DNA of 64,000 nucleotides from Marinilactibacillus piezotolerans (GTDB lineage: Bacteria > Bacillota > Bacilli > Lactobacillales > Carnobacteriaceae_A). The notes beneath the pieces were generated by a model. It saw only the letters and a program-made list of their open reading frames with translations. It searched no databases and was not told the DNA's origin. Below, piece by piece: positions 1 to 64,000 of this stretch. Location of the stretch: positions 496,001-560,000 of the forward strand of contig NZ_FWDP01000004.1 of NCBI RefSeq assembly GCF_900169305.1, read 5' to 3'. The position numbers and the translations under genes were made by a program. Positions within the stretch are counted from its first letter, which is position 1. Each line of letters opens with the position of its first letter.

Positions 1-228
1 TAAGGTGTAACCCGAGATGGTCCATTGTCCAATGGATGGAGAAACATTTAGTGATTCGATCATAGTAGGAAGTGCTGTTTTGATAGCGGTCTGATTGAAA
101 ATGACCATTAAGGCACCGGCAAACAGCACAGCGTAGGTTTGCCAGTATGGAATAGAGCCGCTATCTCTTTTGTCTAGTTGATCTTTTGCTTTAATCGTAA
201 TTTTTTGAGGTATTTGCGTTAAAATCAC
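1..228 (-). CDS. MFS drug exporter, N-terminal part (cut by window edge)
   Basis: The minus strand is open from a GTG at 226-228 to base 1 without a stop (76 codons), so the gene continues off the left edge. An AAAAGGAG sequence lies about a dozen bases upstream of the GTG. After a charged 28-residue cytoplasmic lead comes a hydrophobic first helix (YAVLFAGALMVIFNQTAI) followed by ALPTMIESLNVSPSIGQW and GYTL. This TALPTM...QW...Y pattern is typical of the first periplasmic loop and second helix of 14-helix DHA2 (EmrB/QacA-type) proton-driven exporters. Family assignment is from this motif only; the substrate cannot be judged. A terminator at 272-302 separates it from the genes upstream. Confidence 0.75.
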   Translation of the reverse strand, partial: MILTQIPQKITIKAKDQLDKRDSGSIPYWQTYAVLFAGALMVIFNQTAIKTALPTMIESLNVSPSIGQWTISGYTL

Positions 229-271
229 GCCGAAGATTCGACTCCTTTTATTTTAGGATTGGCTAGATACA

Positions 272-302
272 ATAAAAAAGGAAATCATTTTTAATGATTT
301 CC
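272..302 (-). terminator. Rho-independent terminator after the rhodanese gene
   Basis: A perfect 10-bp stem (GGAAATCATT/AATGATTTCC, loop of three) is followed on the minus strand by a run of six T. It lies 97 bases beyond the stop of the rhodanese-like gene and should end the transcript coming from the glucokinase group before the MFS gene. Confidence 0.75.
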
Positions 303-398
303 AGTACAACTTTATAACTATATCCTATTAGTCTATTGAACGCCATTCTTGACGTCAATAGTTAATGCTTAATACTGTTTAAAATTATCAGTTATATT

Positions 399-806
399 TT
401 AAACAATTTTTTTACGTTTGATTTTTCCATCCCAATCTGCGTATCCGCCTTTTAAGATATAAAGATCTTTATAGCCTTCTTTTTTTAAGACGATAGCTGC
501 TCTTCCGCTTAAGGCTTTTTTTTCATCGTATAAATATATAGGCTGATCTTTTCTAAGCTCGTTGGCTCTCTGTTTCATCTGCAGATAAGGTATGTTTCTG
601 GCACCCAAGATATGACCAGCATCAAATTCGTCTTTCCCTCTTACATCAACAATTTGTGAACGACGCATATTCTGCTTGAACTCTTCTTTAGAAACCACTG
701 AAGCGGCATTCTTTCTTCTAAAGTATTGAATAAGTTCCCATATTGCCCATCCTATAATCGCAATCCATAAAATAAATGTTATTAAAGTAAATCCATCCAA
801 ATTCAT
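399..806 (-). CDS. Membrane-anchored rhodanese-like domain protein
   Basis: 135 residues. Residues 5-28 form one transmembrane helix (LITFILWIAIIGWAIWELI), so the rhodanese fold (about 40-130) should face the cytoplasm. Fold hallmarks are visible: VDVRGKDEFDAGHILGARNIP and the terminal GGYADW. The active-site loop, which in working sulfurtransferases is CxxxxR after a hydrophobic strand, reads IYLYDEKKALSGR here: Asp occupies the Cys position. Direct sulfur transfer is therefore unlikely; a binding or scaffolding role is inference. It resembles the small YqhL-like proteins that sit near glucokinase and rhomboid genes in Bacilli. It is the last gene of the co-oriented run starting at the rhomboid gene. 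Confidence 0.85.
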   Translation of the reverse strand: MNLDGFTLITFILWIAIIGWAIWELIQYFRRKNAASVVSKEEFKQNMRRSQIVDVRGKDEFDAGHILGARNIPYLQMKQRANELRKDQPIYLYDEKKALSGRAAIVLKKEGYKDLYILKGGYADWDGKIKRKKIV

Positions 807-871
807 ACTTCCTCTCTATCTTAATCACTTATACAGTTTACCTTAATAAACCGTTTTTTTCTAGTACTGAT

Positions 872-1999
872 TTAAGTTGATTCAGAAACGAGTGTATGAA
901 TTTCTGATTGATCATTCAAATCAATGACTTGCTCGTACTGCCATCCATAAAGGATATATCTCTCGGATGGAGATAAAGCAATAGGTGCATTTTCCGGTAA
1001 ATCAATCACCTTTTCCATTGATTTATCTGCAAAATTTAAGATATATAATGAGAAAGATCCAAGATTTTGACTCAGGTCAACGGGTTCATCAGGGATAGAG
1101 CCCACGATCATTCCATCTCTTTGACTTTGTGACAAATAAGGAAGCTGAAGTCGATCACCCATCTGCACTTTAGGAATCGTCAGCGCGCCTTGAGAAACTA
1201 AAAAAGGATATTCTTTCATCAGATGAACTTCATCGTCGTTAATGTCTGATTCGCTGAGCGTAATGACTGTATCTTGATGAAGAAAGAAATTCAGCGTTTC
1301 AGGGTTAAGCTTTTGTTCCGATTCTTCTGAACGTATATCACCAATATAAAATCCGTTATCCTCCTCATTCATATAGAGAAACAAGTTAGAGGAATACCAT
1401 TTCGGTTCAATCGCCGAAACAGAAGCAGAAGTGATTTCATTGCTTTGGAGATTCCATGTCTTAACCTCTGCAGTCTCTACAGCAGTTTCCGAGTCCATAT
1501 TAAAATACGATAAAAATAGCAGATCTTCATTCACATGATTCCAATCCACATTGATATAACCAGAATATTCAAGCGGAGTTCTTCTGACTTCTTCTCCCTC
1601 TTGATCGATGACTGCTGCTTCCATGGTCTGGTTGGAACCTTCTTGTAAGAAAACCTTATCTGCCTGCGGGCTGATTTGAATTGTAAGAATAAAGTTGTCT
1701 GTAGAATAGATTTCATGTCGTTCACCGCTGCGAATATTCATTCTGACCAACTGCTGCGTTTCTTGATCGCCAAGGTGAACGAGAACTTCTTCTTCTCCGA
1801 TCCAGCCAACAATTTTTTGAAGAACTTCTTTTGACTGATCAATTTGAGTAAACGGCTGTTCAGGTTCCTCAACCTGATCCGGTGCAGAGGGTTTTTCTGG
1901 TTGACTAGAAAAACTGCAGGCAGACATAAAGAGGGTGCTCAGCAGCACAAGAAACAGACTATTGACCCATAGCTTATTTCTATTATGCAAACTGACCAC
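872..1999 (-). CDS. Lipoprotein, possible beta-propeller, unknown function
   Basis: 375 residues. A lipoprotein signal is clear: hydrophobic stretch followed by the lipobox FMSAC, with the lipidated Cys at about residue 28, then an acidic, Pro-rich linker. The rest has repeated short strands ending in phrases such as WNLQSNEI, LYILNFADKSM and LSPSERYILYGW, which suggests a WD40/TolB-like propeller, but I see no diagnostic family motif. The GTG at 1999 is taken as start; a TTG at 1990 has a slightly better spaced GAGGGTGG upstream and is possible. It lies 58 bases downstream of glucokinase and 65 bases upstream of the rhodanese gene. No function is assigned. Confidence 0.75.
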   Translation of the reverse strand: MVSLHNRNKLWVNSLFLVLLSTLFMSACSFSSQPEKPSAPDQVEEPEQPFTQIDQSKEVLQKIVGWIGEEEVLVHLGDQETQQLVRMNIRSGERHEIYSTDNFILTIQISPQADKVFLQEGSNQTMEAAVIDQEGEEVRRTPLEYSGYINVDWNHVNEDLLFLSYFNMDSETAVETAEVKTWNLQSNEITSASVSAIEPKWYSSNLFLYMNEEDNGFYIGDIRSEESEQKLNPETLNFFLHQDTVITLSESDINDDEVHLMKEYPFLVSQGALTIPKVQMGDRLQLPYLSQSQRDGMIVGSIPDEPVDLSQNLGSFSLYILNFADKSMEKVIDLPENAPIALSPSERYILYGWQYEQVIDLNDQSEIHTLVSEST

Positions 2000-2057
2000 C
2001 CTCTACGATTGTATGATTTATCTTATACTAGCATAGAAAAGAGGGATTTTTCATGTA

Positions 2058-3035
2058 TTAAGACTCCAAGAATGTCTGATTCAAAACCAGTGAGCTTGCC
2101 CCGATTACTCCTGCATCATTTCCTAATTCTGCAATTTTAATCTTCGTTGAACGATAAATTGGAGGAAAAGCGTACATCTCAAAGTTTTTACGAATTCTCT
2201 CTGCTAAGAATTCTCCTGCTCTAGACACACCACCGCCGATGACGATCGTTGACGGATTCAGCATGTTTGCTACATTACCGCAGGCTAATGCTAAGTAATC
2301 ACATACTTTATCTACAATACTTAAAGCAAATGTATCGCCGTCTCTGGCTGCATCAAATACAGATTTTGCATCTACAAACTCTCCATTATCAATACTTTCT
2401 TTCAATGATGAATCTCCAGAAAAGCTTTCTGACATATCTCTAGCAAGCCGAACAACTCCTGTTGCGCTGGCTACAGTTTCTAAACAACCATCATTTCCGC
2501 AAGTACAGTGATAACCGTGTGGTTCTACAACGATATGCCCAATTTCTCCTGCTGCGCCGGAAGCACCGCGAATCAGTTCTCCATTCAAGATAATTCCACC
2601 GCCTACACCAGTTCCCAGTGTGATGAAGACAACGTTCGGTTCATTGTTTCCTGCACCAACCCATTGTTCTCCAAGCGCGGCAACGTTTGCATCATTATCG
2701 ATGAAAAATGGAATACCGGTCCCCTCTTCAATCATTTTTTTTATGAATTGAGTCGTTCTCCAGTTCAAGTTGTAAGCCCCGATAACAGTACCTTCAGAAT
2801 GATTGACATTTCCAGGCGAGCCCATTCCGATCCCAAGAAAATCATCTTGACTCATGTTATAAAGGTCTAAGTGATGATTGATTGACTCGATAATGGAAGG
2901 GACAATTCTAGTCCCTTCTTCTGTAACGTCTGTTTGGATACTCCACTTTGTCTGAATCTGTCCTTCAAGATTCAAAATAGCAAATTTTGCCGTTGTTCCG
3001 CCAAGGTCGATACCAATTAATTTTTTCTCTGTCAT
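2058..3035 (-). CDS. glcK: Glucokinase, ROK family
   Basis: Phosphorylates cytoplasmic glucose with ATP to glucose 6-phosphate. 325 residues, normal for the family. The N-terminal ATP-binding loop is GIDLGGTTAKFA (residues 7-18). The catalytic Asp is in FIDNDANVAALGE, and the ROK zinc signature is EIGHIVVEPHGYHCTCGNDG with the Cys ligands CTCGNDGC. The start ATG has a GGAGGG eight bases upstream. It follows the rhomboid gene after 19 bases, as in many Bacilli where rhomboid and glucokinase are paired (the small yqgQ gene often found between them is absent). It would use glucose released by the alpha-glucosidases and maltose phosphorylase of the island a few kilobases away. Confidence 0.95.
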   Translation of the reverse strand: MTEKKLIGIDLGGTTAKFAILNLEGQIQTKWSIQTDVTEEGTRIVPSIIESINHHLDLYNMSQDDFLGIGMGSPGNVNHSEGTVIGAYNLNWRTTQFIKKMIEEGTGIPFFIDNDANVAALGEQWVGAGNNEPNVVFITLGTGVGGGIILNGELIRGASGAAGEIGHIVVEPHGYHCTCGNDGCLETVASATGVVRLARDMSESFSGDSSLKESIDNGEFVDAKSVFDAARDGDTFALSIVDKVCDYLALACGNVANMLNPSTIVIGGGVSRAGEFLAERIRKNFEMYAFPPIYRSTKIKIAELGNDAGVIGASSLVLNQTFLES

Positions 3036-3054
3036 AATTTCCCTCCGCTATTTT

Positions 3055-3756
3055 TTAGTAGTATAAAGCGCCTGTTCTCCACCAGCCTATAATAAATAGT
3101 AAAACCAATATGCCACCGAAAATCAGCCCGTATTTAAACTGTACTTTTTTCCCGCTGATCCAAGCGTTCGGTGCGGAAATAGCGTAAGTAAGCAAATACC
3201 CACCGCCTAGTCCTCCTAAATGTCCAGCCATATCGATACCGCTGCTAAAAAATCCAAAAATAAGATTGATCACAATCAAAGCTAAGAACCTTCTTGACAT
3301 ATCTTTGATTTGATAACTATTTGGAAAAAGCTTCGGCAATGCCAGTGTCGCACCGAACAAACCGAATAGGGCAGTACTAGCACCAGCAGATAGAGAATCG
3401 TTAAATGCAAAGCTAGCTGCATTTCCGGCTACTGCACTCAGTAAGTAAAGCAGCAGATACCGCCAGTGACCGACTATGCTTTCAATCTGAATGCCTAAAA
3501 AATAGATAATGATTCCATTAAGCAGAATATGCTCTATCCCAATATGCAAGAAAACAGGTGTGATGAGTCTCCACCATTCTCCCATAACAATTAAAGGATT
3601 TATTTTTGCCCCTAATTCATACAAAACAACGGGATTAGTGCTGCCGCCCATAAGCGTTTCCAAACCAAACATCAAGACTGTAATTCCCAGTAAAGCATAA
3701 GTAATATATGGTTTTCTCTGCCACCTTCTAAGTGACATTTTCATTTGTGGAGACAT
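3055..3756 (-). CDS. gluP: Rhomboid family intramembrane serine protease
   Basis: 233 residues with about seven hydrophobic segments. The catalytic serine motif is GASTALFG, the catalytic histidine lies in DMAGHLGGLGGGYL, and the oxyanion-side HxxxN of helix 2 is HILLNG. The family cleaves transmembrane proteins within the bilayer; substrates cannot be read here. The protein lacks the extra N-terminal domain and TPR tail of B. subtilis GluP, so it is a minimal rhomboid. It is the first gene of the glucokinase group. An AAAGGAAG ribosome site precedes the ATG. The 141-base gap upstream contains the terminator of the preceding gene. Confidence 0.93.
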   Translation of the reverse strand: MSPQMKMSLRRWQRKPYITYALLGITVLMFGLETLMGGSTNPVVLYELGAKINPLIVMGEWWRLITPVFLHIGIEHILLNGIIIYFLGIQIESIVGHWRYLLLYLLSAVAGNAASFAFNDSLSAGASTALFGLFGATLALPKLFPNSYQIKDMSRRFLALIVINLIFGFFSSGIDMAGHLGGLGGGYLLTYAISAPNAWISGKKVQFKYGLIFGGILVLLFIIGWWRTGALYY

Positions 3757-3842
3757 ACTTTTTATACTTCCTTTACCAACAATTTAACTTCAGTATACCA
3801 TATTTTATACAATCGTAAATATGGTATTCCGAAAGGCGAATA

Positions 3843-3886
3843 AAAAATCCCCAAAACAGTTCGTTAAAACCGCTTTGAGGATTTTT
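3843..3886 (-). terminator. Terminator after the small acidic protein gene
   Basis: An imperfect stem (AAATCCtCAAA on one side, TTTGgGGATTT on the other, minus-strand reading) is followed by six T. It lies 12 bases beyond the stop of the gene at 3898-4284 and separates it from the rhomboid/glucokinase group. Confidence 0.75.
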
Positions 3887-3897
3887 AAAATGAATTT

Positions 3898-4284
3898 TTA
3901 TTCCATGTTGCCGTCCAAATCTTTTTTGAATGATTTTGCGGCATCTAGATTGTTATCTTTTCTTTCCTGATCTTTATTTTCTTCCGCCGTATCCATGCCT
4001 TTGTCGCTGATGTGTTCTTCATCTAGGGAGTCCGTCAAACTCGTCGTTTCTCGGGTGCCCTCTATTGATACTACATGAGCGGCTTGCAAATACACTTTCT
4101 CACCTGTTTTAAGATGAAATTCATGAAAATAGGGATGTTGCGAGCTTCCGCTTGATTCTTTTAGCATTTGATGAATTTCCTCTGGCTCCAACTGGATCAT
4201 AAAGAGTTCTCCATTAGTCATACTCACTTTTGACATTTTGCTCATTCCATTCACCCTTTCTATCATTGTATCTAGGTTCATCAT
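3898..4284 (-). CDS. Hypothetical protein with acidic tail
   Basis: 128 residues, not recognised. Residues 20-75 look like a small beta-rich domain (SMTNGELFMIQLEPEEIHQM, then HEFHLKTGEKVYLQAAHVV). The last 50 residues are highly charged (DEEHISDKGMDTAEENKDQE) and probably disordered. No signal peptide or membrane segment. It has its own terminator and lies 62 bases downstream of the MltG-like gene. The ATG at 4284 is used; the ATG one codon later is equally possible. Confidence 0.6.
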   Translation of the reverse strand: MMNLDTMIERVNGMSKMSKVSMTNGELFMIQLEPEEIHQMLKESSGSSQHPYFHEFHLKTGEKVYLQAAHVVSIEGTRETTSLTDSLDEEHISDKGMDTAEENKDQERKDNNLDAAKSFKKDLDGNME

Positions 4285-4346
4285 ATAGTATTCGATACAG
4301 TAATAGAAATATAATGCATATGCTTGATGATTCTCAGAAAGTGCAA

Positions 4347-4886
4347 TTAATGCCCCATTAGTGTTTGAGCTATCTGCTCATAGGACATATCGCTGGAAAT
4401 GTCATAGTTTCCGGGACGGACATAAGGAGCATAATCATTTTCTTCTAAGAAATCGTCAAAATCCATGCTGTCTTCGAGTATGTTGTTTGCTTCTAATTGA
4501 CCGGCAGCGACACTGCTTGGTTCTCCTTCGTTAATAGTGATGGTTGCGGTAATGACAGCTTCTTCATCTGCCTGTTCTTCAGTCTGATCTTCTTCAGTTG
4601 CTTGAGATTCCTCTTCAGCAGCTTCTTCTGTTTCGTTTTTTTCTGAATTTTCTTCGCTTTCAGCGGTTTCTTCTGTTTCACTAGGCTGTTCTGCAGCGAC
4701 CGGTTGTTCTAATTCCAACTGAGCAATTTTTTCTTCTAAGTAAGTAATGTCTGATTCCAGATCTTTAACCTTTTCTGTTTGGCCACTTGCAGTTGGAGAG
4801 TTTGGCATCAGTATCGCGGACATCAGAAGAATCAACCCAGATACAAAGAAGCCAATCGCCAAGATTCTAATATTCTTTTTCGACAT
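4347..4886 (-). CDS. Membrane-anchored protein with MltG/YceG-like LysM subdomain only
   Basis: 179 residues. Residues 6-27 form a single transmembrane helix (ILAIGFFVSGLILLMSAIL), then a coiled coil (VKDLESDITYLEEKIAQLEL) and a long Glu/Thr linker (about 65-110). The final 65 residues (ITINEGEPSSVAAGQLEANN...FDDFLEENDYAPYVRPGNYD...SYEQIAQTLMG) match the LysM-like start of the MltG/YceG lytic transglycosylase family. The catalytic lytic domain that normally follows is absent. The protein may bind glycan strands or septal partners without cutting; this is inference. An AGAGGAAA ribosome site precedes the ATG. Confidence 0.7.
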   Translation of the reverse strand: MSKKNIRILAIGFFVSGLILLMSAILMPNSPTASGQTEKVKDLESDITYLEEKIAQLELEQPVAAEQPSETEETAESEENSEKNETEEAAEEESQATEEDQTEEQADEEAVITATITINEGEPSSVAAGQLEANNILEDSMDFDDFLEENDYAPYVRPGNYDISSDMSYEQIAQTLMGH

Positions 4887-4928
4887 CTTTTTTTCCTCTC
4901 TTTATCCTATCATTTTGCTGGATCATTA

Positions 4929-5285
4929 TTAATGAATCCCTTCTGAAATATACGTATCGATTGTATGTTGGACAGATGCTTCAGAAATATGCAGATGCTC
5001 TGAAATTTCCTTAGCAGACAAACCTTGTGTGAATAAAGTCAGAATATGTCCTTGAGTGATGTTGGTCACTCGATCAGGAAAAGCCGTCTCTGGATTTTGA
5101 ACTTCAAGTTGTGATTCCAGTGATTGAATTCTTTTATTCAGGCCGTATATCATTTGCACTAAATTTAATGAAACGTCTTCCAATTCTTTATAAGTACCAT
5201 CATGTTCTTCTTTTTTCATAAAAGAAAAAGCCATTAAGACCGCAGAAATTCCAAAAAGGATTGCTGCAATTAACCATAAATCCAT
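4929..5285 (-). CDS. Membrane-anchored protein with C-terminal HTH
   Basis: 118 residues from the ATG at 5285, which has AGGAGG ten bases upstream; the longer reading to 5450 lacks a ribosome site and adds unlike sequence. Residues 3-22 form a transmembrane helix (LWLIAAILFGISAVLMAFSF), then a coiled coil (residues 34-62) and a C-terminal helix-turn-helix (LFTQGLSAKEISEHLHISEA, about 84-103) of the sort seen in LuxR-type and DUF6115-like tails. The layout resembles short membrane proteins of Bacilli with regulatory roles, but no specific function is known to me. It is divergent from rpmG. Confidence 0.75.
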   Translation of the reverse strand: MDLWLIAAILFGISAVLMAFSFMKKEEHDGTYKELEDVSLNLVQMIYGLNKRIQSLESQLEVQNPETAFPDRVTNITQGHILTLFTQGLSAKEISEHLHISEASVQHTIDTYISEGIH

Positions 5286-5539
5286 ATTATTGTTCCTCCT
5301 ATTGATTATTAACCTAGTAAATCTTACCACAACCAGGAATAAACAGAAAGATGAGGTTAGTTTTCGTAATAGAAGTAACCATATTGAAAAATAGCAGACC
5401 CTAAATGTGTCATTTTGATTTTGTTGGATAAAATTGGAAAAAGATAGCATTTTTTACGAAAACGTGTTATCCTAGTCAAGGCAAAAGACTAGACACTATG
5501 GTGTCGTCTTTAATTCAAGAGAGATTGGGAGGGACCATG

Positions 5540-5689
5540 ATGAGAGTAAACGTCACTTTAGAATGTACGGAATGTAAAGAACGCAACTACCTAACTTCAA
5601 AAAATAAACGTAACAATGCTGAACGTTTAGAAGTTAAAAAATATTGCCCTAGAGAACAAAAAGTCACCTTACACCGTGAAACTAAATAA
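5540..5689 (+). CDS. rpmG: 50S ribosomal protein L33
   Basis: 49 residues, the usual length. The sequence [17 protein letters not shown]...[19 protein letters not shown] is characteristic of the Firmicutes L33. It keeps the first CxxC (CTEC) but has only one Cys of the second pair (YCPRE), so the full zinc ribbon of the C+ paralogue is not present. Two ATGs are adjacent; the second (5540) gives seven bases from GGAGG and is preferred. The stop is only ten bases before the terminal repeat of the IS1182-type element, so the gene's native terminator has been separated from it. The palindrome at 35926-35965 is a good candidate for that terminator. Confidence 0.95.
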
Positions 5690-5699
5690 TTTTTTACAA

Positions 5700-5716
5700 A
5701 GGGGCTGGGAAAAAAC
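5700..5716 (+). repeat. Terminal inverted repeat, left end of the split IS
   Basis: AGGGGCTGGGAAAAAAC is the exact reverse complement of 35893-35909. It sits ten bases after the rpmG stop. Together the two copies bound a 30.2-kb segment. Confidence 0.85.
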
Positions 5717-5722
5717 CAGCTC

Positions 5723-6607
5723 TTAATAAACAAAAAGAACAATGAAAACCGTCGGTTTTAGATGGTCTTCATTGTTCTTTTGTCTTTTTTCTGAAGATGT
5801 AGAAGTATGTCCTCCTTTTCTTCGGAGTTCGAGGATCAGTTTCGTTAAATTCATGCTCATAAGCATCAAGCCAATGTCATTATGAACGGCTTGATTTCCT
5901 CTGACATGAACGCGGCGCATGCCAAAGACACCTTTCATCCGACCAAAAACGGTTTCTACGTCAATCTTTCGCTGTGCATAGATCCGTCTTCCATAATCGC
6001 TTTCCAGGTGTGCCTTCGCTTGATGTTTAAAGTATTCCCAATTGTTATTCACCGATGTTTGTCTTTGGTTCTCCTTCGGGGTTTTGGCTAGTGCATTCAG
6101 CCCATCATCCATTTGTTCTTTGTCTGCTGTGTACACTTTAAACTGACGCGTATACCCGTGCTCATCCACACGTGTGCTGTAGTGGGTAAAACTAAACCGC
6201 ACACCGTCCAGATCGGTATAAGCATCTTCTATTTCGTCATAAGACCAATTGTCCCGGCGTTTCGGATCCCGTTTATATTTTTTCTTTTGTTCTGCGTTAT
6301 ACATGCCGTAAGGAATCAAAGGAATCTTTTCATAGTCATCGATGATTGATTCATAGTTTTCTTCACTGCCATATCCAGCATCTGCGACAATATATTTAAA
6401 TAAGTCCAGTGTAGAAATCACTGATAAAAATGGAAGTAGCGTTCGCGTATCCCTAGGATTTGAAAAGATATCGTAGTCAATGACATATTGATTATTAGAA
6501 GCAACTTGAAGATTATAGCCAGGCTTCAATTCACGGTTTTTCATGGGATCTTCTTTCATACACATGAAGGTAGCGTCTTTATCCGTTTTGGAATAACTGT
6601 TTCGTCC
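5723..6607 (-). pseudogene. IS1182-family transposase, C-terminal fragment
   Basis: 295 codons remain, with no start of its own; the first ATG in frame is at 6565. The fragment opens with RNSYSKTDKDATF and LKPGYNLQVASNN, a very typical IS1182 motif, and keeps the second DDE Asp (YIVADAGYGSEENY) and the Glu (DVETVFGRMKGVFGMRR). The first catalytic acidic residue lies in the other fragment near 35.3 kb. From my knowledge of the family, a lysine-rich middle section of roughly 80-100 residues appears missing between the two pieces. The fragment is joined out of frame to the kinase gene upstream, so it is not expected to make an active protein. Confidence 0.85.
5733..5781. terminator. Hairpin at the 3' end of the transposase
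   Basis: A 14-bp perfect stem (AAAAGAACAATGAA/TTCATTGTTCTTTT) overlaps the last codons of the transposase. A/T-rich on both sides, it could stop transcription in either direction between rpmG and the island. Confidence 0.6.
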
Positions 6608-7110
6608 ATCAGGTGATACAAAACATACTCTTTTATCCCGATAAAGCGGTGTGCCTTTTTGAATAGTTCCGGTTTGTCATCTTTCAGCCACATCAGCTTC
6701 GCAAGAGGCGACATCGGATAGATCGGTGTCCCAGTCTTTTCATAGATCGACTGACCGTTCGTTTCTTTAAGTTTTGCGGCATAAGCTTCACTGCGCTGAT
6801 CGGCCCAGATGATCGAAGGCGTCAAAGGTCTCCCTAAAGCGTCCACGGGGATCAGACTATGCATGGCCGCACTAAATGAGATGAGTTGGATCGCTTCTTT
6901 GCGTGCTTCTGATTGTTTAAGGAGGCTTTGAATCGACGTGATTACGGCCTGAAAGATCTCATCCGGATCCTGTTCAGACGCCTGCGGTTCGGGATGATAC
7001 ATCGGATAGTCAACCGATGTTTCGCATATACTTTCTCCGTCTTTTGTAAACAGGACCGCTTTTGTACTCGTGGTCCCGATATCTACGCCAATGGCATATG
7101 TACTCAACAT
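6556..7110 (-). pseudogene. FGGY-family sugar kinase (gluconokinase-like), truncated by IS junction
   Basis: The first ~172 residues are a normal FGGY kinase start: AIGVDIGTTSTKAVLFTKDG, then SFSAAMHSLIPVDALGRPLT, PSIIWADQRS and RFIGIKEYVLYHL, closest in my reading to gluconokinases and xylulokinases. At about base 6605 the reading frame runs into IS1182 sequence and ends after a short foreign tail (KRIKTLPSCV). Full-length relatives have about 500 residues, so the second actin-like domain with the ATP site is lost and the product cannot be an active kinase. The start ATG has AAGAAGGG upstream. It is the last island gene, 128 bases after the endonuclease/phosphatase gene. Confidence 0.85.
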
Positions 7111-7238
7111 TTCCCTTCTTCCTGCTTCAGTTTATTACATCTAGTATATCACTCCAGTTAGACTCAGACCATTTTATTGCGACAAAAAAACCTGCAGGAC
7201 TTCATCTCAAAGTTGCTGTAGGCTTTCTCGTTTTTATT

Positions 7239-8090
7239 CTATTCTTCGCTTTCAGTGATTTCTACTTCGATACCGAAATGATCACTGACCAAAGGCCCGT
7301 TCTCACCGTCAAAAACCACACGATATGTCTCGACCGTTTGTCTTTTGTCAGTAAAAATATAATCGATGCGCTTTTCATCCGGATGATCGCTCCAGCCGTC
7401 GATGGCGCTTGAGACCGTGGAACAACCGATCTTTTCTTTTGCTGCAGGATAACTATCTGCCAGGTACGGTGCCGTTTCTTTGACGAAGGCATACCCTTCT
7501 CCTTTTATCGACGCTTCATTGTTGAAGTCGCCCATCACTAAAAGGGAGGTTTTCTCGTCGTTTTCAAGCAGGCTGAGCGTTTTATCCCATTCCTGCTTAA
7601 ATAATTGACGCCCTTCTCCGTCTTCCCACCATGAATAGTGACAGGACAAGACGTTCCAGTTTTTAGACGCCTCTTTGACCGAAGCTTTAAGGACCCGACG
7701 TGTATAGTGATGCGTATAATCCTTGCAGTCGGACACTAAAAGACTTTCTGCTTCAAAAGGCACGAGAGAGAGGACAGCGACGCCTTCATCATAGGTATCG
7801 TACCCGATATGATTGGCTGTCCAGCTCCAGTAGTACTCAAGCCCCCTCGCCCTTAATTCTTTGACGATAAGAAGGGCGAAGTTGTCGGCTTTGATGTCAA
7901 CCATCGGATCATCGCCCCCCACTTTGATGAAGAAGGGATCATCAACACTCGCTTTATCCATGGATTGATTGATTTCCTGCAGCGCGACGAATCGGTAGGC
8001 TTGTGCTTCGATCCGGTCGACGATCTTTTCGATCTTATCGTACGGGTCTGCTTCCATCCAGGCATGTGTATTCAGGGTCAGTACCTTCAT
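7239..8090 (-). CDS. Endonuclease/exonuclease/phosphatase family protein
   Basis: 283 residues, no signal peptide. The metal-dependent EEP fold is shown by TLNTHAW (Asn 7), VALQEINQS (Glu 38), LSCHYSWW, LVMGDFNNEA (Asp/Asn pair) and the terminal PLVSDHFGIEVEI (Asp-His). EEP members cut phosphodiester or phosphomonoester bonds in nucleic acids, sphingolipids or inositides; the substrate cannot be decided here. The gene follows the maltose PTS gene after 21 bases with an AAGGAG ribosome site, so it is probably in that operon. From memory, lactic acid bacteria often keep such a gene beside sugar PTS genes, but its role in sugar use is not established. Confidence 0.88.
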   Translation of the reverse strand: MKVLTLNTHAWMEADPYDKIEKIVDRIEAQAYRFVALQEINQSMDKASVDDPFFIKVGGDDPMVDIKADNFALLIVKELRARGLEYYWSWTANHIGYDTYDEGVAVLSLVPFEAESLLVSDCKDYTHHYTRRVLKASVKEASKNWNVLSCHYSWWEDGEGRQLFKQEWDKTLSLLENDEKTSLLVMGDFNNEASIKGEGYAFVKETAPYLADSYPAAKEKIGCSTVSSAIDGWSDHPDEKRIDYIFTDKRQTVETYRVVFDGENGPLVSDHFGIEVEITESEE

Positions 8091-8111
8091 CTTAAACTCT
8101 CCTTGACTAAA

Positions 8112-10316
8112 TTAATTGACGTGACCGATCTGGTCAGCTGCTTGAACGTTTCCTTCAGCTGTCAGTTCAAATGACTGCGTTTCTTTCAGGTTCGTAAATA
8201 CGACCATGATCGACGTGTCTTTGTCTGCTTCTTCGACCTTGCTGCGGTACATCGTTGCCAGTGGCTGTCCGGCTTCTACGGTCTGATCTTCTTCAACTTT
8301 CACATCAAAGGCCTGGCCTTTCAGCTCGACTGTATCGATCCCCATGTGGACCAAGACTTCTGTACCTTCAGCTGTTTCCAGACCGATGGCATGCTTGGTC
8401 GGGAAGATGCTGCTTACTGTTCCGGAAACCGGTGATACGACGTCATTATCGGAAGGAACGACCGCAAAGCCGTCTCCCATCATTTTCTGAGAAAAGACCT
8501 GGTCATTGACTTCTGTTATCGGCAGGATGTGACCGTTTGCGACAGAGTAAATCTTCTGCGCCTTTGATTCAGGTTCTTTTTCTGCTGTCTTATTAGTGAC
8601 TGGTGTTTCTTTTGTTTCAGCCTGCGTATCGACAGGACGGTCTTCACTGATCGATGAAGCTGGAATGGCTGCATTTGATTCCAGGACATCCAGGATATCT
8701 GACTTCAAAACATCGGCTTTTGGCCCGTAGATAGCTTGAACGCCTGTATCTTTATGGACCAGTCCCATGGCGCCGGCTTTCTTCCAGCTGGCTTCAGGAC
8801 CGACCTTATCGGTATCTTTGACCGTCACACGCAGTCGCGTCATGCAGGCATCGACGTCTGAGATGTTTTCTTTCCCGCCAAGCAGGTGGATGACGTCATA
8901 GACCTGCTGAGAAGCATCCACTTCCTTGCCGTTTGAAGAACCGGCGTCTTGCCCGTTGCTTTCATAGTTCCCCATACGACCAGGCGTTGCGTACTTGAAT
9001 TTCTTGATCAAAAAGTCTGTGATGAAATACATAACGACGGCGAACAGGATGGTGACCCAGATAAAGTTGAACAGGTCCCAGCCAAGGCCGGCCCGAAGAG
9101 CCAGCGGTGTACGTGTCAGCAGTTCGATATTACCGAAGGCGTGGATACGCAAAGGGATGATATCTGCCATGGCAAAGGCTAGTCCTTGAACGACTGCATA
9201 CACACCATAAAGCGGCATCGCGGCAAACATGAACATGAACTCCAGAGGTTCCGTTACACCCGTAAGGAATACAGCAAGCCCAGCTGAAAGATACATGGAT
9301 TTGTAAGCCTTGCGTTTGTCGGCATCCACATTTCTATACATGGCATAAGCAAGTCCCATCAACGTCCCTGAAGACCCGATCATCTGCCCGACTTTGAACC
9401 GTGCTGGAACAAAGTTTTCGATCGCATACTGATACGTGCTGGTGTCGCCGGCTTGATCTAAGTTGACTAAGTCTCTTGCCCATGCAAGCCAGAGTGGATC
9501 CTGTCCGAATACCAAAGCGCCTTCCTGTGCGCCGCTCAAGACTTCATACGTTCCACCAAGCGGTGTATAGTTGATCGGTATCGTCAGCATGTGGTGGAGA
9601 CCAAACGGCAGGAGCAGGCGTTCCAATGTTCCGAATAGGAAAGGCGCCAGAACAGGTGCCGTATCCTGAGATTCAGCGATCCAGACACCGAAGCTGTTGA
9701 TCCCGCCTTGAATGACTGGCCAGACGACTGCCAAAATAAGCGAGGCGATCAGCGACCAGAGAATAACGACGAAAGGCACGAAACGTTTACCATTGAAGAA
9801 TGATAAGGCATCCGGCAGTTTTCTAAAGTTGTAGTACTTATTGAAAGCCATGGCTCCCATGAAACCGGCGATGATACCAACGAAAACACCCATGTTAAGT
9901 GCCGGTGCTTCAAGCACACTGACAAAATAACCGTCTACTGGGATCTCTGTTCCAAACAGTGTCTGCGTGACTGCTGATTCATCTGCCAGCATGTCCCCCG
10001 TCACACCGAAGATCGCTCCGGTGATACGGTTGATCAGGATGAAACTGATACCGGCCGCGAAGGCCCCGCCGGCACGGTCTTTCGCCCAGCTTCCCCCAAT
10101 TGCCAAAGCAAAGAGGATATGCAGGTTACCGATAATGGCCCAGCCGATGTTTTCGATGACACTTCCGACAGCAACGAGCGCCTGAAGGTCAGGATCGATA
10201 AGCGGGATGGAGCCGCCGATACTGATCATCAGTCCGGCTGCCGGCATGACGGCGATAACACCCATCAAGGCCTTGCCGAATTTCTGCCAGAATTCAAAAT
10301 TCATAATCTTTTTCAT
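8112..10316 (-). CDS. malT: Maltose/glucose-type PTS permease EIICBA
   Basis: 734 residues with three PTS domains in one chain. EIIC, residues 1 to about 440: many hydrophobic helices and the conserved LLPFGLHHMLTIPINYTPLG loop. EIIB, about 465-545: phospho-Cys near residue 490 in DACMTRLRV. EIIA of the Crr type, about 605-734: active His near residue 657 in VLVHMGIDTVELKG. The protein imports sugar while phosphorylating it. Its setting between alpha-glucosidase genes and its resemblance to MalT of enterococci and streptococci point to maltose; glucose or trehalose cannot be excluded from sequence alone. It follows malL by 21 bases and would be transcribed from the promoter at 12133-12161. 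Confidence 0.9.
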   Translation of the reverse strand: MKKIMNFEFWQKFGKALMGVIAVMPAAGLMISIGGSIPLIDPDLQALVAVGSVIENIGWAIIGNLHILFALAIGGSWAKDRAGGAFAAGISFILINRITGAIFGVTGDMLADESAVTQTLFGTEIPVDGYFVSVLEAPALNMGVFVGIIAGFMGAMAFNKYYNFRKLPDALSFFNGKRFVPFVVILWSLIASLILAVVWPVIQGGINSFGVWIAESQDTAPVLAPFLFGTLERLLLPFGLHHMLTIPINYTPLGGTYEVLSGAQEGALVFGQDPLWLAWARDLVNLDQAGDTSTYQYAIENFVPARFKVGQMIGSSGTLMGLAYAMYRNVDADKRKAYKSMYLSAGLAVFLTGVTEPLEFMFMFAAMPLYGVYAVVQGLAFAMADIIPLRIHAFGNIELLTRTPLALRAGLGWDLFNFIWVTILFAVVMYFITDFLIKKFKYATPGRMGNYESNGQDAGSSNGKEVDASQQVYDVIHLLGGKENISDVDACMTRLRVTVKDTDKVGPEASWKKAGAMGLVHKDTGVQAIYGPKADVLKSDILDVLESNAAIPASSISEDRPVDTQAETKETPVTNKTAEKEPESKAQKIYSVANGHILPITEVNDQVFSQKMMGDGFAVVPSDNDVVSPVSGTVSSIFPTKHAIGLETAEGTEVLVHMGIDTVELKGQAFDVKVEEDQTVEAGQPLATMYRSKVEEADKDTSIMVVFTNLKETQSFELTAEGNVQAADQIGHVN

Positions 10317-10337
10317 GATACTTCTCCTATTCTATAG

Positions 10338-12044
10338 TTATTGTTCGTCCAGCGGGTAATAGTTTGGATCGTGCCAGACTTTCTGTTTAGCTACTTTGTA
10401 GACCCTTGCTTCATAAGGACGCAGAAACATGACTGTATTCTCTTCGTCTCTGACTTTGTAATTGCTCAGTTTCATCTCGCCGAGTTCCAATTCCTCAGTC
10501 AGATCAAGTTCTGTCGATTCATTGAAGAGATTCACAAGTACGAGATAAACCACACTGTCGTATGATCTCAGATAGGCATAGACGTGATCATGCTCTTTGG
10601 CGATCAGTTCATAGTGACCATAGATAAGGGCAGGCGTGGTCCGTCGCATCTGGATCATTTTTTTATAGTAGTAGTAGATCGAGTCTGGATCATTCAAGGC
10701 CTGTTCGACATTGATGTCCGGATAGTTAGGATTCACGCCCAGCCACGGTGTCCCGGTCGTGAAGCCGGCTTCCGGTTCGCTGGACCACTGCATTGGTGTG
10801 CGCGAATTATCGCGCCCATTTTTCCAAATGTAAGCCATGATCTCGTCATGCGTTGAACCATTTGCAGTTTCGATCGCGTACATATTCTTCATACCGACAT
10901 CATCATAGTCCTCGATGGAATCGAACTGGACATTCGTCATGCCGATCTCCTGTCCCTGATAAATAAAGGGTGTACCCTGCATGAAGAAGTAGAAGGTCGC
11001 CAGCGCTTTGGCCGATGTCTTTCTCAGATCGCCGTCATTTCCCCAGGTCGATACCGATCGGGCCAGATCGTGATTTTCTATGAACAAAGCATTCCAGCCG
11101 CGTCCGTCCAGACCGCGCTGCCAGCGGGTCATCACTTCTTTGAGTTCGTGGATATTCAAACCGTCTCCGTTAGCTCCCCACAGTCCCAAATGCTCGAACT
11201 GGAAGATCATATTAAAGTAACCGTTTTCTTCACCGACCCATCTGTCCGCATCCTGGATCGTTACACCATTTGCTTCGCCCACCGTCATCACATCATAGTT
11301 TCTGATCGTTCGTTCAGCGAATTCAGACAGGAACAGATCAATACCCGACTGGTTCATATGTCCGTCAAAAGAGGGCACATACTTCTTGTTCAAGGGGTTG
11401 GGCATATTGGGGAAGCCGTTTTTCTTCTTGATGTGCGAGATCGCATCGACACGAAAGCCGTCGATCCCCTTGTCCAGCCACCAGTTGACCATTATATACA
11501 GTTTTTCGCGGACTTCTGCATTTTCCCAGTTCAAGTCCGGCTGTTTTTTTGAAAAGACATGCATATAGTATTCCTTGGACTGCTCGTCATACTCCCAGAC
11601 TGATCCGCCGAAGATCGATTCCCAGTTATTGATATCGGAACCGTCAGGTGTGCCCGGGTGCCAGATATAATAATCTCGGTAAGGGCTGTCTTTAGACGAA
11701 CGCGCTTCAACGAACCATTCATGTTCATCCGACGTATGATTGATGACCAGGTCCATGATGATCTTCATGCCGCGTTTATGTGTTTCTTCGAGCAGCTCAT
11801 TGAAATCATTCATCGTGCCGAATTCATCCATGATCGCGTGGTAATCGCTGATGTCATAACCGTTGTCGTCGTTGGGCGACTGATAGATCGGACTGACCCA
11901 GATCACTTCGATACCCAAGTCCTTTATGTAATCGAGCTTTTCGATGATCCCGCGAAGGTCACCGACACCGTCTCCATTGGAATCATAAAAACTGCGAGGG
12001 TATATTTGATACGCCACAGCTTTCTTCCACCATTGTTTCTTCAT
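10338..12044 (-). CDS. malL: GH13_31 alpha-glucosidase (alpha-1,4 type predicted)
   Basis: 568 residues, cytoplasmic. Hydrolyses terminal alpha-glucosides of maltose and short maltodextrins. N-terminus [20 protein letters not shown]; nucleophile Asp near 198 in GFRVDAISHI, acid/base Glu in TVGEANGV, third Asp in IENHDLARS. The residue after the nucleophile is Ala. In GH13_31, Ala/Thr there goes with alpha-1,4 preference and Val with alpha-1,6 preference, so this is predicted to be a maltase rather than an isomaltase. First gene of an operon with malT and the EEP gene; the promoter, MalR-type operator and a cre-like site lie upstream. A close tandem paralogue is at 12426-14090. Confidence 0.92.
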   Translation of the reverse strand: MKKQWWKKAVAYQIYPRSFYDSNGDGVGDLRGIIEKLDYIKDLGIEVIWVSPIYQSPNDDNGYDISDYHAIMDEFGTMNDFNELLEETHKRGMKIIMDLVINHTSDEHEWFVEARSSKDSPYRDYYIWHPGTPDGSDINNWESIFGGSVWEYDEQSKEYYMHVFSKKQPDLNWENAEVREKLYIMVNWWLDKGIDGFRVDAISHIKKKNGFPNMPNPLNKKYVPSFDGHMNQSGIDLFLSEFAERTIRNYDVMTVGEANGVTIQDADRWVGEENGYFNMIFQFEHLGLWGANGDGLNIHELKEVMTRWQRGLDGRGWNALFIENHDLARSVSTWGNDGDLRKTSAKALATFYFFMQGTPFIYQGQEIGMTNVQFDSIEDYDDVGMKNMYAIETANGSTHDEIMAYIWKNGRDNSRTPMQWSSEPEAGFTTGTPWLGVNPNYPDINVEQALNDPDSIYYYYKKMIQMRRTTPALIYGHYELIAKEHDHVYAYLRSYDSVVYLVLVNLFNESTELDLTEELELGEMKLSNYKVRDEENTVMFLRPYEARVYKVAKQKVWHDPNYYPLDEQ

Positions 12045-12064
12045 TTCTCTTTTTCACTCTCCTA

Positions 12065-12078
12065 TGAAAACGTTAATA
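12065..12078 (-). promoter_or_regulatory. cre-like site (CcpA) in the malL leader
   Basis: TGAAAACGTTAATA matches the catabolite-responsive element consensus TGWAANCGNTNWCA at all but one fixed position. It lies between the promoter and malL, 20 bases upstream of the ATG, a position suited to a roadblock. Confidence 0.5.
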
Positions 12079-12132
12079 TTTTTCTGGTTGGTTAAGCTTG
12101 TCTAGACATCCGGTATTTTTTTAACATCACCT

Positions 12133-12161
12133 ATCATATAGTCTGGAATAGAATCATTCAA
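12133..12161 (-). promoter_or_regulatory. Promoter of the malL-malT-EEP operon
   Basis: TTGAAT, 17-base spacer, TATGAT on the minus strand. The same layout and similar spacer occur before the paralogous gene (14177-14205), which supports the call. Confidence 0.65.
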
Positions 12162-12173
12162 TAATAATCCCAA

Positions 12174-12187
12174 TGTTATCGGTATCA
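12174..12187. promoter_or_regulatory. MalR-type operator, malL promoter
   Basis: TGTTATCGGTATCA, a near-palindrome with central CG. Related sites TGTTACCGGTATCA (24333) and TGTTATCGGTAACA (31536) stand before the other two maltose promoters. All three lie exactly 12 bases upstream of the -35 box. Assignment to the LacI-type regulator at 32319-33266 is inference. Confidence 0.65.
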
Positions 12188-12256
12188 TTCTGCACACATG
12201 AAGGCAGAATATCTCTTTGAAGTCGTTTGGGATGAAAAATGCTGATTTTCATAACT

Positions 12257-12285
12257 AAAAAAGGCTCCCGCTTTTGGCAGGAAAC
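12257..12285 (-). terminator. Terminator after the second alpha-glucosidase
   Basis: On the minus strand a short GC-rich stem (TTCCTGC/GCGGGAG around AAAA) is followed by six T. It lies about 140 bases beyond the stop at 12426. The rest of the 381-base gap between the two glucosidase genes holds only the promoter, operator and cre-like site listed separately. Confidence 0.5.
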
Positions 12286-12425
12286 TTACATGTACTAGAC
12301 ACTGATCACTATTCTTTACTTTTATCACAACTTAATCAAGGGTGCTCGTAAAAACCTTCTTCTGTCATTTCCATATCGGTGAACTGATTTTATGCATCGA
12401 ACGAATAAAAGCGAAGGCCGCTTAA

Positions 12426-14090
12426 CTAGCTGTTCGCTAATCTGTACACACGCGCTTCATAAGGTCCCAACTGCATTGAGGGATTCAGTTCATCGATCAA
12501 CGAATAATTAGACAGAAGCAGCTCTTCAATCTCTAAATCATCACTCAGCCTGATCTCTGTGGCCGCATTGAATAGGTTAACGATGACAGCATAACGCACA
12601 TTCTTGTATAGTCTCAGATACGCAAAAACGTGCGGGTGAGCTTCAGCGATCAGTTCATATGATCCGTATATAAGGGCCGGCGTATGTTTTCTCAGTTTGA
12701 TCATTTTTTTGTAGTAATTCAGTATCGAATCCGGATCTTTTACCGCTTCTTCGACGTTGATATCCGGGTAATTAGGGTTCACGCCAAACCAGGGCGTCCC
12801 GGTCGTGAAGCCAGCCTGGGGCGCGCTCGACCACTGCATGGGTGTTCGTGCATTATCGCGCCCATTCTTCCAGATATAGCTCATCATTTCTTCATAAGAC
12901 ATGCCGTTCTTTGTTTCATGTTCGTACAAGTTGATCAGACCCGTATCATTGTAAGTTTCAATCGAGTCAAAGCGCACATTCGTCATGCCGATCTCCTGGC
13001 CCTGATAGATGAAGGGCGTCCCCTGCATAAAGAAGTAGAAGGTCGCGAAGGCTTTTGCAGACGTTTTTCTAAAAGCATTATCTTCGCCCCAAGTCGAAAC
13101 ACTTCTAGGCTGATCATGATTTTCGATAAAGAGCGCATTCCAGCCCTGTCCCTCAAGACCTTTCTGCCATTTCGTCATGGCCTTCTTCAGCTCGTCCATA
13201 TTCAGCTCGCCGTCTTTGGCTTTCCAAAGTCCAAGATGATCAAATTGAAAGATCATGTTAAAATACCCGTCTTCTTCTCCGATCCAGTGTCTCGCCTCTT
13301 CAAACTTAGCCCCACCGGCTTCTCCGACTGTCATGACATCATAGTTTTTGATCGTCCGTTCGACAAATTCGGACAGAAATGCATCGATACCAGGCTGATT
13401 CGCATGCCCGGAATTTGAAGGGACGAATGTCCTATTTTTCGGATTCGGCAAATCAGGATACCCTTTTTTCTTTTTGATATGGGTAATAGCGTCGACCCTA
13501 AAGCCGTCGATCCCTTTCTCGAGCCACCAGTTGGTCATTTCATAGAGTCGTTTTCCCACCCGAGGATTTTCCCAGTTCAGATCCGGTTGTTTTTTCGAAA
13601 AGATATGCATGTAGTATTCACCAGTCTGCTCGTCATATTCCCAGACCGAGCCGCCGAAGAAGGATTCCCAGTTGTTGACTGGCGACCCATCCGGCTTGCC
13701 CGGCTGCCAAATATAAAAGTCACGATAATGATTGTCTTTAGACGAACGGGATTCTAAGAACCATTCGTGTTCATCTGAAGTATGATTGATCACCAGATCC
13801 AGGATGATCTTCATGCCGCGGTCATGGACTTCTTTAAGCAGCTCGTCAAAATCAGCCATCGTCCCGAAATCATCCATGATGTCATAGAAATCACTGATAT
13901 CGTAACCATTATCATCATTGGGCGACTGATAGATCGGGTTGATCCAGATAACGTCGATGCCCAAGTCTTTTAAATAATCAAGTTTCTGTATAATGCCCTG
14001 CAGGTCACCGATCCCGTCCCCATTGGAATCATAAAAGCTGCGCGGGTATATCTGATATGCAACGGCTTCTTTCCACCACTGTTTTTTTAT
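12426..14090 (-). CDS. GH13_31 alpha-glucosidase paralogue with ATA in place of the start codon
   Basis: 554 residues if read from 14090. The N-terminus aligns with the malL product: [20 protein letters not shown] against [20 protein letters not shown]. The codon aligned with malL's ATG is ATA, preceded at nine bases by a good GGGGAGGA. No ATG, GTG or TTG occurs in frame until the TTG at 13964, which would remove the first barrel strand. The catalytic set is intact: GFRVDAITHI, TVGEAGGA, IENHDQPRS. Ala after the nucleophile predicts alpha-1,4 activity. The promoter is conserved but the MalR-type operator is absent from its expected place. The gene may be silenced, weakly expressed from ATA, or affected by a sequence error. 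Confidence 0.85.
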   Translation of the reverse strand: MKKQWWKEAVAYQIYPRSFYDSNGDGIGDLQGIIQKLDYLKDLGIDVIWINPIYQSPNDDNGYDISDFYDIMDDFGTMADFDELLKEVHDRGMKIILDLVINHTSDEHEWFLESRSSKDNHYRDFYIWQPGKPDGSPVNNWESFFGGSVWEYDEQTGEYYMHIFSKKQPDLNWENPRVGKRLYEMTNWWLEKGIDGFRVDAITHIKKKKGYPDLPNPKNRTFVPSNSGHANQPGIDAFLSEFVERTIKNYDVMTVGEAGGAKFEEARHWIGEEDGYFNMIFQFDHLGLWKAKDGELNMDELKKAMTKWQKGLEGQGWNALFIENHDQPRSVSTWGEDNAFRKTSAKAFATFYFFMQGTPFIYQGQEIGMTNVRFDSIETYNDTGLINLYEHETKNGMSYEEMMSYIWKNGRDNARTPMQWSSAPQAGFTTGTPWFGVNPNYPDINVEEAVKDPDSILNYYKKMIKLRKHTPALIYGSYELIAEAHPHVFAYLRLYKNVRYAVIVNLFNAATEIRLSDDLEIEELLLSNYSLIDELNPSMQLGPYEARVYRLANS

Positions 14091-14176
14091 TTTGCTAGTT
14101 CCTCCCCGATGTTGACGATATTATTGTCTGTGTAATCAAACTTTTTGAAATTTTCTGTTTATTTAAACCTAAACTT

Positions 14177-14205
14177 ATCTTATAGTCCGAAAGCGATCTA
14201 TTCAA
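14177..14205 (-). promoter_or_regulatory. Promoter of the second alpha-glucosidase
   Basis: TTGAAT, 17-base spacer, TAAGAT, with a spacer resembling that of the malL promoter (both end in GACTA). The place where the operator should be (14218-14231) is occupied by the start of the 52-bp repeat array instead. Confidence 0.55.
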
Positions 14206-14221
14206 CAGTAATTTCGCTACT

Positions 14222-14460
14222 GAGTTCCGGCTATTCGCCTCTATTACAGGAACTCGTGTCGGATGCTCGCTCTCAGTTCCGGCTATTCACCTCTATATCC
14301 AGGACTCGCGTCGGATGCTCGCCTTGAGTTCCGGTTATCAGCCTCTATTACAGGAACTCGCTGACCATTCTGCCCTTGAGTTAAGGCTATAGAGCGTTAT
14401 AACCCGAACTCGCTTCAAGATTCCTGATCGAGTTACGGCTATTCAAAAATCTAAGCCTCT
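14222..14460. repeat. 52-bp tandem hairpin array A1 (4 units plus a partial)
   Basis: Units begin at 14222, 14274, 14326, 14378 and 14430, each exactly 52 bases apart. Every complete unit contains GAGTT (or CAGTT) followed about 30 bases later by AACTC/GACTC, so it can fold as a hairpin; the unit then continues CGnnTCGGATGCTCGC in the better copies. The fourth unit has diverged inside but keeps GAGTT/AACTC and an inner GG..TATA / TATA..CC pairing. No open reading frame explains it. It fills the gap between the amylopullulanase terminator and the promoter of the second alpha-glucosidase. Confidence 0.85.
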
Positions 14461-14511
14461 AAAAAGACAGCCGAACTTGAAATTTGGCGGATCTTTCTTT
14501 TCAATGTTGTC

Positions 14512-14535
14512 AATAGTCGTCCAAAGACGACTATT
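14512..14535. other. Perfect 10-bp hairpin downstream of the amylopullulanase gene
   Basis: AATAGTCGTC, loop CAAA, GACGACTATT. It lies about 25 bases beyond the amylopullulanase terminator and has no T-run of its own; possibly a 3'-end stabiliser or back-up terminator. Confidence 0.4.
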
Positions 14536-14561
14536 TCCCTTCTTAAAAGCCCCTTAAACAG

Positions 14562-14592
14562 AAAAAAGCTCTGGGTTCAGCCAGAGCTTTCC
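14562..14592 (-). terminator. Terminator of the amylopullulanase gene
   Basis: Ten-base perfect stem AAAGCTCTGG/CCAGAGCTTT with a six-base loop, followed on the minus strand by TTT TTC. It lies 24 bases after the stop. Confidence 0.85.
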
Positions 14593-14615
14593 TCATTCAC
14601 ATGATTCACATCTCG

Positions 14616-17600
14616 TTACTTGTTTTGACCCGGCGCTTTGCAGCTCGGGTTATCTTTCTGTGGTTTGTTCTGTCTTCCCGGTGCGTGATCTCTCGGGTGA
14701 CCGTCTTGCTGGCCAGGTGCTGAGTCACGTGGGTGACCGTCCTGTTTTCCAGGTGCTGAATCACTAGGATGTTCAGGTTCTTCAGTCATGTCTCTTTCTG
14801 TAAACAAGACGACGGAAGCAGTCAAAGCATCCAGTGTGACTGTATTTTCAGAAATTTCGACACCCTCCGGATCGCTGACCGGACGTGTGCCGGCTTCTTT
14901 GCCGTCAACCAGGATATACCCGTCAGTCAAGTCTGTGTCCAGGGTCAGCGTACGTTCTTCGTCGTCCGCATTGACCATGACCAGGTAGCTGTCGCCGTTT
15001 GAATCTTCGGCGCGGTAGACGATGACCAGATCATTGTCTGCCACTTCAGGTACGTCGACTAAGGTCACCATTTCAGCGATCTCTTCCATCGTTCCTTTAC
15101 TGAAGGCATCCGTGCTGCGACGCAGTGCGATCAGTCCGGCGGTATAGTCTTTCGTTTGTGTGTGGACCGGATAAGCGTCTTCATCCGTGACCTTGTTCCA
15201 GTCAAAGCGGTTGATGATATCCGTTGAGTCGTAGGAATCATGAATGAAGTACGGATACTCGAACGGTTCGCCGTCAGAATCAGTGATGAAGGTCGACTTG
15301 TAAGGAACCTGGTCTTCAGACACGGGTTCAATGAAGTCGGGATCACGGAACTGCTTGGTGCGGCCGTATTCCTGACCGGCATGAATGAACGGTGTGCCTT
15401 GTGCCGTCAGGACCATCAGGTTGCCTAAACGGATACGTTCGTGGATCTCTTCTTCATGCAGAGCCGGGTCTTTCTGGATCGACTGAGCGATCACGTCATG
15501 CAGCGTCAGATTGTCATGAGCGGCAATATAAGGAACAACGTCGCCCGGATCATCAGCTGTGAAGTTCTCAGGATTTGCGGTCAGGTTATCAAAGATACGC
15601 TGGACTGAACGGGCTCCACCTGTCAGGAAGCGCGGTTCGCCTTCACTGCCGAAGCCGGATTTCAGTTCGTTTCGCATGTCGTCTGAGAAGGAAGCGACGC
15701 CGTCCGTGTGCTGCATCCAATCCTGGTCAGCCGGCATAACATCTTCGTAACCTTCGTCACCGGCAAACGTGCGCCAGCCTTCACCGATCATCAGGATGTT
15801 CGGATTCAATGCTTTCGCTTCATCGTAAGCCATCTGGATACTTTCTGCGTCATGGTCGCCCATCATGTCGAAGCGGAAGCCATCGACTTTGAATTCCTCC
15901 ACCCAGTATGTGATCGAATCGACGAGGATCCGGCGGGACATCGCATGGGTCGTTCCCAGACGTCCGCCGCCAAAGCTTTCGCGTGACGTGCCGTCTGCAT
16001 CCATGAAGTGGTAGTAATTCGGTTCAAGATCCTCGAAAATACTTGTGCGTGCCGTATGGTTGTAAACCACGTCTAGGATGACACCCATATCGCGCTCGTG
16101 GATCTCAGCGATCAAATTCTTGAATTCTTCAATGCGTTTTTCAGGATCTTCCGGATTTTCCGAATACATCCCTGTCAGGGAGAAGTAGCTCTGCGGGTCA
16201 TAGCCCCAGTTATAGTTCGTGTCTGTTGAGGCATAGTCCAGCAGTCTTTCGCCGTTTTCAAATTCATTGGCGAAGAAGTAGCTCATCACTGGCAGCAGCT
16301 GGACATGGGTCACGCCCAGACTTTCGATGTAGTCCAGTTTCTCCACAAAGGCGCTGAACGTACCGAACTGACTGTTTAGTTCATCAGCGATCTCGGGGTC
16401 AGACGTAAAGTCTCTGACATGGATCTCATAAATGATCGCATCTTCGCGTTTTTCATAACCGTTGATATTGGCGTAATCAAGTTCCGGTCCAAGTTGGCTC
16501 GGATTCACAATCGCCGCTTTGCCGATCGTGCTGTCCGGATCACTGCTGTTCCAGGCGGCCATCGAACGGGCATAAGGGTCTAGTGCCAGCACGGTCTCGC
16601 CGTCGCGCTCGATCGCAAAGTGGTAGTAATAGCCTGTGAGATCGTCGATCCCCGTCGTGTCGGCATTAAGTTCAACTTCCCAGACACCGGAATCTTTTGC
16701 AGTCATTCGGATATCGTCACTAACGACAGTATCTTGATCGTCTTTGTCATAAAGGACGACACGGACGTCATCCGCACTTGGCGACCAGACTTTGAGTGTA
16801 GCTGTTCCGTCTTCTCTCAAATCAAGTCCCAACTCGCCGTCATAGGCATACAGGGCATCTTTCAGTCGCCAGCCCATCAGTGCGTCGACTGATTTCTCGT
16901 CAAAGCTGACGGTATAAGGAGCGTTCGCTACTGAAAAATCACCGGTCAAAGTGACTGCATTTTTTTCTGCATCGATACTGATCGCATCGATCGTCACTGC
17001 TTCATTATTGCCATCTGTCAGTGCCAGTTTTTCTCTGATTGTCTCTTCTGTTAGCCCTTCGACCGTATGGAAGAAGACGAGGGTTTCTGTTTCAGAAATC
17101 AGTTCGGCTCTGTCCATGCCGGCCTGGCTGGCATAGTATGGATTCGTATAAATCGTTTCGTCACCTTCTCTAATAAAGACTTGTGTGTGTTCGGCTGCTT
17201 CTGTAAACATGTAATCCCCGGACTGTTCACCTGATTCTTTGTTCAGAAACAGGAAGCCGACAGAACCAGCATCTTCAGTCAGCGGCACATCGAAATAAGC
17301 GCCGTTGTCGCCGAGTGTAGCGAGATCATGCGCGCCAGTCGGCCAGTCGCTTGTCGGTTCCAGGACATCTTCCCACGTCCAAAGAGCCCAGCCGTCGTAA
17401 TCTGCTTCTTGACGGCTATAGTTGACACGCAGAATGTCGTCAGCCAGAGGTTCGTAGGGATAGATCGCGTAGTCCGCATCCACCCAGGCTTCATTCATAT
17501 TTGGAGTCAGGAGACGGACGCTCATCTCCCCTGTCAGGTTGGCCCCTACTGTGTCGTTGATCAAAAAGCCGATCAGCTCTGGATTTTCTGCCAGTTCGAT

Positions 17601-20405
17601 GTCCAGGTAGTAGCCGTAGTCTGTTTCAATAGCGTCCCCAAAAGACAAGGCACCAGTCGGCCAGTTTTCAGAAGGAGCCGCTACATCTTCCCAAATCCAA
17701 AGACCCAGAGTTTCCGGATCAGTTGACGGAAGGCTTTCAAAATGGAGACGAAAAAAGCCGTCCTCGATTTCAGTTTCTTCAGTCTGTCCGTCTTCGTCCG
17801 GCGCACTGACTTCTTCAGAAAGCAGTTCCCCGTTTTCGACAGTCAATAATGCAGTCCCGCCGTCTGAAAGGGCTGGGATCGTAAAGGTCAGGCTGTAAGT
17901 CCCGTCCTCTTCCATTGCCTGCATGGTTTCAAGTGAATAATGATCGGTCAGCTGAGCTTCAGCTGTAGTCGTTTCCACTGTGATGGTCTGCGGTTCTTCC
18001 GAGACATTGAAGGCCATGTAGACAGACTCATCTTCAAGTGAACGTTCCACCATCAGCCATTCGTCATCATTTGAGCCCAAGAAGGTTTCACGGTCCCCGC
18101 GTGCCAGCAGTTCACTGTTATCGATTCTGAATGATAGCAGCTTCTGATAGTGGTCCAGAACCCCGTTGTTTTCGACTTGGTCCCAGCCAAGATTATAGCG
18201 GTTGTCATATTCCGGCCAGTTGTTGGCGCCACTTTGACCCAGTTCTTCCCCGTAGTAAATGACGGGCTGACCTTTAGCTGTCATCTGCAGGGATGCGGCT
18301 AGTTTCAGTTTCCCTTCATCGTTGCCTTGAGAATACAGGAAGCCGTCTTCGTCGTGACTGCCTAAAAACTGTCCCAGGGTTGCATTGCTTGAAAGACTGG
18401 CGTTACGCTCGATCAGCGTATCGTTGGCTGTTTCCAGATTCCCTCCGGCGAAAGCAGCTGCCACATTCTTGAAGCCAAAGTCAAGCAGACTGTCCATCAT
18501 GCCTGTCTCAAGGTAGCCGTGGTCGCTGATGTAGTTCGCCCCCCAGGATTCCCCGATCAGCTTGAAGGACGGGTCTTTTTCGACTAATTCATTTTTAAAG
18601 TGCTGCCAGGTCGTATCGTCGACGTGCTTGACGGTATCAACGCGGTAGCTTGAAATAGCATTGCCCTGTGCCGTTGTTGATTTTTCGACCCAGGAAGACT
18701 GCCACTGGACCAGCTGTTCGCGGACATCCTGACGCTCTGTTTCAAAGTCAGGCAGACCGGACAGTTCCATTTTCAGGTCCCCGGCACCAGATGTTTCTCT
18801 CAGCATGCCGTCAAAGACTTGACGGTCTTCATTTGTCGGATAGCCTTCGGGCGCATTCTCCGTGCTGTCGGTCGGATGCATACCGTAGCCTGCATGGTTC
18901 AGGACCACGTCGACCATGATGTCGATGCCGCGGGCTGCCGCTTCATCGATCAGGGTATGAAACTCGTCAAGGGTACCCAGGTGCGGATTCAACTCTTCAA
19001 AATCCTGCGCCCAGTAGCCGTGGTAGGCATAATAAGCGCCTTCTGGGACATCCGTATTGACGTCATGTGCAACGTTTTCGACGATCGGTGTTACCCAGAT
19101 CGTTGATACGCCTAAGTCGTCCAGATAGTCCAGATTTTCGGTGACTCCTTTGAAGTCCCCGCCCTGGTATGCCCCGCGCGAATTATCTGCGTTTGCGTAA
19201 TCCAGACCGTACGGATCATTGTTCAATTTGTCGCCGTCTGCAAAGCGGTCAGTAAGCATGAAGTAAATAATCTCTTCATCCCAGTCGCGCTCGCCTTCAG
19301 CCTTGTTTCTGGCTTCGATCGTCACGTCTGCTTGTGTGCTGTAGCGTCCGTTGTTCTCGTCCCAGACACTGACAGGGATCGTATAGGTCCCCGGCTGAAC
19401 GGTATGGTCAGCTGACAAAGTGACTCGGTTGAGTTCAGGCGAGATAGCCAGGTCGCTTGGACCGCCGATCGCTGAGGCATCCGCCTCGATACGGTCGATA
19501 GCCAGATCTGAGTTGTTCGTTATCGTGACATCAAGAAGTCCGTGTTCATTGTAGTCGAATGAGCGGTCGACAGCAGCTTCTAAAGTGATGTCAGCTGTGC
19601 CTTCTGATTCTTCAGGAGTCTCTTCTTCTGTTGTTTCAGAGAGATAAAAAGGATTCGTAAAAGCCTGATCAGGTTTTTCATCGGTGACAAAGACCTGATT
19701 CTGTGTGTCGAAGGCGTCAAAAGACAGATCCCCCGTCAGTTTCACATCATCCTGTGTCCTGTCAACGATCAGAAAGCCAAAGCTCCCTGCGTCTTCGTTG
19801 ACTGGGATATCAACGTAAGCCCCGTGCTTCCCGGTCTGATCAGCTGCAAAAGGGACGGCTTCAGTCGGCCAGTCGTTCGGCTGGTTCGGTGCATCGCCCC
19901 AGAACCAGACGCCGAGATCGTCATAGTTGACTGCATCGTTTTCGTAATGAACGCGCAGCGTCGGTGTCTCAAAATCGATGGGTTCATAGTAGTAGACCGA
20001 GCCGTCTTCTCTTACCCACACATCTTCGACTTCCGAATGGATACTCAAGGTGACATCTTCTTCGATGTATTTCGATTCATCTCCGAAGACAGGAATAAAT
20101 CCGATTTCTTCAGCATCGTCTGTTATTTCGATGTCCTGATAATAGCCGAAATCGGTCGCCTGTTCTTCACTGAACAGTGACCCGTTCGGCCAGCCTTGAC
20201 CGCTGTCATCTGAGGACTGCAGGACGTCTCCCCACAACCAGAGTGACAGCGCATTGTCGATCGACTCGGTTTCCAGATGGATGCGCACCGTTCGTTTCTC
20301 TTCCGCCTGAACTTGTGAGACAAACGGAAAAATGCCGGCAAACGTCTGAAAGAGTAAAACGACTGCAAAAAACGCGGAAAAGAAAGTTCTTGAATTTCTA
20401 TTCAT
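14616..20405 (-). CDS. apu: Secreted amylopullulanase with two GH13 domains and four CBM41-like modules
   Basis: 1929 residues. Sec signal peptide, cleavage near 34 (VQA-EE). Order: two PUD/CBM41-like modules (about 38-255, each with LWLWGD/VWFWGD), an Ig-like linker domain (about 271-370), an alpha-amylase GH13 domain (about 373-880; nucleophile in YRVDTVKHVD, acid in LIGESWGA, third Asp in FLGSHDEDG), two more CBM41-like modules (about 895-1110), a CBM48-like region and a type I pullulanase GH13_14 domain (YNWGYDP near 1400; GFRFDMMGDHD, MIGEGWRTF, YIAAHDNLTLHD). A short repetitive tail (HPRDSAPG-type, about 1878-1926) follows, without LPxTG. It would hydrolyse both alpha-1,4 and alpha-1,6 bonds of starch, glycogen or pullulan outside the cell and feed MalEFG. 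A cre-like site precedes the start. Confidence 0.93.
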   Translation of the reverse strand: MNRNSRTFFSAFFAVVLLFQTFAGIFPFVSQVQAEEKRTVRIHLETESIDNALSLWLWGDVLQSSDDSGQGWPNGSLFSEEQATDFGYYQDIEITDDAEEIGFIPVFGDESKYIEEDVTLSIHSEVEDVWVREDGSVYYYEPIDFETPTLRVHYENDAVNYDDLGVWFWGDAPNQPNDWPTEAVPFAADQTGKHGAYVDIPVNEDAGSFGFLIVDRTQDDVKLTGDLSFDAFDTQNQVFVTDEKPDQAFTNPFYLSETTEEETPEESEGTADITLEAAVDRSFDYNEHGLLDVTITNNSDLAIDRIEADASAIGGPSDLAISPELNRVTLSADHTVQPGTYTIPVSVWDENNGRYSTQADVTIEARNKAEGERDWDEEIIYFMLTDRFADGDKLNNDPYGLDYANADNSRGAYQGGDFKGVTENLDYLDDLGVSTIWVTPIVENVAHDVNTDVPEGAYYAYHGYWAQDFEELNPHLGTLDEFHTLIDEAAARGIDIMVDVVLNHAGYGMHPTDSTENAPEGYPTNEDRQVFDGMLRETSGAGDLKMELSGLPDFETERQDVREQLVQWQSSWVEKSTTAQGNAISSYRVDTVKHVDDTTWQHFKNELVEKDPSFKLIGESWGANYISDHGYLETGMMDSLLDFGFKNVAAAFAGGNLETANDTLIERNASLSSNATLGQFLGSHDEDGFLYSQGNDEGKLKLAASLQMTAKGQPVIYYGEELGQSGANNWPEYDNRYNLGWDQVENNGVLDHYQKLLSFRIDNSELLARGDRETFLGSNDDEWLMVERSLEDESVYMAFNVSEEPQTITVETTTAEAQLTDHYSLETMQAMEEDGTYSLTFTIPALSDGGTALLTVENGELLSEEVSAPDEDGQTEETEIEDGFFRLHFESLPSTDPETLGLWIWEDVAAPSENWPTGALSFGDAIETDYGYYLDIELAENPELIGFLINDTVGANLTGEMSVRLLTPNMNEAWVDADYAIYPYEPLADDILRVNYSRQEADYDGWALWTWEDVLEPTSDWPTGAHDLATLGDNGAYFDVPLTEDAGSVGFLFLNKESGEQSGDYMFTEAAEHTQVFIREGDETIYTNPYYASQAGMDRAELISETETLVFFHTVEGLTEETIREKLALTDGNNEAVTIDAISIDAEKNAVTLTGDFSVANAPYTVSFDEKSVDALMGWRLKDALYAYDGELGLDLREDGTATLKVWSPSADDVRVVLYDKDDQDTVVSDDIRMTAKDSGVWEVELNADTTGIDDLTGYYYHFAIERDGETVLALDPYARSMAAWNSSDPDSTIGKAAIVNPSQLGPELDYANINGYEKREDAIIYEIHVRDFTSDPEIADELNSQFGTFSAFVEKLDYIESLGVTHVQLLPVMSYFFANEFENGERLLDYASTDTNYNWGYDPQSYFSLTGMYSENPEDPEKRIEEFKNLIAEIHERDMGVILDVVYNHTARTSIFEDLEPNYYHFMDADGTSRESFGGGRLGTTHAMSRRILVDSITYWVEEFKVDGFRFDMMGDHDAESIQMAYDEAKALNPNILMIGEGWRTFAGDEGYEDVMPADQDWMQHTDGVASFSDDMRNELKSGFGSEGEPRFLTGGARSVQRIFDNLTANPENFTADDPGDVVPYIAAHDNLTLHDVIAQSIQKDPALHEEEIHERIRLGNLMVLTAQGTPFIHAGQEYGRTKQFRDPDFIEPVSEDQVPYKSTFITDSDGEPFEYPYFIHDSYDSTDIINRFDWNKVTDEDAYPVHTQTKDYTAGLIALRRSTDAFSKGTMEEIAEMVTLVDVPEVADNDLVIVYRAEDSNGDSYLVMVNADDEERTLTLDTDLTDGYILVDGKEAGTRPVSDPEGVEISENTVTLDALTASVVLFTERDMTEEPEHPSDSAPGKQDGHPRDSAPGQQDGHPRDHAPGRQNKPQKDNPSCKAPGQNK

Positions 20406-20428
20406 GTGCTTCTCCCCTTCAAAGTAAT

Positions 20429-20442
20429 TGTTAACGCTATCA
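20429..20442. promoter_or_regulatory. cre-like site before the amylopullulanase gene
   Basis: TGTTAACGCTATCA, 24 bases upstream of the ATG. It fits the CcpA consensus with one mismatch and differs in the core (AACGCT) from the three MalR-type sites (YCGGTA), so CcpA is the likelier binder. Confidence 0.5.
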
Positions 20443-20449
20443 TTGTTTA

Positions 20450-20487
20450 CAAAAAATAACTCTCCCCACAGTTGATGTAAGGAGAGT
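20450..20487 (-). terminator. Terminator after malG
   Basis: Stem ACTCTCC/GGAGAGT with a 15-base loop, followed on the minus strand by TTATTTTTT. It lies 20 bases after the malG stop and 45 bases before the amylopullulanase ATG. I see no convincing separate promoter in that space, so read-through may supply the amylopullulanase. Confidence 0.7.
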
Positions 20488-20506
20488 ATTTAATTTTAAA
20501 GATGAT

Positions 20507-21385
20507 TTAACCTTTCGTCGCACCGGAAGCCAGACCAGAAATAAGGTACTTCTGAAGCATCAGGTAAACTGTTGCGATAGGGATTGCAATAAGAACTGCA
20601 CCAGCAGCAAAGCGACTGAAGTTGTTTGAGAACTGTGCATTAACGAAGTTATATAATCCAAGCGCTACAGTAAAGTTCTCCGGAGTTCTTAAGACGATAC
20701 GCGGCAGGATAAAGTCCATGAATGGTGTCATGAAGTTGAACAAGGCAACCACGGATAAGATCGGTTTAGCCAGCGGCAGAAGGATCTGGAAAAAGATCCT
20801 GAAGTGCCCCGCGCCGTCCATTTTGGCCGATTCGTCGAGTGATTTTGGTAAAGTATCAAAGTATCCTTTGACCAGGAACGCGTTCATCGGAATACCTCCA
20901 CCGACGTAGATCAGTATCAGTCCCCATAAGTTATCCAATAATCCAATGGTGTTAAGCAGGATGTAAAGGGCCACCATCGCCATGAGTACCGGGAACATCT
21001 GCAGGAGCAGGAAGGCATACAAGCCGTTTTTACGTCCTCGGAAACGGTAGCGTGAGAAAGCATAGGCGATAAAGCTGACTGCTAGAGTCGTTACAACTGT
21101 TACGACAGTGGAAACGAACAATGTGTTTCGGTACCAGAGCAAGTAGTCACTTCTTGGACTAGTAAACAGCCATCTGAAATTTTCCAGCGACCAGTTTTCC
21201 GGAGAAAGTGAAGCTGTATAAAGGTTGCTTGTGGTGTTCATCGACATCGCGAACGCCCAGTAGAGCGGATACGCAATGATGATGAACATTACGGCTAATA
21301 TCAAGTAGATGAGAGCAACTTCGAAGCGGCTTTTATTTTTACGACTAAGCTTTTGTTTGCTTCCATTGTTGGATTTGTTTTTCAT
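20507..21385 (-). CDS. malG: Maltose/maltodextrin ABC transporter permease MalG
   Basis: 292 residues, six membrane helices predicted, cytoplasmic basic N-terminus (SRKNKSRFEV). The permease EAA loop, which docks the ATPase, is DESAKMDGAGHFRIFFQILL followed by PLAKP. Shared family features include the WAFAMSMNTTSNLY periplasmic start. The ATG overlaps the malF stop by one base (TAATG), so the two are translationally coupled. With MalE and MalF it would import maltodextrins. No ATPase gene (MalK/MsmX) is present in the window, so a shared ATPase encoded elsewhere must energise it. Confidence 0.95.
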   Translation of the reverse strand: MKNKSNNGSKQKLSRKNKSRFEVALIYLILAVMFIIIAYPLYWAFAMSMNTTSNLYTASLSPENWSLENFRWLFTSPRSDYLLWYRNTLFVSTVVTVVTTLAVSFIAYAFSRYRFRGRKNGLYAFLLLQMFPVLMAMVALYILLNTIGLLDNLWGLILIYVGGGIPMNAFLVKGYFDTLPKSLDESAKMDGAGHFRIFFQILLPLAKPILSVVALFNFMTPFMDFILPRIVLRTPENFTVALGLYNFVNAQFSNNFSRFAAGAVLIAIPIATVYLMLQKYLISGLASGATKG

Positions 21386-22701
21386 TACATGTTCCCCTCC
21401 TCTTTGAATGAACGTGAACGTCTGAATTGGAAGAATGCAAAAGTCGCAACGATGATTCCCAAAATCAATGAAATGGCAGCAGCCATACTGAACTGCGAGT
21501 TGGTAAAGGTCAAGTTATATACCCATGAAATAAGTATGTCGGTTCCGCCGGCATTTTGTCCACGGATGGCAGGACCACCTTCATTGAATAAGTAAATAAT
21601 ATTGAAGTTATTGAAGTTGAATGTGTATTGCGTCAAGAGCAGTGGCCCAGTCGCAAACATCAAATGCGGGAACGTAATGTTTGTAAATTTCTGCCAGCGT
21701 GAGGCACCATCCATCTCGGCTGCTTCATACCAGTCAGAGGAGATCCCTTGAAGAACGCCTGAAAACAGGGCGTAGACATAAGGGAAGCCGAGCCAGACTT
21801 GAATCATGATGATTGCAATACGACTCCACATGACATTTGTCATCCATGGTATCGTTATATTGAATAACGGTTGTATAATATCATTATTGATTGCACCGAA
21901 ATTATCGTTGAATAATGCAGAGAAAATGATAATTGTAACAAAGCCTGGTACAGCCCAAGGTAAAATCAGGACAGTACGAATCAGTTTTTTGAATTTGACA
22001 CGTTTGTCATTCGTCAAGATAGCAAGGAACATCGCAAGAGCAATCTGTAATGTTGTTGCGACGAAGGTCCAGGTCAGCGTCCATGATAGAACACTGATAA
22101 ACGTGTCACGCCATTCTGACAATGTCACTAAACGGATAAAGTTTTCAAATCCGACCCACTGCAGCAAGTTCCGCGGTGGTGCATTATAGAGATTGTAGTT
22201 TGTGAAAGCTAAGAATCCCATAAAGAGCAGTGGCAGGATCACTACAAAAATCAGAAGTAAAAATCCAGGTCCAATAAGGACATACGGGAAAGAGGTGTCC
22301 CATGAGTTACGGAAATTCTCCATCACACCGCCGGGTTTCCATCCATCTCTGATTTTCTGTGCCTCAACTTTCGCATCCTGGATATTCGTCCAGTATAAAG
22401 CCGCATAAATCACAGTAAAGATCAGTGCCAGTATTCCTTCGATCAGGAAGACTCGCGAATCATCCACTCGCGCTTCATTCCCTAAGGTCACAAGACCTTG
22501 CAGGCCGTCGGCAACAAAGCCGAACATAACGATTGCAAAAGCTGCAAACAGAACGAACAGTACCAGACCTTTCCATTTTCTTTTATTGTAAATTTGTCCC
22601 ATTCCCGGAATGATCGACAGAAGCATAGCCTTTTGGGGGCTGTGATCCGGATTAGCGACCCGTGTCTGGGATGGGTTGTTTTTGTTTTCGTCAGTAGCCA
22701 T
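21385..22701 (-). CDS. malF: Maltose/maltodextrin ABC transporter permease MalF
   Basis: 438 residues. The N-terminal ~110 residues form two extra helices with a short amphipathic start (AMLLSIIPGMGQIYNKRKWK), as in Gram-positive MalF proteins. The core permease domain has the EAA loop EAAEMDGASRWQKFTNITFP. The subunit pairs with MalG to form the membrane channel. The start ATG has a GGAGAG site. It follows malE after 160 bases, a gap containing a hairpin that may reduce malFG expression relative to malE. Confidence 0.95.
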   Translation of the reverse strand: MATDENKNNPSQTRVANPDHSPQKAMLLSIIPGMGQIYNKRKWKGLVLFVLFAAFAIVMFGFVADGLQGLVTLGNEARVDDSRVFLIEGILALIFTVIYAALYWTNIQDAKVEAQKIRDGWKPGGVMENFRNSWDTSFPYVLIGPGFLLLIFVVILPLLFMGFLAFTNYNLYNAPPRNLLQWVGFENFIRLVTLSEWRDTFISVLSWTLTWTFVATTLQIALAMFLAILTNDKRVKFKKLIRTVLILPWAVPGFVTIIIFSALFNDNFGAINNDIIQPLFNITIPWMTNVMWSRIAIIMIQVWLGFPYVYALFSGVLQGISSDWYEAAEMDGASRWQKFTNITFPHLMFATGPLLLTQYTFNFNNFNIIYLFNEGGPAIRGQNAGGTDILISWVYNLTFTNSQFSMAAAISLILGIIVATFAFFQFRRSRSFKEEGNM

Positions 22702-22791
22702 AATTTCTCTCCTTCTACTAGCCCAATAGCAGTCACTTATGTCTGCAGAGTTGTCGTATACAGCTCTATATACATAAACAACTAATAGGAA

Positions 22792-22830
22792 GAAAGAGAC
22801 TGAGTCTATAACTGCTCAATCTCCTCTTTC
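22792..22830 (-). terminator. Hairpin between malE and malF (attenuator-like)
   Basis: Minus-strand stem GAAAGAGgAGAtTGAG with CTCAgTCTcTTTC and a pyrimidine-rich tail. Placed between the abundant binding-protein gene and the permease genes, it probably lets through only part of the transcription; this reading is inference. Confidence 0.5.
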
Positions 22831-22861
22831 AAATTAGCATGACGTTACGCTGTTACTCTGT

Positions 22862-24169
22862 TTATTGACCCATTATTGAAATTTCTGATTCGATTATTTC
22901 AACTGCTTCGTCTAATACTTCCTGTACATCGTCACCTTGTTGGACGAATGTTAATGCGTCATTAATTGGTTCCCAAACTTGAGACATTTCTGGAATGTTT
23001 GGCATTGGATGTGCATTTTGAGTCTGTGCAAAGATCGGTGCCATCAATTCATCTTCGATTTCAACAGCAGTATGTGCAGGCAGTTCACCGGCTACTTCAT
23101 AGTAAGTTTCTGAACTTTCTGCATTTGTCATGAACAAGGCTAGCTCAGTTGCCCAGTATTCATTTTCAGTGTAGTAGTTGACTAACCAGCCTTTGTTTCC
23201 TGAGAATGAGTTCAATGGTTCGCCGTCCTGCGTTGGCAGTTCTGCAGCCATCAAGCTGTCTCCAAGAGCTTCCTGATAGTCTGGAATTGCCCAAGGGCCG
23301 TTGATGATCATGCCGACTTGACCGTCCTGGAATAAGCTGTTAGCTACTTCAAGGTCAGTACCTTGAGGCATAAGTCCATCTTCGAACCAGCCTTGGATTC
23401 TTTCTACAGCAGAAACAGCTTCAGGTGTGTTCAAGCCGATGTCTGATGTGTCATAAGAACCGTCTTCGTTCTGTGCAAAGATGTAGCCGCCGTCAGCAGT
23501 GATGAACGGGTAAGTGAAGTACAAGTCTGCGGCATTCATCATGAAGCCGTATTGTTCACCTTCAGTCAGTTCAGCTGCCGTTTCTGTCAGGTCTTCCATC
23601 GTTTCAGGTGCTTCAGAAACTAGGTCTGTATTGATGAACAGGCCGTAAGTTTCAACAACAGCTGGAATACCGTACTGTGCGCCGTCGTAGCTGAATGCAT
23701 TGACAGCTTCTTCGTTGTACTCGCCTAAGCGTTCCATTTGATCATCTGTCAGGTTAAGTTCTGCAGCTAAACCTTGCAGGTGGATATCACCCATACGGTC
23801 ATGCGGCTGGAAGAACAGGTCTGGACCTTGTCCACTTGGTGCATCCAAGCTCATACCTTCCGTTTGTTCAAGCATGTTGTAGGGTGTGATTTCTACGTCG
23901 ATACCGTATTCTTCTGTAAAGTTCGCAGTGATTTCATCGTAAGCATTTAATTGCGCTTCTTCATCGTTAACCCAAATATGTAGCGATTCAGGTTTTTCAG
24001 GAGCGTTTTCAGCTGTTTCTTCTGACGTTCCCTCTTCTGTTGTTGCTTCTTCAGTCGTATCTCCTGAAGTATCTTCTGAATCTGTGTTGTCTCCTGTTCC
24101 ACATGCTGCAAGTAATCCAGCAGTTGAAAGCAGTAACATTCCTTTGTACCATAATTTCTTATCTAACAT
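22862..24169 (-). CDS. malE: Maltose/maltodextrin-binding lipoprotein MalE
   Basis: 435 residues. Lipoprotein signal with lipobox LLAAC, Cys 23, then a Thr/Glu-rich linker of about 35 residues. The mature part is an extracellular solute-binding protein of the maltose cluster: ESLHIWVNDEEAQLNAYDEI, the hinge-region QGPDLFFQPHDRMGD and MIINGPWAIPDYQEAL. It captures maltodextrins outside the membrane and delivers them to MalFG. It is the first gene of malEFG, with promoter, cre-like site and MalR-type operator between 24292 and 24346. Confidence 0.95.
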   Translation of the reverse strand: MLDKKLWYKGMLLLSTAGLLAACGTGDNTDSEDTSGDTTEEATTEEGTSEETAENAPEKPESLHIWVNDEEAQLNAYDEITANFTEEYGIDVEITPYNMLEQTEGMSLDAPSGQGPDLFFQPHDRMGDIHLQGLAAELNLTDDQMERLGEYNEEAVNAFSYDGAQYGIPAVVETYGLFINTDLVSEAPETMEDLTETAAELTEGEQYGFMMNAADLYFTYPFITADGGYIFAQNEDGSYDTSDIGLNTPEAVSAVERIQGWFEDGLMPQGTDLEVANSLFQDGQVGMIINGPWAIPDYQEALGDSLMAAELPTQDGEPLNSFSGNKGWLVNYYTENEYWATELALFMTNAESSETYYEVAGELPAHTAVEIEDELMAPIFAQTQNAHPMPNIPEMSQVWEPINDALTFVQQGDDVQEVLDEAVEIIESEISIMGQ

Positions 24170-24291
24170 TTTGTTGCCTCCTATTTTTTTATATTTGTTG
24201 CTTGTTCCTTATCTCAGCTTTTCAAACAGCAGGAAAAGGCTTTCTAAATTCCCGTTCGTTTAGAAAAGATGTTGTAAGTGATTACATTCTA

Positions 24292-24320
24292 ACTATAATA
24301 GGTTTTAATAACGGTTTCAA
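24292..24320 (-). promoter_or_regulatory. Promoter of malEFG
   Basis: TTGAAA, 17-base spacer, TATAGT on the minus strand. The -35 box overlaps a cre-like site; a MalR-type operator ends 12 bases upstream of it. Confidence 0.7.
24306..24319 (-). promoter_or_regulatory. cre-like site overlapping the malE -35 box
   Basis: TGAAACCGTTATTA fits TGWAANCGNTNWCA with one mismatch. Overlap with the -35 box would let CcpA block the promoter when preferred sugars are present. Confidence 0.55.
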
Positions 24321-24332
24321 TTGTTTCTTCAA

Positions 24333-24346
24333 TGTTACCGGTATCA
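24333..24346. promoter_or_regulatory. MalR-type operator, malE promoter
   Basis: TGTTACCGGTATCA, 12 bases upstream of the malE -35 box, the same spacing as at malL and at the GH13_20 gene. Confidence 0.7.
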
Positions 24347-24378
24347 GGATTAGACTTCTGATTTTGTTTATATTTTAA

Positions 24379-26031
<1,653 letters not shown>

Positions 26032-26691
26032 TTATTTCCCTGCTTCTTCCAGGATTTTTTCTAACGTCAGTTCATTCGTGTCTTTAACGATATAGTCCGC
26101 TTTGTGCATCGCTGCTTCTGATCCGACACCGACAGAAAACATATTAGCCGCATTGATCGCTTCAACACCTGCTTCCGCATCTTCCAGTCCGACACACTCA
26201 GACGTATCGAGACCAAGTATCTCTGCTCCCTTGACGAATATCTCAGGATCCGGTTTGCCCGCATGAAGAGACGCCGGGTCAACGATACCGTCAAACAGGT
26301 CTTCGATCTCAAGACGCTTCATGATCTCCGGGCCGTTTTTACTTGCAGAAGCCAACGCCATGCCCAGTCCTTTAGCTTTAGCGTCTTTAAGGAGCTGATC
26401 GATACCTGGAAGGAGATCCTTCGGTGTGATCTGCTTGATGTATTCTTTGTACTCATCATTTTTCTGAGTAGCCAGTTCTACTTTTTCTTCTTCCGTGTAG
26501 TCCTTCTCTTTATTGCTGTGCTTCAGGATGAGGTCCAGTGATTCCATTCGGCTGATGCCTTTCAGCTGTTCGTTGAATTCTCTGTCGATTTCGATATCCA
26601 GCTTTTCAGCCAGACTCTTCCAAGCCAAGTAATGATACTCCGCTGTATCCGTGATGACGCCGTCTAAATCAAATATCAATCCTTTAATCAT
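26032..26691 (-). CDS. pgmB: Beta-phosphoglucomutase
   Basis: 219 residues of the HAD superfamily. The catalytic Asp pair is in FDLDGVITDTAEYHYLAWK (Asp 8 and Asp 10). The cap-domain recognition sequence KGISRMESLDLIL, the Lys of AGKPDPEIF and the acidic pair of GLEDAEAGVEA follow. It turns the beta-glucose 1-phosphate made by maltose phosphorylase into glucose 6-phosphate. Start ATG with AGGAGG. It leads the pgmB and oligo-1,6-glucosidase pair and is separated from maltose phosphorylase by array A2 and a terminator-like hairpin 35 bases before its own start. Confidence 0.95.
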   Translation of the reverse strand: MIKGLIFDLDGVITDTAEYHYLAWKSLAEKLDIEIDREFNEQLKGISRMESLDLILKHSNKEKDYTEEEKVELATQKNDEYKEYIKQITPKDLLPGIDQLLKDAKAKGLGMALASASKNGPEIMKRLEIEDLFDGIVDPASLHAGKPDPEIFVKGAEILGLDTSECVGLEDAEAGVEAINAANMFSVGVGSEAAMHKADYIVKDTNELTLEKILEEAGK

Positions 26692-26725
26692 AATGTCCTC
26701 CTTAGAATGTGTGCTCGCTTCATAA

Positions 26726-26752
26726 TGAAAAAAGAGAGATGGTCATCTCTCT
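26726..26752 (-). terminator. Terminator-like hairpin just upstream of pgmB
   Basis: Minus-strand stem AGAGAGATG/CATCTCTCT with a two-base loop and a T-run. Only 35 bases separate it from the pgmB ATG. It may isolate pgmB from transcripts crossing the array, or act as a leader attenuator. Confidence 0.6.
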
Positions 26753-26825
26753 CTTCCTTATTTTATCATTGCTTTAGAGTGGTTCAAATTTTTAGCGCTT
26801 CTTGGGCGGATTTGGGTCGGGTAAG

Positions 26826-27189
26826 TGCTCACTCAGTTCATCGACAGCTCATGAGTGCGACATTATAGCAAGGAAACTGTTCACTCGTCGCTTTGGCACT
26901 CCACGAGTAATACATATGCTCTCAAAAATTGTTCACTCATGGAGTCAGAACTTCATGAGTGCGACATTTCACTTCCGATAATGCTCACTCGGCATCCCGG
27001 TAATTCACGAGTGAGACATTTCGTTCCTAAAACTGTTCACTCAGCATCCCGGTAATTCACGAGTGCGACATTTCGCACCATAAACTGTTCACTCAACGAG
27101 CAGGTACATTATGAGCAAGACATTCTGTTCCCTAAACTACTCACTCACGCTCCGTTACTTGTCGAGCGTACACCAAACCAAAGCACTTC
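26826..27189. repeat. 52-bp tandem hairpin array A2 (7 units)
   Basis: Units begin at 26826, 26878, 26930, 26982, 27034, 27086 and 27138, every step exactly 52. Consensus pieces are TGTTCACTCR, a variable stretch of about 14 bases, then YGAGTGCGACATTTC and a run ending AAAC. CACTCR and YGAGTG form a stem. In the first four units the last stem pair changes together (A-T, G-C, A-T, G-C). The array lies between the maltose phosphorylase terminator and pgmB. No reading frame runs through it in a credible way. Confidence 0.9.
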
Positions 27190-27194
27190 AAGAA

Positions 27195-27226
27195 TGAAGA
27201 GATCATCCGCGGATGATCTCGCCCTC
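27195..27226. terminator. Terminator after maltose phosphorylase
   Basis: A perfect palindrome at 27199-27220 (GAGATCATCC and its complement around GC) lies nine bases beyond the mapA stop, with T-rich flanks on both sides. Confidence 0.65.
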
Positions 27227-27228
27227 TT

Positions 27229-29499
27229 TTATTTTCGGATGGCTTGCTTGACGCTGTCTGTAAGCGTCACTGATTCCCCGTAAAGGTTGAAGTCTAAAGC
27301 ATCGCCTTCCTGCAGTGCAAATTCAACGTTTTCCTTGTCCACGATGACTTTGATGAGTCGGCCGCGGTACTTCAGCTTGAATTCGTAGCCGTCCCACTTT
27401 TCAGGGCAGTACGGTTCAAAGGACAGTTCACCCGTCAAGGTGCGCATGCCGGCAAAGCCGTGAACAATGGATAGCCAGCCGCCGCTCATCGATGTGATGT
27501 GCAGGCCGTCTTCCGTATCATTGTTGTAGTTGTCCAGGTCCAGGCGCGCTGTACGCTCATACATTTCAAACGCCTTTTCCTTCTTGCCTAATTCTGAAGC
27601 CAGGATCGAGTGGACCAATGGCGAAAGCGAAGACTCGTGAACAGTCATCGGCTCATAGAAGTCGAAGTTGCGTTCTTTTTCGTCCAGACTGTATTCGTGG
27701 TTCAGGAAGTACAGCCCCTGCAGGACATCCGCCTGCTTGATGAACGGTGAACGCAGGATCTTGTCCCATGACCAGTTCTGGTTGATCGGACGCTCTTCCG
27801 GTTTCAGCGAATCCACCGGAAGCAGATCTTTGTCCAGGAAGGTATCGTGCTGAACGAAGACATCCAGCTCGTCGTCTTTAGGGAAGTACATATTTTCTAC
27901 GATGTCTTTCCATTTGTCTAGTTCTTCGAATCCAATATTTAAGCTCGCTTTTTTCTCGTCAGATACTTTTTCAAGAGATTCCAAAGTATAGCGCAGGGTC
28001 CAGGCGGCCATCGTGTTGGTGTACCAGTTGTTGTTGATGTTGTTTTCATACTCGTTCGGACCCGTTACGCCGTGGATCATGTATTTTTCATTACGTTTTG
28101 AGTAATGCACGCGGTCGGCCCAGAAGCGGGAAATACCAGTCAGGACTTCGATCCCCTTGTCCAAGAGATAGGATTCGTCTCCGAAATAAGTCGAGTAGTT
28201 GAAGATCGCATGAGCAATCGCGCCGTTACGGTGGATCTCTTCAAACGTGATTTCCCATTCATTATGGCACTCGATCCCGGTGAAGGTCACCATTGGATAC
28301 AGTGCGCCTTCCAGTCCCTGCTTGGATGCATTGACATGCGCTTCTTCCAGCTGGTTATGACGGTAGACTAAAAGCTGCTTGGACACTTCTTCGTCAGTGA
28401 TCGACAGATACATCGGCAGGATGCAGGATTCGGTATCCCAGTAAGTCGCACCGCCGTATTTCTCTCCAGTGAAGCCTTTCGGTCCGACATTCAAACGCGG
28501 ATCTTCGCCGTAATAGGTTGAAAAGAGCTGGAAAATATTGAAGCGGACACCCTGCTGGCTGGCTTCGTCGCCTTCGATTACGACGTCGGCATTGTTCCAG
28601 CGGTTTTCCCATTCGCTCACATGCGCCGTTTTCAGTTCAGCAAATGAAGTCTCATTTGCTTCAGCTAAAATAGCTTCTGCCGCTTTGACCTGATCGGCTT
28701 CTTCGATATCTCGGCTCGTTATGACAGAGACCAGCTTAGTCAGGCTGACTGTTTCACCTTCTGAAACGGTGCCTTTATAGTTTTCAGCGACCAGCATGTC
28801 CGACTCGCTGCTGTCTTCTTTAGCAAGGCCAGAAACGTCGCTGCTCATCATCGTCGTTACCGTAAAGCGGTCCGTGCCGAAATTATTTTCGATCGTTTTC
28901 GTCGTCAGATAAGGATAAGGCTCCAAGCCGCGGTCGCGTTCGATCCAGAATTTTTCATCATAGTTGCTGTCTTCGTTTTCAACGTCTCCGTCCAGATGCG
29001 GCATCATTTCGATTTCAGGACTGCCTTTCAGAACGTTCGCTTCGATATGGATGACAGCCAGTTCTTTCGTTGCCACACTCACAAAGCGAGTAAAGGTAAA
29101 GGCGATCTCGGTGTCGCCGTTTGACCAGACGTATGAACGGTTCAAAACGCCCGCTTTCATGTCAAGCTCCAGACGGTACTCTTTGACATCGTCTTTAGCC
29201 AGGTCGATCTGATGACCGTTAACTTTGATCGTTACGGGGATAAAATTCGTGGCGTTGATCACTTTGCCGAAATACTCCGGATAGCCGATCTTCCACCAGC
29301 CGACACGCGTCTTGTCCGGATACCAGACCCCTGCAAGGTATGTCCCGATGTGTGTGTCACCGGAATACCCTTCTTCAAAGTTTCCGCGCAGGCCCATATA
29401 ACCGTTACCAATAGCCGTCAGACTTTCCTGCACGCGCTTGTCTTTCTTTACATCCGTGGTGATGACCTTCCACGGGTCGATTTTCGCTATTCTCTTCAT
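27229..29499 (-). CDS. mapA: Maltose phosphorylase, GH65
   Basis: 756 residues from the ATG at 29499 (GGGA nine bases upstream; a GTG at 29508 is less well placed). Splits maltose with inorganic phosphate into glucose and beta-glucose 1-phosphate, saving ATP. GH65 marks: [20 protein letters not shown] near the N-terminus, [18 protein letters not shown], and the catalytic Glu near 485 in [19 protein letters not shown]. The phosphate-binding C-terminal part ([20 protein letters not shown]) is present. Trehalose or kojibiose phosphorylases share the fold, but the neighbours favour maltose. It follows the GH13_20 gene after 37 bases and probably shares its promoter. Confidence 0.95.
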
Positions 29500-29536
29500 T
29501 CTATACACATCCCAATCTCAGTTTTCTGTTTCGTAT

Positions 29537-31414
29537 TTAGTTGCTTCTGATCGCTTCAAGCAAGACCTTGCGTTTCTTCGCGCGCTTGCGTTTTTTCATC
29601 AGACGCTGTTTCTTCTCTTCTTCATTATCAACATAATAAAAGACGGAAAAACCGTTCTGATGCAGGATCTCATCTTCTTCGTAGGATTCTTCGTTAAAGC
29701 CGAACACTTTGTGCGCCCCATGAGGAAGCAGCGGAAGGAAGGCTTCTTCTTCATCCTGGTTAAAGAAGAAGTAAAGCTCCTGGTTGCCCAGCTTGCGTTT
29801 GAAGCCGAGGAACTGCTCGTCGTCTCTAATGTCATGCCATTCAGTATCACCGTAGCTCAGGATCGGCTGATACTTTTTGCGGAAGCGGATCAGATCTTTG
29901 GAGAAGCGCAGCATATCGTGATCCTGCTTGTTCTCATCCCAGATCATGCATTTGCGGCAGTCCGGGTCCATGTCGCCGTCAAGACCGACTTCCGTGCCGT
30001 AGTACATACACGGTGCTCCCGGCTGCGAGTAAAGGAAGGCCATCGCCGACTTCACGAGGTTCTTGTTACCGCCTGCTTTCGTCAGGATACGCGGTGTATC
30101 GTGTGAGTCCAGCAGATTGAACATGACCTCAGTCGTCTGCTTGCGGTAAAGCATCAGCTGTGTGTTAAGGCTTGAGACCAGTCGCGACGGAGACAGGATC
30201 TTCTTGAAGAAGTAGTTCTCGATATTGTCGGTAAAGGCATAGTTCATGACGGCATGGAATTCGTCGCCGTTCAGCCAGTTCTGCGATGAATGCCAGATCT
30301 CGCCGAGGATGTAGAGGTCTTCTTTGATCGCTGTCGTATCCTTGAAGAATCGTTTCCAGAAGTAGTGATCCACTTCATTCGCCACATCCAGACGCCAGGC
30401 ATCGATGTCGAATTCCTTGATCCAGTAGGTCGCGATATCTAAAAGATAATCCTGGACTTCCGGGTTGGCCGTATTCAGTTTCGGCATGTGTCCGGTAAAG
30501 GCAAAGGTGTCGTAGTTGACGCGTCCCACGTTTTCCAGTTCTTCTGTGCTCAGGCCGCTCACGTCTTCGACAGGGAAAGAATTAATGTAAAACCAGTCTT
30601 TGTATTTTGAGTTTTCCTGATTCTTTAAAACATCCTGCCACTGAGCCGACTGGATACCGACATGATTGAAGACCGCATCGATCATGACACGCATGCCGCG
30701 CTTGTGCGCTTCCTCAACGACCTTTTTGAAGAGTGCCTTGTCGCCGAAGTCCGGATCGATCTCTTTGTAATCGATGGTGTCGTACTTATGATTGGAGTGT
30801 GCTTCAAAGACAGGCGTGAAGTAGATGCCGTTGATGCCTAAGTCTTCAAGGTAATCCAGGCCGTCTAAGACGCCCTGCAGATCGCCGCCGTAGAAATCGT
30901 CCCGCGACGGGTGCTCCTTGCTGCCCCAGGGAAGTGTCCCTTCCGGGTTATTGCTCTCGTCGCCGTTCCTGAAACGTTCCGGGAAGATCTGATACCAGAT
31001 CGTCTCGCTGGCCCACTTTGGCGCTCGGAAGGCATCGATCTCATGGATGTAAGGCACGCGGAAATAGAAGTTCATCTGTTCAAGAAAGGTGTCTTCAAAC
31101 GGATAAACGCCCTGGTCTGAATAAAAAATCTCGATCCCGTCTTTGCCGATGACGCGGAAGCCGTAAGCCATGCGCTTGGTCGGTTCGTGTGTATCGATCA
31201 TCCAGTAGTCATGCATGTTCGTTGTGGCGACTTTTTTCATTTCTTTGCCGTTCGTATACCATTTCTCTTCGTCCAGCGAATACGGATCCCCACTGATCAA
31301 TTCGACGCTGTCGACGTCTTTCGCCTTTGTGCGAATACGGATGTGATAGTGTCCGCGTTCATACAAATACGCATATTCACTTTCGGAACGGTGATAAATT
31401 GCTGCTGTATCCAT
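29537..31414 (-). CDS. GH13_20-type neopullulanase/cyclomaltodextrinase
   Basis: 625 residues without signal peptide. An N-terminal CBM34-like beta domain (about 1-125; YHIRIRTKAKDVDSVELISG) precedes the GH13 barrel: IWYQIFPERFRNGD, nucleophile near 338 in AWRLDVANEVDHYF, acid Glu in ILGEIWHSSQNW, third Asp in LLDSHDTPR. These motifs are typical of intracellular maltogenic amylase, neopullulanase or cyclomaltodextrinase, which trim imported maltodextrins to maltose. The last 30 residues are strongly basic (EEKKQRLMKKRKRAKKRK), which I have not seen as a family feature. It heads the operon with mapA; promoter, operator and a cre-like site lie upstream. Confidence 0.9.
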   Translation of the reverse strand: MDTAAIYHRSESEYAYLYERGHYHIRIRTKAKDVDSVELISGDPYSLDEEKWYTNGKEMKKVATTNMHDYWMIDTHEPTKRMAYGFRVIGKDGIEIFYSDQGVYPFEDTFLEQMNFYFRVPYIHEIDAFRAPKWASETIWYQIFPERFRNGDESNNPEGTLPWGSKEHPSRDDFYGGDLQGVLDGLDYLEDLGINGIYFTPVFEAHSNHKYDTIDYKEIDPDFGDKALFKKVVEEAHKRGMRVMIDAVFNHVGIQSAQWQDVLKNQENSKYKDWFYINSFPVEDVSGLSTEELENVGRVNYDTFAFTGHMPKLNTANPEVQDYLLDIATYWIKEFDIDAWRLDVANEVDHYFWKRFFKDTTAIKEDLYILGEIWHSSQNWLNGDEFHAVMNYAFTDNIENYFFKKILSPSRLVSSLNTQLMLYRKQTTEVMFNLLDSHDTPRILTKAGGNKNLVKSAMAFLYSQPGAPCMYYGTEVGLDGDMDPDCRKCMIWDENKQDHDMLRFSKDLIRFRKKYQPILSYGDTEWHDIRDDEQFLGFKRKLGNQELYFFFNQDEEEAFLPLLPHGAHKVFGFNEESYEEDEILHQNGFSVFYYVDNEEEKKQRLMKKRKRAKKRKVLLEAIRSN

Positions 31415-31476
31415 AAAATACCCCTTCTTCTATTAAGTTTTCTCGATCAATTATTTACTGATTTAGTGAAATTGGC

Positions 31477-31490
31477 TTAAAGCGGTTTCA
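31477..31490 (-). promoter_or_regulatory. cre-like site in the GH13_20 leader
   Basis: TGAAACCGCTTTAA fits the CcpA consensus with one mismatch. It lies between the promoter and the gene, a roadblock position as at malL. Confidence 0.5.
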
Positions 31491-31495
31491 ACCTG

Positions 31496-31523
31496 ATTCT
31501 AGCACTTGGAGAGAATTATACAA
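31496..31523 (-). promoter_or_regulatory. Promoter of the GH13_20-mapA operon
   Basis: TTGTAT, 16-base spacer, TAGAAT on the minus strand. This choice puts the operator 12 bases upstream, the same as at the two other operons. A TATAAT at 31515-31520 is an alternative -10, with a poor -35 inside the operator. Confidence 0.5.
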
Positions 31524-31535
31524 GGTAATTTCCAG

Positions 31536-31549
31536 TGTTATCGGTAACA
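31536..31549. promoter_or_regulatory. MalR-type operator, GH13_20 promoter
   Basis: TGTTATCGGTAACA, the most symmetric of the three copies. Confidence 0.65.
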
Positions 31550-31566
31550 GGATTATTTATTAAGAA

Positions 31567-31588
31567 GAAACGAGCCGCCGCTCGTTTC
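31567..31588. terminator. GC-rich hairpin between array A3 and the GH13_20 promoter
   Basis: GAAACGAG, six-base spacer, CTCGTTTC (extendable by GC pairs), with a T-rich tail on the minus strand. It may stop transcription leaving array A3. Confidence 0.45.
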
Positions 31589-31634
31589 CTCCGGTTGCCG
31601 GTTTGACTTTTGCTGTCTCGCTTGAAATCCTCGG

Positions 31635-32260
31635 GTTCGGTCTATTCAGATTTTACTTAGACCGCAAGACGCCGAACTTTTCGGGGTTCGGCTTATTCGG
31701 TCGTTCTCTTTTTACCGTTGAGCTGAACTCAGTCGGGGTTCGGCTTATTTAGTGGTCCTCTTTCTACCAACGAGCCGAAGACAAGCCGGTTCGGTTTTTT
31801 CCACCACGATGTTATTCTGAACACGACGAACCCACCCAATATTCAGTGTATTCATTTAGCGTGTTCTAGTCGAATAAGCCGAACCTTTTCCCAGTTCGGC
31901 TTATTCGACAGTTCTCAAGTCCTGTACGGGCCGAAGTTGACAACGTTCAGCCTTTAGCCTATCTTATCGCTTGTCTACTTACCGAATTGAGCGATGTTCG
32001 ACAAGTAGAATGTTCTGCAGCTCCCCTTCATACCGAAGTATGCAGGTGTTCGACAGGTAGATGCACCATGACCACTCTTAGCTACCGAATAGGCGCCTGT
32101 TCGGTAGCTAGGAGGACGTGCACCGTTGTAACCTACCGAACAGGGCCAGACTTCGGTAGGTTATAACGGAAGATCTCATCGAAACGACCGAACCTTCACT
32201 GCCTCGGCTATTACGTTACCCACTGTTCCACCTAATGACCGAACCTCCATAACGACCGGC
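31635..32260. repeat. 51-52 bp tandem hairpin array A3 (two sub-arrays, about 12 units)
   Basis: Sub-array a has GTTCGG at 31635, 31686, 31738, 31789 and 31894 (one diverged unit near 31841), each answered about 37 bases on by CCGAAC or a near copy. Sub-array b has ACCGAA at 31981, 32032, 32084, 32135, 32187 and 32238, answered within about 16 bases by TTCGG/GTTCG in the first four. Steps alternate 51 and 52. Unit 32079-32110 is a 32-bp near-perfect palindrome with arms TAGCTACCGAA/TTCGGTAGCTA; 32129-32163 has arms TAACCTACCGAA/TTCGGTAGGTTA. 31871-31907 is a 14-bp inverted repeat. It fills the gap between malR's terminator and the GH13_20 promoter. Confidence 0.85.
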
Positions 32261-32264
32261 AAAC

Positions 32265-32312
32265 AAAAAACGTCCAGGCCTGAAAACTGAAGCATTCAGG
32301 CTTGGACGTTTT
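32265..32312 (-). terminator. Terminator of malR
   Basis: Fifteen-base stem with one mismatch (ACGTCCAaGCCTGAA on the minus strand and its complement), followed by TTTTTTG. It lies six bases beyond the malR stop. Confidence 0.85.
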
Positions 32313-32318
32313 ATTCTA

Positions 32319-33266
32319 TCAGCGGGTCGTACCGCCGAGTTTCAGTTCTGTTTCAAACAGCTGATTCCCCTGCGATTTCCCGTTCTCATTTACTTTTTTC
32401 AAAACCATTCTGGCACAGGCGGCACCTATTTCCGTGATCGACTGCTTCAGAGTCGTCAGGTTTGGATACGCGATCTGGTCCAGAAAGACACCGTCGTGAC
32501 CGATGACCCCGTAGTCCCCTGGGATATCGCCGTCGTGTTCTTTGATCTCACGAATAACGCCAAGACCCAGACGGTCCGACGCGCACAGAAACAGCGTGTT
32601 CTTTGGGAACTTGTCCCAGTTGTCCCGGATGAAGGCCGCCGAGTAGCGCGAGCGGTTTTCAAGCTTGTAGATACACGGTTCTTTGCCGTGATTACTCATC
32701 GCTGTCGTGTAGCCTTTTTCCCTGGAATGGGCGAAGGGCTCATCGACGTCGATACCGATATAGACGATTTTTTCATAACCTTTTTCGATCGCATATTCCG
32801 TCGCTTTTGCCATGCTTCCTTCATTGTCGCTGTCCACATAGTCGATCCCCATGTCGTTCTGGCCGAACAGTACCGTCGGTTTATCCAGAGACTTGATCAG
32901 TTCTTCATCTTCCTGACGCATGCCGCAGACGATGAAGCCGTCGGAGTCCCCGATCTGAACGTTCTGATGCGTCAGCAGCTGCAGGCTGTAGGCATACTTG
33001 TCCAGTTCGTTGGCGATCCCCGTCAAAAGGAACATGTAGTAAGGTTCCGTCGTATCCATCTCTTCTAAAATAAGCAGCTTGATGATCTGCGTGCGATTGT
33101 TCGCCAGTGCTTTTGCTGCTGCATTCGGGCGATAGTCCAGTTCTCTCATGGCTTCGTACACGAGTTCTTTCAACTCATCCGTCACTTGTTCAGGGTGATT
33201 GATCACGCGTGATACGGTCATTTTCGAAACATTCGCTTTTTTTGCAACATCATTTAATGTAGCCAA
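32319..33266 (-). CDS. malR: LacI-family maltose regulator
   Basis: 315 residues. N-terminal LacI headpiece: ATLNDVAKKANVSKMTVSRV, INHPEQVTDELKE and hinge helix LDYRPNAAAKALANNRT. The C-terminal part is a periplasmic-binding-protein-like effector domain (VIGHDGVFLDQIAYPNLTTL, and SITEIGAACARMVLKKV). It most likely senses maltose or a related sugar and acts at the TGTTAYCGGTAWCA sites at 12174, 24333 and 31536. The 12-base offset of all three sites upstream of -35 boxes would suit activation, as reported for some Gram-positive MalR proteins; repression is not excluded. Monocistronic, with its own terminator and an extended -10 promoter near 33325. Confidence 0.9.
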   Translation of the reverse strand: MATLNDVAKKANVSKMTVSRVINHPEQVTDELKELVYEAMRELDYRPNAAAKALANNRTQIIKLLILEEMDTTEPYYMFLLTGIANELDKYAYSLQLLTHQNVQIGDSDGFIVCGMRQEDEELIKSLDKPTVLFGQNDMGIDYVDSDNEGSMAKATEYAIEKGYEKIVYIGIDVDEPFAHSREKGYTTAMSNHGKEPCIYKLENRSRYSAAFIRDNWDKFPKNTLFLCASDRLGLGVIREIKEHDGDIPGDYGVIGHDGVFLDQIAYPNLTTLKQSITEIGAACARMVLKKVNENGKSQGNQLFETELKLGGTTR

Positions 33267-33324
33267 ACGCTTTCTCCTTTCATCCTGCTTTTACGCAGGG
33301 CATCTCTCCTTGCTCGTTACACTG

Positions 33325-33333
33325 ATTATACCA
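33325..33333 (-). promoter_or_regulatory. Extended -10 promoter of malR
   Basis: TGGTATAAT on the minus strand, 59 bases upstream of the malR ATG, with no good -35. It sits between GTTAC and GTAAC (33317-33340), an inverted pair that could bind a regulator. Confidence 0.45.
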
Positions 33334-33392
33334 TGTAACACTTGCTTTGTTGACAGCCTTCATGCTTTATTCATAATAAAAGCCCAAGGGGA

Positions 33393-35762
33393 TCAGGCTT
33401 CTTTTTCCACGATCCGTACGTCATAAGGATGCAGGGTGAGTCGTCCCCGTAAAGCTTCACCCGACTGGATATCCACCACGTCTTCATTCAGTTCGATGAC
33501 CTGAAGATCTTCCGTGAAGTTCATTATAAAGACGGTCTTAAGCCCATCTGCTTCTCTTGCCTGTACGGAAACACCGCGCTCATGCGTGATATCAAGCGCC
33601 GGTTTCAAGCCGAGGTCTCTGATCAGTTCGCCGTAAAAGTCCGCTAAAAACGGCTCTTCCAGACGCGCACCGATATAGTAGGCGTGTCCTTTCCCGTAAC
33701 CGTTGACCGTCAGCGCAGGTGTCCCCTGATAGAAGTCACTCTGGTAGACAGCCAGTTCGCTTGCCTCCGTCGTTTTTATGACCGTTGCATAGTCTTTAAT
33801 GTCATAGATCCTGCCTTTATATTCGATACTGTTTTCATCTGCCGGATAGTAGGTATCTGTTTCCAGAGGCTCCATGCCAAAGGTCTCTTTTAAAGGTTCA
33901 AGCCAGCCGCCCATGTGTGCCAGATCCGATTCATTCACCAGTCCGGTGATGTAAGAAGACACTAGAGTCCCGCCCTGCTCGACATAAGTCTGCAGTTTAT
34001 CTGAGGTCTTCACTGACATCATATAAAGCATCGGCGCAATGACCAAGTCATATTTAGAAAGATCTGCTTCTTTTGAAATCACATCCACGGCAATGTTTCT
34101 GTCCCAGAAGGCCTGGTAGTGCTTTTCGAGTGTCTCGCCGTATTTTTTCGTCTGCAAGCCAAAGCCCTGCGCATCGTTCAGTGCCCAGTCGTTTTCGACG
34201 TCATAGATGATGGCCGCTTTTGCCTTGCGCTGATAGCCGACGACTTTGTCAGAGATCTCTTCCATCGCCTTGCCGAGTCGTGCGACTTCTTTGAAGACAC
34301 GATTTAGAGGCGAACGGTCATGATCGACCACCGCCCCGTGGAATTTCTCAGAAGACCCGCGGGATTTGCGCCACTGGAAATACAGCACGCTGTCCGAGCC
34401 ATGCGCCAGCATCTGCATCGAAGACAGGTAATGCATCCCCGGACGCTTGGTCTTATTGACCTGATGCCAGTTCACACCGCTCGGGGTCGACTCCATCAAA
34501 AGGAAAGGCTGATCCTTCATCGCATAAAACTGATCGTTCAAAAAGCCCACTTTGGAAGCCAGCGTGGCCGTGTCTTCCTTGTCATTATGCCAGGCAGGAT
34601 AGGCGTCCCAGCTGATGACATCCACTTCTTTAGCAAATCTGCTGTAATCCAGTCCGGTAAAGGGGGTGAATTCAGGATTATCCGACATGAAGTTCGTCGT
34701 TATCGGAATGTCTGGCGTTTGGTCTCTCAAGGGAACGATTTCATTTTTATAGAAGTCGATCGTCTGATGCGTAACGAAGCGGCGCCAGTCCAGATTCATG
34801 CCGTGTACAGCATTCTCCCCGATCGGCGACGGGGACTCGATCTTTTCCCAGTCTGTGATCGTATGGCTCCAGAAAGGCCCCCACCAGGAATCATTCAGCT
34901 GATCTAAATCGTTATCGTATTTTTCTTTTAAGTAATTTCTGAAATTAGCCTGGCACAAGTCACAGTGACATTCCCCGCCAAACTCATTGGAGATGTGCCA
35001 CATAAGGAGTGCCGGATGCTCGCCGTAGCGCTCAGCCAGTTTCGTATTTATTTCCTGCGTCTTCTTCCGGTAATACGGTGAAGAGAAGCAGTGATTGTGC
35101 CGGGCACCGTGCAGCTGTTTCCTTCGGCTGGCATCCACGCGAAGTACTTCCGGATGTGCGTTTGACATCCAGGCCGGGCGCGCCCCGCTCGGTGTTGCCA
35201 GAATAAAGCGGCCGCCGAACGAATGGATACGCGCGATGACTTCATCCAGCCACTCGAAGTCATAAACCCCTTCTTCAGACTCCAAACGATCGATGGCCAT
35301 CTTCCAAGTGAAGGAGTAAATATTGGCATCGGCTTGAAGTTTTGTGCCTTCAATAAACAAGGCCTCCTCTTGAAGCAGGCCATTCTCTTGGAGTAGTGAA
35401 GTGAACAGAACGAAAGCATATTTGATTACGCGCTTGGCATGCTCACTCGAACGGAAATTATTGATTGTTTTATAGGTAACGGATGTGTCGCCGGTCAGCC
35501 ATTTCATTGGAATGGACTCGTCATTCATGCGTTCAATCGTGCGACCTAAAAAAGTAGAACGACTATAGGCAAATAAGCACATTTTAAGTAACATTGCAGG
35601 GTGAAACGCAGGACGTCCCGTATGAGAGGTGTCTTCCAGAAGAAATTCCGCAGGAATAGAATCAACGAAACGACTGATCAAACGGGCTTCGTGATCCTCG
35701 GGAATAGTGAAGTCTAATTGTAGTGTTAAAGCAGTTTCCATTGTGGTATAATTTTGATACAA
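33393..35762 (-). CDS. Chimeric ORF: IS1182 transposase N-terminus fused to N-truncated GH42 beta-galactosidase
   Basis: 789 residues from the TTG at 35762, which has AAAGGAGG eight bases upstream. Residues 1 to about 157 are an IS1182 transposase start: LISRFVDSIPAEFLL, HTGRPAFHPAMLLKMCLFAY, LFIEGTKLQADANIYSFTWK. The frame then passes at about 35289 straight into GH42: RLESEEGVYDFEWLDEVIAR, acid/base Glu near 259 in WHISNEFGG, nucleophile near 424 in FLLMESTPSGVNWHQ, then the trimer and beta-sandwich domains. About 65-70 N-terminal GH42 residues (first barrel strands and part of the active site) are gone, so activity is doubtful although both catalytic Glu remain. The fusion is under the IS promoter region. 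Confidence 0.88.
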   Translation of the reverse strand: MYQNYTTMETALTLQLDFTIPEDHEARLISRFVDSIPAEFLLEDTSHTGRPAFHPAMLLKMCLFAYSRSTFLGRTIERMNDESIPMKWLTGDTSVTYKTINNFRSSEHAKRVIKYAFVLFTSLLQENGLLQEEALFIEGTKLQADANIYSFTWKMAIDRLESEEGVYDFEWLDEVIARIHSFGGRFILATPSGARPAWMSNAHPEVLRVDASRRKQLHGARHNHCFSSPYYRKKTQEINTKLAERYGEHPALLMWHISNEFGGECHCDLCQANFRNYLKEKYDNDLDQLNDSWWGPFWSHTITDWEKIESPSPIGENAVHGMNLDWRRFVTHQTIDFYKNEIVPLRDQTPDIPITTNFMSDNPEFTPFTGLDYSRFAKEVDVISWDAYPAWHNDKEDTATLASKVGFLNDQFYAMKDQPFLLMESTPSGVNWHQVNKTKRPGMHYLSSMQMLAHGSDSVLYFQWRKSRGSSEKFHGAVVDHDRSPLNRVFKEVARLGKAMEEISDKVVGYQRKAKAAIIYDVENDWALNDAQGFGLQTKKYGETLEKHYQAFWDRNIAVDVISKEADLSKYDLVIAPMLYMMSVKTSDKLQTYVEQGGTLVSSYITGLVNESDLAHMGGWLEPLKETFGMEPLETDTYYPADENSIEYKGRIYDIKDYATVIKTTEASELAVYQSDFYQGTPALTVNGYGKGHAYYIGARLEEPFLADFYGELIRDLGLKPALDITHERGVSVQAREADGLKTVFIMNFTEDLQVIELNEDVVDIQSGEALRGRLTLHPYDVRIVEKEA

Positions 35763-35821
35763 AGTGAGCCCCTCCTTTAATTGCTGTTGGTACTTCAATT
35801 ATAATCGGTGGGGCTCATTTT
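35761..35821 (-). promoter_or_regulatory. Inverted repeat enclosing the IS promoter and ribosome site
   Basis: AAAGTGAGCCCC at 35761-35772 and GGGGCTCATTTT at 35810-35821 pair over 12 bases with one G-T. Between them lie a TATAAT-like -10 (minus strand GATTATAATTG) and the ribosome site. RNA entering from outside would fold over the ribosome site; RNA from the internal promoter would lack the first arm. Confidence 0.5.
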
Positions 35822-35836
35822 GTCTTTATAAAAGTA

Positions 35837-35877
35837 ACATCCCACGACCTTTTCTTTAAAAAATAGTCGTGGGATGT
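35837..35877. terminator. Inward-protecting hairpin at the IS right end
   Basis: Perfect 12-bp stem ACATCCCACGAC/GTCGTGGGATGT with a 17-base A/T-rich loop, between the right terminal repeat and the transposase leader. Confidence 0.5.
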
Positions 35878-35892
35878 ATTTGTTTAAGGGGA

Positions 35893-35909
35893 GTTTTTTC
35901 CCAGCCCCT
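35893..35909 (-). repeat. Terminal inverted repeat, right end of the split IS
   Basis: GTTTTTTCCCAGCCCCT, the exact complement of 5700-5716. It is 16 bases from the palindromic terminator of the penicillin-binding protein gene. Confidence 0.85.
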
Positions 35910-35925
35910 ATTAATTTTTATACCT

Positions 35926-35965
35926 AAAAAAGTGTAAGAATCAATATTGATTCTTACACTTTTTT
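35926..35965. terminator. Bidirectional palindromic terminator beside the IS insertion
   Basis: A 40-bp perfect palindrome beginning AAAAAAGTGTAAGAATCAAT lies three bases after the penicillin-binding protein stop. It works in both directions, and rpmG, which points toward it, sits on the far side of the IS-bounded segment. It was probably shared by these two convergent genes before the insertion. Confidence 0.85.
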
Positions 35966-35968
35966 GGA

Positions 35969-38155
35969 TTATTCTTCACTTTCCGTCGTTTCATTATCTT
36001 GAGACTCATTATTACTTGCAGATTCTTCGTCTTGTTCCTCTTGAAGTTCTTCTACAGTTTCTGTATCAGAAGCTGTTTCCTCTTCGTATTCTCCTACTTT
36101 GAAATAAGCATCCATCATTCTTCGTGCAGCAACTAGATTTTCTCTAGCGCTAGATGTAACAGGATTATATGGAATGACAACTGCAATTGCAATTTCCGGA
36201 TCGTCATAAGGAGCATATCCAACATAAGTTAAATTTAAAACTTCTCCAGGAAAAAGACTTTTCGTTTCCGGATTATATTTTTGCGTCTGTGCTGTACCGG
36301 TTTTTCCTGCCGACTCATATGGAGCTCCAGCGAATGCAGAACGGGCACTCCCCTGGTCTCCGTGAACGGCTTGGTAAAATCCTTCCTGCACACGTTCCAT
36401 TGCTTCCTCTTCTACCGGAACTGTATTCATGACTTTAGGTTCGATATCTGTTAATAAGGCTCCTACATCGCCAGTCTCCGAATCTGTCCCTCTAATTTCA
36501 GAAACCAGTCTAGGCGCAATTCTAGTTCCGTCGTTAGCAATTGTGGAAACATACTGGGCAAGTTGTAAAGGTGTATACAAGTCAAACTGCCCGAAAGCTT
36601 CAAACAGATTATTACCGGCATTAGGAGGCGGATTTAAAAGACCTGTTGATTCGTTTGGCAAATCTATCCCTGTACTCGTTCCTAAACCGAACATAGCATA
36701 ATATCTTCGTTGTTTTTCAATCAGTGCATCCGCATCAATCGGCAAGGTCATATTTTCACTATAATCCCAGACGCCGCCCATGCGCATAGCCAAGCGTGCC
36801 ATATAAACGTTGGAAGAACGTTCCAACGCAGTAATGTCGTTAATTGGAACAGACCCGCTGCGGTTAAATACAGATGAAATATTTTTAGAGCCTCTTATCT
36901 TTAAAGGCTGATCTATAATAGTGTTGTTGCTGGAATCCAAGACACCATCCATATAGGCCGATAAAATAGTTGCTCCTTTAACAGAAGATCCCATCTGGAA
37001 GTTTTTCGAGAAGGTACCAAGTGCGTCATCCACGATTTCTCCGTCTTCGTTAACACTTTTACCGGCCATGGCTAGAATATCTCCAGTCTGAGGATCCATT
37101 GCAACCAGGTAGACGCCGTCACTGAGGCCTTGTCTTTTTTCCAAGGCATCTATAGCGATTTGTTCAACTGTTTCTTGATATTCAATTTCCGGACTCAAGA
37201 TCAGATTACTGCCTTTACTGCCAGAAAACTTTTCGATTTGCTGAATGACTTCACCATTTCCATCTGTAACAGTTTCAATGATAGATTCGGATCCTTTTAA
37301 GACTGTTTCATATTCTTGTTCTAGATAACTTCTTCCAACTCGGTCATTGCGGGAGTATCCCATAGCCAAGTATCGACTTAATTTTTCACTTGGTATCCCT
37401 TGTTCTTGAGAGGTTACACTCCCTAAAATACTTCTCAGCATATTCTCTTGAGGATAAACGCGCACCCAGTCCGTTCCGGTTCCAATACCGGGAAGAGAAG
37501 CAAGATTTTCACTGACACGAGCGATCTCTTCTTGGGAAACTTCCTCATTCTTGATATTGATTGTACTCAATGCATAAGAAGCATTCATTTCTTTAAAAAT
37601 AGCCGTGGCAATCTTTTCTTTTTCTGAAAACTCAGAGATATCTGATTCGGTTACTTTATCCAGCATCGCTTGATAAGACTCTGAACCAGACAATTTCTTT
37701 TCATCAGCAGTCAATCGATCTCTGATTTCGTCCATGTGACTGGCTATAAAGAAATCCTGCATATCTCTTTCAGTGATGTCTGTATCAGAAGCATTATCGA
37801 ATGGAGAGGCATGCGGCATTGAAATATACTCTGCCAGATCTAATGCAACATTGGTCATATCTGACGAAGACGTACTTTTCCCTCGGGTATAAGTGATGGT
37901 ATTTCTTGCTTCATTACCCACTAATTTTGTTAAGTTTGCGTCAAAAATTTCTCCTCGCGGAACACTTCCTGTAATCGTCGTTTGATCCGTACGATCAACT
38001 TCTGCTCTGAATTCATCTGCTTTAACGATCTGCAGATAGCCCAAACGAAGAATCAGAGCTGAAAAAAGGACAAATACGATAAAGAACATCAGATTCAGTC
38101 TATAAGGTATATGTGATTTTTTCTTGTCATTATTTTTTTTGATTGGTTTTTTCAA
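35969..38155 (-). CDS. Class B penicillin-binding protein (PBP2-type transpeptidase)
   Basis: 728 residues from a TTG at 38155, seven bases after GGAGGG; the longer reading would place the start inside the ribosome site. One N-terminal membrane anchor (LNLMFFIVFVLFSALILRLG), a dimerisation domain, then the transpeptidase with SxxK (MGSSVKGA), SxN (RSSNVY) and KTG (AGKTGTAQT). A Glu/Asp-rich tail ends the protein. It cross-links peptidoglycan in elongation (PBP2 type) as judged by PRGEIFDANLTKLVGN and its place between sodA and rpmG, usual for Bacilli; a septal role is less likely. Confidence 0.93.
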   Translation of the reverse strand: MKKPIKKNNDKKKSHIPYRLNLMFFIVFVLFSALILRLGYLQIVKADEFRAEVDRTDQTTITGSVPRGEIFDANLTKLVGNEARNTITYTRGKSTSSSDMTNVALDLAEYISMPHASPFDNASDTDITERDMQDFFIASHMDEIRDRLTADEKKLSGSESYQAMLDKVTESDISEFSEKEKIATAIFKEMNASYALSTINIKNEEVSQEEIARVSENLASLPGIGTGTDWVRVYPQENMLRSILGSVTSQEQGIPSEKLSRYLAMGYSRNDRVGRSYLEQEYETVLKGSESIIETVTDGNGEVIQQIEKFSGSKGSNLILSPEIEYQETVEQIAIDALEKRQGLSDGVYLVAMDPQTGDILAMAGKSVNEDGEIVDDALGTFSKNFQMGSSVKGATILSAYMDGVLDSSNNTIIDQPLKIRGSKNISSVFNRSGSVPINDITALERSSNVYMARLAMRMGGVWDYSENMTLPIDADALIEKQRRYYAMFGLGTSTGIDLPNESTGLLNPPPNAGNNLFEAFGQFDLYTPLQLAQYVSTIANDGTRIAPRLVSEIRGTDSETGDVGALLTDIEPKVMNTVPVEEEAMERVQEGFYQAVHGDQGSARSAFAGAPYESAGKTGTAQTQKYNPETKSLFPGEVLNLTYVGYAPYDDPEIAIAVVIPYNPVTSSARENLVAARRMMDAYFKVGEYEEETASDTETVEELQEEQDEESASNNESQDNETTESEE

Positions 38156-38347
38156 ACAATTTCCCTCCACCAATTTTATAAAAGACTGTATTTAATATTT
38201 AAACTTATTACAAATTGAACTAATCTAGTCTTTTCATAAATACACTTAGACAAGTTTACCAAATAGATGGCTTGATTTCTACACGATAATTAGTAAATTT
38301 TTATGAAATTTCTTTTAAATATAAATAATTATAAAAAAAGCAATATG

Positions 38348-38382
38348 TAAAAAGCCGGACCACATTAACTGTCCGGCTTAGA
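38348..38382 (-). terminator. Terminator of sodA
   Basis: Perfect nine-base stem AAGCCGGAC/GTCCGGCTT, ten-base loop, then TTTTT on the minus strand, 15 bases after the stop. Confidence 0.9.
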
Positions 38383-38394
38383 ATATAAAATCAA

Positions 38395-39003
38395 TTATTT
38401 AGCTGCTTCGTAACGTTTCACAACTTCATCCCAGTTTACAACATTCCAGAAAGCAGAAATGTAATCAGGACGTTTGTTTTGGTAGTTAAGGTAATAAGCG
38501 TGTTCCCAGACATCAAGTCCTAGAATTGGTGTTTTGCCTAAAGATAAAGGGGAATCCTGGTTCAAAGTATCGATCACTTCCAATTGCCCATCAGAAACCA
38601 CTAACCAAGCCCAGCCAGAACCAAAACGTCCAGCACCAGTTGCGCTGAATTTTTCTTTAAAGTCTTCAAAACTGCCGAATGATTCGCTGATTGCGTCAGC
38701 TAGAGATCCTGAAGGTTGTCCGCCGCCATTTGGCGATAAGACTTCCCAGAATAAACTGTGGTTAGCATGTCCTCCGCCATTGTTTTGGACAGCTGTTTTG
38801 ATATCTTCAGGTACTGAATCTAATTTCTGCATTAACTCTTCAATGCTTAACTCAGCTAGCTCCGGATGATTTTCCAATGCCGCATTTACTTTAGTCACAT
38901 AAGCCGCATGGTGCTTATCGTGGTGAATGCGCATCGTCTCCTCATCGATGTGTGGTGTCAACGCATCATATGCGTATGGTAGTTCAGGTAAAGTGTATGC
39001 CAT
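38395..39003 (-). CDS. sodA: Superoxide dismutase, manganese type
   Basis: 202 residues from the second ATG (39003), which is correctly spaced from AGGAGG; the ATG at 39012 is one base from it. Converts superoxide to oxygen and hydrogen peroxide. Metal ligands are His 27 in [12 protein letters not shown], His in [14 protein letters not shown], and Asp/His in [18 protein letters not shown]. The NQDSPL sequence, with Gln before Asp, and the GGG motif point to manganese rather than iron. Monocistronic, with promoter and terminator visible. Confidence 0.96.
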
Positions 39004-39045
39004 AATAAACATTCCTCCTGTTATATTTTGTCTCTTGCTTCTTTC

Positions 39046-39073
39046 ATTCTAACATTGAATACCCTTTTCTCAA
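39046..39073 (-). promoter_or_regulatory. Promoter of sodA
   Basis: TTGAGA, 16-base spacer, TAGAAT on the minus strand, 43 bases upstream of the ATG. Confidence 0.6.
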
Positions 39074-39178
39074 AGCATAATCGAGAAATAAATTCAATTT
39101 TTAGACACAGACAGCTTACGATTAATAAGCTTTTTTCCAAATGCACAATCAATTTTCAAACAATCGTTGTTTTTTAAG

Positions 39179-39191
39179 TACCGTAACGGTA
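39179..39191. promoter_or_regulatory. Small palindrome upstream of the DUF1189 gene
   Basis: TACCGTAACGGTA, perfect around a central base, 62 bases before the DUF1189 start. Possible operator of an unknown regulator. Confidence 0.35.
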
Positions 39192-39252
39192 GAATAAGAA
39201 AGTCGGACGAACTGTATACCGAAATTAGTTGTTTTAATAAAGGAAGATTATC

Positions 39253-40026
39253 TTGAAACATTACTTAACCTTGGCTTTGGCGCGACCTAAGGAACTTTAC
39301 AAGGCAAGAACTATAAAGAAGGGGCAGATAACGTTAGTTTTGGCATTGTTAGTGTTGGTTATTACACTGGCCAACCTTTTACGCCTCTTGCCGATCATCC
39401 ACTCTATTCAATCGGACGGACAGGAAATCGCAAATGAACTTCCAGCCTTCACAGTAACAGAAGATACATTGACGTCAGAAGAATCTGAGTCTTATATTCA
39501 CCAGACAGACAGTTTTCTTTTGTTTTTTGATCCGAATGATCAATTTCAAAAAGAAGAAATTGACTCTAATATTGAGAGACTCCAAGTTCCTATCGGGATC
39601 GGATTATTGAAAAACACATTGTACTTTAATGTTGCCGGTGTAGAGATGGACTATTATTATGAACAAATGCAAGACTTTGATCAGTCTACCGTTAAGGAAA
39701 TATTCAATACCGCTGGCAATGCTTCATTGCTCACTTACTTATTTGGGTTCTTATTTGCTTATATAGGAATAGGCCTAATGGAATTAATGGATCTTTTAAT
39801 TATCCTATTATTCGCCAATCTGTTTTCCAGAGCATTGAGATCGGGTCTTTCTTTTAAGGAAAATATAAAACTAGCGGTACTCGCTTCCTTGTTACCCACT
39901 CTTGTACTAGAAGCCACGTCACTGTTTGGAGTTGTTCCGCCGTATTATTTCGAACTGAAGATCATCCTTTCATTATTTTTGTTTTACTTGACGATCAAAG
40001 AAATGAAAAAGAAACAAGTTTCTTAA
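39253..40026 (+). CDS. DUF1189 family membrane protein
   Basis: 257 residues from a TTG with AAAGGAAG upstream. One N-terminal helix (ITLVLALLVLVITLANLLRL), an extracytoplasmic domain of about 100 residues (EIANELPAFTVTEDTLTSEE), then three to four helices near the C-terminus. It matches the DUF1189 layout of B. subtilis YqgB, whose gene also lies beside sodA. Function unknown. One of few plus-strand genes; it converges on cshB with a shared terminator. Confidence 0.8.
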   Translation: MKHYLTLALARPKELYKARTIKKGQITLVLALLVLVITLANLLRLLPIIHSIQSDGQEIANELPAFTVTEDTLTSEESESYIHQTDSFLLFFDPNDQFQKEEIDSNIERLQVPIGIGLLKNTLYFNVAGVEMDYYYEQMQDFDQSTVKEIFNTAGNASLLTYLFGFLFAYIGIGLMELMDLLIILLFANLFSRALRSGLSFKENIKLAVLASLLPTLVLEATSLFGVVPPYYFELKIILSLFLFYLTIKEMKKKQVS

Positions 40027-40028
40027 TT

Positions 40029-40069
40029 AAAAAGAGGCTGTCTCTGCAATTGCAGGACAGCCTCTTTTT
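40029..40069. terminator. Bidirectional terminator between DUF1189 gene and cshB
   Basis: Perfect 14-bp stem AAAAAGAGGCTGTC/GACAGCCTCTTTTT, T-run on both strands, placed between converging stops. Confidence 0.9.
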
Positions 40070-40072
40070 AAA

Positions 40073-41392
40073 TTACTTGCTGTTTTTATTAGCTTTTCTT
40101 GCTCGTCTTTTCTTTTCATCTTTTCTGCGTTCAATTTTACGCTTATAGCCTGGTTTGATATTTTTCTTCGCTTTTTTGCGCATTCCGTGGATTTCAGCAT
40201 CAAACGATTCTTTTGTATTCTGGCTCTTTCGCTGTTCTCTTCGATTTCTATCATGAGTATCTATGACTTCATCCGATTTGATTTCTTTTGGCTGGAAAGT
40301 AATGCCCATTTTCTCGATAGTTTCAATTTCTTTCTCTTCTCCTGGAGAATACAGTGTCACGGCAATGCCTTCCATTCCGTTTCTGCCCGTTCGGCCGACA
40401 CGGTGAACAAAAAAGTCCAAGTCATGTGGAATCTCCGCGTTAATAACATGCGAAACGCCTTTTATATCAATTCCTCTGGAAGCCAAGTCAGAAGCGACAA
40501 CGTACTGATAATCAAGGTTCTGGATCTGACGCATCACTCTTCTTCGCTCTCTTGAAGAAATACCGCCATGTACAACAGCAACATCTAATCCCTTATCTCT
40601 TAAACCTCTAGCGATCTCATCAACTTTATCTTTAGTATTTGCGAACACTAATGCCAAATAAGGTTGTCCAATTGTCAATAATTGATAAATTGTATCAACT
40701 CGCTTTTTCCCTTTAGTAGAAATCAGCCAGTTTTCAACGGTATCAGAAATGACTTGCTGGTTCTCAATTTTGATTTGAATCGGACTTTTCATATATTTTT
40801 TCAAGAACGGTTGAAGTTTCTGCGGAATCGTTGCTGAAAAGACCAGCATTTGACCATCGTTCGGCAATCTGGCAGCAATCTGATCAACTTCTTCCAGGAA
40901 TCCCATATCTAAAGTCATATCTGCTTCATCAACGACCATATATTTAGCAGTATGGCTCAAAAGAGCATTCTGATTGATCAGATCATGCAGTCTGCCAGGA
41001 GTCCCTATTGCAACATGCGGTTGTTTCTGTGTCAGTTTATCGACCTGTCTCTGCTTATCCGTTCCGCCGATGAATTGCTGAACGAGTATCTCTTCTGGTG
41101 AATGTTCTGCTAATTGGCTGGCAGCTTGATATAATTGTTCTGCCAGTTCTCTGCTGGGTGCCGTTACGACCAATTGGACTTGCTGCATAGAAGGATCAAT
41201 TTGGTTGAATAGCGGCAGCAGAAAAGCATGAGTTTTACCGGAACCGGTTTGAGATTGACCAATAATGTCTCTGCCTTTTTTTACTTCAGGGATAACTTTT
41301 TTCTGAATTTCTGTCGGTTCATTAAATCCGATTTCAGTAATAGCTTTAATTAAATAAGATTTTAAATGGTATTGTTCAAATGGATGTGTCAT
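40073..41392 (-). CDS. cshB: DEAD-box RNA helicase
   Basis: 439 residues from the ATG at 41392; upstream in-frame codons lack a ribosome site and family likeness. Motifs in order: FNEPTEIQKKVIP (Q), GQSQTGSGKTHAF (I), TAPSRELAEQ (Ia), GTPGRLHDL (Ib), VVDEADMTLDMG (II), VFSATIP (III), VASDLASRGIDIKGV (V), HRVGRTGRNG (VI). The last 60 residues are a basic RNA-binding tail (KKNIKPGYKRKIERRKDEKK). It unwinds structured RNA in ribosome assembly, mRNA decay or cold growth. Size and proximity to sodA match CshB (YqfR) of B. subtilis rather than CshA. Confidence 0.92.
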   Translation of the reverse strand: MTHPFEQYHLKSYLIKAITEIGFNEPTEIQKKVIPEVKKGRDIIGQSQTGSGKTHAFLLPLFNQIDPSMQQVQLVVTAPSRELAEQLYQAASQLAEHSPEEILVQQFIGGTDKQRQVDKLTQKQPHVAIGTPGRLHDLINQNALLSHTAKYMVVDEADMTLDMGFLEEVDQIAARLPNDGQMLVFSATIPQKLQPFLKKYMKSPIQIKIENQQVISDTVENWLISTKGKKRVDTIYQLLTIGQPYLALVFANTKDKVDEIARGLRDKGLDVAVVHGGISSRERRRVMRQIQNLDYQYVVASDLASRGIDIKGVSHVINAEIPHDLDFFVHRVGRTGRNGMEGIAVTLYSPGEEKEIETIEKMGITFQPKEIKSDEVIDTHDRNRREQRKSQNTKESFDAEIHGMRKKAKKNIKPGYKRKIERRKDEKKRRARKANKNSK

Positions 41393-41560
41393 GTACTCGC
41401 CTCTTTCTTTTCTCATTGTATTGTACCAAAGGTTGACATTACATTCTATATTTATGCTATCTTTCTCATTAATCTGCCGTTGACTGTTAGACACATTATT
41501 CAATAAAACCTTTTAAATTTAAAGATTTTCTCCCCTCTCGCGGGCATTAAACAGGACTGA

Positions 41561-41589
41561 TTGACTGAATTCTATATGAACAGCATAAC
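41561..41589 (+). promoter_or_regulatory. Possible zwf promoter
   Basis: TTGACT, 17-base spacer, CATAAC, 88 bases upstream of the zwf ATG. The -10 is weak. Confidence 0.35.
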
Positions 41590-41677
41590 AATTCAGTTGC
41601 TTGTAAGGCTAACAAAAAGTAAAATAGGTATTACCAATCTTTATACAGTATATGTGTAAATAGAAAAGAGGGAATAT

Positions 41678-43144
41678 ATGTCTCAAGCTAACAAAGCGCT
41701 TTTCATCATTTTTGGAGGTACAGGAGATCTTGCCAAGCGCAAGTTATACCCATCCATTTATCGATTATATAAAAAAGGCTATATAGAAGAAAACTTCGCC
41801 GTTATCGGCACAGCTAGACGTGAATGGTCAGATGAACATTACCAGGAAGTTGTTCAAGATTCGATCAAAGGAATTGCAGAATCAGAAGAACACGCTGAGC
41901 AGTTTTCTCGTCACTTTCACTATCAGTCCCATAATGTTAAGGACACAGAACACTACGATACTCTAAAAAACTTGGCTGACTCATTAGACGATCAGTTTGA
42001 CATCGGCGGGAATAGAATATTCTACTTGTCCATGTCTCCTACTTTCTTTGGTACGATCACTAAACATTTAAGAAGTCAGAAATTAGTTACGGATTCCGGG
42101 TTTAACAGAGTCATTATCGAGAAGCCGTTTGGAACGGATTATGAAAGTTCTAAAGCGCTGAACGATGAAATTCTGGAAGCATTCGAGTCAGATCAGCTTT
42201 ACAGAATTGATCATTATCTAGGAAAAGAAATGGTCCAAAATATATTAACCTTCCGTTTTGCTAATCCAATGATCGAGTCAATCTGGAATAATCAGTTTAT
42301 TTCTAATATTCAGATCACACTCAGTGAAGAACTGGGTGTTGAAGAACGCGCAGAGTACTATGATAAAAGCGGTGCCCTTAGAGATATGATTCAAAATCAT
42401 GTTATGCAGATTGTCAGTTTGCTGACGATGGATGCGCCCGCTTCTTTAAACACAGATGAAGTCAGAAAACAGAAGATGAAAGTCATGTCTGCTTTAAAAG
42501 TCTTATCCCCTGAAGAAGCTGAGCAATCATTTGTCCGCGGACAGTATACACGTTCAGCAGACGGAAAAGTTGCCGGATACCGGGAAGAAGAAAAAGTCGC
42601 TGATGATTCTAAGACAGAAACATATGTTGCTGGAAAACTAGACATAGAAAACGATCGCTGGTCTGGTGTTCCTGTTTACGTTAGAACAGGCAAAAAGTTG
42701 ACGAAAAAAGAAGCTCAAATCAATATCGTTTTTAAAAAACCAGACAACCCGCTCTATCAAGCAGAAAATACAGCTGCAAATGTGGTTACAATGTATCTGG
42801 GACCAAGAGAAGGCATCACTCTTGAATTAAATGAAAAGAAAATCGGTCCTGGTATGAACATCGAAAAAATGCAGCTGGACCATTTAAGAACTGAAGGTAC
42901 TATTCAAGAAAGTCCTGAAGCTTATGAGAAACTGATTCTTGATTGCTTGAGTGGCGATCGAACGCATTTCGCGCATTGGGAAGAAGTTGCGGCTTCGTGG
43001 AAATATGTTGATGCGATCAGAACAGCTTGGAATCAGTCTTCTTCAGAACCAGCTTTCTACCCAGCCGGCACTATCGGACCTAAAGAAGCTGACGAGCTGC
43101 TGAATAAAGATGGCAACGAATGGATATGGAATCCTGACAAATAA
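41678..43144 (+). CDS. zwf: Glucose-6-phosphate 1-dehydrogenase
   Basis: 488 residues. Oxidises glucose 6-phosphate to 6-phosphogluconolactone with NADP, opening the pentose phosphate route. N-terminal Rossmann loop FGGTGDLAKRKLYPSIYRLY, the coenzyme-site EKPFGTDYESS, and the active-site signature RIDHYLGKEMVQNIL with the catalytic His. AGAGGGAA precedes the ATG. Monocistronic with a strong terminator. Glucose 6-phosphate would come from glucokinase and pgmB. Confidence 0.97.
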   Translation: MSQANKALFIIFGGTGDLAKRKLYPSIYRLYKKGYIEENFAVIGTARREWSDEHYQEVVQDSIKGIAESEEHAEQFSRHFHYQSHNVKDTEHYDTLKNLADSLDDQFDIGGNRIFYLSMSPTFFGTITKHLRSQKLVTDSGFNRVIIEKPFGTDYESSKALNDEILEAFESDQLYRIDHYLGKEMVQNILTFRFANPMIESIWNNQFISNIQITLSEELGVEERAEYYDKSGALRDMIQNHVMQIVSLLTMDAPASLNTDEVRKQKMKVMSALKVLSPEEAEQSFVRGQYTRSADGKVAGYREEEKVADDSKTETYVAGKLDIENDRWSGVPVYVRTGKKLTKKEAQINIVFKKPDNPLYQAENTAANVVTMYLGPREGITLELNEKKIGPGMNIEKMQLDHLRTEGTIQESPEAYEKLILDCLSGDRTHFAHWEEVAASWKYVDAIRTAWNQSSSEPAFYPAGTIGPKEADELLNKDGNEWIWNPDK

Positions 43145-43159
43145 GAGAGAGTTAAATAG

Positions 43160-43209
43160 CCCTAAGCTTGAACTGCTTAAAAGAGCAGTTGCAGCTTAGG
43201 GCTGTTTTA
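43160..43209. terminator. Terminator of zwf, shared with the SDR gene
   Basis: Arms CCCTAAGCT/AGCTTAGGG with an inner ACTGCT/AGCAGT stem, then GCTGTTTT on the plus strand. Confidence 0.85.
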
Positions 43210-43211
43210 TC

Positions 43212-44288
43212 TTATTTTACAAATTTTTTTAGTACCAAATGTGTCGCAATACCAGCTCCAGCTATTAATAATGAAGTCATTACCGGATTCTTTGTTGCTT
43301 TTACATAAGTGCTGGATTTTCTATGCCAGCCTTCATTCGTCCCTGTTGTATTCATTCCTTCACCAGGACTGTGCAAAGCGCTTTTCCCTTTTTGATCTGC
43401 TGATTTGCCCAAATGCTGAGTTGGATAAAGGTACCATTCTTCAATAATGTCCGTCAGTCTCGGGAATATGTCCCCTAATACCTTCAGAAGCTTCGCTTGC
43501 CCACCTGTATACATATCTCTCTTTGGATGTGCTGCTGAATATAAAATGGCTTCAGCAACCACTTTCGGAGGATAAACCATAGACCGATGACCTGATTTTT
43601 TATCCATATAGCTTTCTGCATGTTCGTTGTAAGGTGTATCAATACGACCAGGATGAATCAATGTCACAGAAACAGGCATATGATTCTTTTCAAGTTCTGT
43701 TCTCAAGCTTTCTGTCCAACCATGGACCGCAAACTTCGCTGATGCATAAGTGGATTGAATAGGTGTTCCTCTATCTCCAAGCAAGCTGCCTACATTGATT
43801 AAAGCGCCAGGTTCGTTCCGCTCGTTATAATGTTTAACCGCTGCCCTAGATCCATAAACTACACTCCAATAAACCGTTTCAAACATTTTTCTCATATCTT
43901 CAGTCGAAACAGTCATTGCTTCTCCGAAAATCGATACACCGGCAATGTTTGCCCAAGTATCGAATCGGCCATATTCTCTAATTGCTGTCTCTGCGATTCG
44001 ATCAATATCTTCTTCTTTTCCAACATCTGCTGTAACATATACTGCTTCGTGACCTTTTGCCTTCAGCTCTTCTACTAGTTCTTTTAAAGCCGATTCATTT
44101 CTGGCTGCTGCGACGACTTTTGCCCCTTTTTCGGCTGCCATTCTAGCGGTTGCAAGTCCAATTCCGCTTGAAGCACCCGTAATAACAATAACTTGGTCCT
44201 CTAAATTCTTCAGTTTCAATTTCTTCATACTTGCCGGCTTCTGTCTATCCAGTTTTTCCATTTTTTCCATTTTTTCCATTTTTTCCAT
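43212..44288 (-). CDS. Short-chain dehydrogenase/reductase with membrane tail
   Basis: 358 residues if read from the first ATG. The SDR core starts near residue 30: VIVITGASSGIGLATARMAA (cofactor loop TGxxxGxG), NIAGVSIFGEA, the Ser in LINVGSLLGD and the catalytic YASAKFAVHG (Tyr-xxx-Lys). A C-terminal extension of about 100 residues ends in a hydrophobic helix (VMTSLLIAGAGIATHLVL) that may anchor it to the membrane. Substrate unknown. The gene begins with four perfect copies of a 9-bp word (ATGGAAAAA), each a potential start codon; AAGGAG lies just upstream of the first. Array A4 fills the space upstream. Confidence 0.88.
   Translation of the reverse strand: MEKMEKMEKMEKLDRQKPASMKKLKLKNLEDQVIVITGASSGIGLATARMAAEKGAKVVAAARNESALKELVEELKAKGHEAVYVTADVGKEEDIDRIAETAIREYGRFDTWANIAGVSIFGEAMTVSTEDMRKMFETVYWSVVYGSRAAVKHYNERNEPGALINVGSLLGDRGTPIQSTYASAKFAVHGWTESLRTELEKNHMPVSVTLIHPGRIDTPYNEHAESYMDKKSGHRSMVYPPKVVAEAILYSAAHPKRDMYTGGQAKLLKVLGDIFPRLTDIIEEWYLYPTQHLGKSADQKGKSALHSPGEGMNTTGTNEGWHRKSSTYVKATKNPVMTSLLIAGAGIATHLVLKKFVK
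44253..44288 (-). repeat. Four tandem copies of ATGGAAAAA at the SDR start
   Basis: 36 bases, four exact 9-bp units encoding (Met-Glu-Lys)4. Length changes by slippage would stay in frame and shift the usable ATG relative to the ribosome site. Confidence 0.9.
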
Positions 44289-44412
44289 ACTGATCTTCTC
44301 CTTTGTAAGGGATTCAATTCCATGTACGTACTCCTTATTTTAGGAAGAACAGCACATATCGCAAGAATAACGCTCATAATAAACTTGTAAAGGCAAGATA
44401 GTATAAGGATTT

Positions 44413-44932
44413 CACTGAATTGAGTGCTGATTCTGAAAGTTAAATAGTAGCATATCAAATAAAGCGCTGAATCGATTGGATATTCTGCACGTTAATTGTT
44501 TAAACTTAAATTAAGTCACTGAATAACGACCTGATTCGACATGATATTTGTTGCAAGTAGAAATAAGATGCTAAATTGAGTGAGTATTCTGCACGTTAAT
44601 TGTTTAATCGTTAAATAAGTCACTGAATAGGGACCGAATTCGGCATGATAAATGTAAAAGGTTGAAATAAGACGCTGAATTAAGTGATTATTCTAAACGT
44701 TAATTGCTTAAACATAATTTAAGTCACTGAATAACGACCTGATTCGGCATGATAAATGAAAAAGGTTGAAATAAGACACTGAATTAAGTACTCATTCAGC
44801 ACGTTAACTTTCTAAACTGAAATTAAGACACTGAATTGATAGATAACCTCACAAGTTAAGTGCTAAAGCTAAAAATATAGTGCTGAATGAAGCGCTAAGT
44901 AATAAAAATTAATTAACGATGCACTGATTCGA
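44413..44932. repeat. 52-bp tandem array A4 (10 units, 104-bp higher-order pattern)
   Basis: Units begin at 44413, 44465, 44517, 44569, 44621, 44673, 44725, 44777, 44829 and 44881, every step exactly 52. Each opens with CACTGAAT, CGCTGAAT or a near copy; most carry ATTC about ten bases on (CTGAAT/ATTCAG in the eighth). Units 3, 5 and 7 share ACGACCTGATTCGGCATGAT, while units 2, 4, 6 and 8 share ATTCTGCACGTTAATTG, so the array is a two-unit (104-bp) repeat in its middle. A/T-rich like the surrounding core genes. It fills most of the 763-base gap between the SDR gene and argR; 44289-44412 upstream holds nothing I can identify. Confidence 0.9.
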
Positions 44933-44949
44933 CTAAAAGCGATATATAT

Positions 44950-44992
44950 AAAACCGAGTAGACTTCTATGAAAGTACAAGCCTGCTCGGTTT
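44950..44992 (-). terminator. Terminator of argR
   Basis: Arms AAACCGAG/CTCGGTTT with an inner AG/CT extension and a T-run on the minus strand, about 60 bases after the argR stop. Confidence 0.65.
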
Positions 44993-45051
44993 ATCTATTT
45001 ATTTGACTGGTTCTACACCTTTTCCTCAGCCGCATCGTCGTTAACAGATCA

Positions 45052-45516
45052 TTAAGTTAAAGGAGTATTCATTCGCTTGAATAAGTAATTATACATTTTT
45101 TCCGCGCTTTCTTCATCGTGAGAAATAATCATGATTGTATCGTTTCCAGCAACGGTTCCAACGACTTCCTGAAATGAAATATCATCGAGAAGTGCCCCTA
45201 CGACGTGTGCATTTCCGGGAATCGTTTTAATGACATTCATAAACTGTACCCTTGTCAGTTTCGTTACGACTTCTTTTAGTGTAGAAGTCAGTTTATCTTC
45301 AATGGTCAGTTGATTGTTCTGATAAATCGTATATTTCGTTCCGCCATTTGAGCTCGGCGTTTTTACCAGGTTCAGTTCTTTAATATCCCTGGAAATCGTG
45401 GCCTGTGTTGCCTCCACGCCTTTATCTTTCAATTTATGGAGTAGTTCGTCCTGAGTGCTGATTTCTTCGTTCAATACCATCTGCTTGATCATCATTTGTC
45501 TCTCCGACTTTTTCAT
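45052..45516 (-). CDS. argR: Arginine repressor ArgR
   Basis: 154 residues. The N-terminal winged helix (RQMMIKQMVLNEEISTQDEL, GVEATQATISRDIKELNLVK) binds ARG boxes. The C-terminal oligomer and arginine-binding domain has NVIKTIPGNAHVVGALLDD and VAGNDTIMII with the key Asp. It controls arginine synthesis and breakdown genes. It is divergent from argS and about 5.5 kb from arcA, both plausible targets, though I see no convincing ARG box in this window. Start ATG with AGGAGC. Confidence 0.95.
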   Translation of the reverse strand: MKKSERQMMIKQMVLNEEISTQDELLHKLKDKGVEATQATISRDIKELNLVKTPSSNGGTKYTIYQNNQLTIEDKLTSTLKEVVTKLTRVQFMNVIKTIPGNAHVVGALLDDISFQEVVGTVAGNDTIMIISHDEESAEKMYNYLFKRMNTPLT

Positions 45517-45796
45517 CTATATACCGCTCCTATTTGTACGTTATTAATCCTTTCATTTGCTTATCATAACTATACCCTATTTCGCATAGAAATTCATTCA
45601 TTATCTATCAAAGCGTTACCAGGAATGTCGTCATTTCAAATAATGTTGCTTGGTTTATCAAGCTTTGCTATAATACAAATGCTTAAGTGGGAACGTATTA
45701 GAACGGTGAAATGCTTTTTTATTACTCATTCATTATAAAGATTCAATGTTTTATACGGGATTACGAGAAAAACTATATTATAATAGGAGGATTTTT

Positions 45797-47491
45797 TTGG
45801 ATTATAAATTACTTGTAGCAGAATCGCTGCACGACGTCTTAAAAGATCATTTAGAATTAAATGAAATCAAACAATTATTAGAAAAACCTAAAATGGCAGA
45901 GCATGGTGATCTGGCTTTTCCTGCTTTTCAGTTAGCAAAGGTCTTTCGTAAAAATCCTGCTCAAATCGCCTCAGAAATCAAAGAAGAAGTCTCTTCGCCA
46001 ATCATTGAAAAGTCAGAGACAGTGGGCCCTTACCTGAATTTCTTTTTGAAAAAAGAGGAAGTCAGCCGTTTAGTCTTAAACGAGTTATTAAAAGAAAAAG
46101 ATCAGTACGGATCCTCAAATCTTGGAAACGGACAAAACGTTCCGATCGATATGTCTTCTCCAAATATTGCTAAACCAATGTCTATGGGTCACCTGCGCTC
46201 GACCGTAATCGGTAATGCGCTGGCAAATATCCTAGAAAAAACGGGCTTTAATCCAGTTCGAATCAATTATCTCGGCGACTGGGGAACTCAGTTCGGAAAG
46301 CTGATCTCTGCTTATAAAAAATGGGGCTCTGAAGAAGAGGTTCGAGCTAATCCGATCAAGGAACTGCTGCGTTTATATGTAACCTTCCATGAAGAAGCAG
46401 AAAAACATCCTGAACTGGAAGATGACGGACGTGCCTGGTTCAAAAAACTGGAAGATGGCAACGAAGAAGCATTGGCGCTTTGGAACTGGTTCAGAAAAGA
46501 ATCATTGGCTGAGTTCCAAAAAGTATATGATCGTTTGAATATTCAATTTGATTCCTATAACGGCGAAGCGTTTTACAATGATAAAATGGAAGACGTTGTT
46601 CGTCTGTTAGATGACAAAAACTTGCTTACGCTGAATCAAGGTGCGCACATTGTTGATCTTGAAAAGTATGATTTAAATCCTGCTCTTATCAAAAAATCTG
46701 ATGGTGCAACGTTATATATGACGAGAGACTTGGCAGCTGCCCTCTACCGTCAAAAAACTTATGATTTTTCTCAAGCACTATATGTAGTTGGACAAGAACA
46801 ATCAAATCATTTTAAACAGTTAAAAGCGGTTCTTTCAGAAATGGATTACGAATGGGCAGAAAATATCCATCATATTCCCTTCGGCTTGATTACAAAAGAT
46901 GGCAAAAAACTATCAACCCGTAAAGGAAAAGTTGTTTTACTGGAAGAAGTACTGAACGAAGCGGCTAGCCAAGCTCTAAGACAAATTGAAGAAAAGAATC
47001 CCGAACTGGAAAATAAAGAAGTTGTCGCTGAGCAAGTCGGCGTGGGTGCTGTTGTCTTCCATGATCTGAAAAACGACCGTCTGAATAACTTTGATTTTAC
47101 AATTGAAGAAGTTGTACAATTCGAGGGCGAAACAGGCCCTTACGTACAATACACACGTGCTCGTGCGTTAAGTATTCTGAAAAAAGCTGAAAAATCTTCA
47201 TTTGATGTTTCAGAAGAATATACATTAACAGACGATTATAGCTGGGAAGTGATCAAGTTGGTTCAAGAATTCCCTGAAACGTTACTGAGAGCATATAATC
47301 AGTACGAACCATCTGTGATTGCTAAACATGCTATCCATCTGTCGCAAGCATTTAATAAGTTTTATGCTAATATTCGTGTACTGGATGAGCATCCTGAAAA
47401 AGAGTCACGATTAGCTCTGGTTTATGCTGTAACTGAGTTATTAAAACAAGACTTAACTCTCCTAGGTGTACAGACTCCAGATCAAATGTAA
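45797..47491 (+). CDS. argS: Arginyl-tRNA synthetase
   Basis: 564 residues from a TTG at 45797 that follows AGGAGG by six bases; the longer reading from 45746 has no ribosome site. Class I synthetase: HIGH-type motif in SPNIAKPMSMGHLRSTVIG, KMSKS-type loop in KDGKKLSTRKGKVV, and the arginine-specific C-terminal helical domain ending LGVQTPDQM. N-terminal Add-1 domain present. It charges tRNA-Arg. No T-box leader is visible in the 280 bases between argR and argS. Confidence 0.96.
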   Translation: MDYKLLVAESLHDVLKDHLELNEIKQLLEKPKMAEHGDLAFPAFQLAKVFRKNPAQIASEIKEEVSSPIIEKSETVGPYLNFFLKKEEVSRLVLNELLKEKDQYGSSNLGNGQNVPIDMSSPNIAKPMSMGHLRSTVIGNALANILEKTGFNPVRINYLGDWGTQFGKLISAYKKWGSEEEVRANPIKELLRLYVTFHEEAEKHPELEDDGRAWFKKLEDGNEEALALWNWFRKESLAEFQKVYDRLNIQFDSYNGEAFYNDKMEDVVRLLDDKNLLTLNQGAHIVDLEKYDLNPALIKKSDGATLYMTRDLAAALYRQKTYDFSQALYVVGQEQSNHFKQLKAVLSEMDYEWAENIHHIPFGLITKDGKKLSTRKGKVVLLEEVLNEAASQALRQIEEKNPELENKEVVAEQVGVGAVVFHDLKNDRLNNFDFTIEEVVQFEGETGPYVQYTRARALSILKKAEKSSFDVSEEYTLTDDYSWEVIKLVQEFPETLLRAYNQYEPSVIAKHAIHLSQAFNKFYANIRVLDEHPEKESRLALVYAVTELLKQDLTLLGVQTPDQM

Positions 47492-47502
47492 AAGTTCTAA
47501 TT

Positions 47503-47536
47503 AAAAAGACGACCTCTAATTGGAGATCGTCTTTTT
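47503..47536. terminator. Bidirectional terminator between argS and trmL
   Basis: Arms AAAAAGACGA/TCGTCTTTTT with inner CTC/GAG, between converging genes. Confidence 0.88.
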
Positions 47537-47538
47537 GC

Positions 47539-48048
47539 TTACTTTAATTTATCATTTTCATAATGATGGCTCAGTTCCAGATTTGGAAAGCCTTGTTGTC
47601 TCAAGGCTTCATAGATAAGAATATTAGCCGTATTCGATAGGTTCAGAGAACGAACATGTTCATCATTCATTGGAATCCGCAAGCAGTCCTCTTCATACTC
47701 TTTCATGAAAGATTCAGGCAGTCCAGTAGTTTCTTTTCCAAAAATAAAATAATGATCCTCTCCAGTATTCGTGAAGTTCTCGTCAGAATAGACCTTATCT
47801 GCAAACTTAGAAATCAGGTAGAATTTTCCTTCTTTTGCATACTCGATAAAGTCCTCCAGATTCTCATGGTAAGTAATTTCTACTTTATTCCAGTAATCCA
47901 GTCCAGCACGTTTCAGTTGTTTGTCATCCGTTTCAAACCCTAACGGCTTGATCAAATGCAAGTGTGTATTGGTTCCGGCACAAGTTCTAGATATATTTCC
48001 CGTATTAGCTGGGATAAGCGGTTCAAATAAAACAATATGATTTGGCAT
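47539..48048 (-). CDS. trmL: tRNA (cytidine/uridine-34-2'-O)-methyltransferase
   Basis: 169 residues, a minimal SPOUT methyltransferase. Typical motifs: [20 protein letters not shown] at the N-terminus, [32 protein letters not shown], and the knot region [20 protein letters not shown]. It methylates the wobble-base ribose of tRNA-Leu species. Start ATG with GAGGAG. It is 40 bases downstream of queG; both act on the tRNA wobble position. Confidence 0.94.
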
Positions 48049-48088
48049 CGGTTTGCTCCTCGTATAAAAATTATCTATAAGTCTATCT

Positions 48089-49249
48089 TTAAGCTTCGTC
48101 GTAACGAGCTTTCATATCAGCTATCGCTTCCTGAAACTCTTGGATCGTTTCCGGATCGGTTTCTTTCTCCAATGCTTCTTCTAAAAACCCTACGACTTCA
48201 GGATTGGCTTCTTTTTTGAGAATTTTAGAAATAGCCCAAGCTGCTGTTCCTCTAATCATGGGTCTTGGATCAGTGTCTACTACTTTAAGCAAGTCAGGAA
48301 TCGCCGTTCGGTCCCGATAATTTGCCAAGGCAATAATCGCATTACGCTGCAGCGGTTTTTTCCCTCGCCAAGAACCTGCCAGCTCTCCGTAAGTGTCTTT
48401 GAATTCGCGATTGGAAATGGTCAGCAGCGGTTTTAATAATGGCATGGTTTTTTCAGGCTCAGGCTCCATTTCTTCATGAAAATGCGAGTCGACACCTTTA
48501 TTATACGGACAAACAATTTGGCAGATATCACATCCGTAAATGACATGCCCCATTTTCCGACGATATTCTTTCGGCATATACCCTTTTGTCTGGGTCTGGT
48601 AAGATAAACACTTTTGAGCATTCATCCGTCCATCTCCAAGGAGAGCGCCTGTCGGACAAGCCGTTACACATCGTGTACATTCTCCACATCCAAACGGTAC
48701 TTCTTCATCCGAATCAAACTCGATGTTGGTTATAATCTCTCCAAGATAAACATATGAACCGAATTCTTCCCTAATCAGCAGCCCATTACGCCCAATAAAG
48801 CCTAATCCGGCACGCTGAGCAACTGCAACATCTACTAATTCGCCAGTATCTACCATTGGCTTAAAAGACGTCTCATCGCTTGTCTCATCTTTTATATACT
48901 CTATCAGACGATCCATTCTGTCTCTTAACACATCATGATAGTCGACCCCCCAAGATGCTCTTGCAAATTCCCCTCTTCTTTCTCCTTTTACGCGAGGAGG
49001 TTTAGACCTCATTTTAGAAGGATAAGCTACAGCGATGGCAATAATGGATTTCGGCTGATCAAAGATTTTTTCAGGATAGATCCGCTCTTCAATCACATCA
49101 TGCTCAAAACCGGAGGTAAACCCTTTTTCTTTTTGTTTGTGCAGTTTGTCTTCAAGATCGTAGAATGGTTCAGCATGCGTAAAGCCGATTTTATCAATAC
49201 CGATTTCTTTTGCTTTATGTTTGATTTTCTCTTTCAGTGCAGAAGACAT
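48089..49249 (-). CDS. queG: Epoxyqueuosine reductase
   Basis: 386 residues. Last step of queuosine formation on tRNA, a cobalamin and iron-sulfur enzyme. The N-terminal cobalamin-binding domain contains the catalytic Asp region [17 protein letters not shown]. Two 4Fe-4S sites are [16 protein letters not shown] and [12 protein letters not shown]. The C-terminal 100 residues form HEAT-like repeats ([20 protein letters not shown]), normal for QueG. Start ATG with GGAGGA. No other queuosine genes are in the window. Confidence 0.95.
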
Positions 49250-49344
49250 AAAGGTTCCTCCAATCCGATTTTTGTAACGATACTTTATTTTAACGCGATT
49301 CTTTTGAAATTTCTAGTTGATAAAATGCAGCTTATAAAAGTGCT

Positions 49345-49395
49345 CAAAAAAAACGTACCGTCTCGGTGTCAAGCACTGCGAAACGATACGTTAAT
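49345..49395 (-). terminator. Terminator in the rlmA-queG gap
   Basis: Minus-strand stem AACGTAtCGTtTCG with CGAgACGgTACGTT and eight T. It lies about 240 bases after the rlmA stop. The stretch 49396-49633 before it holds a second perfect hairpin (TTTTTATCAG/CTGATAAAAA) and no credible reading frame; it is either a long 3' tail of rlmA or a small RNA. Confidence 0.6.
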
Positions 49396-49633
49396 TAAGC
49401 TGTTGCTACTTCACATGTTTTTATCAGCTTCTGATGGGTTGACTGATAAAAACCAATGAATCAAATCAGCTTATGTTCCATATGATAACACTGGGTTATA
49501 CTGATTGCAAGGTTACTGCCAAAATAAATCTCGAAACAAAGGTAATTCTTAACAATATTGTGAACTTTTTGTAAATCGACTTTACAAACTCAATTACTAG
49601 GAATCGCTTGTTGCTTAAAAACGAAGGTTATAA

Positions 49634-50470
49634 CTACTTTGTACCGACCAATAAAACCATATCTACCGTTATTTTTGTAAAAGGTTGGTTAATGGCTTTC
49701 TGCTTAACTTCTTTACCCAGTCTCCATCCAAGCGGCGTCATTTCCAGTAGATCAGGAATCAGCTCTTTATCTAAATCATGCTCATATTGAACGTTGATTC
49801 GTTCTCCATCTGGAAAATGTTCATAAAACTTATTCACGACATCTTCATTAGAATACGGTTTTGTCTGTTGATCACTGAGTTCTCTGATTTCTTTCAAGTA
49901 ATGCTCTCCGGGAACTGCTTTGATCAACTGCCCCCCTTCTTTCATCAATCGATCGAACTCCATATAATTAGATGGAGAAAGGATATTTAAAATCGTATCG
50001 TATTTTTGTGCTGCGAAGGGCGAATGAGCTAAATCAGCCACGCACCAGAATGCCTCAGTATATTCAGCTGCTGCAAGCTGGATAGCATCTTTAGAAATAT
50101 CGAATCCGATCTGCGTACCTCTCAGCCCCATTTTAAATAAATGATGTATATGAGATCCCTCACCGCAACCTACGTCTAAAAGCGTTCCTTCTTTGTTTGA
50201 TATAATATCAAAAACGGCTTTTAATAAGGGATGCCATAACTGGTCCTGAGCAATCTTTCTTCTTGATTGAAGCATTTCCGTATCATACTCATTATGCGGC
50301 GGCTTCATCAAAAAGTGTACGGTTCCTTTTTTAGATAAATTAAAACTATGCTGATGTGAACAGATCAACTGCTGCTGCCCGACTTCTGTAAATGGATTCT
50401 GACAGATTGGACACTGAAATAATGATAAATGCTCTTTTAAAAATAAACTGGACTTCTCGATTTTTTTCAT
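49634..50470 (-). CDS. rlmA: 23S rRNA (guanine-N1)-methyltransferase RlmA
   Basis: 278 residues. An N-terminal zinc knuckle (FQCPICQNPF...CSHQHSF) is followed by FNLSKKGTVHFLM, a feature of RlmA/TlrB proteins. Class I methyltransferase domain: TLLDVGCGEGSHIHHLF (SAM loop), QIGFDISKDAIQLAA and ADLAHSPFAAQKYDTILNIL. It methylates G745 or G748 in hairpin 35 of 23S rRNA. Single gene with its own ribosome site (AGAGGAAG). Confidence 0.92.
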   Translation of the reverse strand: MKKIEKSSLFLKEHLSLFQCPICQNPFTEVGQQQLICSHQHSFNLSKKGTVHFLMKPPHNEYDTEMLQSRRKIAQDQLWHPLLKAVFDIISNKEGTLLDVGCGEGSHIHHLFKMGLRGTQIGFDISKDAIQLAAAEYTEAFWCVADLAHSPFAAQKYDTILNILSPSNYMEFDRLMKEGGQLIKAVPGEHYLKEIRELSDQQTKPYSNEDVVNKFYEHFPDGERINVQYEHDLDKELIPDLLEMTPLGWRLGKEVKQKAINQPFTKITVDMVLLVGTK

Positions 50471-50591
50471 AAACTTCCTCTTTCAATTCATTCTTTTAAG
50501 TATATCGGTGTGGCGATTATAAGCCTTATTTCTAGTTTCATTGCCTTATTCATGATATAACGAAATTAGAAAATATGAAAGGATGAGTTTT

Positions 50592-51023
50592 ATGCCTTGG
50601 GATACAAATGATTACCCAGCTGCTATGAAAAATTTAGATCAAGTCGTTCGCAAGAAAGCGATCGATATTGGGAATGCATTGTTAGATAGTGGTTATTCTG
50701 ATGATCGAGCGATACCCATCGCGATCAGTCAAGCCAAAGAATGGCGTGATGATGCTTCTGAAGAAGAAATCAACTCTTATAAGCATTCAGAAAATCCCAA
50801 AAAAGATGATGAGCATGATGATAGCAGCAATGCAGACTTGTTAGATAACGATGTACAAGTTTATTATGAAGACGATGAGTGGAAAGTTGAAACCACAGGG
50901 GCCAAGAGACCAGATTCTACTTACGATCATAAAAGCGATGCTGTAGACAGAGCCAAAGAAATTGCCGAAAACAAGGATAGCGATGTAGTACGCTATACAA
51001 AAGAGGGTAAAAAACAAGATTAA
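50592..51023 (+). CDS. DUF2188-containing stress-type protein
   Basis: 143 residues from the ATG at 50592, nine bases after AAAGGA. The N-terminal half (MPWDTNDYPAAMKNLDQVVR, KKAIDIGNALLDSGYSD, AISQAKEWR) resembles the YdaT-like domain. An acidic linker follows, then a DUF2188 unit (WKVETTGAKRPDSTYDHKSD, AVDRAKEIAENKDSDVV). Proteins of this design are general-stress-associated in Bacillus, from memory; the molecular role is unknown. Very acidic overall. Converges on arcA through a shared terminator. Confidence 0.78.
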   Translation: MPWDTNDYPAAMKNLDQVVRKKAIDIGNALLDSGYSDDRAIPIAISQAKEWRDDASEEEINSYKHSENPKKDDEHDDSSNADLLDNDVQVYYEDDEWKVETTGAKRPDSTYDHKSDAVDRAKEIAENKDSDVVRYTKEGKKQD

Positions 51024-51030
51024 AGCTGAT

Positions 51031-51073
51031 AAAAAAACCGTTCAGCCAAGGATAACTTGGTTGAACGGTTTTT
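51031..51073. terminator. Bidirectional terminator between DUF2188 gene and arcA
   Basis: Arms AAAAACCGTTCA/TGAACGGTTTTT with an inner CCAAG/CTTGG, between converging stops. Confidence 0.9.
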
Positions 51074-51076
51074 CTA

Positions 51077-52300
51077 TCAGCTTCTTAATAATGGCATGCT
51101 CATACATCTTGGACCGCCGCGCCCTCTAGATAATTCACTAGAAGGTATTTCCAGCACTTTTACGCCATATGAACGCATTAAGTCATTGGAAACATAATTG
51201 CGGTTATAAGTAACCACGACTCCTGGATGGATTGCCAGTGTATTCGAACCATCATTCCATTGTTCTCTCGGTGCTGCAATCGGATCGCCGCCTCCGCATG
51301 GAATCAAAGCAATTTCCGGAACATTCAAGGCTTGTTTCAGAACTTTAGACAAATCAGTATGATGAGTTACAGAAACATCAGCTTGTCCTTTACCTGGCTC
51401 TAAAACATAAATCGACATTTTCCCATCTAGCCCTTGGATACCTGGATGGATCGTAAACTTATCTACATCGATCATGGTAAAAACCGTATCCAGATGCATC
51501 ATGGCCCGGACATGCGGAATTTCAATCGCTATCACTTTTTTAAAAGTACTATTCATAGAAAAGAGCGTTTGGGCTAATTCTTCGATCGCTTTTCCGCTCG
51601 TACGCTGAGAAACACCGATTGCTAGAACATCATCACTCAAGACTAAAACATCTCCGCCCTCAATTGACGTATCAACTGTACGGTCACGCCATACATTCAA
51701 TTCAGAAGTTTTGAAATCCGGATGATGGTCAACAATGATTTCCATGAATAAAGATTCACGTTTGCGTGCTTGGAAAGTCATGTTATTGATAGAAATTCCT
51801 CCGCCTAAAATATTAGCCGGATCTCTTGTATAATACAAGTTTGGCATCGGCTGCATTAAAAATAAAGTCTTCTTCTGGTGATCTGCCAGCCATGCCAGTG
51901 AGGAAGATTGAATGTCAAGATCATCGTTCCGAATACCTGCCATAATTTTATCGACCATTTCACTCGTCTTCATTGATAACAAATATTCAGATAAAGCTTT
52001 CGTTAGTTCTTTGTCACGGATATCTGACTCAGCAATAAATCGACCTACAATGTCTTCTTTGTGGTTAGACTGGTCAATAGCTTCTGCAGCAAGCTTTTCT
52101 AAATATAATACTTCAGATCCGTTCTCTCTCAAAACGTCTGCAAAAGCATCATGTTCTTGTTGAATAATCGGCAGATACGGAATATCGTCGAATAATAGAT
52201 CATGCATGGTGTCAGGTGTAAGGTTCTCAACTTCCTTACCCGGTCTTTTTAGTAAAACTGATTTTAATGAATGTATTTCTGATGTCACGTTAAATTTCAT
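51077..52300 (-). CDS. arcA: Arginine deiminase
   Basis: 407 residues, the usual size. Converts arginine to citrulline and ammonia. Motifs: VLLKRPGKEVENLTP, FLMQPMPNLYYTRDPANILG, SIEGGDVLVLSDDVLAIG (Glu/Asp), MMHLDTVFTMID (His) and the catalytic Cys in GRGGPRCMSMPL. Start ATG with AGGAGG. In most lactic acid bacteria arcA heads an arcABC(D) cluster; here arcB, arcC and the antiporter are not adjacent, so the rest of the pathway must be elsewhere or missing. Confidence 0.96.
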   Translation of the reverse strand: MKFNVTSEIHSLKSVLLKRPGKEVENLTPDTMHDLLFDDIPYLPIIQQEHDAFADVLRENGSEVLYLEKLAAEAIDQSNHKEDIVGRFIAESDIRDKELTKALSEYLLSMKTSEMVDKIMAGIRNDDLDIQSSSLAWLADHQKKTLFLMQPMPNLYYTRDPANILGGGISINNMTFQARKRESLFMEIIVDHHPDFKTSELNVWRDRTVDTSIEGGDVLVLSDDVLAIGVSQRTSGKAIEELAQTLFSMNSTFKKVIAIEIPHVRAMMHLDTVFTMIDVDKFTIHPGIQGLDGKMSIYVLEPGKGQADVSVTHHTDLSKVLKQALNVPEIALIPCGGGDPIAAPREQWNDGSNTLAIHPGVVVTYNRNYVSNDLMRSYGVKVLEIPSSELSRGRGGPRCMSMPLLRS

Positions 52301-52447
52301 GCTTAAGTTGTCCTCCTAGGTTGCTCACTCACAATCACTATAATATAGAGTTTTAGAAGGAAAAACAAACATATTAACGAATTGGTAAAAGATTCAGTTA
52401 TAGGATTGGAAAATGGTTTTTTATACATCAAATAGAGAAAATAAACA

Positions 52448-52491
52448 AAAAAAAACAGAAGAAAAATGGAATAGATTTCCCTTTTCTTCTG
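52448..52491 (-). terminator. Terminator after the YtxH-like gene
   Basis: Arms CAGAAGAAAA/TTTTCTTCTG followed on the minus strand by eight T. Confidence 0.75.
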
Positions 52492-52507
52492 CTCACTAGT
52501 CTTTGCT

Positions 52508-52828
52508 TTAACGTTTTACTTCTGGTGTTACGATTGGATCCTCCTGCAGTGCAGTATGTTCTGGCGGAGCGCTGACCGTTTCTGGTTCGGCTACATAATC
52601 AACTGGCGGATTGTACACCTCTTGATCAGTCATTTGTTCAGACAACTTGAGCTCAGTATTTTCCAATAATTCATCTAACTTTAAGATCAATTTATTTTTC
52701 GAATCCGTTGCTTGCTCTTTCAGGTCTCCCTGCAATGCTTCACCTGATTTTTGAGCCAGAAGATAAGCAGAAGCCACTCCTGCAATCGAACCGACTAATA
52801 TTCCAAATCCAAAACTACCTTTTGACAT
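52508..52828 (-). CDS. YtxH-like membrane-associated protein
   Basis: 106 residues. A Gly-rich N-terminal helix (FGFGILVGSIAGVASAYLLA) is followed by a coiled coil (about 30-65) and an acidic Pro/Glu-rich tail. This is the YtxH layout, often stress-linked; function unknown. It lies three bases after the aminotransferase stop, with GGAGG inside the end of that gene, so the two are cotranscribed. Confidence 0.75.
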   Translation of the reverse strand: MSKGSFGFGILVGSIAGVASAYLLAQKSGEALQGDLKEQATDSKNKLILKLDELLENTELKLSEQMTDQEVYNPPVDYVAEPETVSAPPEHTALQEDPIVTPEVKR

Positions 52829-52831
52829 CCT

Positions 52832-54103
52832 CTATTCGCCTCCAATAAAATTTTCTCCATACTTTTCTAATGTAACCAGCTCGATACACGTACAAAGTGC
52901 TTCTACAGCCACTTCCAGTTTGTCGAGTTCCGCATAGCTGGGCGCTAATCGGATACTATTATCTAAAGGGTTCACACCATTTGGATATGCAGCATTCGCT
53001 GGTGTTAATTGTATGCCAATTTGCTTCATTTTGTCCACTATTTCGGTTGCACACCCATTTGCAGTCGTTAAATGAACAAAATAGCCTCCTTTTGGATCGG
53101 TCCATTGAACAAAATTTTCACGCTCGCCAGCAAAGTAAGCACTAAATATAGCTTGTATCCATTCAAACTTGGGAGACAGGAGCTCTGCATGTTTTTCCAT
53201 CAAGGATAGTATTGTTGATTTATCTTTTAAAAACAAAACATGGCGTTTTTGATTCAGTTTATCAAAACTGATGATCTGCTTGCTTAATTCCTCTGCTAAA
53301 CGCAGGATATTGGTTTCTGAAGCCCCTACTGCAGAGACGCCTGCGCCAGGAAAGGTTATCTTTGATGTAGAAACAAACATAAACGGTCGATTGGGGAATC
53401 CCGCTTCCTTACAAGCCTCTAAAATATTTAAAGCTTCTTCATGCTGCTCAGTTAAGTGATGAACGACGTAAGCATTATCCCATAAAATGACAAAGTCCTC
53501 TGCTGCGGTATGCATTTGTGCCAGCCGCTCCACTACTTCATCTGAATAGGTTTCTCCAGTTGGATTACTGTAAGTAGGAATACAGAAGATTCCTTTAATG
53601 GCCGGGTCTTGAGAAACAATTTTCTCAACGACTTCCATATCAGGACCTTCTCCCGTTAATTCAACCGGAATCATCTCGATGCCCATCCGTTCCAGCATAG
53701 CCCAATGACGGTCATAACCAGGGCTGGGACATAAGAATTTCACTTCGTCCTCTTGACTCCATTTATTCTTGCCTGTGTACATTAACATGACTAGTACACT
53801 GTACATCAGCTGCAGACTTGAATTTCCAGCTGCTAATGTTTCGTCTACCGACGTTCCCAGCAATTCGCCAAACAGTATTCTGGCTTCTTTAATACCTAAT
53901 AAACCGCCATAATTGCGGATATCCTGCTCATCTTCACTCAACCAATCCGTCAATTCCAATGCTTCCAATAGCGGTTCAGAAAGCTTTAACTGCTTGCTAG
54001 AGGGGATTCCTCTGGCAATATTGATTGCAAAGGGACGCTGTTCATAAACAGCATATCTTTCTCTGACTTGTTCCAATCTTGAAGTTAATGATTCACTTTC
54101 CAT
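52832..54103 (-). CDS. PLP-dependent aminotransferase (Aminotran_MocR type)
   Basis: 423 residues from the ATG at 54103, seven bases after AAAGGAG; a TTG two codons earlier is worse placed. Fold type I aminotransferase: NYGGLLGIKEARILFGELLG, CIPTYSNPTGETYSDE, the Asn/Tyr of ILWDNAYVVHHL, the PLP Lys in FVSTSKITFPGAGVSAVGAS, and the substrate Arg in NSIRLAPSY. It occupies the place of aspB (between the ypmB/asnS group and others) in other Bacilli only loosely, so aspartate aminotransferase is possible but not shown. Amino donor and acceptor cannot be read from sequence. Confidence 0.85.
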   Translation of the reverse strand: MESESLTSRLEQVRERYAVYEQRPFAINIARGIPSSKQLKLSEPLLEALELTDWLSEDEQDIRNYGGLLGIKEARILFGELLGTSVDETLAAGNSSLQLMYSVLVMLMYTGKNKWSQEDEVKFLCPSPGYDRHWAMLERMGIEMIPVELTGEGPDMEVVEKIVSQDPAIKGIFCIPTYSNPTGETYSDEVVERLAQMHTAAEDFVILWDNAYVVHHLTEQHEEALNILEACKEAGFPNRPFMFVSTSKITFPGAGVSAVGASETNILRLAEELSKQIISFDKLNQKRHVLFLKDKSTILSLMEKHAELLSPKFEWIQAIFSAYFAGERENFVQWTDPKGGYFVHLTTANGCATEIVDKMKQIGIQLTPANAAYPNGVNPLDNSIRLAPSYAELDKLEVAVEALCTCIELVTLEKYGENFIGGE

Positions 54104-54244
54104 ATACAAGCTCCTTTCTGTTTTCCTTTTACTTTGAAATGTAAACGGTACAGATTATGTTTAAAGTATAGCTTACCTGGTCTTAAATTGAAATGAAGAA
54201 ATACTGCTCATAACTCTGCTGCTTTTTTATATCTGTTCCCTTAT

Positions 54245-54277
54245 AAAAAAGACAGAGAAAACGACTCTGCCTTTTTA
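54245..54277 (-). terminator. Terminator after nth
   Basis: Arms AAAAAGGCAGAG/CTCTGTCTTTTT on the minus strand (one G-T), three bases after the nth stop. Confidence 0.85.
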
Positions 54278-54279
54278 AA

Positions 54280-54924
54280 TCATGTTAAATTTTCTTTTAT
54301 TCTTTCAATACATAATGCATGATCATGAGCTCGAGCAGGACACTGATATCTGCCAAAGAAAATCAGCCGGTGGTGAGCAACTCCCCAGATTTCTTCTGGC
54401 AGTTTCTCCATCAAAGCTTCTTCAACTTGTTTGACAGTTGCATTTTGAGAACAGATATTGAACTTTTTGCTTAGTCGTTCAACATGAGTATCCACTGCAA
54501 TCGCCGGTTTATTAAAGGCTACACTCATGACTACGTTCGCAGTCTTTCTGCCCACACCCGGTAAGCTTTCCAACTCTGAACGAGTGGTTGGAACTTCTCC
54601 GCCAAATTGTTCTACTAAGGCACGCGCACATTTTTTGATATATTTCGACTTGTTCCGGTATAAACCGATCGTCTTTATTTTGTCCATAATATCCTCAAGC
54701 GGTGCTGCCATTAGTTTCTCAGGATTCGGATAAGCTTCAAATAATGCAGGAGTTACTCTATTGACGCCTACGTCTGTTGTCTGAGCACTCAAAATAACAG
54801 CGATCAACAATTCAAATGCATTTTTGTAATGCAATTCTGCTTTTGCTTCTGGAAACAGTTTTCCCATTGCTTCGATTAAGGCCAGTGTTTCTTTACTGTT
54901 CAGCAACTTCTCTTGTTCTGTCAT
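54280..54924 (-). CDS. nth: Endonuclease III
   Basis: 214 residues. DNA glycosylase and AP lyase for oxidised pyrimidines. The helix-hairpin-helix ESLPGVGRKTANVVMSVAF with the catalytic Lys and the Asp in AVDTHVERLSKKF are present. The family's C-terminal 4Fe-4S site is CX6CX2CX5C; here the region reads RYQCPARAHDHALCIERIK, with only two Cys, so no normal cluster can form. Order asnS-dnaD-nth is as in B. subtilis. Start ATG with AAGGAG. Confidence 0.95.
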   Translation of the reverse strand: MTEQEKLLNSKETLALIEAMGKLFPEAKAELHYKNAFELLIAVILSAQTTDVGVNRVTPALFEAYPNPEKLMAAPLEDIMDKIKTIGLYRNKSKYIKKCARALVEQFGGEVPTTRSELESLPGVGRKTANVVMSVAFNKPAIAVDTHVERLSKKFNICSQNATVKQVEEALMEKLPEEIWGVAHHRLIFFGRYQCPARAHDHALCIERIKENLT

Positions 54925-54972
54925 ACAAACTCCTTTTATATACAGTAAAAGGTCAATTTCAACTATAGTGAA

Positions 54973-55695
54973 CTAATCTTTGAACTCTTTCAGCCAGTCA
55001 TACATCGGTACAGGTTTTACTGACTGATTGTTTTGTGATTGATCTTGAAAGTCTGTTTTTTTCTGCCGATGTGACTGAGATTCTTTTTCAACTTGGTCTT
55101 TACTGCGAATATTTTTCTTTTCCCAGCTTAAAAGGATCCGGTCGATATATTTCAAACTATAAACCTGGCTTAAGACAGCTTCTCTCAAAGCCATTTGAAT
55201 CAACTCTGGTTTATACTGATCATCATCGATCCACATATTCAGTGTCTGAATCTCTATTGGAGACAGCGGACGACCAAATTCTGTTTCAAAGAGCTGATAC
55301 AACTCTTTGCTTTGAATTTCAGTATTTTCTTTCTCTTGTTCACGCTCATTCTGTTTCAAACACAATAACACTTTTTCCCAAAGCAGTTCAAAGGAGAATT
55401 CATCTTTTGATTTACCGTCATCGCCAGTTTTCGTCTCAATCGTCAAAACATTTTTGTTGATCAAATGATGAACTTGTTTAAAGGCATCTTCTTTTGAAAT
55501 TCTCATTCGTTCAGCGATAATATGAATATTTGAAAATCCTTCTCCCTGATCAGCAAAAGACTTCAACTGAATCAGAAATACCAGATCATCATTCGTCAAA
55601 CCCAGCTGTTTATAAGTTTGTAGTAAAAGGGTTGAGATCGTTACGTTTCCCGACTTTAACCATTCTTTGAATAACGCTTCGTTCAACGTTTTCAC
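54973..55695 (-). CDS. dnaD: DNA replication initiation protein DnaD
   Basis: 240 residues. N-terminal winged-helix oligomerisation domain (EALFKEWLKSGNVTISTLLL, KQLGLTNDDLVFLIQL, RMRISKEDAFKQVHHLINKN). The C-terminal DnaB_2-type domain has YQLFETEFGRPLSPIEIQTL and the ssDNA-binding YIDRILLSWEKKNI. It helps load the replicative helicase at origins and restart sites. The GTG at 55695 is almost inside the ribosome site; a TTG three codons later is better spaced. Upstream of nth in one operon. Confidence 0.93.
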   Translation of the reverse strand: MKTLNEALFKEWLKSGNVTISTLLLQTYKQLGLTNDDLVFLIQLKSFADQGEGFSNIHIIAERMRISKEDAFKQVHHLINKNVLTIETKTGDDGKSKDEFSFELLWEKVLLCLKQNEREQEKENTEIQSKELYQLFETEFGRPLSPIEIQTLNMWIDDDQYKPELIQMALREAVLSQVYSLKYIDRILLSWEKKNIRSKDQVEKESQSHRQKKTDFQDQSQNNQSVKPVPMYDWLKEFKD

Positions 55696-55735
55696 CCTTT
55701 CTATATAAATGGTTCAGTAATCAATCTGCAGCTGA

Positions 55736-57031
55736 CTATGGATAAATTCTGTTTAATAGACGCGGGAATGGAATAGCTTCACGAATATGTTCCGTTCCGG
55801 ACAGCCAAGTGATCGTTCTTTCCAGACCTAGTCCAAATCCTGAATGCGGCACACTACCATATTTACGTAAATCAAGATACCATTCGTAATCCTTCACTTC
55901 CAGATTGTGTTTTTTCAACTGCTCTTCTAAAGCTTCGTAGTCATCTTCACGCTGACTTCCGCCAATAATCTCGCCATATCCTTCAGGAGCAATCATATCC
56001 GCACATAAAACGACGTCATCACGATCTGGATGAGGCTTCATGTAAAATGGTTTGATCGCTTTAGGATAATTTAAAATAAATACTGGTTGGTCATACTGGT
56101 TAGCAATAAAGGTTTCTTCTGGAGAACCAAAGTCTTCTCCCCACTTAGTGTCAAAGTCGTTTTTCTGTAATAACTCAACAGCTTCGTCATAAGAAATACG
56201 CGGATAAGGCAAAGCTGTATATTTTTTCAATAGTTCTTTATCTCGTTCAAGAACATCTAGTGCCACATCACAATGATCTAAAACGTTTTGTACAAGATAG
56301 GCAACATAGGATTCCTGAACTTTTAAAGATTCTTCTTGATCCATAAACGCCATTTCAGGTTCGATCATCCAAAACTCTATCAAGTGTCGGCGAGTTTTAG
56401 ATTTTTCAGCTCTAAATGTTGGTCCAAAAGAAAATACTTTTCCTAAAGCCATAGCAGCTGCTTCCATATACAATTGTCCACTTTGAGAAAGATAAGCATC
56501 ATATTCAAAATATTGAGTATGGAATAACTCAGTAGTGTCCTCTGCTGCATTTCCAGTCAATATCGGCGGATCCACTTTAATAAATCCTTCTTTATTGAAG
56601 AACTCATAAGTAGCACGGATGACTTCATTTCGAATTTGCATAATAGCATGCTGTTTGGAAGAACGAAGCCATAGATGACGGTGATCCATCAAGAATTCTG
56701 TCCCATGTTCTTTTGGTGTAATTGGGTAATCTTTTGATTCACCAATCAATTCAATATCTTGAACATGAATTTCATAGCCGAATTTAGAACGTGTATCTTC
56801 TTGGATCGTTCCGGTGATCCATACAGAAGATTCCTGCGTTAAGTTTTTTGCTTGGTTGAATACACTTTCCTCTACATCGCTTTTTACAACGACTCCTTGA
56901 AAATAAGCTGATCCGTCACGCAGTTGTAAAAAGGCAATTTTACCGCTTGAACGTTTGTTAGAGATCCAAGCCCCCAGCTTGACTGTCTCCCCTACATATT
57001 TTGATGCTTCAATGATTCTGATGTTTTCCAC
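55736..57031 (-). CDS. asnS: Asparaginyl-tRNA synthetase
   Basis: 431 residues from a GTG with GAGGAG. An N-terminal OB fold ([20 protein letters not shown]) binds the anticodon. The class II core shows motif 2 in [20 protein letters not shown] and motif 3 in [15 protein letters not shown]. The spacing and WMIEPEMAF sequence mark AsnRS rather than AspRS. It charges tRNA-Asn directly. Upstream of dnaD and nth, as in other Bacilli. Confidence 0.96.
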
Positions 57032-57081
57032 TATTCGTTCTCCTCATCTACATTTTCTAAGTTTATATAATGTTTGACCTG

Positions 57082-57555
57082 CTATATATTATCGATGGTT
57101 CTGATCCATTCGCCAGTTTCTAAAGAAAGAACATAATACCCCAAGCGTCCATTTTCATTCCGATAACTGACTTCCCAGATTGGTTCATCATTGTGCATCC
57201 CTATTCTGGCTTCAAGGATCTTGTCGGGATTACGTGCTTCTCTTGTCAGCTGGACAGCCTCTTGCTTAGATAAAAGTCCCTCGGCAGGCAAAGTGGTGAC
57301 TTCACCAGTTCCTTGGTTAATCAAAGCAACTAAGGTTTCTTCTTGTTCAGACTTTCCGATAACAGTAAAGTAGGTTTCATTTCCGTTATACCAATAAAAT
57401 TCAGTCGGCTCGACGATAGGTGTTTCCTCTAAAGCATATGCGTAAGACTGTTCTTGTGACTCGTTGTATATGCCAATTGATCTTCTATACAACAAAATTG
57501 AGCCCAATATTATCATTACTAGGAAAACAGCCAGTCCTATAAAAAATTTTTTCAA
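57082..57555 (-). CDS. ypmB: YpmB-like membrane protein (DUF5590/PepSY)
   Basis: 157 residues from a TTG with GAGGAA. One N-terminal membrane helix (FIGLAVFLVMIILGSILLYR), then an extracytoplasmic part with EFYWYNGNETYFTVIGKS and a PepSY-like end (EARIGMHNDEPIWEVSYRNE). YpmB of B. subtilis stands at the same place between dinG and asnS; PepSY units are thought to modulate peptidases. Function unproven. Confidence 0.85.
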   Translation of the reverse strand: MKKFFIGLAVFLVMIILGSILLYRRSIGIYNESQEQSYAYALEETPIVEPTEFYWYNGNETYFTVIGKSEQEETLVALINQGTGEVTTLPAEGLLSKQEAVQLTREARNPDKILEARIGMHNDEPIWEVSYRNENGRLGYYVLSLETGEWIRTIDNI

Positions 57556-57629
57556 TGGTTTTTCCTCGCAGTCTTCAATTTCACCTATCTCAGTATAGCA
57601 AATAAAAGAATAGAAATAAATATCCGCTG

Positions 57630-60443
57630 CTATTTCGTTGTAAAGTCAGTTTCACTCAAGAAGTTTTTCATTTCATGTGTAAGCTCTTCAATCTCTCGCC
57701 GTTCGATCGGTACATTGTCTGGAAGTATCTGTTTAAATACTGAAGCATAACTAGATTCAATAAAACGAGGATCTAAAACAATAAAGACCCCTTTATCCTG
57801 ATTTGAGCGAATCAATCTGCCAAATCCCTGTTTCATTCTTAGTACCGCTCTGGGCAAAGTATCTTCTACAAACGGGTTTTGTCGAGCCGCTGTCATTTCC
57901 ATATGCCGCCTTTTTACGGAAGGAAGTTCTGGAGAATCAAATGGCAAGCGAGTTACGATGACAACTTTTAATGCATCTCCGGGCAAATCGATTCCTTCCC
58001 AGAAGGTATCAGCTCCCAGCAGCACAGCGCTTGTGTTCTTCTTGAATTGCTTCAATAATTTCGATTTTGTCCCAGAAACGTTTTGAGCTAACACTAGTTT
58101 TTCTTTCATGGAAGGATGCTTCTGCACGACTCGATAGACGCGCTGCAAAGTATCCATTGAACGAAAAAGGATCAGCGTATTAGCAGATACTCCTGCGGTT
58201 AGCGAAACAACAGCATCAGCCAGATACTCAACGTAGGCTTCTGTTGCAGCAGACTGGATGTCCACCAGTGTGTTCGGTGCATAGACTCTGACTTGATTTG
58301 GATAATCAAATGTCGTCTCTAAACTAAGCAGCTCTAAATGTTCTAGTTGAAGCTGGTTTTGGAAAAAATCGATAGACTGATTATAAGAAAGCGTACTGCT
58401 GGTAAACAATGTATGCGTCCACTGTTTAAGGAGTTCTAATATCTGCTTTTTGACCGAAGAACTGGATCTGTTAAACCTCAACGTCCCTGACGGATTTTTT
58501 GAAAAGTAACTGACCCAGGCATAATCTTTAGATTCCTGCTGTGAGAAAACTTGTTTCAACAACAGCGCACGTTCTGCGAGTTCCGCCAGTAAATCATTGA
58601 ACTGCAAAAGATTATAACGCTCAATACTGGTAAGCCTTTTGTCATCCTTTAAACCTGCTTCTATAATATGATTCCCAATATAGATCACTTCAAAAACCAG
58701 CCGTGTTAGTTCTTTTAATGTCCTTTTTGCGGCCAATGGCAATTGAGATAATTCAATAGGAACTTCTTTCCACTTCATGACTCTGGTCAGATCGGCTTCT
58801 CTAATTGAAAGTTCCATCAGCCATTGTTCAATAAATTCCTGCCATTCTGATTCAAAAACTTGTTTATTGGATTCAACTGCTTCTAATTGATAGGACTTAA
58901 TGATCGACCTATCTGCCAAATGATGAAGCGTCTCGATAATAGAAGCTTCTTTCTCGATCGTCCCAAACTGCTTAAATATTGCTGAAAATGCTTGAAAACT
59001 GATGGAGTCGGTTGAAGCATCCTGGATAATATCTGGGAAAAAATGCGCTTCATCAACGACAACCTTACTTGCATGAGCAAAAACCGGTTGATCTTTTTTT
59101 AGATCATGAACTAAATAAGCATGATTCGTGACTAATATAGCAGCTTCGTTAATTTGTTTTTCCAGTCTTGTGTAAAAATCAAACGGCCGCCATTGATCAA
59201 TTGTCCGAACTGGTAAGTCGGTTAACCCAGTGCGAATTTCAGACCAAAAATCGTGACTACTGTTTCCGCCGATCCCCAACTCGTCTAGATCTCCTGTTTG
59301 TGTTTCAGTCAACCAGACTAAGATTCGCATACTGAACAGAGCTTCTATATCATCAGTACTGATATTAGAGAGCTTTTGATGGAATTGAGCTAATGATAGA
59401 TAATGCTGTTTTCCTTTGATGGATACTGCATTTATCTCAAATGGGACTAGTTTAGCCAATTTATCTAAAGTTTCTTCTATAATCTGTCTTTGCAGTACTG
59501 TCGTTTTTGTACTGATAACGACTGGGTCTTCTGGTTTTGCCAAGAAAATCAAAGGCAGCAAATAGCCAAATGATTTTCCGGATCCAGGTGGAGCCTCAAT
59601 AGCTAGACCTTTTTCGGGTAAATTATCTTTAAAATACTGATAAACAGCATCCATCATTGTTTCTTGTGTCGTTCTAACTAAGTAATGATCATTCAAAAGC
59701 ATCTGCTTTTCCTTAGAGTCTTCAGGATAGGTGACAGACCCCTTTTCAGAAACTTTTGATCGCACTTCTGGATTCTTCAAAGCAATTCCTTCTACAATTA
59801 TCAGCGACTCATCTAAATCGGTTGGATTCATTTTCATATCCTCTAAAGCATGTTGAAAGAATAGATAGGTTTCAGCAATACAATAATCAGAAAGTTTTGT
59901 TAATGTCTCAACCGTAGTCAATGGCAGAGTGTGCAGTTTATCATCCAGCTGGTTCAGTAAAAATGCAGTAGCTTCAGCATCAAAAAGCGCATTATGCGGT
60001 CTATCCAAGTCATATCCCAGCCATTCCGCAATATCCTGCAATGCAAAACTGTTCGCAGAAGGAAAAAGGACTTGTGACAATTCCACTGTATCAATAGCAG
60101 GAATCGTCAATTTAGGAAGACCGACTCTTGCAAATTCCTCATTCAAAAACTGAAAATCAAAGCCCACATTATGGGCAACAAATATCGTATCTTCCAGCAT
60201 AGAATGAAACAAAGGTGCCAGATCCTCAAAAAGAGGTGCACCATGCAAGTCACTTGGAGAGATCCCAGTCAATTCTTGTATTCTCTTAGGTAATCCTTTT
60301 AAAGGATTCACAAATGTATCAAAAGATTCTAAAATTTTCCCGTTTTCTAGTAAAATACAGGCAAATTGTATCATCCGGTCAGTTCCGATACTGCCGCCTG
60401 TCGACTCAATGTCTACAATGGCATAAACTTGATCTTTTTTCAT
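57630..60443 (-). CDS. dinG: DinG-type 3'-5' exonuclease/helicase-like protein
   Basis: 937 residues. An N-terminal DEDDh exonuclease domain (about 5-170): AIVDIESTGGSIGTDRMIQF, FVAHNVGFDFQFLNEEF and HNALFDAEATAFLL. A superfamily 2 helicase part follows: Walker A in IEAPPGSGKSFGYLLP near 287, VVDEAHFFPD (DEAH-type II), and GADTFWEGIDLPGDALK with RLIRSNQDKGVFIVLDPRF (VI). The four-Cys cluster of Gram-negative DinG is not evident. In S. aureus the equivalent protein is mainly a 3'-5' exonuclease; role probably DNA repair or cleanup. Confidence 0.93.
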   Translation of the reverse strand: MKKDQVYAIVDIESTGGSIGTDRMIQFACILLENGKILESFDTFVNPLKGLPKRIQELTGISPSDLHGAPLFEDLAPLFHSMLEDTIFVAHNVGFDFQFLNEEFARVGLPKLTIPAIDTVELSQVLFPSANSFALQDIAEWLGYDLDRPHNALFDAEATAFLLNQLDDKLHTLPLTTVETLTKLSDYCIAETYLFFQHALEDMKMNPTDLDESLIIVEGIALKNPEVRSKVSEKGSVTYPEDSKEKQMLLNDHYLVRTTQETMMDAVYQYFKDNLPEKGLAIEAPPGSGKSFGYLLPLIFLAKPEDPVVISTKTTVLQRQIIEETLDKLAKLVPFEINAVSIKGKQHYLSLAQFHQKLSNISTDDIEALFSMRILVWLTETQTGDLDELGIGGNSSHDFWSEIRTGLTDLPVRTIDQWRPFDFYTRLEKQINEAAILVTNHAYLVHDLKKDQPVFAHASKVVVDEAHFFPDIIQDASTDSISFQAFSAIFKQFGTIEKEASIIETLHHLADRSIIKSYQLEAVESNKQVFESEWQEFIEQWLMELSIREADLTRVMKWKEVPIELSQLPLAAKRTLKELTRLVFEVIYIGNHIIEAGLKDDKRLTSIERYNLLQFNDLLAELAERALLLKQVFSQQESKDYAWVSYFSKNPSGTLRFNRSSSSVKKQILELLKQWTHTLFTSSTLSYNQSIDFFQNQLQLEHLELLSLETTFDYPNQVRVYAPNTLVDIQSAATEAYVEYLADAVVSLTAGVSANTLILFRSMDTLQRVYRVVQKHPSMKEKLVLAQNVSGTKSKLLKQFKKNTSAVLLGADTFWEGIDLPGDALKVVIVTRLPFDSPELPSVKRRHMEMTAARQNPFVEDTLPRAVLRMKQGFGRLIRSNQDKGVFIVLDPRFIESSYASVFKQILPDNVPIERREIEELTHEMKNFLSETDFTTK

Positions 60444-60479
60444 AATAACCTCCTCTCTATAGATATAGGCATTTTTACT

Positions 60480-61688
60480 TTACTCATTGATTAACTGATG
60501 TTCCTTTATCCAAGTAATAATAGCTTTCTGGTCATTTTCTAACTGTTCATATACGACCGCTTTTTCTATTTGATCCAGTACATCACCTAACCATTTACCC
60601 GGCTTCTTATCCGATAGCTTCATCAGTTCATTCCCCGTTAAAGCCAAGTCTTTTTTTGAATAAATCGGCAACTGCTCATAAACTTCCTTTACCTGATTGA
60701 TATCTGAAGCATAACCTAAAATATTTAGTATCTTTTCTGTTTCAATAGAAAGTTCTTTACCGACTGTATAAACTGTCCATTTTTCGATCTCCTGTTCAGT
60801 TCTTTGACGAACGGTTTCATTAACAGTTAAGATTTCCTGGATCAGCTTGTTAGACAGCTTCCAAGATCGTAGAAACGTACGAGCTTCTGATAGCGGTACA
60901 CGAGCCAGCAGCAGACAGGTACTCCACACTTGCCGTTCAGTTTCAAAGGGTTCATCTAATGATGCTATCTGTTCCAAAGCAGCTTTATCCATACCAGGAC
61001 AGTATTTGTATAATCCTGTCTTTATGAAATGCTTGAGTCCTTTATAGCGATAGTTTCCAAGCATCATTTTGATAAATTCGATCTGGATTCGTTCAATTGC
61101 AATATGCTGCAGCAGCGGAGCATGATTTTTTAGAGCTTCAGTTGTTTTTTCTTCTATTGAGAAGCCGAGCTGTGAAGCAAATCTGGCAGCTCGCATCATT
61201 CGAAGTGCATCTTCTTGGAATCGCTCATCCGCCGTGCCGACTGCTTTGATCAGCCGATTTTCAAGATCTTCTTGACCTTTGAAATAGTCATGGATGTCAC
61301 CATTCCGACTTAAAGCAAGAGCGTTGATAGTAAAATCTCTTCTCTTTAAATCTTCTTTTAATGAGCGCACAAAAGTAACCGAATCTGGACGTCTGAAATC
61401 TTGATACGCAGATTCGGTCCTGAATGTAGTGATTTCGTAAGACTGTCCGTCTAAAAGCACCATGACTGTGCCATGTTCGATTCCTACATCGATTGTCTTT
61501 GGAAAAATTTCTTTCACTTCACTGGGAAAGGCGCTAGTTGCAATATCCACGTCATTGACTGCTTTGCCAAGCAGAACATCTCGCACACTTCCGCCTACAA
61601 AGTAAGCCTCGTATCCAGCAGCGATCAGCTTATCTAAAACGGGAGCAGCAGCTTGGAATGGTTTATTTAAAAGTATCTTGTTTTCCAT
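60480..61688 (-). CDS. cca: CCA-adding tRNA nucleotidyltransferase
   Basis: 402 residues from the ATG at 61688; a GTG six codons earlier is possible and neither has a strong ribosome site. It adds or repairs the 3' CCA of tRNA. Class II nucleotidyltransferase: AYFVGGSVRDVLLGKAVNDV, DIATSAFP (metal Asp pair), RRDFTINALALSRNGDIHDY and the ERxxxE-like ALRMMRAARFASQLGF and HIAIERIQIEFIKMM. Gene order MazG-cca-dinG follows the Bacillus pattern, but birA and the bshA genes are missing here. Confidence 0.94.
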   Translation of the reverse strand: MENKILLNKPFQAAAPVLDKLIAAGYEAYFVGGSVRDVLLGKAVNDVDIATSAFPSEVKEIFPKTIDVGIEHGTVMVLLDGQSYEITTFRTESAYQDFRRPDSVTFVRSLKEDLKRRDFTINALALSRNGDIHDYFKGQEDLENRLIKAVGTADERFQEDALRMMRAARFASQLGFSIEEKTTEALKNHAPLLQHIAIERIQIEFIKMMLGNYRYKGLKHFIKTGLYKYCPGMDKAALEQIASLDEPFETERQVWSTCLLLARVPLSEARTFLRSWKLSNKLIQEILTVNETVRQRTEQEIEKWTVYTVGKELSIETEKILNILGYASDINQVKEVYEQLPIYSKKDLALTGNELMKLSDKKPGKWLGDVLDQIEKAVVYEQLENDQKAIITWIKEHQLINE

Positions 61689-61764
61689 GGTTGATAGGCA
61701 GCGCACAGCTGATTGTTGAGCGTGTCTTACCTGTTCTCTCCTTTTTTAACACCTAAAGCTCGTC

Positions 61765-62085
61765 TCATTCTTTTCGTTCGAATCGATCTCGATCTCTAGT
61801 GTTGAATTTCTCCATAACGATTGAAAAAGCTTCGGACAAATCGATGTCCAGTGAATTGGCCAGGCTGATGATGACAAATAGAACATCTCCTAATTCTTCT
61901 TCAACGGCTTTTTCGCCTTCTTCTTTTTTCTTCGGCTTTTCACCGTGATGATGATTAATTTCCCGTGCGAGCTCTCCGACTTCTTCGGTCAATCTAGCCA
62001 TCTGTCCTAGCGGTGAGAAATAACCAGTTTTGAATTGGGAAATGTAATCGTCGACCGACCGCTGCATCTCTTTCATATCTGTCAT
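61765..62085 (-). CDS. MazG-like nucleotide pyrophosphohydrolase
   Basis: 106 residues from the ATG at 62085, nine bases after GTGAGG. All-alpha NTP pyrophosphatase: ARLTEEVGELAREINHHHGE (ExxE) and EELGDVLFVIISLANSLDID (ExxD) carry the magnesium ligands. It would hydrolyse non-canonical nucleoside triphosphates. Size and position match YpjD of B. subtilis. A run of His and Lys between the two metal helices is a small peculiarity. Confidence 0.88.
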   Translation of the reverse strand: MTDMKEMQRSVDDYISQFKTGYFSPLGQMARLTEEVGELAREINHHHGEKPKKKEEGEKAVEEELGDVLFVIISLANSLDIDLSEAFSIVMEKFNTRDRDRFERKE

Positions 62086-62113
62086 AGTTGTATGCCTCAC
62101 TTCAAATTATGTA

Positions 62114-62163
62114 AAAAAAGCAAGAGTGACAGAGTACATCACGAGTGTTGTACTCTGACTCTC
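62114..62163 (-). terminator. Terminator after ypiB
   Basis: Long stem on the minus strand (GAGAGT, CAGAGTACA and complements with two mismatches), then TTTTTTT, 31 bases after the ypiB stop. Confidence 0.8.
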
Positions 62164-62193
62164 CAACTCCAATTATTGTACTTATTATTGTGC

Positions 62194-62763
62194 TTAAGAG
62201 TGCGGCAAACCGTCACTCAATTGGTCTTCAAGTGCTTTCAGTTCGTTTGTTAATTCAAAGAAACGGACTTTATTGTCCGCTTCCAAAGCTTCATCAATTT
62301 CTCTGGTGACTTCATTCTTTCTTTCCTGAAGTTGGAACTGATCAATCGCCGTGTTCACTTCCTGGCTTAACTCCTGAGAAATAGAATCATTCCAGCTCGC
62401 AAATGGATTATCTTCTAAAACAGATACGTATTCTGAAGACATCCAAGCATCAGAAAATATGAGCTCTATATATAAATCAGTATGCCAATTCAGCCGAACC
62501 TCATGGAAAGCTTGTTCGGGATTGTCAAAAGCGTGTCCATCTTTATAAAATTTGAACGCTTCAGTATCTGTTCCAACCGCTGACATCCGAATACCTCTTG
62601 GAGTTTTCTCTACACTTTCAACAAACTTGGCTTTATTCAAAACAATATCATGATTCAGCAGATAATTTAAAATCCACATGGATTCTCGACGTTTCATCTG
62701 GTATCGTTGCAGAAACCATTTCAGAAACTGCTTTTTCTCTTTCAACTGCACTCGATCGTTCAT
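62194..62763 (-). CDS. ypiB: YpiB/UPF0302 family protein
   Basis: 189 residues, no membrane segment. Family marks: KKQFLKWFLQRYQMKRRESM, WILNYLLNHDIVLNKAKFVE and a C-terminal coiled tail (IDEALEADNKVRFFELTNEL). Pairs with the TPR gene ypiA as in B. subtilis, with 67 bases between. Function not established; no enzymatic motif seen. Confidence 0.85.
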   Translation of the reverse strand: MNDRVQLKEKKQFLKWFLQRYQMKRRESMWILNYLLNHDIVLNKAKFVESVEKTPRGIRMSAVGTDTEAFKFYKDGHAFDNPEQAFHEVRLNWHTDLYIELIFSDAWMSSEYVSVLEDNPFASWNDSISQELSQEVNTAIDQFQLQERKNEVTREIDEALEADNKVRFFELTNELKALEDQLSDGLPHS

Positions 62764-62830
62764 CTGAGATCCCTCCTCAAGTAAAGTCTCCTATAAAATC
62801 AAGTACCCCTCTATATGATTATAACAAAAA

Positions 62831-64000
62831 TCACTCGAAATCTAAGTCTTCATTGTTTAAAATTTCTTGAATTTCCAAATCATCGTTTCGAATCTCAAGA
62901 TATTGTCTGCCGATTTGTCTTGAAGCTTCTAACTGACCTTCTTCTCTTAAAAAGAAAAAATACTGTTTCAAGAACTCTGGATTAGTGTCAAAATACGGAT
63001 AAGCTTTTTGATAAGCTTTACCAGCTGCATCAAATTCTTCTAATTCGTTTTGAGCAATGGCCAGATTCCAGTAAAATTGAGGATCTGCATCCAATTCTGT
63101 TAATGCTTGCTGTATCCAATCAACCGTTTCTTCATAGCGTTCTTGATACAACAAGAAGTTTGTATACTGCAATGATATGGTTTCATTCTCCGGATCCAAT
63201 GCTAACGCGCTTTGGTAATACGATTCAGCTTTGTCTTCCTGTTCTCTTTTGATTTCTACTTCTGCTCCAATCAGATAAAGCTGATAATTGGTCTTATCCT
63301 GAAGCAGTCCTTCTTCCACAACTTCTGCTGCTTTTTCCAATTGATTTTCTTCGTCCAGTCCTTTAGCAAGGTATGGATAAACCGAAGTATACGAATGGTC
63401 CATTTCTTTTACTTTAAAGAAGCTTTCATTTGACCGCTGAAACTCTTTTTTCTGAAAGTAAGTGAATCCCAATTGGAATAATGTATCGACCTGATCGTCC
63501 ACTTCTACCGCTTCTTCTAAATAGCCAATTGCATTTTCCCAGTCACCGAGGGCACTATAAGCACTGCCTAGTCGAGTGACTAAGTGGATACCTGCCATTG
63601 TTTCTTCGCCATTCGTAAGCAGCTCCTCGTATTCACGTATCGCTTGAGCATACTTCCCCATTGTAAAGTGTAATTCAGCTAAGGCAAATAATATGACTGG
63701 TTCCTTTTCTAATATTGATTGTGCTTCTAACAACTTCTGTTCTGAGACTTCCGGCAGGTCCAGCGTTTGATAATAATCAGCTGACACCAGCAGTGCCTGC
63801 GGATATACAGGACTATCTTTCTGGATGGCTTGCAGCCAGTCGATTGCTTCAAGCTCATTCCCTTCTTCTATTGCGATTTCCGCCATATTCACTCTTATCT
63901 CGTCGTCATCCGTCTGACTTAATAAATAAGTTAATACTTTTTTGGTCTCTTCATGAAACCCTAACTGGTAAAGCGTGTCGCTTAATTGATAAAGATCGTC
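62831..64000 (-). CDS. ypiA: TPR-repeat protein, YpiA-like (cut by window edge)
   Basis: The frame stays open from the stop at 62831 to base 64000 (389 residues seen); the true start lies beyond the window, and the GTG near 63892 is internal because TPR sequence (YQLSDTLYQLGFHEETKKVL) continues upstream. At least nine tetratricopeptide units are visible, for example LFALAELHFTMGKYAQAIRE, YSALGDWENAIGYLEEAVEV and FYWNLAIAQNELEEFDAAGK. TPR solenoids bind partner proteins; the partner is unknown. Matches the B. subtilis ypiA-ypiB order. Confidence 0.88.
   Translation of the reverse strand, partial: DDLYQLSDTLYQLGFHEETKKVLTYLLSQTDDDEIRVNMAEIAIEEGNELEAIDWLQAIQKDSPVYPQALLVSADYYQTLDLPEVSEQKLLEAQSILEKEPVILFALAELHFTMGKYAQAIREYEELLTNGEETMAGIHLVTRLGSAYSALGDWENAIGYLEEAVEVDDQVDTLFQLGFTYFQKKEFQRSNESFFKVKEMDHSYTSVYPYLAKGLDEENQLEKAAEVVEEGLLQDKTNYQLYLIGAEVEIKREQEDKAESYYQSALALDPENETISLQYTNFLLYQERYEETVDWIQQALTELDADPQFYWNLAIAQNELEEFDAAGKAYQKAYPYFDTNPEFLKQYFFFLREEGQLEASRQIGRQYLEIRNDDLEIQEILNNEDLDFE

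Follow-up and report, generated by a model that had tools for sequence, protein, structure and literature searches.

Tandem 52-bp intergenic arrays with two-fold symmetry and helical phasing in Marinilactibacillus piezotolerans and related bacteria

The window considered herein is a stretch of 64 000 nt from the genome of Marinilactibacillus piezotolerans (2.29 Mb in four contigs), in which the array designated A4 (type I) occupies positions 44413–44932. Upstream of A4 lies an argR-like regulator gene (45052–45516, minus strand), an ORF for which homologues were identified in 30 of the 41 genomes searched, its own included, whilst a short-chain dehydrogenase-like gene (43212–44288, minus strand), identified by ORF calling and sequence search, is found downstream. 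Inspection of the sequence that separates A4 from the argR 3′ end reveals an inverted repeat, ACCGAGCAG...CTACTCGGT, with a T-rich tail (44952–44991, minus strand), which is the probable argR terminator; a scan with loops limited to 3–8 bases did not flag it. A4 is thus positioned between this probable terminator and the start of the dehydrogenase-like gene. Inspection of argR loci retrieved from relatives yielded neither an array nor the dehydrogenase-like gene. A 9-bp sequence, TCCATTTTT, is repeated 4.6 times at 44248–44288, the start of the dehydrogenase-like gene, and because this minus-strand ORF opens with a repeated MEK tripeptide, its true start may be further in. Elsewhere in the window, Rfam identifies a 23S-methyl RNA motif (49347–49462, minus strand), with no Rfam match inside the window arrays.

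A4 comprises nine recognisable units of 52 bp (44413–44880) and a degenerate tenth. When ten 52-mers starting at 44413 were compared by ungapped pairwise identity, no indels were apparent across the units. The initial annotation had proposed a 104-bp higher-order repeat built from two 52-bp unit types, with odd units resembling one another, and even units one another, more than their neighbours, and this organisation is confirmed. Within a core formed by units 2–8 (44465–44828), where A and B types alternate, next-but-one pairs are 71–90 % identical and adjacent pairs 52–65 %, with units 3, 5 and 7 sharing 77–90 % and units 2, 4, 6 and 8 sharing 65–81 % (65–90 % between like units overall). 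Of the 35 ways in which these units can be split, 3, 5, 7 versus 2, 4, 6, 8 separates them best (identity of 0.78 within classes and 0.59 between them), and shuffling of the unit order returns p = 0.006 for the odd/even division. At lags of 52, 104 and 208, self-matching of the array reaches 0.56, 0.69 and 0.65, respectively, against a maximum of 0.36 in 1000 shuffles, and Tandem Repeats Finder reports a period of 104 (score 463). The end units had also been described as the most diverged, and this too is borne out, with mean identities to units 3–8 of 0.56 for unit 9 and 0.45 for unit 10; as the latter is hardly recognisable as a repeat, the true end of the array is placed near 44892.

A dyad scan of A4 (z = 3.4, p = 0.015) places its first two-fold-symmetric site at 44408–44442, composed of a 13-bp half-site (44408–44420), a 9-bp loop (44421–44429) and an inverted half-site (44430–44442), followed by a variable linker of 17 bp (44443–44459). 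Both dyad and linker recur every 52 bp, with the axis falling at 44425 + 52k and inner patches of the form GAAT N9 ATTC. Column conservation is 0.85 in the arms, compared with 0.66 in the loop and linker. ArgR operators (ARG boxes) are dyads of the GAAT-N4-ATTC type and are situated near arginine genes; A4 was considered as an array of such boxes beside argR and rejected, as its spacing is N9 rather than N4 and type I arrays occur at many unrelated loci.

The window also contains arrays A1 (14176–14457), of a GAGTTCC type, and A2 (26823–27170), of type II with GAGTNCGACATTT...AAACTGTTCACTC, each with a 52-bp period. To these may be added a short and weak period-52 signal at 31645–31807, which may be a decayed array. 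The scanned sample consisted of the window and 40 further stretches of 15–20 kb, totalling 859 kb or ~37 % of the genome, and covered all lags from 12 to 259, such that the choice of lag was unbiased; it contains 19 intergenic arrays of differing sequence, nearly all with a period of exactly 52 or a multiple thereof, although some stretches were picked for pattern matches and their density is therefore no unbiased estimate. Other periods are scarce, being limited to 45, 153 (3 × 51) and some low or coding-type signals. The array sequences of this genome fall into several unrelated-looking types, and the 104-bp pattern of A4 is present in other arrays as well. Accordingly, the view that such a pattern is unusual for a bacterial spacer does not hold for A4's own genome, where at least 19 arrays have a 52-bp unit, and the constant common to these and to other species is this unit more than the 104-bp dimer. 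When the A4 type was expressed as a gapped pattern (GAAT N9 ATTC over two units), this genome yielded 52 exact matches, whereas 26 further genomes of the family yielded none; the reversed control has no match here and one in a single other genome. A reading of the arrays as protein-coding repeats was rejected, as 52 is not divisible by 3 and long open frames are missing from most arrays. A related array, L086 18056–18420, has 51-bp units, a 153-bp higher-order repeat and AACT...AGTT arms. Separately, four arrays of one type (L081 5011–5465, L104 15865–16356, L107 7072–7622 and L122 6666–6964) share their flanks, and appear as if they were inside a larger dispersed element.

For a broader view of array anatomy, 42 arrays were folded at 52 and a two-fold axis was scored against column-shuffled controls. 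The dyad exceeds these controls in most arrays, with its significance being marginal or absent in several from genome G006. The pooled conservation profile displays two blocks of ~13 bp separated by a variable loop of 8–9 bp and followed by a variable linker of 17–18 bp, and this layout of half-site, loop, inverted half-site and linker is seen in every type. Outer patches are GAGT...ACTC in most types and TAWC...GTTA in that of A4; the inner patch of this genome is GAAT/ATTC, several species of genus g3 have TTT/AAA in its place, and different triplets occur elsewhere. The alternation of conserved (34–35 bp) and variable (17–18 bp) segments is as regular as that of a CRISPR, but this identity was rejected, given that the half-sites are degenerate, the linkers are similar within an array rather than unique, and the arrays occupy dozens of loci with ordinary flanking genes.

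Spacing is markedly more constant than sequence. Across 67 arrays, 400 of 409 unit spacings are exactly 52 (the remainder being 51 in five cases, 53 in three and 49 in one), a figure inflated by the lag-52/104/156 filter used for this catalogue, in which the arrays from outside the home genome were selected in part at lag 52. The constancy does not stem from this filter, as the all-lag scan also finds 52. Over the same units, 4838 substitutions from the array consensus stand against nine length changes. The centres of the half-sites alternate at ~21–22 and ~30–31 bp, close to two and three turns of DNA, which brings every half-site onto the same face of the helix. A/T dinucleotides are phased at 10.4 bp (power z = 12.2 against column-permuted arrays in which the 52-bp repeat was kept), with a power of 4.13 in arrays as opposed to 0.44 ± 0.10 for randomly drawn stretches. 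This genome gives a strong signal and G006 a weak one. Relative to the dyad, the A/T phase stays constant (R = 0.95, n = 33), and the phasing is symmetric about this axis. Compensatory covariation of the arms was not detected, with paired cells and double changes no more frequent than in shuffles (the pooled G006 set mixes orientations, whereas single arrays do not), and pairing extends to only about 7 of the 13 positions of an arm. The lack of covariation, the mixed orientation of the arrays relative to flanking genes and the 10.4-bp phasing together favour a helix-phased site at the DNA level over a hairpin.

With regard to their distribution, a pattern capturing anatomy alone (GAGT-N26-ACTC-N18-GAGT-N26-ACTC, no mismatches) has matches in 14 of the 295 genomes examined from the order, and these belong to two families only, with counts of 163, 81, 31, 20 and on downward, and a reversed control has none anywhere. 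When 151 genomes sampled across the class were searched, the present genome alone gave a match. The pattern detects one geometry and misses the A4 type itself, such that the lack of a match does not prove absence. Within the two array-bearing families the distribution is patchy; G000, G006, G020, G025 and G083 are array-rich, and the relatives G001, G003 and G004 are array-poor or array-free. As arrays are scarce or absent in four further genomes of the window's genus, they are not essential to that genus. Carriage by plasmids or viruses was rejected: no similarity to a G006 array was found in a plasmid collection, and 2.9 million viral contigs yielded two pattern matches, judged to be compatible with chance.

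The positions of arrays are conserved between species. A region of glycosidase-type genes (window 7136–35286) is syntenic with G020 and G021, two species of another genus, at 81–94 % nucleotide identity and locally 98 %. A2 is at the same place in all three (L195 and L208 in the other genus), and A1 is present in two of the three (L196 5054–5361). Further orthologous pairs between G020 and G021 are L143/L203, L204/L201, L197/L198 and L199/L200, and G002, from the window's own genus, has an array where G021 has one. Within orthologous arrays, the arms are 78–93 % identical, whereas loop and linker match at 45–54 % in the majority of pairs and at 0.69 and 0.86 in two others; the flanks are ~72–98 % identical. 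Unit numbers differ between species (6/5/8–9, 13/7 and 8/4), and do so by whole units of 52 bp. As the segment shared with the other genus reaches 98 % identity, A1 and A2 probably arrived by horizontal transfer; A4 is outside this segment. The segment is itself a mosaic, with identity stepping from 81 % in the left flank of A2 to 98 % in the right. At a separate locus, G020 has a YeeE-like transporter and a lipoprotein gene between two arrays (L197 1612–4866), and in G021 this segment is missing and a single array is left (L198 16687–16935), which suggests an array-mediated deletion or insertion.

As the 52-bp period is found in unrelated sequences, half-sites are kept whilst loops and linkers drift, and positions are conserved across species, the arrays look selectively constrained and not the product of duplication only. 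This bears on two suggestions of the initial annotation. Growth of A4 by duplication of dimers, with turnover in its interior, fits the identity matrix, but does not suffice as a full account of an array that looks constrained; likewise, the label 'satellite-like' misses the main point of a constant period, kept half-sites and conserved positions.

As a rule, an intergenic repeat in bacteria represents one sequence family and has hairpins. In the 52-bp arrays the invariant is instead geometry, in that one exact length, one two-fold layout and one helical phase recur in unrelated sequences, in different species and in both families, at conserved positions, and such geometry is how a protein–DNA array would look to selection. 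We therefore propose, with a confidence that is evenly poised, that A4 belongs to a dispersed family of helix-phased docking arrays, acting at the DNA level for a putative two-fold-symmetric protein and copied by unequal exchange. Each 52-bp unit would represent one two-fold-symmetric site, with half-sites alternately two and three turns apart. On these, we infer, a putative sequence-specific dimeric or oligomeric protein would dock cooperatively, wrapping or bridging the DNA in spacers beside gene 3′ ends, and the resulting patch might serve to organise the nucleoid, to insulate, or to buffer topology. Unequal exchange would add or remove units in steps of 52 or 104 bp, with selection holding the half-sites and their exact spacing and leaving loops and linkers to drift. 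The inner bases of the half-sites vary from array to array and from species to species, for which the protein would need more than one binding specificity or specificities that evolve fast. No shared neighbour gene for a cognate protein was found among the flanking genes of the arrays examined, which are unrelated and of metabolic or housekeeping type. A more ambitious version, which we hold only tentatively and think somewhat less probable than its negation, is a form of 'satellite chromatin', in which dozens of positionally conserved, helix-phased 52-bp arrays per genome would be read by a fast-evolving family of putative DNA-binding proteins, and would serve to organise or insulate the chromosomes of bacteria from two related families.

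One alternative is that the arrays are strong topoisomerase (gyrase) sites at gene 3′ ends, akin to BIME-2 of Escherichia coli, with the A/T phasing as a wrapping signal and the array absorbing transcription-driven supercoils. In support of this, divergent (promoter) spacers are avoided, as divergent pairs of heuristically called ORFs flank 5 of 39 arrays, compared with 54 of the 193 gaps taken as background. Two-fold symmetry and a 10.75-bp G+C periodicity characterise the E. coli gyrase motif, gyrase wraps fragments of 35–52 bp, and BIME-2 elements are gyrase sites (PMC6379681); array A/T dinucleotides are likewise phased symmetrically about the dyad, and A/T versus G/C phasing of roughly 10.5 bp is common to both. 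However, the gyrase motif is degenerate and spans about 130 bp (PMC6379681), and it has neither a fixed 52-bp period nor specific bases such as GAGT...ACTC with species-specific inner patches. Furthermore, gyrase is universal, whereas the arrays are limited to two families and patchy within them, and we regard this explanation as unlikely.

REP/BIME elements are nonetheless the nearest known kind. These are intergenic, symmetric and tagged by a tetranucleotide (GTAG/CGTC), BIME-2 being gyrase-bound, and their TnpA-REP proteins are RAYT transposases (PMC3733652, PMC6379681). The arrays share with them many intergenic copies in convergent or unidirectional gene spacers, tandem clustering, two-fold symmetry, a possible topological role and a conserved terminal tetranucleotide (GAGT in the arrays) with variable inner bases. 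Membership fails on the hairpin, the tag and the transposase. The arms are not complementary in the manner of a REP stem and show no covariation, and the strict 52-bp period and helical phasing have no counterpart in REP elements. Rather than GTAG or CGTC at one end of a 20–40 bp palindrome, the arrays carry their outer tetramers, GAGT/ACTC or TAWC/GTTA, on either side of the dyad in inverted half-sites. PF01797, the Y1 transposase domain of the RAYT superfamily, which accompanies GTAG-type REPs, is absent from all eight genomes tested (G000, G006, G019, G042, G025, G062, G083 and G103), of which G000, G006, G025 and G083 are array-rich, and a REP/RAYT identity was accordingly rejected.

The same absence weighs against selfish repeats, in which the sites would be recognised, amplified and spread by a putative transposase or recombinase, with half-sites kept for the enzyme. 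Such a scenario would suit the patchy distribution with up to 163 matches per genome, the species-specific inner bases (as in co-evolving pairs of element and enzyme) and the two-gene segment that lies between arrays in G020 and is missing in G021. Positions conserved across species, however, indicate long residence more than recent hopping, and no conserved mobility gene is present beside the arrays examined; the probability of this scenario is thus low in our estimation.

We attach a still smaller probability to functionless minisatellites, generated neutrally by slippage or unequal crossing-over. Tandem direct repetition and variation in copy number, as in minisatellites or VNTRs, are indeed seen between orthologous arrays, and homogenisation within arrays, 104-bp higher-order repeats and diverged ends are equally in keeping with it. 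The reading is strained by a period that is exactly the same in unrelated sequences and in both families, by half-sites conserved beside strongly diverged linkers, by the scarcity of length changes relative to substitutions, and by helical phasing and conserved positions. BOX elements of Streptococcus pneumoniae and the MIRU/VNTR loci of mycobacteria are likewise intergenic tandem units (~45–100 bp) of variable copy number, but each is a single sequence family, whereas the arrays are many unrelated sequences of one architecture and one exact length. Lastly, the arrays might be transcribed into successive RNA hairpins that stabilise mRNA, provide processing sites or terminate transcription, in the manner of BOX or transcribed REP elements. 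This reading would account for inverted half-sites located mostly downstream of genes, but was rejected as very improbable, for the arms do not covary and pair only in part, hairpins require neither a fixed linker nor a total length of 52, orientation is mixed, Rfam has no match in the arrays, and a probable terminator separates A4 from argR.

No published description of such arrays was found in the open-access literature. If they are docking sites for a putative protein, as we favour, they provide many natural replicates for finding that protein and for testing effects on chromosome folding, supercoiling and gene insulation, whilst the orthologous arrays offer a clean case of bacterial satellite turnover under constraint. 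As a minor observation on their surroundings, OsmC-like genes are located near arrays in three genomes (L106 9463–9894, L157 1752–2174 and L197 5601–6032), which may be a coincidence or reflect one ancestral locus.
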